From an uncultured Actinomycetes bacterium (lineage in GTDB: Bacteria; Actinomycetota; Actinomycetes; UBA12327): a stretch of DNA of 39,948 bases. How positions within the stretch are numbered: position 1 is the stretch's first letter; each line of letters opens with the position of its first letter. Location of the stretch: positions 1 through 39,948 of the forward strand of contig CAIXNN010000089.1 in the NCBI GenBank assembly GCA_903920865.1, written 5' to 3'. This document shows, piece by piece, positions 1 through 39,948 of the stretch. The position numbers were made by a program, and so were the translations under genes. The notes under the pieces were generated by a model. It ran no database searches and had not been told where the DNA came from. It saw only the letters and a program-made list of their open reading frames with translations.

Positions 1-1168
1 CAAGTTCAGCGAAGACCTCGTTGGTGTCTGCGCCCATCTTGCGGCCGGTCCAGTTAATCCCGCCAGGGGTTTGCGACAAGCGATACAACACGTTTTGCAT
101 GCGCACCGGACCCAAGTCGGGGTCTTCGACCGTGGTGATGGTGTCGAGGGCTTGGTACTGAGGATCTTCAAAGACTTCTTTGATCGTGTAAATCTGGGCG
201 ACGGCGGCCTGGGCTGCTTCAAACTCGCGGATGACTTCGTCGGCGTCGCGCTCACCGATCCAGCTACCGACATAGCCATCGAGAAGGTCGGCGTGCTTGG
301 CTCGCTCAGCACCACTGGCAAACCACGGCTCATCCAATACTTCTGGGTGGCCAACCAGTGTCAGTACGCGCTCGGCGATGGATTGGGCTGAGGTCGAGAT
401 CGCGATCCACTTGTCATCGCGGGACTTGTACGTGTTGCGCGGGGCGTTGTTAACTGAGCGGTTGCCAGTGCGACCTTGAATCACGCCGGTCTGGTCGTAG
501 ATCGTGGGCTGTGGGCCAAGGATGGTCACGATCGGCTCGATGATGGCCAAGTCGATGACCTGACCCTTGCCCGAACCGTTGGGCTTATCGCGCTCATACA
601 GCGCGGTCATGATCGCCTGCGAACAGGTCAACGCGGAAATTCCATCGGCCAACCCAAACGGCGGCAACGTCGGGGGACCATCAGGCCAACCGGTGATCGA
701 GGCAAAGCCCGACATTGATTCCGCCAGTGTGCCAAAGCCTGGGCGCGAAGAGTAGGGGCCGAACTGTCCAAAGCCGGTCACGCGCGCGATCACCAAGCGC
801 GGGTTGATCGCATGCAAAACCTCGGGTCCCAAGCCCCAACGCTCAAGTGTGCCGGGACGGAAGTTTTCGATAAAGACATCTGCTTCGGCCAGCAACTGCT
901 TGGCGACTTCAGCACCTTCGGGCTTTCCCATGTTCAAAGTGACGGTGCGCTTGTTGCGTCCCAGCATCGCCCACCACAAGGAGATGCCGTCTTTGCTGGG
1001 ACCGTGGGTACGCGCCGGGTCACCCTTGGCGGGGTGCTCGACCTTGATCACATCGGCGCCGAAGTCACCCAGGATCGTGCCTGCGAGCGGGCCGGCGAAC
1101 AAGGTGGCGGCGTCAACGACTTTGAGGCCCTCAAGGGGCTTGTGGGTACTTCCAGAAGTCGTGGTCAT
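1..1168 (-). CDS. CaiB/BaiF family (class III) CoA-transferase, C-terminus cut by window edge
   Basis: Reading the minus strand from an ATG at 1168 gives about 389 codons that stay open to the window edge, close to the roughly 400 residues usual for the family. The N-terminus reads KPLEGLKVVDAATLFAGP, followed by LGDFGADVIKVEHP, NKRTVTLNM and FIENFRPGTLERWGLG, all hallmarks of class III CoA-transferases. Further in, FGLADGISAL holds the Asp expected to form the acyl anhydride with substrate. These enzymes move CoA between a CoA thioester and a free acid in the cytoplasm; the substrate cannot be read from sequence. No Shine-Dalgarno precedes the ATG, but TAGACT (1183-1178) lies 9 bases upstream, so the mRNA may be leaderless or nearly so. 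The acyl-CoA ligase at 4831-6369 suggests shared acyl-CoA metabolism. Family is certain, substrate unknown. Confidence 0.93.
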   Translation of the reverse strand, partial: MTTTSGSTHKPLEGLKVVDAATLFAGPLAGTILGDFGADVIKVEHPAKGDPARTHGPSKDGISLWWAMLGRNKRTVTLNMGKPEGAEVAKQLLAEADVFIENFRPGTLERWGLGPEVLHAINPRLVIARVTGFGQFGPYSSRPGFGTLAESMSGFASITGWPDGPPTLPPFGLADGISALTCSQAIMTALYERDKPNGSGKGQVIDLAIIEPIVTILGPQPTIYDQTGVIQGRTGNRSVNNAPRNTYKSRDDKWIAISTSAQSIAERVLTLVGHPEVLDEPWFASGAERAKHADLLDGYVGSWIGERDADEVIREFEAAQAAVAQIYTIKEVFEDPQYQALDTITTVEDPDLGPVRMQNVLYRLSQTPGGINWTGRKMGADTNEVFAEL

Positions 1169-1207
1169 AAGGGTCAAAGTCTATCGCCGGGACACAGGCA
1201 CAAACCT

Positions 1208-1240
1208 CAGTGCCCGCCTCCGCCTGTGAGAGGGGCACTG
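1208..1240 (-). terminator. Hairpin between the secreted-protein gene and the CoA-transferase gene
   Basis: CAGTGCCC at 1208-1215 is perfectly complementary to GGGCACTG at 1233-1240, and an inner CCTC/GAGG pairing is possible. It sits just after the stop of the minus-strand gene at 1265-1843. Only a weak T-rich stretch follows on the minus strand, so it may be a weak terminator or a processing hairpin. Confidence 0.4.
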
Positions 1241-1264
1241 GGAGTTGGTTCTGAGGGGGAGTAT

Positions 1265-1843
1265 CTACAGACAAAACACCGTCAGCGTGAAGCTGGCATC
1301 CGTGGGTGAGGCGGTGTTGTCCTGGGTGTTCACATACACACCATGATCATTGAAGATGCGTTCAGATGCTCCGATGATGACCGCTGGCGTAGAGGTCACT
1401 TGCGAGATCTGGCCAACGCTGACCTGTCCGAAACACGAGGTGATGGCCTGCGGGAAGAGCACTTGGTAAGAGCCGGTTCCCGTGTTGGACGAGGTGACTC
1501 CGGATGTTCCGCGGTGCAGCGTTCCATCCGCATTGACTTCAGCAAAATAGATCTTTCCTTGAACAAATGAGGCAGAGCTTCTGCCATCTAAGTAGTCGGC
1601 GTTCAGGTTGGGCACCTTGGTCTTGTTGGTCCCCACACTCAGCGGAGCCTTAGTCGAGGGTGCATTCAGGCGAAGGGCTGTGCCTTTCGTGTTCGTCAGG
1701 ATCGTCGTCTTTGTGGCCGAGTTAGTGGCCCCTAGCCGAAATGTGCCGCCATTGGCGGCGTATGCCGTGCCGCCACCACCAACTACCAGAGCGCCAAGGA
1801 CGAACCACATGACGGGAGAAACCTTTGAAAGAACCTTTTTCAT
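1265..1843 (-). CDS. Small secreted or surface protein of unknown function with a DYLDG motif
   Basis: 192 residues. The start is the ATG at 1843, preceded by CGGAGG eight bases upstream; a longer reading to 1900 lacks such a site. The N-terminus MKKVLSKVSPVMWF followed by a hydrophobic Val/Gly/Ala run and AYA-AN is a good Sec signal peptide with a likely cleavage site near residue 30. The mature part is rich in Thr, Ser, Asn and Gly, as expected for an extracellular beta-rich protein. It contains VPNLNADYLDGRSSASF (about residues 76-92), a motif I recognise from many actinobacterial surface proteins and phage tail-like proteins. Two Cys (in SCFGQ and at FCL near the C-terminus) could form a disulfide. 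No enzyme motif is seen. The function is unknown; display on the cell surface is inference. Confidence 0.75.
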   Translation of the reverse strand: MKKVLSKVSPVMWFVLGALVVGGGGTAYAANGGTFRLGATNSATKTTILTNTKGTALRLNAPSTKAPLSVGTNKTKVPNLNADYLDGRSSASFVQGKIYFAEVNADGTLHRGTSGVTSSNTGTGSYQVLFPQAITSCFGQVSVGQISQVTSTPAVIIGASERIFNDHGVYVNTQDNTASPTDASFTLTVFCL

Positions 1844-1910
1844 GATGAGCCTCCGGGACATTGCATGTAATGGCCAAGCAGGAACTCGACTAACTCTCAC
1901 GCTAGGTCCG

Positions 1911-1924
1911 CCACTGCGCAGTGG
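1911..1924. other. Perfect 14-bp palindrome in the divergent gap
   Basis: CCACTGCGCAGTGG is its own reverse complement. It lies in the 282-base gap between the divergently transcribed secreted-protein gene (start 1843, minus) and the amidohydrolase gene (start 2126, plus). This is a plausible place for a dimeric regulator to bind. A second small hairpin (CTCCC-TGGT-GGGAG, 1939-1952) lies nearby. No convincing promoter pair was found in the gap. Confidence 0.35.
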
Positions 1925-2125
1925 TTAGAGTCAATGGTCTCCCTGGTGGGAGGGCATTAGTCACACGATGGAATGTGGCCCGAGTCCACTGAGCCGGGTG
2001 CGATTTCTGGCTTGCGGAACTCAATGCCCCCATTCAGGCGTGCCTTACGCGTGGGGGTAGCGTTTGCCGAGTTGATTACGCCCACTCCTGCGGAGGGAGG
2101 TGTGTCCGGGTAAACCGGGCCCGCC

Positions 2126-3565
2126 ATGACTGCTTACGACCTTTTGGTTAAGAACGGAACGCTGATCGTCCCCGGTGTTGGCCCGATTAAGGGTGACCTC
2201 GCCGTTAAGGATGGTCGCATCGCCAGCATTGGTGATGACATCGCCTCTTCACAGGCAGCCGATGTGATCGATGCTGCCGGAAAGGTCGTTATGCCCGGCG
2301 CTGTGGATGCGCACTTCCACTTGGGCATCTACCGCGAACTCGGCCTTGATGCATCCGAAGAAACGCGTTCATCCTTGGTCGGTGGCGCAACAACAGTGAT
2401 TTCCTACTTCCGCACTGGCGCGCACTACTTAAACCGCACCGGTTCTTACGCTGAGATTTTTCCTGAAGTTCTCTCTGCCGTTGAAGGTAAGGCTTGGACG
2501 GACTACGCCTTCCACCTTGCACCAATGACGGTCAGTCAAATCGGTGAGATTTCAGACCTGGTCAATAAGCACGGTGTCACGTCCTTTAAGTACTACATGT
2601 TCTACAAGGGCTTTGACCTTGCCTCTAACAGCCGCGACTCGCAGGCCTTCACCATGGGCGATGAGTACGACCTGGGTCACCTTTTCTTGATTATGGAAGA
2701 GATCAACCGAGTCCAAGCTGAGCGACCTGACCTTCGCCTCTCGTTGTCTTTGCACTGTGAGCAGTCTGAGTTGATGCGGATCTTCATCGATCGTGTCAAG
2801 GCAAACGGCGACCCACAAACCCTCAAGGCGTACAACGATGGTCGTCCGCCGCTTACTGAGCGAGTGGCCATTGGCGAAGCCACGACCCTTGCTTCTCACA
2901 CCGGTACCAACATCAACTTGCTGCACTTGTCATCGGCCGATGCCGCTGGTGCTGCTGTGCAAGCACGTGAGGCTTACCCCTTCATCGACATGCGTTTTGA
3001 AACCACCTTGCACCACCTGTGCTTGGACTATGACACCTTGGACAAGCAAGGTGGCCTAGGCGGAAAGGTCAACCCACCGATTCGTACCAAGGCTGACAAC
3101 GAGCAGCTGTGGCAACGCGTTGCCGATGGAGATATCAACTGGGTTGCATCAGACCACGCGTGCTGCATGGAAGAGCTCAAGGGCGACAAGATCTGGCCGG
3201 CCACGCCTGGCTTTGGTGGCACCGCATTGCTCTACCCAGTGTTGATTTCTGAAGGCCACAACAAGCGCGGCATTTCGCTTCAGCGCATTGCTGAGTTGGT
3301 TTCCACGAACCCAGCGCGGGCCTACAACCTGCCCACCAAGGGCAATATATTGCCGGGCTTTGATGCTGACTTCACCATCATCGATGTGGACAAGACTCAG
3401 ACCGTGACCACCGAATTGTGTGAATCAGGTCAGGACCACTGCCCATTCGAAGGCGTGGATCTGACCGGTTGGCCCATCCACACCGTGGTCGGTGGCCAGG
3501 TCAACTTCCGCGACTCCAAGGTTGTGGGTCAGCCCAAGGGCAAGTACATCGCCCGCAACAAGTAA
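2126..3565 (+). CDS. Dihydropyrimidinase/hydantoinase-like metal-dependent amidohydrolase
   Basis: 479 residues, normal for cyclic amidohydrolases that open hydantoin, dihydropyrimidine or allantoin rings in the cytoplasm. The full binuclear metal set is visible: H63 and H65 in DAHFHLG, the carboxylatable K155 in TSFKYYMFYKG, H210 in LSLHCEQSE, H267 in LLHLSSADA and D343 in WVASDHACC. The small N-terminal beta domain (NGTLIVPGVGPIKGDLAVKDGRI) and the C-terminal closure (GNILPGFDADFTIIDVD) are also present. The ATG at 2126 has a GGAGGGAGG tract 25 bases upstream, too far for a normal ribosome site, so the exact start is less secure than the family. The gene stands alone on this strand and ends in a strong terminator. 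The neighbouring CoA-activating enzymes hint at catabolism of a cyclic amide, but the substrate is unknown and a dihydroorotase-like paralogue is possible. Confidence 0.88.
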   Translation: MTAYDLLVKNGTLIVPGVGPIKGDLAVKDGRIASIGDDIASSQAADVIDAAGKVVMPGAVDAHFHLGIYRELGLDASEETRSSLVGGATTVISYFRTGAHYLNRTGSYAEIFPEVLSAVEGKAWTDYAFHLAPMTVSQIGEISDLVNKHGVTSFKYYMFYKGFDLASNSRDSQAFTMGDEYDLGHLFLIMEEINRVQAERPDLRLSLSLHCEQSELMRIFIDRVKANGDPQTLKAYNDGRPPLTERVAIGEATTLASHTGTNINLLHLSSADAAGAAVQAREAYPFIDMRFETTLHHLCLDYDTLDKQGGLGGKVNPPIRTKADNEQLWQRVADGDINWVASDHACCMEELKGDKIWPATPGFGGTALLYPVLISEGHNKRGISLQRIAELVSTNPARAYNLPTKGNILPGFDADFTIIDVDKTQTVTTELCESGQDHCPFEGVDLTGWPIHTVVGGQVNFRDSKVVGQPKGKYIARNK

Positions 3566-3571
3566 TTAAGT

Positions 3572-3624
3572 CTTCAAACAAAATCCCCGCCACGATTTCT
3601 CGTGAGCGGGGTTTTTGTTTGAAG
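3572..3624. terminator. Bidirectional rho-independent terminator
   Basis: CTTCAAACAAAA-TCCCCGC on the left mirrors GCGGGG-TTTTTGTTTGAAG on the right, with an inner CACGA/TCGTG pairing and one bulged A. The A-tract before and the T-tract after the GC stem make it function on both strands. It sits exactly between two convergent genes (stops at 3565 plus and 3632 minus). Confidence 0.92.
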
Positions 3625-3631
3625 TGCGGGA

Positions 3632-4729
3632 TTACATTCCGTCGCCATCCCAGTCTCCGTGGCTCTTGGAGCGCACGGGTCGTGACGAGATGATCGGTTC
3701 AGGTGCATCAGGGAAGATTTGCAATTCCTGAGTTGGTCCGGCCGTTAATACGTTGTCTGCTGAGGTGTACTTCGACATGTCGAAGCTAGCGGCGCTGTGG
3801 TCTTCGCCAAAGCCCCAGGGCAGGTAAGGCACAGCCCTGGCGCCTTGGTCCAGCTGGAACTGAACCGAGTTGTTCAAGATGGTCAAGTCATGCTCGGTGC
3901 GCCACGTGGGACGAGTGGCCAGGTCAAAGGTGGACTTGGTCCAATGCTCGGCCTTGCCGTAGTTCACGGCGTCGCCACCCCAACGAACCCATTCGTTCTG
4001 GGTGTACCAGTTGGTCAGTTCGCCGTCGGAGCGAAGCAACCACACGGCGCCGCCATCCATCGAGACAAAGTGACCGTGCTTAACCCGAGCTGGTCGGAAG
4101 AAGTACGAGCCTTCGGTGATCGTGCCAAAGTTGTACGTCATCAGGCCGGAGGTTTGGTAGGCCTCTTCGTAGCAAGGGTGGTGGGCCAAGCGGTGGTCAG
4201 CCCAACCCTCATTGGCGCGAACCAATCGTGAGTAAAAGCCCGTGACTGAGTCCACGTGCAAGTACTTAATGACCAAGCCGGGCATTGGTCCTGCGGTGGG
4301 GACTGGATCAAAGTCACGCTCAGTGGTTTGTTCAGTGGTGACTTGCTCTTCAGGTCGGCAGGTGCTCCAGCGCTCGGCACCAATGTCATAACCCGCATCG
4401 CCAAATTCGCGGAAGTGCAAAACGGTGGTTCCAGCGGTGAACTTGATGTAGTCGGCAACAACACCCTTGGGAACTTGAATGTAGCCACCCGCTGTAAAGG
4501 TTTTGCCACCGTAGTTCATTTCACCGCTGAGGACGTACCACTCGGTGTCGGCGTGATGTACGCCACCGGGACGACCCCAGTCGGTGAGGAATTCAATGGT
4601 GAGCGAACTCGAACCATCTTCTTCGTCTACGGACAAGCGGCGCTCGCGCGCTTCGCCTTCGCCGCCGTAGAGCTCGGCCTTGTGCCAGATGTAGTCGGTG
4701 TCTTGGATGACTTCAACATGAGGTCGCAC
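3632..4729 (-). CDS. Two-domain cupin (bicupin) protein
   Basis: 365 residues from a GTG at 4729; AGGGAAAG lies just upstream as a weak ribosome site. The first cupin shows GGVHHADTEWYVLSGEM (about residues 56-71; H58, H59, E63), then GGYIQVPKG near 81-88, where the usual His of motif 2 is absent. The second cupin runs about residues 165-240, with CYEEAYQTSGLMTYNFG and SYFFRPARVKHGHF, where the motif-2 His is present. This resembles ChrR-type or dioxygenase-like bicupins, which can bind a metal and oxidise or isomerise small molecules, but no specific function is readable. The likely active site is in the second domain. It follows the acyl-CoA ligase on the same strand after about 100 bases and may be co-transcribed with it. 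Confidence 0.8.
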   Translation of the reverse strand: MRPHVEVIQDTDYIWHKAELYGGEGEARERRLSVDEEDGSSSLTIEFLTDWGRPGGVHHADTEWYVLSGEMNYGGKTFTAGGYIQVPKGVVADYIKFTAGTTVLHFREFGDAGYDIGAERWSTCRPEEQVTTEQTTERDFDPVPTAGPMPGLVIKYLHVDSVTGFYSRLVRANEGWADHRLAHHPCYEEAYQTSGLMTYNFGTITEGSYFFRPARVKHGHFVSMDGGAVWLLRSDGELTNWYTQNEWVRWGGDAVNYGKAEHWTKSTFDLATRPTWRTEHDLTILNNSVQFQLDQGARAVPYLPWGFGEDHSAASFDMSKYTSADNVLTAGPTQELQIFPDAPEPIISSRPVRSKSHGDWDGDGM

Positions 4730-4830
4730 AGGTCTTTCCCTATCTGTAGGAGGTCGGTGGTGCTCGGATTAGGTGAACTCTACTTCATGTATTGAGACAG
4801 CGCACGCGGGTTGGGCAATCCAGGGGCGCC

Positions 4831-6369
4831 CTATTTACTGGCGTACAACTCCCGAAGGTCGGTCTTGACCACCTTGCCGGAGGCGTTGCGGGGCAGAGCT
4901 TCCAAAATGTAGAGCTCGCGGGGGATCTTGTAGCCAGCCAGGCTCTGGCGCAGATGTGCGTCGAGTTCTTCCATGCTCAGGGATTGGCCGGGTTTGAGAA
5001 CGGCGTAGGCCACAACCTTTTCGCCCCAGGTTTCATCGGGTGCACCGATGACAGCGGCTTCAATGACCGAATCCAAGACCACGATTTGCTCTTCAACATC
5101 GCGTGGGTACACGTTGACCCCACCGGAGATGATCATGTCCTTCTTGCGGTCAACGATGGAAATGAAACCTTCATCGTCCACGATGACAATGTCCCCGCAG
5201 GTTAAGAAGCCATCATCGGTGGTGCAGGCCGCTGTTGCTTCTTCATCGTTGAGATAACCGTTCATCAAGAAGGGGGAGCGAGAGAACAGTTCACCAGGAG
5301 TTCCCGGTGGAACCAGATTGCCTTCGTCGTCGACAACGCGCACTTCGGTCATGTACCACGGGTGACCGACCGAACCTGCTTTGCGGGCTGCATCCTTGGG
5401 GCGAAGGTTGGAAACGATGCCACCTTCGGTTGAACCGTAGAGTTCATGGATGTCAACGCCGGCGAAGAACTCCATCACCCATTCCTTCAATGCCACTGGC
5501 AAAGCCGCAGCGTTGAAGTAGATGGTGTCCAAACTGGAGAGGTCATATTCGGCCAGCTTTTCTGGGCCAAGGGCCTTGATCATGGAGGCGTGGGTAGGCA
5601 CAAGAAATATGGACTGAGCCTTGTCGCGCTGAACCATCTCAAGCAACTCAGCTGGATCCCAGCGGCGCAACATCGAGACCGTTCCGCCCATGGCCACTGG
5701 CGTGTAGCCAAACAAGAAGCCAGCGCCGTGATACATCGGCGCCACCGCGATGGAGCGACGTCCAGTTCCCAGGCCCCACTCAATAGAAGAGGTATAAAAC
5801 TGCAACGTGCGCGAGCGGTGGCTAATCAAGACACCCTTGGGCTTACCAGTGGTTCCCGATGTGTACGCGATACAGAACGGATCATTTTCGCTGACCAAGA
5901 TGCGGGGGTGTTGAGTTGATTGAGCAGCAAGGGCCGCCTCAAAATCTTGACCAAGCGTTGTGCCATCAATGGAGTAAACAGCTTTAAGAGGTGCAACACA
6001 TCCTTCGGCAACATTGCTCAAGGCGTCATCTAAGAACAACGCTTGGGCCGAAGAGTGATTCATGATGTAGTCGACTTCGCTGGCGCTCATGCGCGGGTTG
6101 AGCGGAACGAAGGGGTGACCTGCGCGCGCAAGGCCAGCTGCAAGTTCCATGTATTCGCCGCGGTTGCCCAACAAGATGGCAACGGGAGCCTTCGCAGGCA
6201 GTCCAATGCTGGCGATCAGATGGGCCACCTGGTTGGTGCGCGCATCAAGCTGTTCGTAGGTCCACGTCCGGTCACCATCGATGATCGCCGTGGTGTGCGG
6301 CTGGGCAGTGGCGAATTCACCAATGCCGTGAGCGATGTTGAGCGAATCGCCACCAGGAAACAGCGTCAC
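4831..6369 (-). CDS. AMP-forming acyl-CoA synthetase (fatty-acid-CoA ligase family)
   Basis: 512 residues, standard for class I adenylate-forming ligases, which activate a carboxylic acid with ATP and then form the CoA thioester. The ATP-binding loop YTSGTTGKPKG lies at 169-179, the adenine-binding YGSTEGG at 311-317, the ribose-binding D393 in LTCGD, the hinge region DRKKDMIISGGVNVYP at 407-422, and the catalytic K499 in PRNASGK. The start is a GTG at 6369 with a clear GGAGG seven bases upstream. The sequence does not say whether the substrate is a fatty, aromatic or other acid. It is transcribed away from the cell-wall cluster, and together with the cupin gene downstream and the CoA-transferase it forms an accessory acyl-CoA block. 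Confidence 0.93.
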   Translation of the reverse strand: MTLFPGGDSLNIAHGIGEFATAQPHTTAIIDGDRTWTYEQLDARTNQVAHLIASIGLPAKAPVAILLGNRGEYMELAAGLARAGHPFVPLNPRMSASEVDYIMNHSSAQALFLDDALSNVAEGCVAPLKAVYSIDGTTLGQDFEAALAAQSTQHPRILVSENDPFCIAYTSGTTGKPKGVLISHRSRTLQFYTSSIEWGLGTGRRSIAVAPMYHGAGFLFGYTPVAMGGTVSMLRRWDPAELLEMVQRDKAQSIFLVPTHASMIKALGPEKLAEYDLSSLDTIYFNAAALPVALKEWVMEFFAGVDIHELYGSTEGGIVSNLRPKDAARKAGSVGHPWYMTEVRVVDDEGNLVPPGTPGELFSRSPFLMNGYLNDEEATAACTTDDGFLTCGDIVIVDDEGFISIVDRKKDMIISGGVNVYPRDVEEQIVVLDSVIEAAVIGAPDETWGEKVVAYAVLKPGQSLSMEELDAHLRQSLAGYKIPRELYILEALPRNASGKVVKTDLRELYASK

Positions 6370-6522
6370 AGTTCCTCCAAAAGGCCTCTACAGGTAAGTG
6401 GACATCTTGCCCCAAGTCGCTGGGCCTGGCCCGGGTGGGCGGAGAACTGGCTAACCCGCAAGCGCGAGGGCGGAGTCCATCTGGGTCAGGCCTTCCTGCC
6501 TTAGGTGGAGGGTGCGATCAAG

Positions 6523-6589
6523 AAAGTGGGGCATGGGGGAAAGAAAGTGGTGAAAAGTGCTTGCATTTGGAGCAAAGTGGAGTAAAGTG
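6523..6589 (+). promoter_or_regulatory. Array of AAAGTG boxes, probable MraZ operator of the dcw cluster
   Basis: AAAGTG occurs at 6523, 6544, 6554, 6574 and 6584. The last four sit on an exact 10-base grid with a degenerate box at 6564; four of the five copies continue as AAAGTGG. MraZ is known to bind short direct repeats of this type upstream of its own gene (AAAGTG-like in mollicutes, TGGG-like in E. coli). The array overlaps the promoter below, which suggests autoregulation. The 328-base gap 6370-6697 holds this array, the promoter and the mraZ ribosome site; nothing else was seen. Confidence 0.75.
6561..6588 (+). promoter_or_regulatory. Putative mraZ/dcw promoter
   Basis: TTGCAT (6561-6566), a 16-base spacer, then TAAAGT (6583-6588) fit a housekeeping sigma promoter. 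The -10 element overlaps the last AAAGTG box. A start near 6595 would leave about a 100-base leader to the mraZ GTG. Confidence 0.5.
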
Positions 6590-6697
6590 GCGATTCGCAC
6601 CACAGAACCGAGCCGTTGACCGTGGGGGTTGGCGACCGGGGATCGAGAAAAGTCCGGCTCTGCGAGAGCCGATTTTGCGAAGGGGAGGTCGCTGCCA

Positions 6698-7135
6698 GTG
6701 TCGTTTATGTTCCTAGGCCAGCACTTTCCCCGCCTTGATGACAAAGGCCGCATGATCCTTCCAGCCAAATTCCGCGATGCACTCGCGCCTGGAGTTGTCC
6801 TGACCAAGGGTCAAGAGGGCTGTTTGTATATCTACCCGCAAGAGCGCTTCAACGCCATGACCGAAGAGCTCAGCAAACTTCCCGTCACCTCAAAGAACGC
6901 CCGCGATTACAACCGTGTGCTGTTCTCCGGTGCATCGGATGAAATTCCCGACAAGCAGGGGCGCATCACGGTGCCTTCGCAATTGCGTGACTACGCGCAC
7001 TTGACCAAAGAACTTGTCGTGATCGGCAATAACACTCATTTGGAAATTTGGGACCTGACTACCTGGAACGAATATTTGACTCAGAAGGAACCTGCGTTCT
7101 CTCAAATTTCAGAAGGAGTACTTCCGCCGACATAA
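6698..7135 (+). CDS. mraZ: Transcriptional regulator / cell division protein MraZ
   Basis: 145 residues from the GTG at 6698, which has GGGGAGG at a good distance (6682-6688). Starts further upstream add unrelated residues. The protein begins MSFMFLGQHFPRLDDKGRMILPAKFRDAL and repeats the fold in DEIPDKQGRITVPSQLRDYA, the two SpoVT/AbrB-like halves with the DKGR and DKQGR signatures. MraZ assembles into a ring and represses the dcw cluster through direct repeats at its own promoter; a matching array lies just upstream. It is the first gene of the cluster, followed by a 170-base gap before rsmH. Confidence 0.96.
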   Translation: MSFMFLGQHFPRLDDKGRMILPAKFRDALAPGVVLTKGQEGCLYIYPQERFNAMTEELSKLPVTSKNARDYNRVLFSGASDEIPDKQGRITVPSQLRDYAHLTKELVVIGNNTHLEIWDLTTWNEYLTQKEPAFSQISEGVLPPT

Positions 7136-7155
7136 ATCCTGTTTTGCGGCCCCCG

Positions 7156-7205
7156 CCCGCTTGCCCTGACGCCACTTCCCCGGCGCCAGGTCCCCACTAA
7201 GCGGG
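7156..7205 (+). other. Strong hairpin in the mraZ-rsmH gap
   Basis: CCTGACGCC (7165-7173) pairs with GGCGCCAGG (7182-7190) with one mismatch, and the outer CCCGCTT (7156-7162) pairs with AAGCGGG (7199-7205). No T-run follows, so it is not a classical terminator. It could stabilise, process or attenuate the transcript between the regulator and the enzymes it controls. Confidence 0.45.
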
Positions 7206-7305
7206 TAGGGACCGGAACACAGGAAAGCAACAGCACGACAGCAACACAGCAGCACCTCACCTGCACTGCGGCAGGGGAGTTCGGGTCGAGCAGCTAGGGG
7301 ATGTC

Positions 7306-8268
7306 ATGAGTGCAGTGCACAACTTCACGCATGAGCCTGTCCTCCTGAAGCGTTGTTTAGCTCTGTTGGCCCCAGCCCTTGAGGCAGATGATGCAGTTGC
7401 CGTGGATGCGACCTTGGGTTTGGGCGGGCACAGCGAAGCGATTTTGCAGTCCTTCCCGCAGGTGCATCTGGTGGGTCTAGATCGCGACCCCGTTGCTCTT
7501 GAAATTTCCCGAAAGCGCTTAGCACCCTTTGCAGAGCGAACGACATTGGTTCACGCGGTTTATGACCAACTGCCGCAGGTGCTAGCTGACCTGGGAATCG
7601 CACACGTTCATGGCATCTTGTTTGACCTTGGTGTGTCGTCCATGCAACTCGATGATGTTGATCGCGGATTTGCATATTCACAAGATGCACCGTTGGACAT
7701 GCGGATGGACAACACGCAAAGCCTTACCGCCGAAGAGGTTGTCAATACCTATTCGGCGGGCGACTTGGCAAAGGTCTTACGCGATTACGGTGATGAGCGT
7801 TTTGCAAAGCGTATTGCCGATCGCATTGTGACCGAACGTGATCGCGAACCTTTTACCTCCACCGCGCGGTTAGCCGAAGTCGTACGTTCATCTATCCCAG
7901 CGGCAGCTCGTCGAACGGGTGGGCATCCAGCCAAGCGTTCCTTCCAGGCCCTTCGCATTGAAGTAAACGGCGAGTTAGCAGCCTTGGAAGCGGCCATTCC
8001 GGCAGCCATTGATGCGCTAGCAGTCAATGGTCGCATCGTGGTGATGTCGTATCAGTCACTCGAAGATCACATTGTGAAGTCGGCGTTGGTTGAACGGGCC
8101 AAGAGCACGTCTCCGCGTGGATTGCCCGTTGAGTTACCCGGCCACGGACCGGAATTGACCATGCTTACTCGCAAGGCCGAAGTGGCCAGCGATGAAGAAC
8201 TTGCACGCAATCCCCGTTCGGCGCCAGCTCGGCTTCGGGCGGCCCAACGAATTCGGGTTGCCGCATGA
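7306..8268 (+). CDS. rsmH: 16S rRNA (cytosine(1402)-N(4))-methyltransferase
   Basis: 320 residues, typical for RsmH (MraW), which methylates N4 of C1402 in the decoding centre of 16S rRNA using S-adenosylmethionine. The N-terminal [10 protein letters not shown] is the family start. [15 protein letters not shown] (about 33-47) is the AdoMet-binding loop, and [48 protein letters not shown] and [11 protein letters not shown] follow in the canonical order. ATG at 7306 is preceded by TAGGGG at 7295-7300. The stop overlaps the ftsL start by the ATGA arrangement, so the two genes are translationally coupled. Confidence 0.97.
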
Positions 8269-8843
8269 GTGCCACCGCGCGCGTGGCCGCGATCCCGCAG
8301 CAGCGCCAGCCTGAGGTAGAGGTCGCTCCGGCAGCGCCACGGGTCAACCTCCGTGTTCTGGCAACAACTCGCTCAAGTGCTCCACGTAAGCCCTACGTGA
8401 TCTTGTTGGCCGCGGTGTTGACCATGGGTTTGATTGGCTCGCTATTGCTCAACACGATTACTTCTCAAAACTCTTTTGTTATTCACGACTTGCGCAAGCA
8501 AACAGATGCGTTGAGTCAAGAAGAGCAAGCGCTGATTCAAAAGGTAGGAGTTCAAGAATCACCGGTTGTACTCGAGCAGAAGGCTCGTGCGTTAGGCATG
8601 GTGCCCAGTACATCGCCAGTATTTCTACGCCTAAGTGATGGAAAGATTCTGGGAACGCCGACGCCGGCTAAAGCTGGTCCAAAGCCGGTAGTTGCTAGAG
8701 CCGCGAGCTCTGCTCCTGCTGTTAAGGCTGCGACACCAGTCAAGGCTTCGACACCTGCCAAGGCTGCGACACCAGTCAAGGCTTCGACACCTGCCAAGGC
8801 TGCGACACCAGTCAAGGCTTCGACACCGGGGACGGGCCGATGA
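8265..8843 (+). CDS. ftsL: FtsL-like septum protein with a repetitive C-terminal tail
   Basis: 192 residues. A positively charged cytoplasmic N-terminus (about 1-43) is followed by one membrane segment ([20 protein letters not shown], about 43-62) and a short extracytoplasmic coiled segment ([20 protein letters not shown], 75-94) ending in [24 protein letters not shown]. This is the layout of FtsL, which joins FtsQ and DivIC to activate FtsW-FtsI. The sequence is poorly conserved as usual, so the call rests on topology and on the position between rsmH and ftsI. The unusual part is the tail from about 130 on, rich in Ala, Pro, Lys and Thr and built of [12 protein letters not shown] repeats. 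The start and stop both overlap neighbours (ATGA). Confidence 0.88.
8724..8827 (+). repeat. Exact 36-bp tandem repeat in ftsL
   Basis: Unit 1 at 8724-8759 and unit 2 at 8760-8795 are identical; unit 3 at 8796-8827 is identical over its first 32 bases. The repeat stays in frame and encodes [12 protein letters not shown]. Absence of silent changes suggests recent expansion or continued slippage. Confidence 0.95.
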
Positions 8844-10636
8844 GTACAACGTTGCAGCCACCGCGCAATCGCGCTGGGCAGGTTCCTCCTGGCCCGCCTC
8901 GCAAACCACGTTCGACCGCTCAGCCCAAGCCGGCAAATCCGCAACGCAGACTTCGGTTGGCCGGTGGTTTTGCGCTGATAATTTTGGTTGTTTTCGTCAT
9001 CAAGCTCATTGATGTTCAAGCGTTGACCGCTCCTACCTATGCCGGTGCTGCCACGGCATCGCGTGAGGTCACCAGTGTTATTCCTGCAACTCGGGGCACG
9101 ATCACCGATGCCAACGGTGTTGCTCTTGCGCTTACGGTGCAGGCCAGAAATGTCACGGCTGATCAAACGTTGATTAAGGATCCACGCGCCACGGCACAGC
9201 TCTTAGCACCCTTGTTGGGTAAGTCGGTAGGAAACATTCAAGCTCGTCTCACCGGCAATCGTCGATTCATCTACGTCACCAAGTCCATTACGCCCAAAAC
9301 CTGGGACGCGGTTAAGGCTTTGCGGTTGGCTGGAATCTTCTCCGAAGCAACCAGCACTCGCGTGTATCCGGCCGGACAAGTCGGGGCCAACCTTGTGGGC
9401 TTTGTTGGGGCCAGCGGATCTGGGCTGGGTGGTTTGGAGCTTTCCCTTCAAAACACGCTGGGTGGAACTTCTGGCAAGCAAACTTTTGAAGTCGGTGCTG
9501 GAGGGCGTCAAATCCCATCGGGCACTGACAACCTCACGCCAGCCGTTGATGGAAGCGATGTTCGCTTAACCATTGACCGAGATATCCAATGGGTCGCGCA
9601 ACAAGCCATTGCTGCCAAGGTCGCCGAGACTGGTGCTGAAAGTGGAACCGTTGTCGTGATGGATCCGCGCACCGGCAATATTTTGGCGATGGCCACGGCA
9701 CCGACGTTTAACCCCAATAAGGCGTCAGCTTCTAAGCCGGGCAACCGAGGCAATCGCGCGGTAACCGACATTTATGAGCCAGGATCGACGAGCAAAATCA
9801 TGACCGCGGCCGCGGTGATTGAAGAAGGCGCCCTTAAAGCCGATTCCAAGATCACTGTCCCGCCCACGTTGAGCCGTGGTGGAAGTGTGTTCCACGATCA
9901 TGACAAACACGGAACCTTGCACCTAACCTTCGCTGGAGTTTTGGCCAAGTCGAGCAATATCGGCACGATTGAAGCGTCAGAAAAAATTGGCTCATCGACG
10001 TTGTACGGCTACTTGAAGAAATTTGGAATCGCTGAGCCGACGGGATTGAACTTCCCTGGTGAAAGTCGTGGGCTATTGCCCGACCTGAATCAGTGGTCTG
10101 GCACGTCGTTCCCCACCATTGCCTTCGGACAAGGTTTGTCCTTGAACTCGCTTCAAGCAACCTCCGTGTTCGCCACCATTGCCAATGGGGGAGTGCGCGT
10201 GCAACCTCGATTGGTTGCTGGCACGGTCGGCAATGATGGAAAGTTTGTCGCTGCTCCTGCATCACCGAGTGTCAAAGTGGTGTCACCACAAACTGCCCGC
10301 ACCGTGTCGGACATGTTGGAATCGGTGGTCAGCGACGAAGGCACCGCGCCAATGGCTCGCATCCCTGGCTACCGCGTAGCCGGTAAGACCGGTACGGCAA
10401 ACCGAGTGGACCCCACCTGTGGTTGCTACCGCGGTTACACCGCATCCTTTATCGGCTTCGCACCGGCTGACAATCCGCAACTGGTGGTTTCGGTGACGTT
10501 GCAAGCTCCCAAGCGCGGACACTACGGCGGACGCCTTGGTGGTCCGGTCTTTAAACGCGTGATGTCCTTTGCCCTGCAGGAACTGCGCATTCCTCCCACG
10601 GGAACTCCAGCACCCAAATTGCGTCTGACCTGGTGA
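8840..10636 (+). CDS. ftsI: Septal peptidoglycan transpeptidase FtsI (class B PBP)
   Basis: 598 residues. A basic, Pro-rich cytoplasmic N-terminus and a single membrane anchor (about 41-58, FALIILVVFVIKLIDV) lead into the pedestal domain (RGTITDANGVALA) and the transpeptidase domain. Catalytic motifs: SxxK as S316-T-S-K319 in EPGSTSKIM, SSN at 371-373, and KTGT at 516-519. The family cross-links new wall at the septum together with FtsW. No PASTA domains are present. TCGCYRGYTASF after KTGT contains a Cys pair that could form a small disulfide loop outside the membrane. ATG at 8840 overlaps the ftsL stop. It is the target class of beta-lactams. Confidence 0.97.
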   Translation: MSTTLQPPRNRAGQVPPGPPRKPRSTAQPKPANPQRRLRLAGGFALIILVVFVIKLIDVQALTAPTYAGAATASREVTSVIPATRGTITDANGVALALTVQARNVTADQTLIKDPRATAQLLAPLLGKSVGNIQARLTGNRRFIYVTKSITPKTWDAVKALRLAGIFSEATSTRVYPAGQVGANLVGFVGASGSGLGGLELSLQNTLGGTSGKQTFEVGAGGRQIPSGTDNLTPAVDGSDVRLTIDRDIQWVAQQAIAAKVAETGAESGTVVVMDPRTGNILAMATAPTFNPNKASASKPGNRGNRAVTDIYEPGSTSKIMTAAAVIEEGALKADSKITVPPTLSRGGSVFHDHDKHGTLHLTFAGVLAKSSNIGTIEASEKIGSSTLYGYLKKFGIAEPTGLNFPGESRGLLPDLNQWSGTSFPTIAFGQGLSLNSLQATSVFATIANGGVRVQPRLVAGTVGNDGKFVAAPASPSVKVVSPQTARTVSDMLESVVSDEGTAPMARIPGYRVAGKTGTANRVDPTCGCYRGYTASFIGFAPADNPQLVVSVTLQAPKRGHYGGRLGGPVFKRVMSFALQELRIPPTGTPAPKLRLTW

Positions 10637-10641
10637 GTGCA

Positions 10642-10672
10642 TTGACCCTTCAACTCCTGAGCCGTAGCTCAG
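10642..10672 (+). promoter_or_regulatory. Possible internal promoter or hairpin before murE
   Basis: The 57-base gap between ftsI and murE contains TTGACC at 10642-10647 and, 17 bases on, TAGCTC at 10665-10670, a weak promoter match. It also contains a 6-bp hairpin CTGAGC-CGTA-GCTCAG at 10657-10672. This is the largest gap between rsmH and the ftsZ leader, so a secondary start here is plausible but unproven. Confidence 0.3.
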
Positions 10673-10693
10673 CCTGTTCAAAGTAGGACTCCC

Positions 10694-12235
10694 ATGTCTG
10701 CGCCGACGGCACTGCCCTTGCGTCCTGCGACGCAGCAGCCAGTGTTGCTATCCATCGTTGCCGCATCCTGTGGCGGGGTCTTGGTCGGTGATGACCTTGA
10801 GGTACTCGGTATCACGCATGATTCGCGGTCGGTGGTGGCCGGAGATGTTTTTGTCGCCCTCTCGGGGGAGCGTTTTGATGGTTCAGCATTCATAGAATCC
10901 GCGCTCAAGGCCGGAGCAATTGCGGTTTTAACCGATGAGCATGGTCAAAGTGTGGCCGCTGCTGCGGATGTTCCACACATCGTGGTCAGTGATGTGCGGG
11001 CCGTGTTGGGTAAAGCCGCATCAAGGGTTTACGGCGACCCAGCAAACAACCTGAGCCTGATTGGTATCACGGGCACAAACGGAAAGACCACGACCGCTTA
11101 CATGGTCGATGCGGCTATGCGCGCCGCAGGCAAGAAGACGGGATTGATCGGAACGATCACCACCACCATTGATGGTCAAAATATTGACAGTATTCGCACC
11201 ACTCCTGAGGCAACCGACCTATATGCCCTGCTGGGCGTCATGGCTGAGCGTGGAGTTGAGGCTGTCGTGATGGAAGTCTCCAGTCACGCGTTAGTGATGG
11301 GGCGAGTCGGCGGATTGATTTTCGATGTTATGGGCTTCACCAACCTGACCCAAGATCACTTGGACTTTCACAAGGGCATGGATGAATACTTTCAGGCAAA
11401 GGCCATGGCTTTTACGCCTGAACATGCCCGCTCAGGGGTGGTCGTGCTCACCGCCGATGCATCGCAACCGTGGAGTACCAAACTCATTGATCAAGCCAGC
11501 ATCCCGTTAACGGTCATCGCCCCTGCGGGATTGCTTGACGGCGACCATGTGGCCACTTTGACTGCGGCCCGCGGCGATGCGCACGGGCAAAGTGCAGTCT
11601 TGGCTTTGGCTGGAAGCAGCCTTGAGGTCACCACGCCCATGCTTGGTTCGTGGAATGTGCGTAACGCAGCTTTAGCCATTGAGCTAGCAGTTCAGGTCGG
11701 GGTCGCCGGCGAGCTGGCATCTATCGGTGTTGGCTCGCTGGTTGCTGTTCCAGGTCGCCTTGAACGCATTACCTCAGCGCACAGCAATATTGAAGCCTTC
11801 GTTGATTACGCCCATACCCCTGATGCGGTCGAGCGGGTTGTGGCCGAACTGCGGGTGATCGCTGGAGCGCGCCGGTTGGTCACAGTCATTGGTTGTGGGG
11901 GTGATCGCGATACAACCAAGCGTTCGTTAATGGGAGCTGCGGCTGCTCGGCTATCGGATGTGGTGGTCATTACCGACGACAATCCGCGCAGTGAAGATCC
12001 AGCTGCCATCAGAGCCGAAGTCATGGCCGGGGCGGCAAGTGTTGACCATGAAGTCTCGTTGACTGAAGTAGCTGATCGGCGATTGGCCATTCAGCAAGCT
12101 ATTGACTTGGCACAGCCCGATGGGGTTGTTGCCGTGTTAGGAAAGGGTCATGAAAGTGGGCAAGAGGTGGCATCTGTCGTGACTGCTTTTGATGACCGAC
12201 TCGTCGTGACCCAGCTTCTCGGTGGTGCGCAGTGA
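10694..12235 (+). CDS. murE: UDP-MurNAc-L-Ala-D-Glu:meso-diaminopimelate ligase
   Basis: 513 residues. MurE adds the third residue of the wall peptide in the cytoplasm using ATP. The P-loop GITGTNGKTTTAYM lies at 124-137. RTTPEATDL (168-176) and VMEVSSHAL (192-200) form the UDP-substrate site, and K236 in YFQAKAMAF is the likely carbamylated lysine. DNPRSEDP begins at residue 429; the DNPR form is the known marker for meso-DAP rather than lysine. GKGHESGQEV closes the C-terminal domain. ATG at 10694 has AGGA five bases upstream. The stop overlaps the GTG of murF (GTGA). Confidence 0.97.
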   Translation: MSAPTALPLRPATQQPVLLSIVAASCGGVLVGDDLEVLGITHDSRSVVAGDVFVALSGERFDGSAFIESALKAGAIAVLTDEHGQSVAAAADVPHIVVSDVRAVLGKAASRVYGDPANNLSLIGITGTNGKTTTAYMVDAAMRAAGKKTGLIGTITTTIDGQNIDSIRTTPEATDLYALLGVMAERGVEAVVMEVSSHALVMGRVGGLIFDVMGFTNLTQDHLDFHKGMDEYFQAKAMAFTPEHARSGVVVLTADASQPWSTKLIDQASIPLTVIAPAGLLDGDHVATLTAARGDAHGQSAVLALAGSSLEVTTPMLGSWNVRNAALAIELAVQVGVAGELASIGVGSLVAVPGRLERITSAHSNIEAFVDYAHTPDAVERVVAELRVIAGARRLVTVIGCGGDRDTTKRSLMGAAAARLSDVVVITDDNPRSEDPAAIRAEVMAGAASVDHEVSLTEVADRRLAIQQAIDLAQPDGVVAVLGKGHESGQEVASVVTAFDDRLVVTQLLGGAQ

Positions 12236-13623
12236 TTTCGTTAACGGCGGCTCAGATTGCCGAAATAGTTGGCGGGACTGTTAGCTCGGCGGCCGATGGC
12301 GACATCGTTGTCTCAGGAATAGCCCGTATCGATTCGCGTGACCTATCCCCAGGCGATCTGTTTATCGCGTTTTTTGGTGAAAATGTTGATGGCCATGATT
12401 TTGTTGAGCAGGCCTTCGCTGGTGGAGCGGTTTTGGCTTTGGTTTCGCGCCCTGTCTGGGCCCCACATGTCTTGGTCGCAGACACAACCGCGGCCGCATC
12501 TGCATTAGCGCGGTTCAACATCTTGGCGGTTAAGCCCACGTGCACGGTTATCGCGATTACGGGTTCTTCAGGAAAGACCTCAACCAAAGATTTGTTGGCC
12601 GCTGTCTTGGAAACGCACGGCAGCACTATCGCGCCACCAGGTTCGTTCAACAATGAAATTGGTTTGCCTTTAACGGTTTTGCGGGCAAATGAATCCACCC
12701 AGTACTTGATTCTTGAAATGGGGGCTCGTGGACTGGGTCACCTTGAGTGGTTGTGTTCCATCGCACCCCCAGATATCTCCATGGTTCTCAATGTTGGTGC
12801 CGCTCACCTCGGCGAATTTGGTGACCTTGAGACCACGGCCATAGCCAAGGGTGAAATTGTTGTAGCGCTTTCACCCAGTGGAATCGCAGTCTTGAATGCC
12901 GATGATGATCGCGTGCGTGCGATGGCCTCTCGAACTCAAGCGCGCAGTGTCTTCTTTGGTTCAGATCCGGACAACCTTGCCTTTGCGAGCAGTAGCGAGA
13001 TTGATTCTGAGGGTTTTGCACATTTCGACCTCTGCATCCAGGGTCAAAGTCCAGCGCGCGTGGACTTGAAAGTTCTTGGTCGTCACCAGATAAGTAACGC
13101 GCTGGCCGTTGCAGCGGTGGCGGCTGAATCAGGTATGTCAGCAGAGCGCATTGCCACGGCCTTAAGTGCTGCCGGTCCGCGAAGTCGTTGGCGGATGGAA
13201 GTGATGACCAATCGGTCCGGGGTCACGGTGATCAACGATGCTTACAACGCCAACCCCGATTCGATGGCCGTGGCTGTGCAAGCTGTGCAAGACATCGCAA
13301 CGACTCGTCGCTTTGGCATCGTCCTAGGAGAGATGCTCGAGTTAGGGGAACTCTCGCAACAGGCCCATCAGGATTTAGGAACTGCCGTCGGCAAAGCCGG
13401 TCCGGCGTGGGTTGTCGCGGTAGGTTCAGTGGGCGATCAGATTGCTCAGGGGATTGCAACCTCTGGGGCGGGTCAAGTCGCAGTGCACTTGGCGCACGAT
13501 GCGTCAGCGGCAACAGATCTTGTTAGGGAACTTGTTCAACCGGGAGATGTGGTTTTGATTAAGGCATCACGTGGAATTGGCCTTGAAGTGGTCGCCACAT
13601 CATTGCTTGGTGATGCCCAGTGA
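12232..13623 (+). CDS. murF: UDP-N-acetylmuramoyl-tripeptide:D-Ala-D-Ala ligase
   Basis: 463 residues from a GTG overlapping the murE stop. MurF attaches D-Ala-D-Ala to complete the UDP-MurNAc pentapeptide. The N-terminal domain (ISLTAAQIAEIVGGTV, then GIARIDSRDLSPGDLFIAFFGENVDGHDF) is typical. The ATP loop AITGSSGKTSTKDLL is at 108-122, FNNEIGLPLTVL follows, and VINDAYNANPDSM with VLGEMLELG mark the C-terminal domain. No ddl gene is present in the window, so D-Ala-D-Ala must be supplied from elsewhere. The stop overlaps mraY by GTGA. Confidence 0.97.
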   Translation: MISLTAAQIAEIVGGTVSSAADGDIVVSGIARIDSRDLSPGDLFIAFFGENVDGHDFVEQAFAGGAVLALVSRPVWAPHVLVADTTAAASALARFNILAVKPTCTVIAITGSSGKTSTKDLLAAVLETHGSTIAPPGSFNNEIGLPLTVLRANESTQYLILEMGARGLGHLEWLCSIAPPDISMVLNVGAAHLGEFGDLETTAIAKGEIVVALSPSGIAVLNADDDRVRAMASRTQARSVFFGSDPDNLAFASSSEIDSEGFAHFDLCIQGQSPARVDLKVLGRHQISNALAVAAVAAESGMSAERIATALSAAGPRSRWRMEVMTNRSGVTVINDAYNANPDSMAVAVQAVQDIATTRRFGIVLGEMLELGELSQQAHQDLGTAVGKAGPAWVVAVGSVGDQIAQGIATSGAGQVAVHLAHDASAATDLVRELVQPGDVVLIKASRGIGLEVVATSLLGDAQ

Positions 13624-14690
13624 AGTTGATTGTTCTCTCGGCCGGAATTGCGCTGATTGTTTCACTTTTTGGAACCCCTTGGTTGATGCGCCTGCTGAAT
13701 CGCCGCGGCTATTCACAGGCCATCCGCGAATCTGGTGACCTGCTGTACCCAGATCATGAGAGCAAAAAGGGAACACCTTCGATGGGCGGCCTTGCCGTGA
13801 TCATCTCAGTTCTTGCCGGTTATGCCGGCGCACACATCGTGCGTGGGACGCCACCGACTGCATCCGGTGCACTCTTCCTCTTCCTAGTTATTGGCCTAGG
13901 TGTGGTTGGCTTCACCGACGACTACATCAAGATCTTCAAACGGCGCTCAACGGGTTTGCGGGCAAGTACTAAATTTGGTGGACAGGTCGTGATCGGTGTT
14001 GCCTTTGCAATCTTGGCTTTGCATTTTTCTGATGCTGAGGGCCTAACGCCGGCCTCTCGAGCTATTTCCTTTATCCGCGATACGCCACTGGTGCTGCCAG
14101 CGGCTCTGTTTATCTTGTGGGCCTTGCTGTTAGTGGTCTCGGCATCCAATGCGGTGAATCTGACTGATGGCTTGGATGGTTTGGCCATTGGGGCGGCCAT
14201 GATGACCTTTGCCGCCTACACCTTGATTGGTGTCTGGCAATTTGGCCAAGGCTGTGTGATCAGTCCTGGCGCGCACTGTTATGCAGTGCGAGATCCGCTT
14301 GATCTAGCTGTGCTGGCTGCCGGATTTACCGGCGCCTGTTTTGGCTTCCTGTGGTGGAATGCGCCCAAAGCGCAAATCTTCATGGGGGACACCGGGTCGT
14401 TGGCGATCGGTGGCGCCATCGCAGGACTAGCCATTATGAGTCGCACTGAGATTTTGTTGCTTGCGCTAGGTGGCTTGTTTGTCATCATCACGATGTCGGT
14501 GATTTTGCAGGTGGGTTCGTTCAAACTCACCGGAAAACGAATTTTCAAAATGGCACCGCTCCAGCATCATTTCGAACTTCTTGGCTGGGCCGAAGTGACC
14601 ATCGTCATTCGTTTCTGGATCATTTCCGGTTTGTGTGTTGGCGTTGGCTTGGCATTGTTCTATTACGAATGGGTTCGAGTTCGCGGATGA
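13620..14690 (+). CDS. mraY: Phospho-MurNAc-pentapeptide transferase MraY
   Basis: 356 residues with about ten hydrophobic segments, as usual for MraY, which transfers phospho-MurNAc-pentapeptide to undecaprenyl phosphate to make lipid I at the inner face of the membrane. Diagnostic motifs are KKGTPSMGGLAVI, TDDYIKIFKRRSTGLRA with the catalytic Asp pair, NAVNLTDGLDGLAIG and FMGDTGSLAIGGAIAG, followed by APLQHHFELLGW. The GTG start overlaps the murF stop and the TGA overlaps the murD ATG, so translational coupling is continuous. Confidence 0.97.
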   Translation: MKLIVLSAGIALIVSLFGTPWLMRLLNRRGYSQAIRESGDLLYPDHESKKGTPSMGGLAVIISVLAGYAGAHIVRGTPPTASGALFLFLVIGLGVVGFTDDYIKIFKRRSTGLRASTKFGGQVVIGVAFAILALHFSDAEGLTPASRAISFIRDTPLVLPAALFILWALLLVVSASNAVNLTDGLDGLAIGAAMMTFAAYTLIGVWQFGQGCVISPGAHCYAVRDPLDLAVLAAGFTGACFGFLWWNAPKAQIFMGDTGSLAIGGAIAGLAIMSRTEILLLALGGLFVIITMSVILQVGSFKLTGKRIFKMAPLQHHFELLGWAEVTIVIRFWIISGLCVGVGLALFYYEWVRVRG

Positions 14691-16132
14691 ACCACCCACA
14701 CCTTCCCCCATCGCTTGACCTTGATTGGTCAGCGCAAAAAGTGGTCGTTGCAGGCGCTGGCGTTACGGGGATCGCGGTAGCCAAAGCGTTGGCTTCGCGC
14801 GGGGCCAGCGTTCACATCGTTGACCGCACGTTGGATTCAGATTCAACAGCGCGCGAAGAGCTCGTGAGCATGGGTTATCGGGCCGATGATGACGAGATTG
14901 GCGCTGTGGTTGAAGCCAGCCTGGTCGTTGTCTCGCCCGGATGGCGCCCAGATGCGCCCATCGTTCAAACCGCTGTGGCATTGCAGGTGCCGGTATTTGG
15001 TGAACTTGATCTTGCGTGGATCTTGCAGCAGCAGCACAGTGGCGTTGGGCCGGCCTGGCTGGCATTGACTGGGACTAACGGCAAAACTACTGCGGTCACC
15101 ATGGCTGAATCAATGTTGTTGGCGGATGGGCGTCGAGCACTTGCGGTGGGAAATGTTGGCCATTCCATCGTTGAGGCCATCGACAACGAGAACCCCTATG
15201 AAGTCATCGCACTGGAACTTTCATCTTTTCAATTGCACCGAAGCGCGGTGATGCGACCGTTGGCTTCAGCGATTTTGAACATTGCAGCCGATCACTTGGA
15301 TTGGCATGGAGATATGGCCTCTTACACAGCCGACAAGGCGCGCATCTTCGAGAGAACAACTCGTGCGTGTATTTATCGGGCTGAGGATCCGATCACCAGG
15401 CAGTTGATTGAGCAGGCAGATGTTGAAGATGGGTGCCGCGCAATAGGTACCACGTTAGGAGTGCCGGCACTGGGTGAACTTGGTGTTGTCGATGGTGTGC
15501 TGCTCGATCGCGCATTTGAAGATAACCGTCGCGAACATGCCACCGAACTTGCGAACATTTCTGACCTTGGTGATCCGCCGGCTCATACGGTGGCCAATGC
15601 CCTTTCGGCTGCAGCGCTGGTTCGAGCTTTTGGTGCTGCGCCGCAATCTGTTGCCGATGGCTTGCGGGCCTGGCGGCCGCAACCGCACCGCATGCACGTG
15701 GTGGCAACCATCAATGGGGTGAGCTGGGTCGATGACTCAAAGGCAACGAACCCGCATGCCGCGGCTGCAGCCTTGGCTAGTTATTCCGATGTTGTCTGGA
15801 TCGCTGGTGGGTTAGCCAAGGGCGCAGATTTTGATGAATTGGTCAAGTCAGCGGCATCACGATTAAGGGCTGTCATTGTCATTGGAACTGATCGTGATCA
15901 GATCGCTGCCGCGGTGCGCCGACACGCACCCGATGTGCCCATTATCGATGCTGATGCCGTGGAAACTAGTGCTGTGGAGTTAATGCAGGGCGTCATTGAG
16001 GTTGCGCGCAAGCACGCCATCGAAGGATCGACGGTGCTGTTAGCTCCTGCGTGTGCATCAATGGATCGCTTCCTTGACTATCACCAACGTGGACAAATTT
16101 TTGCTGACTTAGTTTTGGCGATGACACCATGA
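14687..16132 (+). CDS. murD: UDP-N-acetylmuramoyl-L-alanine:D-glutamate ligase
   Basis: 481 residues from the ATG at 14687 that overlaps the mraY stop (ATGA); an earlier in-frame start at 14633 would lie inside mraY and add unrelated residues. MurD adds D-Glu to UDP-MurNAc-L-Ala. The N-terminal Rossmann domain starts VVVAGAGVTGIAVAKAL. The ATP loop ALTGTNGKTTAVTM follows, then ELSSFQLHRS, NIAADHLDWHG, HRMHVVATINGVSWVDDSKATNPHAA and LLAPACASMDRFLDYHQRG, the family's C-terminal signature. The stop overlaps ftsW by ATGA. Confidence 0.97.
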   Translation: MNHPHLPPSLDLDWSAQKVVVAGAGVTGIAVAKALASRGASVHIVDRTLDSDSTAREELVSMGYRADDDEIGAVVEASLVVVSPGWRPDAPIVQTAVALQVPVFGELDLAWILQQQHSGVGPAWLALTGTNGKTTAVTMAESMLLADGRRALAVGNVGHSIVEAIDNENPYEVIALELSSFQLHRSAVMRPLASAILNIAADHLDWHGDMASYTADKARIFERTTRACIYRAEDPITRQLIEQADVEDGCRAIGTTLGVPALGELGVVDGVLLDRAFEDNRREHATELANISDLGDPPAHTVANALSAAALVRAFGAAPQSVADGLRAWRPQPHRMHVVATINGVSWVDDSKATNPHAAAAALASYSDVVWIAGGLAKGADFDELVKSAASRLRAVIVIGTDRDQIAAAVRRHAPDVPIIDADAVETSAVELMQGVIEVARKHAIEGSTVLLAPACASMDRFLDYHQRGQIFADLVLAMTP

Positions 16133-17409
16133 GCATTGATTCTCAAACCGAAGTTGAAACTTCGCACCAAGTACACGATGGTCGCTTTTCATATTTTCTG
16201 CGGCCGTTAGCGCCGTACTACTTGATCATCGGCGCTACGACTTTGTTGCTCGTCCTTGGCTTAGTGATGGTCCTGTCGGCATCGAGTGTGACTTCCTATG
16301 CCGCTAATGGATCTTCGTTCGCCGTAGCTTTGAAACAGCTAATGTGGGTGGCCATCGGGTTGCCGATCATGGTGGGGCTCTCGCGTGCTCCGGTGAAGTT
16401 CTATCGACGAACAGCCCTGTTTCTGGTGGTGCTGGCGTTCATATTGTTAATGCTGGTGTTCGTGCCAGGCCTAGGTAAGTCGGTAAACGGCAACCGCAAC
16501 TGGATCGATTTTGGCGGTCCGATCAGGATCCAGCCCTCTGAATTTGCCAAGTTTGCCCTCATCGTGTGGGGCGCCCACCTGTTGGCGCTCAAAGAGACTC
16601 GCGGCGAGGACTGGATCTACGTCATCAAGCGACTCGGCCTTGTGGCCGTTGGCTTCTTGCTTCTTGTCCTAGCTGGCGGCGACCTTGGAACGTCCCTGGT
16701 GTTGATGGCCATTACCGGTGCACTGTTGTTCTTCGCCGGGATTCCGATGCGGGTATTGGCGATCGTGATTGGACTAGGACTTGGTGCGGCTTCGATCTTG
16801 TCCCTGTCTCATGGCTATCGCAGACAACGATTCCAAAGCTGGCTTGATCCAAGTTCGGATCCATTGGGCGCCGGTTGGCAAGCTCTGCACAGCACGTACG
16901 CCCTTGCATCCGGTGGATGGTGGGGCGTAGGCCTTGGTGCGAGTCGAGAAAAATGGGGAGACCTGCCAGACGCACACACTGACTTTATTTTCGCGATCAT
17001 TGGCGAAGAGCTAGGTCTGTTTGGAACCTTGGTTGTGCTTGCGTTATTAGCCGCGATATGTGTTTCGGGACTGGTCATTGCCATTCGCACGAAGAACACC
17101 TTCGTTCGCCTTGCCGCCGCCGGTGCAGTCACCTGGATTTTGATTCAAGCCGTAGTCAACGTTGGTGCTGTGCTTGGGCTCTTGCCCATCACCGGTATTC
17201 CGCTGCCGTTGGTTTCCTATGGAGGTTCAGCGCTGATCCCGACGATGGCGGCCATTGGCATGCTCATGGCGTTTTCGCGCCGAGAACCCGACGCTGTGGT
17301 CGCGCTTCAAATGCGTGGACCCAATCCGTGGCGTCGATTCTTCTCGGATGCTCGTTCGGGGTCGAACTCCAATGCTGCCCTGCATGCGGTGCCTGAGTCG
17401 GGGTCGTAA
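16129..17409 (+). CDS. ftsW: SEDS-family septal peptidoglycan glycosyltransferase FtsW
   Basis: 426 residues with about ten membrane segments. FtsW polymerises lipid II into glycan strands at the septum as the partner of FtsI. Recognisable pieces are LVLGLVMVLSASSVTSYA in the first membrane segment, NGNRNWIDFGGPIRIQPSEFAK after the third, the extracytoplasmic loop GWQALHSTYALASGGWWGVGLGASREKWGDLPDAHTDFIFAIIGEELG split over two conserved stretches, and the closing PLPLVSYGGSAL. The cytoplasmic tail (about 385-426) is hydrophilic and likely disordered. The start overlaps murD by ATGA; six bases separate its stop from murG. Confidence 0.96.
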   Translation: MSIDSQTEVETSHQVHDGRFSYFLRPLAPYYLIIGATTLLLVLGLVMVLSASSVTSYAANGSSFAVALKQLMWVAIGLPIMVGLSRAPVKFYRRTALFLVVLAFILLMLVFVPGLGKSVNGNRNWIDFGGPIRIQPSEFAKFALIVWGAHLLALKETRGEDWIYVIKRLGLVAVGFLLLVLAGGDLGTSLVLMAITGALLFFAGIPMRVLAIVIGLGLGAASILSLSHGYRRQRFQSWLDPSSDPLGAGWQALHSTYALASGGWWGVGLGASREKWGDLPDAHTDFIFAIIGEELGLFGTLVVLALLAAICVSGLVIAIRTKNTFVRLAAAGAVTWILIQAVVNVGAVLGLLPITGIPLPLVSYGGSALIPTMAAIGMLMAFSRREPDAVVALQMRGPNPWRRFFSDARSGSNSNAALHAVPESGS

Positions 17410-17415
17410 TCCATC

Positions 17416-18525
17416 GTGCCAGCGATTCATGTACTCCTTGCAGGTGGAGGAACCGCAGGACACGTTGAACCTGCACTAGCCACAGCTGATGCCTTAGTGG
17501 AGTTAACTCAAAGCCATGGATTTAACTGCGAAATCACCATGCTGGGTACCGCTGATGGATTAGAGGCACGTCTTGTGCCGCAGCGCGGTTATCACCTGGA
17601 ATACATAGAAAAAGTAAGTCTGCCGCGAAAGCCGAGCCTAGATTTTTTGACCCTTGGACCACGTTTGCGCTCGTCGGTGAAAAAAGTTGAGCAAGTGATT
17701 AGTTCTCGCTCCATTGATGTGGTGGTTGGCTTCGGGGGTTACGTCAGCGTTCCTGCCTACCTTGCAGCACGCCAGGCCAAACTTCCTATCGTCATTCATG
17801 AGGCCAATGTTCATCCTGGCTATGCAAACCGGCTTGGTGCTCGCATCTCAGAGCATGTGGCCACCGGCTTGCCGGGAACAAAACTTGCTCATGCTCACGT
17901 GGTGGGGATGCCGTTGCGCAAAGCCATCAGTGAGCTAAATCGTGATGCGATGCGAGCACAGGCCCGCGAATATTTCGGTCTCGATGATCGACCGGTGATC
18001 TTGGCTTTTGGTGGATCCCTTGGGGCCGCGCGCATCACCTCAGCAATGTTGGGAGCTCAGGGTTCCTACGGGTCGGCCGGAATCCAAGTGTTGCTCTCAG
18101 CTGGGGTTAAGGGTTATGCCCAGGCTCGAGCACAAGCCGACAGCGGCGTGGTCAGCGTCGTTGAGTACATCGATCGGATGGATCTGGCCTATTCGGTGGC
18201 TGACCTAGTGGTGGGCCGCTCAGGGGCTATGACCTGCGCCGAAGTTTCAGCCGTTGGACTGCCGTCGGTTTTGGTACCGCTGCCCATCGGCAATGGCGAA
18301 CAAAAATGGAACGCCGAATCTTTGACCACCGCGGGAGCGGCTCTAGTTATTGATGATGCGAGCTTTACCGCTTCGGCAGTTCGTCAACGTATTGTTCCGT
18401 TAATGAAAGATTCCCAGCGAATTGCAACCATGGGCGCAGCGGCTGCAACGTTAGGTCGAAGGCGCGCTGATCAGGTGTTCGCCCGGTTCATTCTCGATGT
18501 AGTCCTACCGGGAGGTGCGGCGTGA
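17416..18525 (+). CDS. murG: Lipid II synthase: UDP-GlcNAc:undecaprenyl-PP-MurNAc-pentapeptide GlcNAc transferase
   Basis: 369 residues from a GTG at 17416. MurG is a GT-B fold enzyme on the inner membrane face that adds GlcNAc to lipid I. The first Gly-rich loop is LLAGGGTAGHVEPALA near the N-terminus. VVGFGGYVSVPAYLAA and IVIHEANVHPGYANRLGA are the acceptor-side motifs, LAFGGSLGAARI is the second Gly loop, and GRSGAMTCAEVSAVGLPSVLVPLP with GNGEQKWNAESL is the UDP-GlcNAc site. The stop overlaps the murC GTG (GTGA). Confidence 0.97.
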   Translation: MPAIHVLLAGGGTAGHVEPALATADALVELTQSHGFNCEITMLGTADGLEARLVPQRGYHLEYIEKVSLPRKPSLDFLTLGPRLRSSVKKVEQVISSRSIDVVVGFGGYVSVPAYLAARQAKLPIVIHEANVHPGYANRLGARISEHVATGLPGTKLAHAHVVGMPLRKAISELNRDAMRAQAREYFGLDDRPVILAFGGSLGAARITSAMLGAQGSYGSAGIQVLLSAGVKGYAQARAQADSGVVSVVEYIDRMDLAYSVADLVVGRSGAMTCAEVSAVGLPSVLVPLPIGNGEQKWNAESLTTAGAALVIDDASFTASAVRQRIVPLMKDSQRIATMGAAAATLGRRRADQVFARFILDVVLPGGAA

Positions 18526-19904
18526 GGCACGTGCACTTCATCGGAATCGGCGGCGCCGGCATGAGCGGAATTGCCCGCATCATGAGAGCTCGTGGGTTCG
18601 AAGTCAGTGGCAGTGACCTGAAGGATGGCCGGGCTTTGACCTCGCTGCGCGCATTAGGAATTGACGTTTTCATCGGCCATGCATCACAAAATGTTGAGGG
18701 CGCAGATGAGGTCGTCATTTCAAGCGCCATTCGCGCAGACAATGTTGAATGCCAAGCCGCTAAATCAGCGGGTATCCCAGTAATTAAGCGCGCCGAGGCA
18801 CTGGCGCAGTTGTTGCAGGGATCGAACTCGGTTGCTGTTGCCGGCACCCATGGCAAAACCACAACCACGTCCTTACTCACAGTTGCTTTGCAACATCTTG
18901 GGGTTGATCCCTCATTTGCCATCGGTGGTGACCTGAATGAATCGGGCGCCAATGCTCACAATGGAAGCGGCGAACACTTCATCGCTGAGGCAGACGAAAG
19001 CGATGGGTCATTTCTTCTGCTTTCTCCTACGAACGCCATCGTGACCAATATTGAGCTTGATCACCTTGACTTCTATCAATCACAAGAACAGGTTGATCAG
19101 GCATTCCTTGATTTTGCAAAGGCAATTCCATCTGATGGTTTCGCCGTGGTCTGCGCCGATGATGCCGGTGGTCAGCGTCTGATTGACACGGCTAAAACTG
19201 CTGGTGTAAACGTTGTTACCTACGGCCAAAGTCCGGACTGCGATCTGCGGATCTCGGCAGAGATACTTTCGGGTAGAACGTGCAGTTTTGAAGCCAGTTG
19301 GCATGGTATTCGCATTGGCGGGGTGAACTTGCAAATTCCTGGCCACCACAACGTGCTCAACGCAGGTGCAGCCTTGGCCGCTGGCTTGTCTTTGGGCCTT
19401 CCCGCCGCAGGACTGATTGAAGGATTGGGCACCTTTACCGGAACCCGTCGACGGTTTGAGCCAAAGGGTGCGGCCGCTGGGGTCAGCATTTTTGACGACT
19501 ACGCCCATCACCCCACGGAGATCACGGCAACGCTGTTAGCCGCTCGCGATGTGGTCAAATCCGGTCGCCTGGTGGTGGCCTTCCAGCCGCACCGCTATTC
19601 CAGAACAGCGGCGCTGATGGATGAGTTCGGCGCGGCCCTAGCTGTGGCTGATGCACTCGTTGTGATGGAGGTCTATGCCGCCGGTGAGGACCCTATTCCC
19701 GGCGCTGGTGGTTCTGCCGTGGCCGATGCAGCACGCAAACACGGCGCTGCGGATGTGAACTTCGTTGGATCGTGGAGTGCGGTTGCGCCAACACTGGTTG
19801 ACCTAGTCCAGCCGGGCGATGTCGTGATGACCTTAGGTGCGGGGGACATCACCTTGATCGGGCCAGAGGTTCTTGCCGGCCTAACAGCTCGAGCCAGCCA
19901 GTGA
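18522..19904 (+). CDS. murC: UDP-N-acetylmuramate:L-alanine ligase
   Basis: 460 residues from a GTG overlapping the murG stop. MurC adds the first residue, L-Ala, to UDP-MurNAc. HFIGIGGAGMSGIARIM at the N-terminus binds the uridine nucleotide and VAGTHGKTTTTSLL (about 106-119) binds ATP. EADESDGSFL, NIELDHLDFY and FDDYAHHPTEI with FQPHRYSRTAALMDEFG complete the set. Its position late in the cluster, after murG and before ftsQ, is the normal actinobacterial order. The stop overlaps the ftsQ GTG. Confidence 0.97.
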   Translation: MRHVHFIGIGGAGMSGIARIMRARGFEVSGSDLKDGRALTSLRALGIDVFIGHASQNVEGADEVVISSAIRADNVECQAAKSAGIPVIKRAEALAQLLQGSNSVAVAGTHGKTTTTSLLTVALQHLGVDPSFAIGGDLNESGANAHNGSGEHFIAEADESDGSFLLLSPTNAIVTNIELDHLDFYQSQEQVDQAFLDFAKAIPSDGFAVVCADDAGGQRLIDTAKTAGVNVVTYGQSPDCDLRISAEILSGRTCSFEASWHGIRIGGVNLQIPGHHNVLNAGAALAAGLSLGLPAAGLIEGLGTFTGTRRRFEPKGAAAGVSIFDDYAHHPTEITATLLAARDVVKSGRLVVAFQPHRYSRTAALMDEFGAALAVADALVVMEVYAAGEDPIPGAGGSAVADAARKHGAADVNFVGSWSAVAPTLVDLVQPGDVVMTLGAGDITLIGPEVLAGLTARASQ

Positions 19905-20587
19905 AGAAGACAACAGTTGCTGGCTTGATTCTGGCCGGACTGGGCGGATTGGGCATATTTCTTGTCATTAACTTCACCGGGGTATTCAGCGTTTCTGATG
20001 TAAGGGTTTCAGGGACAAACTCAGTGACCGCGCAACGCATTAGGGACGTGGCCGATGTTCGGCTTGGGCAGACCCTGGCCCGCGTTGATGTTGTGGCCAT
20101 TACCTCAGCGATCAATGAATCAGTTCCTGACGTGACCGCAGTGTCAGTTCAGCGTCGGTGGCCCCACACCGTGCAGATCAGTGTTCGTGATCGAACAGTG
20201 GCAGCCAATGTCACCACCGGTGGAAAGATTCGCCGGGCCGATGCTGATGGAGTGATTTTCGGTTCGGTCAATCGCCCCAAGAAGGGGGCCACGAAGGTTG
20301 TCCTGATCCCATCTTTTGACGCGCAGAGCACATCCGCGCGCCAGAGCGCCATCGTGGATTGCCTCACCGTGTATCGAGCGCTGCCCTCCAAGGTGCGGAA
20401 AGCCATTTCGCGAGTGGAATATCGCAGCGGGGAGAACATCACACTGGTACTGACCTCGGGTAAAACCATTCGATGGGGCAGTGCAGTCGATTCGGCTCGC
20501 AAGGCACAAGTTTTGTCCGTCTTGCTCGGGCGTCGAGCAAGTGTTTATGACGTGAGTTCACCCGATCTTCCAGTGACTAAGGGGTAG
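19901..20587 (+). CDS. ftsQ: Cell division protein FtsQ
   Basis: 228 residues. A very short cytoplasmic N-terminus (MKKTT) is followed by one membrane segment (about 6-26) and a POTRA domain (about 29-98; FSVSDVRVSGTNSVTAQRIRDVA split at its strands, ending VQRRWPHTVQISVRDR). The FtsQ/DivIB beta domain follows, with GVIFG, VEYRSGENITLVLTSGKTIRWG and KAQVLSVLL. FtsQ links early and late division proteins through FtsL and DivIC. The GTG start overlaps murC. In most actinobacteria ftsZ follows directly, but here a hydrolase gene begins four bases after the stop. Confidence 0.95.
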   Translation: MKKTTVAGLILAGLGGLGIFLVINFTGVFSVSDVRVSGTNSVTAQRIRDVADVRLGQTLARVDVVAITSAINESVPDVTAVSVQRRWPHTVQISVRDRTVAANVTTGGKIRRADADGVIFGSVNRPKKGATKVVLIPSFDAQSTSARQSAIVDCLTVYRALPSKVRKAISRVEYRSGENITLVLTSGKTIRWGSAVDSARKAQVLSVLLGRRASVYDVSSPDLPVTKG

Positions 20588-20591
20588 TTGC

Positions 20592-21374
20592 GTGCAAACA
20601 TCTGAGGTACTTAATTTCACCGCGCGCAATGCCGCTCTTGGTCTGAACCTTCCCGATGTTCCCATCACGATTGATTCACCCCAAGAACCCATTGGTTGTG
20701 TTGTGCTCTTCCACGGCTTTGGCCGCAAACCCGATGCGTTAGATGAGCTCACGACGACGCTGATTGATGCGGGCATGTGGGTGGTGCGTCCGTACTTGAA
20801 GTCACGGGCTAAGGGCGGTCTCAATGACCGCGACCTGATGCGCGCCGTAGGCGATGAAGTACAGGGCCTGAAACCAGCTGATCTCCCTGTAGTGGTCATG
20901 GGGCATTCAGCTGGGGGAGCTGTGGCGATGGTGGTGGCAAAAGAAATGATTGAGCGAGCCCAGCCGGTGGTAGGAGTTTTGCTGATAGATGCCAACGGAA
21001 GTATTGAAAACATCATGCAACCAGGATTTGATGCACTCAGTGAACGCGGAATTCCGGTACGTACGGTGGCTGCCTCAGCTGGTCGCTGCAATGGAAAAGC
21101 AGCCACTGCTCGGTGGTTGATGGAGCAGTCTCAACCCTTCGCCGGCATTCAATTGACCACCGGGCGACACTGTGATGTGGAGGGGACGAAATCAGATCTG
21201 ACCTGTCGACTGCTGTGTGGTGGAGTTCCGGATCCAACGAATGCCGCCATCATTCGCACCCTTGCAGTGGGCTGGTCTCGTGCGTGGCTCACGCGTAAGT
21301 CTGAACCTGAGATTGAACCTGGCGGGAAGCGTTTGAGCATCTGGGAAGACTTGAGGGTTGTGAAAGTTTTATAG
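20592..21374 (+). CDS. Alpha/beta hydrolase inserted between ftsQ and ftsZ
   Basis: 260 residues from a GTG at 20592, with AAGGGG about eight bases upstream. CVVLFHGFGRKPDAL (36-50) contains the oxyanion strand and HGFG, and VVVMGHSAGGAVAM (100-113) is the nucleophile elbow with S106. The candidate catalytic His is H193 in TTGRHCDVEGTKSD; the acidic residue is less clear (D133 in LLIDANGS is one candidate). HCDVEG followed by CRLLCGG resembles the chlorophyllase/PET-hydrolase-like branch of the superfamily, which acts on esters. No signal peptide or membrane segment is visible, so it is probably cytoplasmic. It is tightly linked to ftsQ and likely co-transcribed with murC-ftsQ. A role in cell-wall or lipid metabolism is inference only; the substrate is unknown. 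Confidence 0.85.
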   Translation: MQTSEVLNFTARNAALGLNLPDVPITIDSPQEPIGCVVLFHGFGRKPDALDELTTTLIDAGMWVVRPYLKSRAKGGLNDRDLMRAVGDEVQGLKPADLPVVVMGHSAGGAVAMVVAKEMIERAQPVVGVLLIDANGSIENIMQPGFDALSERGIPVRTVAASAGRCNGKAATARWLMEQSQPFAGIQLTTGRHCDVEGTKSDLTCRLLCGGVPDPTNAAIIRTLAVGWSRAWLTRKSEPEIEPGGKRLSIWEDLRVVKVL

Positions 21375-21391
21375 TTATTTTTCAGGTCGGG

Positions 21392-21421
21392 TTGAACCTG
21401 CTTATGCCTTACGTCTAAAGT
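21392..21421 (+). promoter_or_regulatory. Putative ftsZ promoter
   Basis: TTGAAC (21392-21397), an 18-base spacer and TAAAGT (21416-21421) lie in the 151-base gap before ftsZ. The -10 element is the same as in the mraZ promoter. A start near 21428 gives a leader of about 98 bases. A 5-bp hairpin CAGGT/ACCTG (21383-21400) overlaps the -35. Confidence 0.45.
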
Positions 21422-21449
21422 CCGTGCACGTCGAGTTGACGTAACTTTG

Positions 21450-21466
21450 ACCCTTAACTTGAGGGT
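21450..21466 (+). promoter_or_regulatory. Near-perfect palindrome in the ftsZ leader
   Basis: ACCCTTAA-C-TTGAGGGT is an inverted repeat centred on 21458 with a single G-T position. It could be an operator. TTGACC at 21447 and TTGACG at 21436 beside it could be -35 elements of a second promoter, but no well-spaced -10 was found. Confidence 0.35.
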
Positions 21467-21525
21467 TAGGGTCCGTTTGTATCTGCCCTCGAAACATGAT
21501 CGAGACTTCACGAAAGGCGTGCGCT

Positions 21526-22677
21526 GTGGCAGCTCCGCAGAATTACATGGCTCTTATCAAGGTAGTTGGAATTGGTGGTGGTGGTGTTAACGCCATCAAC
21601 CGCATGATCGATGTCGGTCTTAAGGGCGTTGAGTTCATCGCTATTAACACCGACGCACAAGCTCTGTTGATGAGTGATGCTGATGTCAAGCTCGACATCG
21701 GTCGCGACATCACCAAGGGTCTTGGTGCTGGCGCCGATCCTGAAGTTGGTCGCAAGGCCGCTGAAGAAGCACGCGAAGAAATCGAAGAAGTACTCAAGGG
21801 TGCTGACATGGTCTTCGTTACCGCTGGTGAAGGTGGCGGAACCGGAACTGGTGGAGCACCCGTTGTGGCCTCCATCGCGCGTAGCCTTGGTGCACTGACC
21901 GTCGGTGTTGTCACTCGTCCGTTCACCTTTGAAGGTCGTCGTCGTCAAGTTCACGCTGAGACCGGTGTTGAGGAATTGCGCGACGAAGTTGACACCTTGA
22001 TCGTTATTCCAAACGACCGCTTGCTGCACATCAGCAACCGCGACATTTCGCTGGTTGAAGCATTCAAAGAGGCAGACAATGTTTTGCTCTCCGGCGTTCA
22101 GGGCATCACCGACCTGATTACCACTCCTGGCCTGATCAACCTTGACTTCGCTGACGTTAAGTCCGTGATGTTGGGCGCTGGCTCAGCCTTGATGGGTATC
22201 GGATCGGCTCGCGGACAAAACCGCGCCAGCGAAGCTGCTGAAGCTGCTATCTCGAACCCCTTGTTGGAAGCTTCCATCGAGGGCGCCCGTGGCGTGCTTC
22301 TTTCCTTCTCTGGTGGCTCCGATGTCGGAATGCATGAAATCCGTGAAGCCGCTGAACTGGTTCGCGAAGCAGCCCACAACGACGCCAACATCATCGTCGG
22401 CGCAGTCATTGATGACTCGCTGGGTGATGAGGTTCGCGTGACCGTTATCGCTGCTGGATTCGATGGTGGACGTCCGTTGCCTCGGACCACTCCGGTTGCC
22501 CGCACTGCCCGCACTTCAGCAGCGCCGGCTACCAGTTCAACTGGTGTCACCTACGACGATGCTCCTAACACATCTTCGGACTCAGGTTCATCATCAGAAT
22601 CGTTGCCGCCCAAGAAGGTCGTGGCCTTTGACGACTTTGACGACGACCTGGACATTCCAGACTGGTTGAAGTCCTAA
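21526..22677 (+). CDS. ftsZ: Cell division GTPase FtsZ
   Basis: 383 residues from the GTG at 21526, chosen because it gives [20 protein letters not shown], the usual actinobacterial N-terminus, and AAAGG lies eight bases upstream; an ATG at 21496 would add ten unrelated residues. FtsZ polymerises with GTP into the Z ring that positions septal wall synthesis. The tubulin signature GGGTGTG is at 103-109, NTDAQAL at 41-47, and the synergy loop is in the second domain. A Ser/Thr/Ala/Pro linker (about 325-365) leads to the conserved tail [11 protein letters not shown] (373-383), which binds SepF and other partners. No ftsA is present; SepF (24174) is the likely membrane anchor. Confidence 0.98.
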
Positions 22678-22705
22678 CTCGTCGATGTAGCCACAGTTCA
22701 AGCGA

Positions 22706-22763
22706 ACAAAAGATCGTGCGCCCCTGGGAAGTTCTGACTCAGGACAAGCGCACGATCTTTTGT
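22706..22763. terminator. 16-bp perfect inverted repeat after ftsZ, overlapping the pgeF start
   Basis: The left arm 22706-22721 (ACAAAAGATCGTGCGC) and the right arm 22748-22763 are exact reverse complements, with 26 bases between and an inner CCTG/CAGG pairing (22723-22726 with 22740-22743). The arms end in AAAA and TTTT, like a terminator working on either strand. The pgeF GTG (22716-22718) lies inside the left arm, so the hairpin could also mask translation. Confidence 0.7.
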
Positions 22764-23369
22764 ATTGATAGACGAGCAGGCGATGACCCTGACTTGTCGC
22801 AGCTTCTGCCCGGAATTGCTCCGATTCAACGAATGCATCAGGTGCACGGTTGCTCGATTCGACAGGTCATGCCGGACAGTGATCCGGCGATCACGCAGTC
22901 AGCCGATGCAATGGTTGCCACCGGGGGAGCAGTTTCATTGCTCGTGCGTACCGCCGATTGCGTTCCTGTTGTGTTGTGGGACCACGATCTGCCGCTGACA
23001 GCGGTGATTCATGCCGGCTGGAAGGGTTTTGTCGCCGGAGTAGTGCCGGCCACGATCGAATCCTTGGTCGCTGCCGGGGCATCCAACCTGCGAGCCTGGG
23101 TGGGTCCAAGTATTTGCGGTGCCTGTTATCCCGTCGGAATTGATGTTCAAGCTCAGGTGGTAGCCGTCTGCGCTGCCACCCAATCAGTCACTGACCACGG
23201 GGAGCCATCGGTCAGCATTGCTCTTGGCGTGATTGACCAGCTACAGCAATCGCAGGTAGCTGTGGTGGGACACGATGCGCGTTGTACGTTGCAAACCCAA
23301 GAGTTGTACTCGGCCCGCGGCGGGGATCAGGTCCAGCGCATTCAGATTGTGGTGGCCTTTGATGGGTAA
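22716..23369 (+). CDS. pgeF: PgeF/YfiH family (LACC1-like, multicopper polyphenol oxidase domain) protein
   Basis: 217 residues from a GTG at 22716. No ATG, GTG or TTG lies further upstream before an in-frame stop at 22638. The metal site is complete: H44 in HQVHG, C82 in RTADCVPVVL and H99 in AVIHAGWKGF; WVGPSICGACYPVG follows. Members act on purine nucleosides, or clear misincorporated L-Ser from the wall precursor (PgeF in E. coli). Relative to the roughly 243-residue family, about 25-30 N-terminal residues are missing, including the usual arginine/GGVS segment, so the protein may be altered or start in an unusual way. The start codon is buried in a 16-bp hairpin and has no clear ribosome site. 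The gene overlaps yggS by eight bases. Confidence 0.85.
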   Translation: MRPWEVLTQDKRTIFCIDRRAGDDPDLSQLLPGIAPIQRMHQVHGCSIRQVMPDSDPAITQSADAMVATGGAVSLLVRTADCVPVVLWDHDLPLTAVIHAGWKGFVAGVVPATIESLVAAGASNLRAWVGPSICGACYPVGIDVQAQVVAVCAATQSVTDHGEPSVSIALGVIDQLQQSQVAVVGHDARCTLQTQELYSARGGDQVQRIQIVVAFDG

Positions 23370-24096
23370 GCCCTTGACCGGTGACCAAGCGCAGACGCAT
23401 CGGCGAGAGCAGATTCGCCAAGGTATGCACGAAATTCAACAACGCATTGATGCTGCTTGTGCTTTGGTCGGGCGAGATTCCAGTGAGGTCACCACCATCG
23501 TTGTCACTAAGACCTACCCAGCATCGGATGTTTCATTGCTCCATGAACTTGGCGTGCGGGATGTAGGCGAGAACCGTGACCAGGAGGCAAGCACTAAGCA
23601 AGCTGGCCTGACTGATCTGGCCCTTACCTGGCATTGCATTGGGCAAGTGCAAACTAATAAGGCCAAGTCCATTGCTGCCTGGGCCGATGTGGTGCATTCG
23701 GTGGATCGCCCCGATTTGGTAAAGGCCTTTTCACGTGTTGCTTCTATGCGTCAAGCCTGGCTCAATCATTCTCAAAAGCTCAAGGTCCTCATCCAGGTCA
23801 GTCTGGACGCTGACCCAGATCGGGGAGGCTGCCGGCGGGATCAGGTGCTTGGCCTTGCAGATGCCATCGCGGCCACCCAGACCTTGGATCTGAAGGGAGT
23901 AATGGCCGTTGCCCCATTGGGCATGGACCCGAAACGAGCCTTTGCCGACCTCCAGCAGATCAGCTTTGACCTAGCTGGCCAGTACCCCAACGCCGCCTGG
24001 ATCTCAGCTGGGATGACCGGTGACTTCGAAGCAGCCATCACAGCCGGTGCGACACACGTGCGCATCGGGAGCGCGATCCTCGGGAACCGTGCGTAG
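23362..24096 (+). CDS. yggS: YggS family pyridoxal-phosphate homeostasis protein
   Basis: 244 residues from the ATG at 23362, which overlaps the end of pgeF; a longer frame to 23275 runs inside pgeF and carries no family sequence. YggS/PLPBP binds PLP without known catalysis and balances vitamin B6 and amino acid pools. The PLP lysine is K50 in IVVTKTYPASD. Other family pieces are GVRDVGENRDQE (usually GENYVQE), TWHCIGQVQTNKAK (usually WHFIGxLQxNK), VDPDRGGC-like VSLDADPDRGGC, GVMAVAPLG and ISAGMTGDFEAAITAGATHVRIGSAI split over two stretches. The order ftsZ-pgeF-yggS-sepF is standard in Actinobacteria. Confidence 0.95.
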   Translation: MGKPLTGDQAQTHRREQIRQGMHEIQQRIDAACALVGRDSSEVTTIVVTKTYPASDVSLLHELGVRDVGENRDQEASTKQAGLTDLALTWHCIGQVQTNKAKSIAAWADVVHSVDRPDLVKAFSRVASMRQAWLNHSQKLKVLIQVSLDADPDRGGCRRDQVLGLADAIAATQTLDLKGVMAVAPLGMDPKRAFADLQQISFDLAGQYPNAAWISAGMTGDFEAAITAGATHVRIGSAILGNRA

Positions 24097-24173
24097 GTCG
24101 GGTAGGTTCAGGAGCGATAGATCCGTGGTCGTCACGGACCAAAACGTCTACGTCGAGTATGAGGAGCGCCCCA

Positions 24174-24668
24174 ATGCCCGGTGCCATGCGCAAGATGGCG
24201 GTTTACCTAGGTCTGGTTGAAGAGGGCGAGGACCAGTACGACGAGTATTCGCAAAGCGATGCGTCGATGGACCAGTACGAGCGTGCGGTGGTCGCGCAGC
24301 GTCCAGCACCGCGACCGACCTCTCGTGCAACCGGTGACTATGAGCCATCTGTTGTTCCCGCCTCACGTCCCACTCCTGCTGTCATCGATACCGGTCGCAT
24401 CACGACGATGGTTCCGCGCACCTATAACGATGCACGTGGAATCGGACTGGAATACCGTGAAGGTACGCCAGTGATCATGAATCTGACCGAGATGGACGAT
24501 GCAGATTGCAAGCGCTTGGTTGACTTTGCGGCAGGACTTGTTTTCGCCCAGCGTGGTGCCATTCAACGCATCACTAACAAGGTGTTCTTGTTGTCGCCAG
24601 CAAATGTTGACGTGACCGAGCAAGCCCGAGCCGAATTTGCTCAAGGCGGATTCTTTAACCAGTCGTAA
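24174..24668 (+). CDS. sepF: Cell division protein SepF
   Basis: 164 residues from the ATG at 24174, with GAGGAG seven bases upstream. MPGAMRKMAVYLGLVEEGE is the amphipathic membrane-binding N-terminus of actinobacterial SepF. An acidic, Pro-rich linker (about 17-72) leads to the SepF domain (about 75-150): ITTMVPRTYNDAR, PVIMNLTEMDDADCKRLVDFAAGL, then QRITNKVFLLSPANVDV. SepF tethers FtsZ to the membrane, and in Actinobacteria, which lack FtsA, it is the main anchor. The 77-base gap before it contains a small TCCGTG/CACGGA hairpin (24122-24138). Confidence 0.96.
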   Translation: MPGAMRKMAVYLGLVEEGEDQYDEYSQSDASMDQYERAVVAQRPAPRPTSRATGDYEPSVVPASRPTPAVIDTGRITTMVPRTYNDARGIGLEYREGTPVIMNLTEMDDADCKRLVDFAAGLVFAQRGAIQRITNKVFLLSPANVDVTEQARAEFAQGGFFNQS

Positions 24669-24720
24669 TTGGGGCGAAGTGGGTTCACCAACGCGCCTGA
24701 ATCTGTAAGGAGGAACGCGC

Positions 24721-25005
24721 GTGAGTGCCATCGGACAGATCCTCTATTTCATTCTCTTTGTCTTTTCCCTTCTTTTAATTTCGCGCGTGGTTTTTGACTA
24801 TGTCCGCATGTTCGCGCGGGACTGGCGACCCACCGGCGTCGTGCTCCTGATGCTGGAGGGCATCTATTCGGTCACTGATCCGCCGGTGCGGGCCCTGCGG
24901 CGCGTGATCCCACCGCTGCGCATTGGTGGAGTGGCCTTGGATCTGTCAGTTCTCGCGCTCTTTTTAATTCTGGCGATTTTGATGCGCCTGGTGGTTTTCA
25001 TCTAA
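24721..25005 (+). CDS. yggT: YggT family membrane protein
   Basis: 94 residues from a GTG at 24721 with an excellent AAGGAGG seven bases upstream. Two hydrophobic stretches (about 4-27, LYFILFVFSLLLISRVVF, and about 70-94, ALDLSVLALFLILAILMRL) flank a loop with GIYSVTDPPVRALRRVIPPLRIGG split around the conserved DPP-RxxRRxIPP pattern. This is the YggT family, small integral membrane proteins of unsettled role, often between sepF and divIVA in Gram-positives and thought to help membrane or division functions. Confidence 0.93.
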   Translation: MSAIGQILYFILFVFSLLLISRVVFDYVRMFARDWRPTGVVLLMLEGIYSVTDPPVRALRRVIPPLRIGGVALDLSVLALFLILAILMRLVVFI

Positions 25006-25120
25006 TCAGGCACTATGCGCTTGGTGGGTGGGTCCACAGGGGCTAGCGCGCTCTATGGGGCGACCGGCTACGATTGTCAATCTTGACGCCTAATTTCCCC
25101 AACGGCTCAGAGGTGACCAC

Positions 25121-26029
25121 ATGGCATTGACTCCTGAAGAGGTGCGCAACAAGCAGTTCACAACTGTGCGCCTGCGCGAAGGCTACGACGAAGATGAAGT
25201 TGACGCCTTCCTTGATGAGATCGAAACTGAACTTGCTCGCCTGCTCCGTGAAAACGAGGAACTTCGTCAGCGGGCTAGCCAGGTTGCCCCAGCGGCAAAT
25301 GTCTCCGAGCCGGTTCCACCCGTTGCGCCAACACCCGAGATGGAAGTTGTTCGATCCCCAGAGCCAGTGCCCGTTCCGGCCGCCGTCGTCGCAGTACCAG
25401 CCGCAGCTGTTGTTTCTGAATCTCCGAGTGCAGCAGCAGATTCGGCCGCACGGGTCCTAGAGCTTGCACAGCGCACTGCCGATGACCTAGTCAATCAGGC
25501 TCGCGCAGAGGCCGATCGCATCGTTGGCGAAGCCCATCTCAAGGCGGAAAACTCCGAACGTGATGCACAAGTCCAGCGGGCGGCATTGGAAGCCCGAGTT
25601 GAAGATTTGAGAAACTTTGAACGCGAGTACCGCACGCGGATGCGCGGCTACTTTGAAAACCAACTGCGTGAATTGGAAACCCGTGGCGGAGCAGATCCAT
25701 CCTCAGCCTTGGAAAGCAGTGCGCCAGCTGCCATTGCCAACCCGGCACAGCCGGTAGCTGTTCCCGTTGCAGCGCCTGCTCTCGTCGGCCCCGGTGCCAC
25801 TCCAGCGCAACCTGCTGCAGCGGCCCCCGAAGCTGTTCCGGTACCGATTCCTGTACCCACTCCAGCACCCACTCCAGCAGCTGCCCCTGCGGCACCACCA
25901 CAGGGCGCACCTCAACCACCACCGGTGGGTTACAACTTTCCCCCTGTTTCAACACCGTCCGCACCGGCCGAGGCAGGACCTTTCAGCCCGCCACCGTCCA
26001 CGCCTATCCCATCTCCTGAGCAGGGTTAG
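25121..26029 (+). CDS. divIVA: DivIVA/Wag31-type polar growth and septum protein
   Basis: 302 residues. The N-terminal DivIVA domain MALTPEEVRNKQFTTVRLREG-YDEDEVDAFLDEIETEL (about 1-40) holds the membrane-curvature-sensing part and runs into a first coiled coil (to about 55). A Pro/Val/Ala linker (about 56-105) precedes a second long coiled coil (about 106-190, AARVLELAQRTADDLVNQAR onward). The tail (about 195-302) is very rich in Pro and Ala and probably disordered. DivIVA gathers at curved membranes and directs polar wall growth in Actinobacteria. ATG at 25121 follows AGAGGTGA. TACGAT at 25069-25074 is a fair -10 without a clear -35, so a private promoter in the 115-base gap is possible. 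Confidence 0.95.
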   Translation: MALTPEEVRNKQFTTVRLREGYDEDEVDAFLDEIETELARLLRENEELRQRASQVAPAANVSEPVPPVAPTPEMEVVRSPEPVPVPAAVVAVPAAAVVSESPSAAADSAARVLELAQRTADDLVNQARAEADRIVGEAHLKAENSERDAQVQRAALEARVEDLRNFEREYRTRMRGYFENQLRELETRGGADPSSALESSAPAAIANPAQPVAVPVAAPALVGPGATPAQPAAAAPEAVPVPIPVPTPAPTPAAAPAAPPQGAPQPPPVGYNFPPVSTPSAPAEAGPFSPPPSTPIPSPEQG

Positions 26030-26081
26030 TCCGCTGAGTAATGGTTCGGGCGTGAGGGTTCGGCGGATCAAGCCACAGGTA

Positions 26082-29000
26082 TTAACCCAAGCTGGTCTTG
26101 ATAATTTCAAACACAGCGTTTAAGTCCTCACAGGCTGTTCCGTTGACCGGTGCTTGGTCTGCTTGACCAATGCTGGTTGCTAAGACTTCAGCTGCGAGCA
26201 GTTCTTTTCCGCCCTCAAGTGCTGAAATCGTTGCCGGATCGGCGGAGAACCAGACAAGGGCGATTCGATCGGAGACATCAAGCCCGAGGTTCTTGCGGCC
26301 TTCCTGAATGGCACGGATCGCTTCACGCACGCGCCCTGCCGCCAGGAGATCATCGGTCAGGGTTAGGTCTAGAGCGCAACTTGCCCCATCATCGCTGGCA
26401 ACTGCCCAGCCTTCACGGGGAGATTCGGTGATGATGACATCGTCAAGGGTGATTGATTCCGAACTTCCCTCAACATCAATGCTCGTGGTACCCGTGCGAA
26501 GGGCGGTGGTCAAGGCGAGCGCGTCAAAGTCAGCGATTGCCTTAGCAACGATGGGCGTTCGCTGACCGAAGCGTTTGCCCAATTCACGGAAGTTTGCCTT
26601 CACGCTGACTTCCACCAAGTCGGCATCTACTGCCTCAAGTGAGGTCACGGCGATGACGTTGAGTTCAGCTGCCACCTGTTCGTGCAGGGCTGGATCCATG
26701 CTGGCCCATTCGGGGGCAGCAACCAACGCGCGCGCTAGCGGTTGCCTAGTCTTCACGCCAGATTCGGCCCTGGCGGCTCGCCCAAGTTCGACGACTCGAC
26801 GGACCGTTTCCATGTGATTTTCCAGCTGATCATTAATCAGGTCGGTGGCCACTGCCGGCCAGGTCTGTAAGTGAACCGAGTCCTCATCACCGATCGTGAA
26901 CAGGTCTTGCCACACCTGTTCGGTAATGAAGGGCGTGAAGGGTGCCATGACCAAGGTGACAATCTGCAATGCCTCATGCAAGGTGCTCAAGGCATCGTTG
27001 TCGCCATCCCAAAAGCGTCGGCGGGATCGACGCACGTACCAATTCGACAAGGCATCAATGCACTCGGCGATTAAGCGTCCGGCTCGCTGCGTGTCGAATT
27101 GTTCAAGGGCCTGATCAACATCGCGGGCAAGTCGGTGCGTTAAGGACAAAACCCACTGATCCAAAACATCGCGATCCTTGGGCGCCGATGGGGCAGTGGC
27201 CCCGTAGCTCCACTGCGCGGTGCGGGCATAGAGAGATTGGAAGGAAACGGTGTTCCAGTACGTGAGCAAAACTTTGCGCACGGTTTCTTGCATCGTGCCA
27301 TGACCGACTCGTCGGGCTTGCCATGGCGATCCACCGGCAGCCATAAACCAACGCACCGCATCAGCGCCGTATTGATCCATCAAGGCAATGGGCTCAAGCA
27401 CGTTGCCTAGGTGCTTACTCATTTTGCGACCCTGTTCATCCAAGATGTGACCCAAGCAGACCACGTTCTTGTAGGAGGACTCGTCAAAGACCAAGGTCCC
27501 CACGGCCATCAAGGTGTAAAACCAGCCGCGGGTTTGGTCGATGGCCTCGCAGATGAAGTCGGCTGGGTAGCTGGCTTGAAATTCGGCGTTGTTTTGATGC
27601 GGTGCACCCCACTGGGCAAACGGCATCGCACCAGAGTCATACCAGCAGTCGATGACTTCAGGAACTCGTCTAAACGTTCCCGAAATACCTGGCTTGGTGA
27701 ACGTAATGTCATCGACGAAGGGTCGGTGTGGGTCGAGGGTGGAAAGTTCGACGCCGGCTAGTTCGCCAAGTTCTGCCAAGGAGCCGATGGCCACCATCTG
27801 CTCAGGGTCTTCGTCGTTGACCCAAATCGGCAGTGGCGTTCCCCAGTAGCGCGAACGCGAGAGCGCGTAGTCAATGTTGTTGCGTAGCCAATCGCCGTAC
27901 CGGCCCCACTTAATGGTGGCGGGGAACCAATTGGTCTTTTCGTTTTCGCGAAGGAGCTCGTCTTTAATTTGGGTCGTGCGGATGTACCACGACATTTGCG
28001 CGTAATAAACCAGGGGAGTGTGGCATCGCCAGCAGTGCGGGTACGAGTGTTCATAGGGCACGTGCTTAATCAGCAAGCCGCGGGCCTTGAGATCTTTTAC
28101 GAGCGGCTCGTCAGCATCCTTGAAGAAAACATCACCCACTAAGGGCACGCTTGATTCGAAGTGTCCATCTGGTCGCACGGGGTTAACCACCGGCAAGCCA
28201 TAGATCTTGGTGGCGGCCAAGTCGTCAGCACCAAATGCTGGAGCTAGGTGTACCAGGCCGGTGCCGTCTTCGGTAGTGACGTAATCGGCCAGCACGACAA
28301 AGTGAGAATCGGGAATCTCCACCAGGTCAAAGGGGCGAATATAGGCCGTGTGTTCAAGATCGCGACCGCTGTAGCGCGCAACTTCGAGCGCATCTTCACC
28401 TGCCACAGCAGTGACCAGTTGCTCGGCGATGATGAGTTGTTCGGCGTCGGCAGTGCGCACCAGAACGTAGGTGACATCGGGGTTGACGGCTACGGCCGTG
28501 TTGGAGACCAAGGTCCAGGGCGTGGTGGTCCACACCGCCAGGGCGACATCGCCGTGTTGATCTTTGATCGGGCCCGATGCAATCGGGAAGCGGACATAGA
28601 CCGACGGATCAACGACAGTTTCGTAGCCTTGGGCCAACTCGTGGTCACTGAGGCCAGTGCCGCAACGGGGACAATACGGAGCCACCCGATGGTCTTGAAC
28701 CAGCAGTCCCTTGTCGAAGATGGTCTTGAGCGACCACCAAACACTTTCAACATAACTGGCGTCCATAGTGCGGTAGGCCTGTTGCATGTCGACCCAGTAG
28801 CCCATGCGCGTGGTCATAGCTTCGAAGGCATCAACGTGCCGCTCAACGGATTCGCGACACTTTGCGTTGAACTGCGCTACGCCGTACTTTTCAATATCTT
28901 GTTTGCCGCTAAAGCCAAGTTCCTTTTCGACAGCTAACTCAACGGGCAGCCCGTGGCAGTCCCAGCCAGCCCTACGGGGAACGTGGTAGCCCTTCATAGT

Positions 29001-29225
29001 GCGGTAGCGCGGGAAGACATCCTTGAAAACGCGAGCTTCAACGTGGTGCGTTCCGGGCATGCCATTTGCGGTGGGCGGGCCTTCGTAAAAGATCCAGCGT
29101 GGGCCATCACTGGTTTGCACCAGACTGCGTTCGAAGACGTTATTGCGCTGCCACAGGTCAAGGACCTCATGTTCAACGGCGGGCAGATCAACGTGCGGGG
29201 CAACGGCACGGTAACTACGGGACAT
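26082..29225 (-). CDS. ileS: Isoleucyl-tRNA synthetase, long eukaryote-like type
   Basis: 1047 residues from the ATG at 29225, with GGAAGG six bases upstream; a longer frame to 29291 would run through the T-box leader. IleRS charges tRNA-Ile. PPTANGMPGTHHVEARVFKD holds the HIGH-type site (GTHH, 58-61), and GWDCHGLPVELAVEKELG follows. The editing domain (about 190-390), the KMSKH loop near residue 600 (GRKMSKHLGN) and an anticodon-binding domain from about 700 (WYVRRSRRRFW) are in order. The length and the GTHH form match the mycobacterial, eukaryote-like IleRS class, in which natural mupirocin tolerance is known. The gene is convergent with divIVA; no clear terminator is seen in the 52-base gap 26030-26081. 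Confidence 0.97.
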   Translation of the reverse strand: MSRSYRAVAPHVDLPAVEHEVLDLWQRNNVFERSLVQTSDGPRWIFYEGPPTANGMPGTHHVEARVFKDVFPRYRTMKGYHVPRRAGWDCHGLPVELAVEKELGFSGKQDIEKYGVAQFNAKCRESVERHVDAFEAMTTRMGYWVDMQQAYRTMDASYVESVWWSLKTIFDKGLLVQDHRVAPYCPRCGTGLSDHELAQGYETVVDPSVYVRFPIASGPIKDQHGDVALAVWTTTPWTLVSNTAVAVNPDVTYVLVRTADAEQLIIAEQLVTAVAGEDALEVARYSGRDLEHTAYIRPFDLVEIPDSHFVVLADYVTTEDGTGLVHLAPAFGADDLAATKIYGLPVVNPVRPDGHFESSVPLVGDVFFKDADEPLVKDLKARGLLIKHVPYEHSYPHCWRCHTPLVYYAQMSWYIRTTQIKDELLRENEKTNWFPATIKWGRYGDWLRNNIDYALSRSRYWGTPLPIWVNDEDPEQMVAIGSLAELGELAGVELSTLDPHRPFVDDITFTKPGISGTFRRVPEVIDCWYDSGAMPFAQWGAPHQNNAEFQASYPADFICEAIDQTRGWFYTLMAVGTLVFDESSYKNVVCLGHILDEQGRKMSKHLGNVLEPIALMDQYGADAVRWFMAAGGSPWQARRVGHGTMQETVRKVLLTYWNTVSFQSLYARTAQWSYGATAPSAPKDRDVLDQWVLSLTHRLARDVDQALEQFDTQRAGRLIAECIDALSNWYVRRSRRRFWDGDNDALSTLHEALQIVTLVMAPFTPFITEQVWQDLFTIGDEDSVHLQTWPAVATDLINDQLENHMETVRRVVELGRAARAESGVKTRQPLARALVAAPEWASMDPALHEQVAAELNVIAVTSLEAVDADLVEVSVKANFRELGKRFGQRTPIVAKAIADFDALALTTALRTGTTSIDVEGSSESITLDDVIITESPREGWAVASDDGASCALDLTLTDDLLAAGRVREAIRAIQEGRKNLGLDVSDRIALVWFSADPATISALEGGKELLAAEVLATSIGQADQAPVNGTACEDLNAVFEIIKTSLG

Positions 29226-29420
29226 CAGTGGCCTTCCGGTTAGCACAAAACAGCGAACCGGAGGGACGAGAGGCAACTCCCGCGGTACCACCCTCCTTGA
29301 CTAGAAACACGCTCTAGCCCTCTTGAGGTTGACGACTGCCGGGTCTACTGCCAGACACACAGGTGCTGGGTTCTTCCGGCGGCTCAGAGGTGATGCCACC
29401 AGGTGGGTCCTCATCAGTGC
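29226..29420 (-). promoter_or_regulatory. Translational T-box riboswitch controlling ileS (Ile specifier AUC)
   Basis: On the minus strand the T-box core AGGGTGGTACCGCG lies at 29294-29281. Upstream, a short Stem I begins GATGAGG (29415-29409), closes with CCTC, and places AUC followed by A at 29394-29391, the isoleucine specifier. Downstream, two mutually exclusive pairings are visible. Antisequestrator: AGGAGGG before and at the T-box with CCCTCC near 29266-29261. Sequestrator: CCTCCGGTT with AACCGGAAGG (29263-29232), which hides the ileS ribosome site GGAAGG. Uncharged tRNA-Ile should stabilise the first and expose the ribosome site. This is the compact translational class known for actinobacterial ileS. 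Confidence 0.92.
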
Positions 29421-29436
29421 TTTGCCGTCGATGACC

Positions 29437-29442
29437 ACTCTA
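29437..29442 (-). promoter_or_regulatory. Putative -10 element of the ileS promoter
   Basis: TAGAGT on the minus strand (29442-29437) would start RNA near 29430, just ahead of T-box Stem I. The -35 region is not recognisable. Confidence 0.35.
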
Positions 29443-29473
29443 GCGTGTGGGTGGACGGGATCTGCACCTTCGC

Positions 29474-29492
29474 CAGGGTCATTGCGACCCTG
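29474..29492. other. 7-bp perfect inverted repeat between divergent ileS and the Lys-rich gene
   Basis: CAGGGTC-ATTGC-GACCCTG lies between the two divergent promoters. It could bind a regulator of either gene. There is no T-run, so a terminator is unlikely. Confidence 0.35.
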
Positions 29493-29496
29493 AGTG

Positions 29497-29525
29497 TTGC
29501 CCTTGTCAGTGCGTGCGCCTATCCT
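29497..29525 (+). promoter_or_regulatory. Putative promoter of the Lys-rich DksA-like gene
   Basis: TTGCCC (29497-29502), a 17-base spacer and TATCCT (29520-29525), each with four of six consensus bases. The leader would be about 59 bases. The -35 begins five bases after the inverted repeat at 29474-29492. Confidence 0.4.
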
Positions 29526-29590
29526 TCCGCCACAACGTCCAAGGGATGGCTAGACCACGTCAGGGCTGAAGTTGATGGGAGGGGACCGTT

Positions 29591-30463
29591 ATGGCGACAG
29601 CGAAAAAAGCTGCGAAGAAGGCTGTTAAGAAGGCCGCACCCAAGAAGGCTGTTAAAAAGGCCGCGCCTAAGAAGGCTGTGAAGAAGGCTGCGCCTAAGAA
29701 GGCTGCGCCCAAGAAGGCTGTGAAGAAGGCTGCGCCTAAGAAGGCTGCGCCCAAGAAGGCTGCGCCCAAGAAGGCTGCGCCCAAGAAGGCTGCACCTAAG
29801 AAGGCTGTGAAGAAGGCTGCACCCAAGAAAGCTGCACCGGCGAAGGCCGTGAAGAAAGCTTCGCCCGCGAAGGCCGAAGCCAAGAAAGCTGCACCCAAAA
29901 AAGCGGCCGCAGCTCCAAAGCCAGTTCCGGAAAAGAAGGCCCCGCCGACGGTGCCAAGTATTGAGTTGAAGTCCTGGGCTAAGCAAGCACCGGTTGGGCC
30001 AAAGCTCAAGTCTCGTAAGAAGCCTAAAAAATTGGTTCCGCTCAACCCAGCTGCGGAACCGCCAGCGCCTGCTGTCTACGTGGTGGGACCCGATGAAGCT
30101 GCCTGGACTGCTGCCGAACTTAAAGCCGTTCGCGCTGAATTGAACAGTGAAGCCAAGCGCCTTCAAGCCGAGATTGCACAAGCCGAGATTGAGATCGCGG
30201 AGTTGATCGCTGACTCCGGTGAAGGCGCAGGTGATGATCAGGCCGATGCTGGCACAAAGACGTTCGAACGTGAACACGAGATGTCGCTGGCAAACAATGC
30301 CCGAGATCTGCTTGAGCAGGTCGAAAACGCCTTGGTCCGCATTGACAAGAAGTCCTACGGAAAATGTGAGATTTGCTCGAACGCGATCGGCAAGGAGCGG
30401 CTGCAGTTCCGCCCCTACGCCACGATGTGCATGCCCTGCAAGCAGCGCGAGGAACGACGCTGA
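29591..30463 (+). CDS. Histone-like Lys/Ala/Pro-rich tail fused to a DksA/TraR-type zinc finger
   Basis: 290 residues. Residues 1-121 are almost only Lys, Ala, Pro and Val in AAPKKA and AVKKA repeats, like eukaryotic histone H1 tails and mycobacterial HupB tails. After a linker comes a coiled helix (about 165-200, ELKAVRAELNSEAKRLQAEI) and a C-terminal zinc finger with C259, C262, C280 and C283 (CEIC, 17 residues, CMPC) in YGKCEICSNAIGKERLQFRP. The fold resembles DksA/TraR proteins that enter the RNA polymerase secondary channel; the basic tail should bind nucleic acid. Such proteins are common before lspA in Actinobacteria, but their function is not settled. The acidic tip residues typical of E. 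coli DksA are not obvious. The mRNA may be continuous with lspA, rluD and dnaE. Confidence 0.85.
   Translation: MATAKKAAKKAVKKAAPKKAVKKAAPKKAVKKAAPKKAAPKKAVKKAAPKKAAPKKAAPKKAAPKKAAPKKAVKKAAPKKAAPAKAVKKASPAKAEAKKAAPKKAAAAPKPVPEKKAPPTVPSIELKSWAKQAPVGPKLKSRKKPKKLVPLNPAAEPPAPAVYVVGPDEAAWTAAELKAVRAELNSEAKRLQAEIAQAEIEIAELIADSGEGAGDDQADAGTKTFEREHEMSLANNARDLLEQVENALVRIDKKSYGKCEICSNAIGKERLQFRPYATMCMPCKQREERR
29603..29860 (+). repeat. Degenerate AAGAAGGCTG-type repeats encoding the Lys-rich tail
   Basis: Units of 12 and 15 bases encoding AAPK(K) and AVKK recur over about 260 bases with mostly silent variation (GCGCCC, GCGCCT, GCACCC). This region is prone to length change and to assembly error. Confidence 0.85.
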
Positions 30464-30975
30464 GCAAGCAGTCAAATCCGGGTTTGCTCCGCGTTGTAAT
30501 GGGAGTGGCCCTGGTCGTTGTTCTCGCTGACCAGTTGGCCAAGTGGGTCGTTGTGACCTATCGCGAAGGCCAAAGTCCGATAGCCGTGATCGGTGACTGG
30601 GTGCAATTAGCCGTGGTTCGAAATTCAGGTGCTGCCTTCGGACTGGGCGCTTCTGCAACGGTCATTTTTTCACTCATAGCTATTGGTGTTGCTGTGGTGG
30701 TCGTGCGGCAATCACGCACTCTGACCTCAAAAGCCTGGGCCTTTGCGCTGGGCGCTCTGTTGGGTGGGGCCGTGGGCAACGTCATCGATCGCCTGACTCG
30801 ATCACCAGGTTTTGGTCGAGGCGCTGTTGTCGACTTTGTTGACGTTAAGTATTTCTCGGTATTTAACATCGCTGACGCAGCGCTAACCCTTGCTGCTATC
30901 TCCATTGCAATCCTTGCTGTTCGGGGTGTCCCCATGAGCTCAAAGGAACAATCAGGGCCATACTCAATCTCGTGA
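30460..30975 (+). CDS. lspA: Prolipoprotein signal peptidase (signal peptidase II)
   Basis: 171 residues if started at CTG 30460, which overlaps the upstream TGA (CTGA) and has GAGGA six bases before it; TTG 30484 is the alternative. No ATG or GTG lies suitably ahead of the first membrane segment. LspA cleaves lipoprotein signal peptides in the membrane after lipid attachment. Four membrane helices are visible. The two catalytic aspartates are D110 in GNVIDRL and D139 in VFNIADA, in the motifs [21 protein letters not shown] and [18 protein letters not shown]. It is followed by rluD with a GTGA overlap. The family is certain; the start codon is not. Confidence 0.93.
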
Positions 30976-31904
30976 CGTTGCGTTCGCTCCCTATTCCCGA
31001 AGGCCTTGCCGACGAGCGAGTTGATGCTGGGCTTGCACGCTTGCTAGGAATCTCGAGAACCAAAGCCGCTGAACTGGCACAGTCTGGGGCAGTGGTCATG
31101 GCAGGCCAAGAAGTGGGGAAAAGCGATCGCCTGGTGGCCGGTGCTTGGCTTGAGGTTGAGCTGCTTGATGAGGCGCCCCAAACATTTGATCCCGAAACCG
31201 CTGAGCCAGTGCCAGGTCTGCGCATCGCTTATGAGGATGAGGACCTGGTCATTGTCGATAAACCGGTAGGAGTGGCCGCTCACCCAAGCCCCGGCTGGAC
31301 GGGACTGACAGTTGTTGGAGGTCTGGCTGCCGCCGGTTATCGAATTTCGACCAGCGGGGCTGCTGAGCGACAGGGGATCGTGCATCGCTTAGACGTGGGC
31401 ACTAGTGGATTGATGGCCGTGGCCAAAAGTGAAGTGGCCTACACCGAACTCAAGCGCGCCTTCAAGGAACGAACCGTGGACAAGGTGTATTTGGCGGTCG
31501 TCCAGGGTCATCCCGATCCCAGTAGCGGAACCATTGATGCGCCCATCGATCGTCACCCGACCTCTGATTATCGGTGGGCTGTTGTTGCGGAAGGCAAACC
31601 CAGCATCACGCACTATGAAACAGTGGAAGCTTTTCCGCACGCGAGTTTGTTAAAGATTCACTTGGAAACAGGACGTACCCATCAAATTCGCGTACACATG
31701 TCGGCAGTGCGACATCCCTGTGTTGGTGATTTGACCTACGGTGCCGATCCGAGCCTGTCAGCAAAACTGGGTCTTGAACGACAGTGGCTACATGCTGCGG
31801 AATTGAGCTTTATGCACCCTCGAACCGGAGTCAAAGTTTCGGTCTCGAGCCAGCCGCCAGCAGACCTTGAGCAGGCACTGACCCGGCTGCGCGCGGCCTT
31901 TTAG
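30972..31904 (+). CDS. rluD: RluA-family rRNA pseudouridine synthase (RluD-like)
   Basis: 310 residues from a GTG overlapping the lspA stop. An S4 RNA-binding domain (about 14-62, [20 protein letters not shown] onward) precedes the catalytic domain. The catalytic D141 is in [50 protein letters not shown] and [23 protein letters not shown] split over two stretches are family signatures. RluD modifies uridines of helix 69 in 23S rRNA. The lspA-rluD pairing is common in Actinobacteria. The 179-base gap to dnaE shows TAAAGT at 31961 and TTGACC at 32007 but no well-spaced promoter pair. Confidence 0.92.
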
Positions 31905-32083
31905 TTCCGACACGTCGCAGGCCTGCTGGCTAGGCAACAAGGTCAGTCAGATGGTAGCACTAAAGTAGGTTCCTTACAGTCCTGACTTCCCCCAGGTTCG
32001 TAAATTTTGACCGTTATTGCCTCCTTCTGTGAAGGATCTGCGATGAGGTCGTTGATGTAGTTGGACTTGGGCAAGGGGACGAT

Positions 32084-35000
32084 GTGAGCGACTCGTTTGT
32101 GCACCTTCATGTGCATACCGAGTATTCAATGCTCGATGGGGCCGCACGGGTCAAGGACCTGGTGACCCAGGCGGCCGAACTGGGCATGCCCGCCATTGCC
32201 ATGACCGATCACGGAAACCTCTTTGGCGCTTTCGATTTCTATAAAAAGGCAAAGGCCGCAGGAATCAAACCCATCATCGGTCTAGAGGGCTACTACGCAC
32301 CACAGGGTCGCCGAGAGCGTCGTGCTTTTGATTTCGGTGGTGGCTACGACGAGCTGGGCGAAGATCCATCAGCGGGCAAGGGGAGACAGAACTACACCCA
32401 CATGACGCTTCTGGCCCAATCCACCGAGGGGCTTCACAATCTTTTTCGCTTATCAAGTCTGGCAAGCCTGGAGGGGCAGTACTACAAGCCGCGTTTTGAT
32501 CGCGAGCTCTTGTCTACCTACGCAAAGGGAATCATTGGTACCACCGGATGCCCTAGCGGTGAGGTCAATCGATGGTTACAAGCCGGGAATTATGACCAAG
32601 CCCTCGCGGTGGCTGCAGATCTTCGGGACATCTTTGGTCGGGAAAACTTCTTTGTTGAGTTGATGGACCATGGCCTTGGCATCGAGCGCCGCCACCGCGA
32701 AGATCTCCTGCGCATTGCTTCATCTTTGGACATTGAGTTGTTAGCGACAAACGACCTCCACTATGTGCGCGCTGAAGATGCCGAAACCCACGATGCGTTG
32801 TTGTGCATCGGCACTCGTGCCTTGAAGTCCGATGAAAAGCGCTTCCGTTTTGATGCCCAAGACTTCTACTTGAAGACATCGGAGGAAATGCGATCTGTCT
32901 GGTCCGAGCTTGAGCAAGCGTGCGATAACACGTTATTGATCGCTGAGCGCTGCGAGATTGAGTTCAACGAAGACGCAAACCTGATGCCCGTCTTCCCAGT
33001 GCCAGCTGGTCACACTGAAGAATCGTGGTTGATCGAAGAGGTCGAGCGCGGGCTGCACAAACGCTTCCCGCAGGGCGTGCCAGATACGCACCGCAAACAG
33101 GCCGACTACGAAACTGAAGTCATCATCAAAATGGGCTACCCCGGGTACTTCCTCGTGGTGGCAGACCTGATCGCGCACGCACGCGAGAACGGCATTCGGG
33201 TGGGTCCTGGCCGTGGATCTGCAGCTGGGGCAGTGATCGCTTGGGCGTTGGGAATCACCGATCTTGACCCGATCTTCCACGGCTTGGTCTTCGAGCGATT
33301 CCTCAATCCCGAGCGTGTCTCCATGCCCGACATCGACATTGACTTTGACGATCGACGCCGCGGCGACATGATCCGCTATGCAACCCAAAAATATGGCGAT
33401 GATCGAGTCGCGCAAATTGTCACCTATAGCTCGATTAAGGCCAAAGCTGCAATTCGCGACTCAGCGCGCGTGATGGGATTTCCGCCATCGCTGGGGGACA
33501 AGATTTCAAAAGCCATTCCACCCTCGGTTATGGGCCGCGATATTTCTCTTGCTGGAATGTTTGATCCTAAAGATGATCGTTACGGTGAGGCTGCCGAATT
33601 TCGGGCGTTATACGAAGACGAAGCCGATGTTCGTACTGTCGTAGAGACAGCTAAGGGCTTAGAGGGGCTGAAACGTCAACCGGGCGTACATGCTGCCGGC
33701 GTAATCCTCAGTCGCGATCGCCTGCTCGATGTTATTCCGGTGTGGAAGCGCGATGACGGATCTGTGGTTACGCAGTTCGATATGAACGCCTGCGAGTCCC
33801 TAGGTCTTTTGAAGATGGACTTCCTTGGCCTGCGCAACCTGACAATTTTGGAAGATTGTTTGGCTCACATCCGTAACAACCGCGGCGAAACGGTGGTCTT
33901 GGAGGATCTTGGGCTAGACGATCGAGCCACCTACGAGTTGTTGTCCAAGGGCGAGACGCTCGGGGTATTCCAACTCGACGGTGGGCCGATGCGCTCCCTG
34001 CTTCGCTCCATGCAGCCGGACAACTTCCAGGACATTTCCGCTGTGCTGGCGCTCTACCGTCCAGGTCCGATGGGTGCTAATGCACATAACGACTACGCGG
34101 ATCGTAAGAACTCCCGCAAGCCCATTACCCCCATTCATCCAGAACTCGCACAGGCTCTTGCACCAATTTTGGATGAAACCTATGGCGTCATCGTTTATCA
34201 AGAGCAGGTTATGTCCATCGCGCAAGCGTTAGCGGGCTACTCGCTAGGACAAGCTGACTTGTTACGCCGAGCTATGGGTAAGAAGAAAAAAGAAATCCTT
34301 GATCAAGAGCTCGCTCCCTTTGCCGCCGGTATGCAGGAGCGCGGTTATAGCCAAGCCGCGATCGACACACTGTGGGCGATCTTGGTGCCCTTCTCGGATT
34401 ATGCGTTCAACAAGGCGCACACTGCGGGCTATGGTCTGGTGTCCTACTGGACGGCTTACCTCAAGGCCAACTACCCGGCTGAATACATGGCAGCGCTGCT
34501 GACGTCGGTAAAAGATGACCTAGGTGCCGGCGGGAAGATGTCGGTGTACTTGGCTGAATGTCGTCGGATGGGCATCAAGGTTTTGCCGCCCGATGTCAGC
34601 GATTCAGATTCAGACTTCACACCCGCAGATGTTGATATTCGATTTGGTTTGTCGGCTATTCGCAACGTGGGTGAAACGGTGGTTGAATCCATCATCAATT
34701 CCAGGCGGGCCAAGGGCCGTTTTACCGATTTTGCGGACTTCCTCAAGAAGATTGACGACAAAGCCTGCAACAAGCGGGTCGTTGAATCGCTGATTAAGGC
34801 GGGCGCCTTTGATTCGATGGCGCACACTCGCCGCGGCTTGATGGCGGTGCACTTGGAGGCTGTTGATGCGGCCGTTGAAACTAAACGAGCGGAAGCCATT
34901 GGGCAATTCGGCCTCTTTGATGAGATCGAGTCGGACAGCGCATCGATGGTCGGTGGATTCGACTTGAATATTCCGCTCACCGAGTGGGATAAATCAACCC

Positions 35001-35617
35001 TCCTTGGGCACGAGCGCGAGATGTTGGGTCTGTACGTATCGGACCACCCGCTCAAGGGCGTCGAGCGTTCGTTAGCGCAAAAATCTGATTGCTCAATTTT
35101 GACCTTGCTCAATGATCAGCCTGACGGTTCGGTCGTCACCGTCGGTGGTCTAGTCACCACGGTTACCCCCAAGGTCACTCGCAAGGGCGATCGCTGGGCT
35201 GTGGTCACGGTGGAGGACCTTGAGTCCGCCGTTGAAATTAACTTCTACAACCGGACCTACGAACCGGTGGCCGTTCACCTCACACCCGATCGAGTGTTAT
35301 TGCTTAAGGTCAGTGTCAACCGGCAAGGTGATGAGCCGCGATTTGTTGGCCTAGATGTATCCATCCCGGATCTGGAAATCAACGGTGAGCGCGGTCCGGT
35401 GATCGTCAAATTGCCGACCCAGCGCGCAGTGCCAGCTGTGATCGATGCCATGAAACGAGCCCTCAACACGCATCCGGGAACCACAGAAGTCCAGCTCCAC
35501 CTGCAATCTCCAAGCAAGGTGCTCGTGATGGAACTAGGAGATAATTTCCGAGTGAACGCATCCCCGTCACTGTTTGCTGACTTGAAGGCTTTACTTGGTC
35601 CTGGATGTTTGGGATGA
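32084..35617 (+). CDS. dnaE: DNA polymerase III alpha subunit
   Basis: 1177 residues from a GTG at 32084 with AAGGGGA upstream. DnaE is the replicative polymerase. The N-terminal PHP domain (FVHLHVHTEYSMLDGAARV, then MTDHGNLFGAFDF) could be metal-binding and proofreading. The palm has GPGRGSAAGAVIAW and PDIDIDFDDRRR (from residue 415), giving the catalytic aspartates. KRQPGVHAAGVILS, FKMDFLGLRNLTI-like LLKMDFLGLRNLTI, and YRPGPMGAN follow. The C-terminal region has a helix-hairpin-helix part (RNVGETVVESII) and an OB fold (VTVGGLVTTVTPKVTRKGDRW split). No intein is seen. It is monocistronic or leads into the small membrane protein gene, which overlaps its stop. Confidence 0.97.
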   Translation: MSDSFVHLHVHTEYSMLDGAARVKDLVTQAAELGMPAIAMTDHGNLFGAFDFYKKAKAAGIKPIIGLEGYYAPQGRRERRAFDFGGGYDELGEDPSAGKGRQNYTHMTLLAQSTEGLHNLFRLSSLASLEGQYYKPRFDRELLSTYAKGIIGTTGCPSGEVNRWLQAGNYDQALAVAADLRDIFGRENFFVELMDHGLGIERRHREDLLRIASSLDIELLATNDLHYVRAEDAETHDALLCIGTRALKSDEKRFRFDAQDFYLKTSEEMRSVWSELEQACDNTLLIAERCEIEFNEDANLMPVFPVPAGHTEESWLIEEVERGLHKRFPQGVPDTHRKQADYETEVIIKMGYPGYFLVVADLIAHARENGIRVGPGRGSAAGAVIAWALGITDLDPIFHGLVFERFLNPERVSMPDIDIDFDDRRRGDMIRYATQKYGDDRVAQIVTYSSIKAKAAIRDSARVMGFPPSLGDKISKAIPPSVMGRDISLAGMFDPKDDRYGEAAEFRALYEDEADVRTVVETAKGLEGLKRQPGVHAAGVILSRDRLLDVIPVWKRDDGSVVTQFDMNACESLGLLKMDFLGLRNLTILEDCLAHIRNNRGETVVLEDLGLDDRATYELLSKGETLGVFQLDGGPMRSLLRSMQPDNFQDISAVLALYRPGPMGANAHNDYADRKNSRKPITPIHPELAQALAPILDETYGVIVYQEQVMSIAQALAGYSLGQADLLRRAMGKKKKEILDQELAPFAAGMQERGYSQAAIDTLWAILVPFSDYAFNKAHTAGYGLVSYWTAYLKANYPAEYMAALLTSVKDDLGAGGKMSVYLAECRRMGIKVLPPDVSDSDSDFTPADVDIRFGLSAIRNVGETVVESIINSRRAKGRFTDFADFLKKIDDKACNKRVVESLIKAGAFDSMAHTRRGLMAVHLEAVDAAVETKRAEAIGQFGLFDEIESDSASMVGGFDLNIPLTEWDKSTLLGHEREMLGLYVSDHPLKGVERSLAQKSDCSILTLLNDQPDGSVVTVGGLVTTVTPKVTRKGDRWAVVTVEDLESAVEINFYNRTYEPVAVHLTPDRVLLLKVSVNRQGDEPRFVGLDVSIPDLEINGERGPVIVKLPTQRAVPAVIDAMKRALNTHPGTTEVQLHLQSPSKVLVMELGDNFRVNASPSLFADLKALLGPGCLG

Positions 35618-36087
35618 GCTCGCTGGCAGGGCGAAGGAGTTTCGTCGCACTGGTGACTTCCATTGCTTGTATCGGCCCGTTGGTGGGTTTTATCTGGTGG
35701 GCGACCTCGCCAGGAGTGCAGGGAGTTTATTTCGCGGAAGGTATTTTTCCTAGCGAAACAGAACCAGCCGGTTACATAGATGCGGATGCTTTGTTCGCTA
35801 TTGGAACTGCGATCGTTGGTTGCCTGGTTGCGCTGCTCGTGCGCCGGCGTTTGACTTTGACCTCAACTGGATTGGTCCTTGCCGCCCTGACGCTGGGAGG
35901 AATTGCCGGTTCAGCCATTGCGGTGTTAACGGCCTATGCATTTACCTCCCCTGAGCGACCCAAGATTGCGTACGGCTCAATTGCTGAAGTCCCGTTGACC
36001 CTTGGGGCGGCTGGATGGCTCTTGGTCTGGCCGATTGCCTGTGTGGGCACCTGGTTCGTGGCTGACCTGTGGTCCTCGGAGAGTTAA
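35614..36087 (+). CDS. Small integral membrane protein of unknown function
   Basis: 157 residues from the ATG at 35614, which overlaps the dnaE TGA (ATGA); an ATG nine bases earlier would add three residues. Four hydrophobic segments are visible, about 9-30, 62-78, 85-108 and 128-150. The first external loop holds SPGVQGVYFAEGIFPSETEPAGYIDADALF. I do not recognise a catalytic motif; it resembles short actinobacterial membrane proteins of the DUF2567 kind by topology, which is a guess. Its last codon overlaps the last codon of the convergent LON-domain gene. Confidence 0.75.
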   Translation: MSSLAGRRSFVALVTSIACIGPLVGFIWWATSPGVQGVYFAEGIFPSETEPAGYIDADALFAIGTAIVGCLVALLVRRRLTLTSTGLVLAALTLGGIAGSAIAVLTAYAFTSPERPKIAYGSIAEVPLTLGAAGWLLVWPIACVGTWFVADLWSSES

Positions 36088-36743
36088 TTGGCCGACATGG
36101 GGAGCTGGCGGGGGTCAAAGGCCGGCAAGGATGGAATCTCGGCAAGTAATCCCAGCTCGCGATGCAGAAGTTGCCGCTCAAGGGTTAAGCGGGCCGTGAC
36201 GTTATTTTCGGCAAGGATTGATTGACGTTCGTCAAGGTCGAGCAACATTCCACCGGCCACTTCCCAGGACAGTTGACTGGGATCGGTTGAGAGTTGATCG
36301 ACCGAACTTTCCATTTGAATAATCTCGCGGTAACGATCAAAGCGCAGTCGAACTTTGTCAGCGATCGGGAAGGGGTCCGCACCTAGTTCTTCGCCAATGA
36401 TCTCAACATCGGCCGTGAAGTATTCCTGATCATCGTGAAGTTCACGAAGGATAAAGCGCTCACCCCCGATTGTCATGATGTCGAAGCGGCCGTCAGCGTA
36501 TGGCTGGATCCCGCGAATTTGCGCCAGAGTGCCAATCTCGTACAGGGCATTCTCGTGATCGGTACCGACTTCACGGCCACTTCGGATGGCAATCACACCA
36601 AAGGCCTGTTCTTGACCTGGCAGTCCGGACAAATCAGCAATGAGTTGTCGATATCGCTGTTCAAAGATGTGCAGTGGCATCACCGCATCTGGAAGCAGGG
36701 GAGAGCCCAGTGGGAAGAGCGGAATTCGACGCAGCTGATTCAC
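36084..36743 (-). CDS. LON substrate-binding domain protein (Lon N-terminal domain only)
   Basis: 219 residues from a GTG at 36743; the ribosome site is weak. The protein begins RRIPLFPLGSPLLPDAVMPLHIFEQRYRQLIADL split after the classical PLFPLGxxLxPxxxxPLxIFE pattern of the LON N-terminal domain. It continues with GTLAQIRGIQPYADGRFDIMTIGGERF-like strands and a helical tail (about 150-219). No ATPase or protease domain follows, so it is a stand-alone LON domain protein (PUA-like fold) of the kind found across Actinobacteria. It may bind proteins or peptides; the role is unknown. It is divergent from hisD with 65 bases between. Confidence 0.88.
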   Translation of the reverse strand: MNQLRRIPLFPLGSPLLPDAVMPLHIFEQRYRQLIADLSGLPGQEQAFGVIAIRSGREVGTDHENALYEIGTLAQIRGIQPYADGRFDIMTIGGERFILRELHDDQEYFTADVEIIGEELGADPFPIADKVRLRFDRYREIIQMESSVDQLSTDPSQLSWEVAGGMLLDLDERQSILAENNVTARLTLERQLLHRELGLLAEIPSLPAFDPRQLPMSAN

Positions 36744-36796
36744 GACACCAGACTAGGGCGACTTGCCGTAAATGACCTGTTGGCCAAGGTGATCTC

Positions 36797-36802
36797 TAGA
36801 CT
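36797..36802 (+). promoter_or_regulatory. -10 element for a probable leaderless hisD transcript
   Basis: TAGACT ends six bases before the GTG at 36809, the spacing that places the transcription start at the start codon. There is no Shine-Dalgarno before hisD. The -35 is not clear. Confidence 0.5.
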
Positions 36803-36808
36803 GTGCAG

Positions 36809-38140
36809 GTGATCTCCCGGATTGATTTGCGCGGACTTGGCATGGGCGCGCTTGCTCGTACCCGCTATGCCCAGGTCCTGCCGCGGGCTGCCCTTGATAT
36901 CGGCAGTGCGGTGGAGTTGGTCACCCCGGTGCTCAACGATGTGCGTGATCGGGGCCTAGCAGCGGTCATTGATGCGACCAAACGCTTTGACGGTGTCGAG
37001 CTTGACTCCACGCGCGTTCCTCAGTCAGCACTTGATGCTGCACTAGCTGCGATGGATCCCAGCGTTAAAGAAGCCGTTGTTGAGGCCGCGAGGCGAGCGC
37101 GATTAGTGCACCAGGCTCAAGCCCGCACCAGCGAAAGTATTCAGCTAGGTGTCGGAGCTCAGGTTGTTGAAAAGTGGGTGCCGGTATCTCGCGTGGGTTT
37201 ATATGTCCCCGGTGGCTTAGTGGCTTACCCAAGTTCAGTAGTGATGAACGTTATCCCGGCTCAAGTTGCCGGCGTCCAATCTCTCGCTGTTGCCTCACCG
37301 CCACAAGCCCAAGCCGACGATCCTGCATTTATTGGATTGCCGCACCCATCGGTGTTGGCTGCATGCGCTTTGCTGGGCATTACTGAGGTGTACGCCGTTG
37401 GCGGTGCGCAAGCTGTTGGCATGTTTGCCTATGGAACCCAAGAATGTGAGCCGGTTGATCTGGTCACCGGTCCGGGCAATGTTTACGTGGCCGCGGCTAA
37501 ACGCGTTGTACGCGGCACTATTGGCATTGATTCCGAAGCCGGCCCCACCGAAATTGGAATCTTGGCTGATGCTTCAGCCGATCCTGCCTTCGTAGCGGCC
37601 GACCTGATTGCCCAAGCCGAACACGATGAAAATGCCTCGTGCCTGCTGGTTACTGATTCACCAGAACTCATGGATGCGGTCGATCGTGAGGTCGCCCTCC
37701 AGTTGAAAACCACGGTCCACCGGGATCGAGTGGTGGCTGCGCTTACGAATCAATCGGCCTATGCCTTAGTTGATGATCTCGATCAGGGTTTGGAAGTCGT
37801 TGATGCGTGGGCGGCCGAACACCTTGAGGTCATCACCGTTGATGCTGTTGAGCGTGCCGAGCGGGTACGCAATGCTGGCGCAATTTTTGTGGGTCCGTGG
37901 GCTCCGGTGAGCTTGGGGGACTACCTAGCTGGGTCGAATCATGTCTTGCCAACGGGAGGGTCAGCTCGTCACACCGGCGGTTTGTCAGTCCAGTCATTTT
38001 TGCGCAGCATGCATGTTGTCACTTATAGCAAAGAGGCGTTAGCCCAGGTTGCGCCACTAATCGATGCACTCGGTGGTGCGGAAGATTTGCACTCGCACGT
38101 GGCTGCGGTTCGGGTTCGCATTCCTGGCTCAAAGCCATGA
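36809..38140 (+). CDS. hisD: Histidinol dehydrogenase
   Basis: 443 residues from the GTG at 36809, preferred over the GTG six bases earlier because it gives MISRIDLRG, the common actinobacterial N-terminus, and because of the -10 spacing. HisD oxidises L-histidinol to histidine with two NAD+. [50 protein letters not shown] and [16 protein letters not shown] are family blocks. The zinc and catalytic residues lie in [15 protein letters not shown] and AAEHLEV, and [19 protein letters not shown] closes the site. It is the first gene of the his operon; the stop overlaps the hisC ATG. Confidence 0.96.
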
Positions 38141-39219
38141 GCGCCCTGCCGATTCGCAGCGATTTGCGGTCACTGAAGCCCTACGGTGCGCCTCAACTCG
38201 ATGTTCCAGTGCAGTTGAACGTCAACGAGAATCCCTTTGCACCCTCGGAACCGACAGTTCGCAAAATCTCCGAGGCGGTTGCTAAGGCTGTTGCTGGTCT
38301 TAATCGCTATCCCGACCGAGATGCGATAGTTCTGCGCGATGCGTTAGTGAACTACTTGAGCAAGCGTGAAGGAATTGTCGTTGATCTGGCTCAAGTCTGG
38401 CCGGCAAATGGTTCCAATGAAGTCATGCTGCAGTTGATGCAAACCTTTGGTGGTCCAGGAAAGCGCGCGTTGGGATTTAGTCCGACCTATTCGATGTACC
38501 CCGATTACTGCCGAGACACCTTCACGAACTACGTGACGGTCGCGCGCAATGAAGATTTCTCGGTAAGTGCGCAGCTGGCTCTGAAGGCCATTGAGGACAC
38601 CTCACCGGACATCGTGCTGTTTGCCTCACCTAACAATCCCACCGGCACCGCTCTGGATTTGTCCATTGTTGAACAGGTGTGCTCGAGATTTGAGGGGATG
38701 GTCATCGTTGATGAGGCTTACGCGGAGTTTCGTCGTAGTGGCACGCCATCGGCGCTGACCTTGCTGGAACGCTTCGAACGCCTGGTTGTGACGCGCACAA
38801 TGAGCAAGGCTTTTGCCTTTGCCGGAGGGCGAGTGGGTTACCTCGTTGCCTCACCGGCTGTGGTGGATGCGGTTCAGTTGGTGCGTTTGCCGTACCACTT
38901 ATCAGCCCTTACGCAGGCTGCTGCCACTGCTGCTCTGGAACAGGCTGATGACTTACTGGCCGGGGTTGAGTTGTTGCGCAGTCAGCGCGATGACCTAGTG
39001 GAGTGGTTGCGCGGGCGTGGACATCAGGTGGCCCAAAGTGATGCCAACTTCGTTTTGTTTGGGAAATTTGCAGATAGTGACGCCGTGTGGCAAGGCTTGC
39101 TCGATCGCGGGGTATTGATCCGTCAAACTGGTCCAGATGGCTGGTTGCGCGTAAGTATTGGGACGCCATCAGAGATGATGTCCTTTCGACAGGCCCTTGA
39201 GGAGGTTGTTCCAGGATGA
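38137..39219 (+). CDS. hisC: Histidinol-phosphate aminotransferase
   Basis: 360 residues from an ATG overlapping the hisD stop. HisC is a PLP enzyme converting imidazole acetol phosphate to histidinol phosphate. [16 protein letters not shown] at the N-terminus, [50 protein letters not shown] and [16 protein letters not shown] are in canonical order. K224 in SKAF is the PLP lysine. The C-terminus has [20 protein letters not shown]. The stop overlaps the hisB ATG. An aromatic aminotransferase paralogue is excluded by the operon context. Confidence 0.96.
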
Positions 39220-39806
39220 GCAGGTCAGCAAGAGTTGAGCGCGGCACCAAGGAATCAATGGTCATCGTTGAGATTGAACTGGATGGCACTGGCGTTGCCG
39301 ATATCTCCACTGGGGTTCCGTTTTACGACCACATGCTTGAACAGCTAGCTCGCCACGGTCTGATGGATTTGATGATTAAGACCCAAGGCGATGTTGAGGT
39401 AGATATTCACCACACGGTTGAGGACACCTCGATCGCCCTAGGCGAGGCATTCCGTCAAGCACTAGGTGACAAGGCTGGCATCCGGCGCTTTGGTGACTCG
39501 TTGGTTCCCTTAGATGAGACCTTGGTTCAAGTAGCTGTTGATCTTTCTGGTCGGCCCTACCTCGTGCACCAAGAGCCAGTCATCGTCGAACTCATTGGTG
39601 GCACCTATGACACTGCCATGACCAAGCACATCTGGGAATCCTTCGTTTCTAATGCGCAGATTGCCTTGCACGTGCGCGTTCTTGAAGGTCGCAATGCCCA
39701 CCACGTTGTTGAGGCGCAGTTCAAAGCTGTTGCGCGCGCTTTGCGGGATGCATTGGCGTTGGATCCTCGGGTGCAAGGTATTCCCAGCACCAAGGGAACT
39801 TTGTGA
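39216..39806 (+). CDS. hisB: Imidazoleglycerol-phosphate dehydratase
   Basis: 196 residues, a stand-alone dehydratase without the phosphatase domain of enterobacterial HisB. It dehydrates imidazole glycerol phosphate using a Mn site made of His-rich repeats: [14 protein letters not shown] (H39, H47), [21 protein letters not shown] (H65, H66, E69) split across the helix, and later MTKHIWESF and [22 protein letters not shown] at 39216 overlaps the hisC stop. A 52-base gap with a tandem repeat follows before hisH. Confidence 0.97.
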
Positions 39807-39810
39807 CGGC

Positions 39811-39852
39811 GTGGGATTAAGCCTGTGGGATTAAACCTGTGAGATCAAAGGA
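39811..39852 (+). repeat. 14-bp tandem repeat between hisB and hisH
   Basis: GTGGGATTAAGCCT (39811-39824), GTGGGATTAAACCT (39825-39838) and a diverged GTGAGATCAAAGGA (39839-39852). The third copy contains AAAGGA, the likely ribosome binding site of hisH. Confidence 0.85.
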
Positions 39853-39858
39853 TTGGCT

Positions 39859-39948
39859 ATGAGCGATGGCCCAAAGGTTGCGCTCCTTGATTACGGCTCG
39901 GGAAATATTCACTCGGCGCAGCGTGCGCTAGAGCGTGCTGGCGCGCAG
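39859..39948 (+). CDS. hisH: Imidazole glycerol phosphate synthase, glutaminase subunit HisH (N-terminal part)
   Basis: The first 30 codons are seen before the window ends. ATG at 39859 has AAAGGA six bases upstream. The reading [19 protein letters not shown] matches the N-terminal strand and loop of HisH (consensus DYGxGNLxSV). HisH releases ammonia from glutamine and channels it to HisF. The catalytic Cys and His lie beyond the edge. The place directly after hisB is standard in Actinobacteria. Confidence 0.9.

Follow-up and report, generated by a model that had tools for sequence, protein, structure and literature searches.

Why does a gene for an alpha/beta hydrolase stand inside the dcw cluster of an uncultured actinomycete, between ftsQ and ftsZ? 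In sampled Actinomycetes the common order is ftsQ followed by ftsZ, and in the 39,948-nucleotide stretch of DNA analysed here (contig CAIXNN010000089.1, hereafter the window) the hydrolase separates the two. An enzyme fixed at this junction in one order, with a relative at the junction in a second, offers a natural test of whether genes next to division genes share in that process or are only expressed at a convenient place. The hydrolase gene proves genuine, and it gives the division cluster of a little-known actinobacterial order an unusual make-up. The most likely reading, to which we give a probability of roughly 60%, is a conserved cytosolic esterase or thioesterase that rides as a passenger at a tolerant spot and is co-expressed with murC-ftsQ.

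Position and conservation of the hydrolase gene

The initial annotation described a 260-residue hydrolase four bases after ftsQ and ahead of ftsZ, and its open reading frame, spacing and domain matches were all verified. The gene runs from a GTG start over positions 20592–21374 of the forward strand, which also carries its neighbours: murC (18522–19904; TIGR01082, 502 bits), which overlaps the start of ftsQ by 4 nt, and its immediate upstream partner ftsQ (19901–20587, 228 aa; POTRA_1 1.2e-12, FtsQ_DivIB_C 2.6e-8). The ftsQ stop at 20587 and the hydrolase start at 20592 leave a gap of exactly 4 nt. Direct reading of the sequence places a probable Shine–Dalgarno element, AAGGGG, on the forward strand within the last ftsQ codons (20579–20584), seven nt from the hydrolase start codon, making the good ribosome site proposed earlier plausible. 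Downstream, the forward-strand gene ftsZ (21526–22677, 383 aa; TIGR00065, 420 bits) is read from GTG 21526 (MAAPQNY..., matching the open reading frames of relatives) in preference to the mechanically called ATG 21496, so that the gap between hydrolase and ftsZ is 151 nt. The other dcw-side neighbours are PgeF, a YggS-like protein and SepF. An Rfam mraW RNA (RF01746, 56.5 bits) marks the start of the dcw cluster at 7131–7234 of the forward strand.

The order murC-ftsQ-hydrolase-ftsZ recurs in three relatives of the same genus and in one of a second genus. Profile searches of the six genomes that represent the window's order in our collection placed the hydrolase behind ftsQ in all six, with ftsZ next in five; in the sixth a contig edge falls inside the hydrolase, whose first 27 residues lie directly behind ftsQ. 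Close relatives were confined to the same genus and family in a search of 98 genomes, and orthologues at the same position in other species are 60, 59, 58 and 40% identical to the window protein. The tight coupling to ftsQ is likewise preserved, as a gap of 4–5 nt across the genus and, in the second genus, as an ATGA overlap. Comparison of the three closest relatives gives a dN/dS of 0.12–0.19 for the hydrolase, 0.13–0.16 for FtsQ and 0.04–0.13 for FtsZ; values between the window and its relatives were set aside because synonymous changes in the hydrolase and FtsQ are near saturation. Identity to same-genus relatives is 59–60% for the hydrolase versus 48–51% for FtsQ. Because orthologues occupy the same place and are under purifying selection, the gene is not there by chance, and confinement to a single assembly, which the initial annotation had named as fatal to its proposal, does not apply.

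All close relatives with known titles are metagenome assemblies, and one copy in the second order is apparently frameshifted, as might be expected of an assembly or binning artefact or of a decaying gene. Such an origin is nevertheless highly improbable here, given the same gene order in five further assemblies, dN/dS well below 1 and intact frames in four complete relatives. The named records among these relatives are actinobacterium acAMD-2, a Lake Pavin MAG, UBA12327 and a MAG labelled Bifidobacterium breve. The last (CAMCVY010000044.1) contains a dcw cluster of the window's order with an FtsZ 91% identical to that of the window; its label looks wrong, as its content does not fit.

Putative active site, predicted fold and a probable ftsZ promoter

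The GHSAGG motif spans residues 104–109 and carries the nucleophile S106, and the HCDVEG/CRLLCGG pattern noted earlier corresponds to the region of the catalytic histidine (H193) and conserved cysteines. Alignment conservation points to a triad of S106, D133 and H193, encoded on the forward strand at 20907–20909, 20988–20990 and 21168–21170. These residues and GHSAG are invariant in 23 sequences that cover the family and secreted hydrolases related to it, as are H41-G42-F43, R45, N167, D195, E197 and G198. The triad, GHSAG, C166-N167 and C209-G210 are also invariant across 17 aligned members, 16 of which lie beside ftsZ (the exception being an inverted copy from the genome G426), and the dcw members further share H41-G42-F43, R45, D195 and E197. 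Orthologues have thus kept the catalytic residues whose loss would have counted against the initial proposal. All dcw members carry C166 and C209; C166 is missing from most secreted relatives, in which C194 and C205 are kept.

As judged from the alignment, the conserved acid and histidine appear in the Ser-Asp-His order of alpha/beta hydrolases, and the window protein matches Pfam Abhydrolase_6 (4.5e-8), Thioesterase (3.4e-7) and Hydrolase_4 above cut-off; matches to named NCBIfam families were all sub-threshold. The AlphaFold model (mean pLDDT 90, pTM 0.90) sets GHSAGG between a strand (100–105) and a helix (108–121), with S106 at the strand–helix turn, as in the G-x-S-x-G nucleophile elbow that follows strand 5 in alpha/beta hydrolases. 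In the predicted structure, suggested earlier as a route to the acid residue, the candidate acid, the invariant D133, lies right after the next strand beyond S106, with H193 after a later strand. Foldseek returned 1103 PDB matches at E<=0.001, and with few exceptions the 50 listed are esterases or serine hydrolases of other kinds, so that model and matches together give a canonical alpha/beta hydrolase fold. The protein carries no export signal by hydrophobicity: its maximum KD15 at the N-terminus is 0.89, against 2.65 for FtsQ and 1.9–2.4 for four secreted relatives. Hydrophobicity profiles of the window protein and nine dcw relatives contain no hydrophobic N-terminal stretch, and that of the window protein shows neither a membrane segment nor the signal peptide expected of a secreted enzyme.

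The 151-nt gap ahead of ftsZ contains a stretch conserved across the genus. Within the window, a candidate FtsR-type site, ACCCTTAACTTGAGGGTTAGGGT, lies on the forward strand at 21450–21472, 53 nt before the ftsZ start, and is identical in three same-genus relatives. For comparison, the published FtsR site of Corynebacterium glutamicum ftsZ is AACCCTAAAGTAAAGGTTGAGGGTA (PMC6683498). The pattern of bases common to both, ACCCTNAANNNNAGGNTNAGGGT, occurs in the window without mismatch only at 21450–21472 and has 0 matches in shuffles, a count that overstates the surprise because the pattern was written after both sites had been seen. Many other actinobacterial ftsZ genes also have the pattern, with 0–3 mismatches, at most 170 nt away. 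An FtsR equivalog (NF050798, 228 bits versus a cut-off of 150; G000:C79) is present in the genome of the window, in a cluster ordered gcvH - FHA protein - ftsR - BFN - merR, in which gcvH and the FHA protein were assigned by reading and not by model. The site ahead of ftsZ, together with the FtsR gene in the genome, makes it probable that ftsZ is transcribed from an FtsR-type promoter of its own, beyond the hydrolase, and would be under FtsR control; the hydrolase would then belong to the murC-ftsQ side. No consensus sigma-70 promoter was found in a scan of 19800–21700. We also considered a known RNA element upstream of ftsZ and rejected it, as Rfam gave no match there and what is conserved resembles an FtsR site.

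Related hydrolases at the junction in a second order

The hydrolase is not a core dcw gene across Actinomycetes. Thirty FtsZ loci were read and FtsQ was recognised at 24, of which 19 lie outside the window's family; none of these 19 has the hydrolase in the ftsQ-ftsZ gap. In the class-wide sample of 395 genomes, a single genome outside the window's family (G343) has a hydrolase beside ftsZ among the loci read, likewise between ftsQ and ftsZ. Within the order of G343, 69 of the 166 genomes searched have some hydrolase match, and in 14 (G343, G409, G419–G425 and G427–G431) the gene lies beside ftsZ in the same direction, encoding proteins about 19–28% identical to the window protein. Seven of the 14 have ftsQ directly before the hydrolase, and six have a divergent ABC transporter, made up of FtsX-like permeases and an ATPase, upstream of it, with ftsQ seen beyond the transporter in G422 and G429 and only the permease part visible, at a contig edge, in G425 and G430; in the remaining genome (G428) the contig ends upstream of the hydrolase. 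The frame beside ftsZ in G431 seems frameshifted in its last third, through decay or sequence error.

Arrangements at this junction vary among genomes of the second order. G426 has the hydrolase inverted between transporter and ftsZ, G247 has the transporter without the hydrolase, G229 has a MIP-phosphatase fusion gene (MIP channel plus low-molecular-weight phosphatase domain) in its place, and in G194 ftsQ precedes ftsZ with no hydrolase in the gap. Other genera of the carrier family have a homologue elsewhere, with ftsQ directly before ftsZ wherever FtsQ was recognised. With a divergent ABC transporter, the MIP-phosphatase fusion and the hydrolase among its inserts, the junction acts as a hot spot for insertions in this order. 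As inserts vary and the hydrolase is inverted or missing, the second-order junction tolerates insertions and the hydrolase is not fixed there; ftsZ can evidently retain an FtsR-type site while other genes gather just upstream.

The hydrolase and FtsZ trees were compared, as proposed in the initial annotation. Five proteins of the window's order form one group in the hydrolase tree and 13 second-order proteins another, and the two are not joined; the carrier groups are also separate in the FtsZ tree, which was built by a quick method and has many weak forks. Forcing both dcw groups of hydrolases into a single clade gave p-AU 0.095, which neither rejects nor supports it. The family may have reached the junction twice, or once long ago with later losses, or by transfer. 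The junction upstream of an FtsR-type promoter might simply be a hot spot that harmlessly accepts genes, at which hydrolases arrived at least twice by chance, as the transporter and MIP-phosphatase genes at the same place and the unjoined groups in both trees would suggest. We consider this unlikely, since no arrival other than this hydrolase family occupies the junction in two orders, and none of the six genomes of the window's order lacks it there.

Recurrence in two orders could instead mark a dedicated envelope or division enzyme, which would remove or transfer acyl groups on lipid carriers, precursors or membrane lipids at septation and would fit co-expression with murC-ftsQ. The conserved position in the window's order, the close link with ftsQ, purifying selection as strong as that on FtsQ and the relatives beside ftsZ in the second order, even where a transporter occupies the ftsQ side, are consistent with such a role. 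We nevertheless doubt it to much the same degree as chance arrival: the hydrolase has no signal peptide or membrane anchor, the gene is missing from the ftsQ-ftsZ gap in most sampled Actinomycetes, close relatives of carriers have it inverted or missing, and homologues elsewhere adjoin unrelated metabolic genes. Neighbours of these non-dcw homologues include TerC, a metallo-beta-lactamase fold protein, LDH-like, GFO/IDH/MocA and PhzF-like proteins, SIS, LacI, a secretory lipase, a rhodanese and a PLP enzyme, and no neighbour is common to all of them. Several genomes of one family (f4) have one to six copies of a distant homologue, which sit within open frames of great length (about 500 to 3,300 codons), some of them close together. 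A viral origin of the hydrolase was considered and set aside, as no relative was found in a viral contig collection.

A probable cytosolic passenger and its known counterparts

We favour a conserved passenger gene. The product would be an intact serine hydrolase of the cytosol, whose gene is fixed right after ftsQ and before the probable FtsR-type promoter of ftsZ. It would have the chemistry of a carboxylesterase or thioesterase, a chlorophyllase-like fold and the putative triad S106-D133-H193. The spacing suggests that it is co-transcribed with ftsQ and translated in step with it from the murC-ftsQ side of the operon, and we propose that its level for that reason follows wall-precursor and divisome synthesis, while ftsZ would additionally be transcribed from its own promoter. 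Its likeliest job would be to hydrolyse a small acyl ester or thioester in the cytoplasm. The enzyme would then be tied to division through co-expression and a site that tolerates insertions, without belonging to the divisome, and would have no division role.

Two observations sit uneasily with this passenger reading: recurrence at the same junction in two orders is unexpected for a pure passenger, and six genomes keep the hydrolase beside ftsZ with a transporter on the ftsQ side. That every member of the window's order has it in place could also indicate a functional link. One such link, which we regard as a still longer shot than the dedicated enzyme, is a cytosolic acyl-ester hydrolase recruited to the junction for co-expression in both orders, where it would assist septal wall synthesis as an accessory specific to these lineages; its substrate would be a lipid-linked precursor or a divisome component that carries an acyl group. 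The originally suggested action during division, with wall polymers, lipid carriers or lipids of the envelope as targets, finds no support: the protein lacks a signal peptide and membrane segment; the probable FtsR-type ftsZ promoter, the unrelated genes in the second-order gap and the second-order hydrolases that are inverted, absent or encoded elsewhere weaken it further. The passenger gene put forward earlier as the null hypothesis stays the more likely account of function, although lasting conservation at a favoured site goes beyond a random insertion.

Known hydrolases resemble the window protein in part. Secreted hydrolases of Actinoplanes, Dactylosporangium, Streptomyces and Yinghuangia are 25–32% identical to it and share the G-H-S-A-G, L-L/I-D and G-x-H-x-D-x-E-G motifs, but unlike it they have signal peptides (by eye); no ftsZ or ftsQ lies beside them at the loci fetched, and the one tested matched no NCBIfam model. 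Polyester hydrolases (PETases and cutinases) reach Foldseek TM-scores of about 0.54–0.64 among the listed matches. The acid residue of these enzymes normally follows strand 7, whereas the invariant Asp of the window protein follows strand 6 in the model, and the window protein is not secreted. The best single-sequence PDB match is a polyketide synthase thioesterase (erythronolide synthase TE; 5d3k, 1kez), covering only the 41 residues 95–135 that form the nucleophile elbow and Asp-bearing strand; Thioesterase PF00975 scores 31.2 bits against a cut-off of 26.4, aligned over residues 83–135 only. The genes read around the hydrolase are dcw genes and offer no carrier-protein context for a PKS/NRPS-type thioesterase. 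With a partial-length match and no carrier protein nearby, we do not use PKS thioesterase as a name for the enzyme.

The best query TM-score among the 50 listed Foldseek matches belongs to wheat chlorophyllase (8fjd, TM 0.67/0.65), at about 18% identity between the plant and window proteins. The residue order is the same, and Ser and Asp are 27 residues apart in the window protein versus 29 in plant chlorophyllases with mutated triads (Ser162/Asp191 and Ser141/Asp170; Chenopodium and Brassica enzymes), whereas the cyanobacterial enzyme has a spacing of 67 (PMC7802212). Pfam Chlorophyllase (PF07224) weakly matches 15 of the 23 rows of our alignment A2 (best E 0.00015) but not the window protein at E<=0.1, and we do not adopt that name either. 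At the level of the cluster, the closest parallel is the dcw region of Corynebacterium glutamicum as described in PMC6683498, where the stretch from ftsQ to ftsZ is an intergenic region. Both loci place ftsQ before ftsZ, have an FtsR-type site ahead of ftsZ and belong to genomes that encode FtsR; what sets the window apart is the additional hydrolase gene that stands after ftsQ and before this site.
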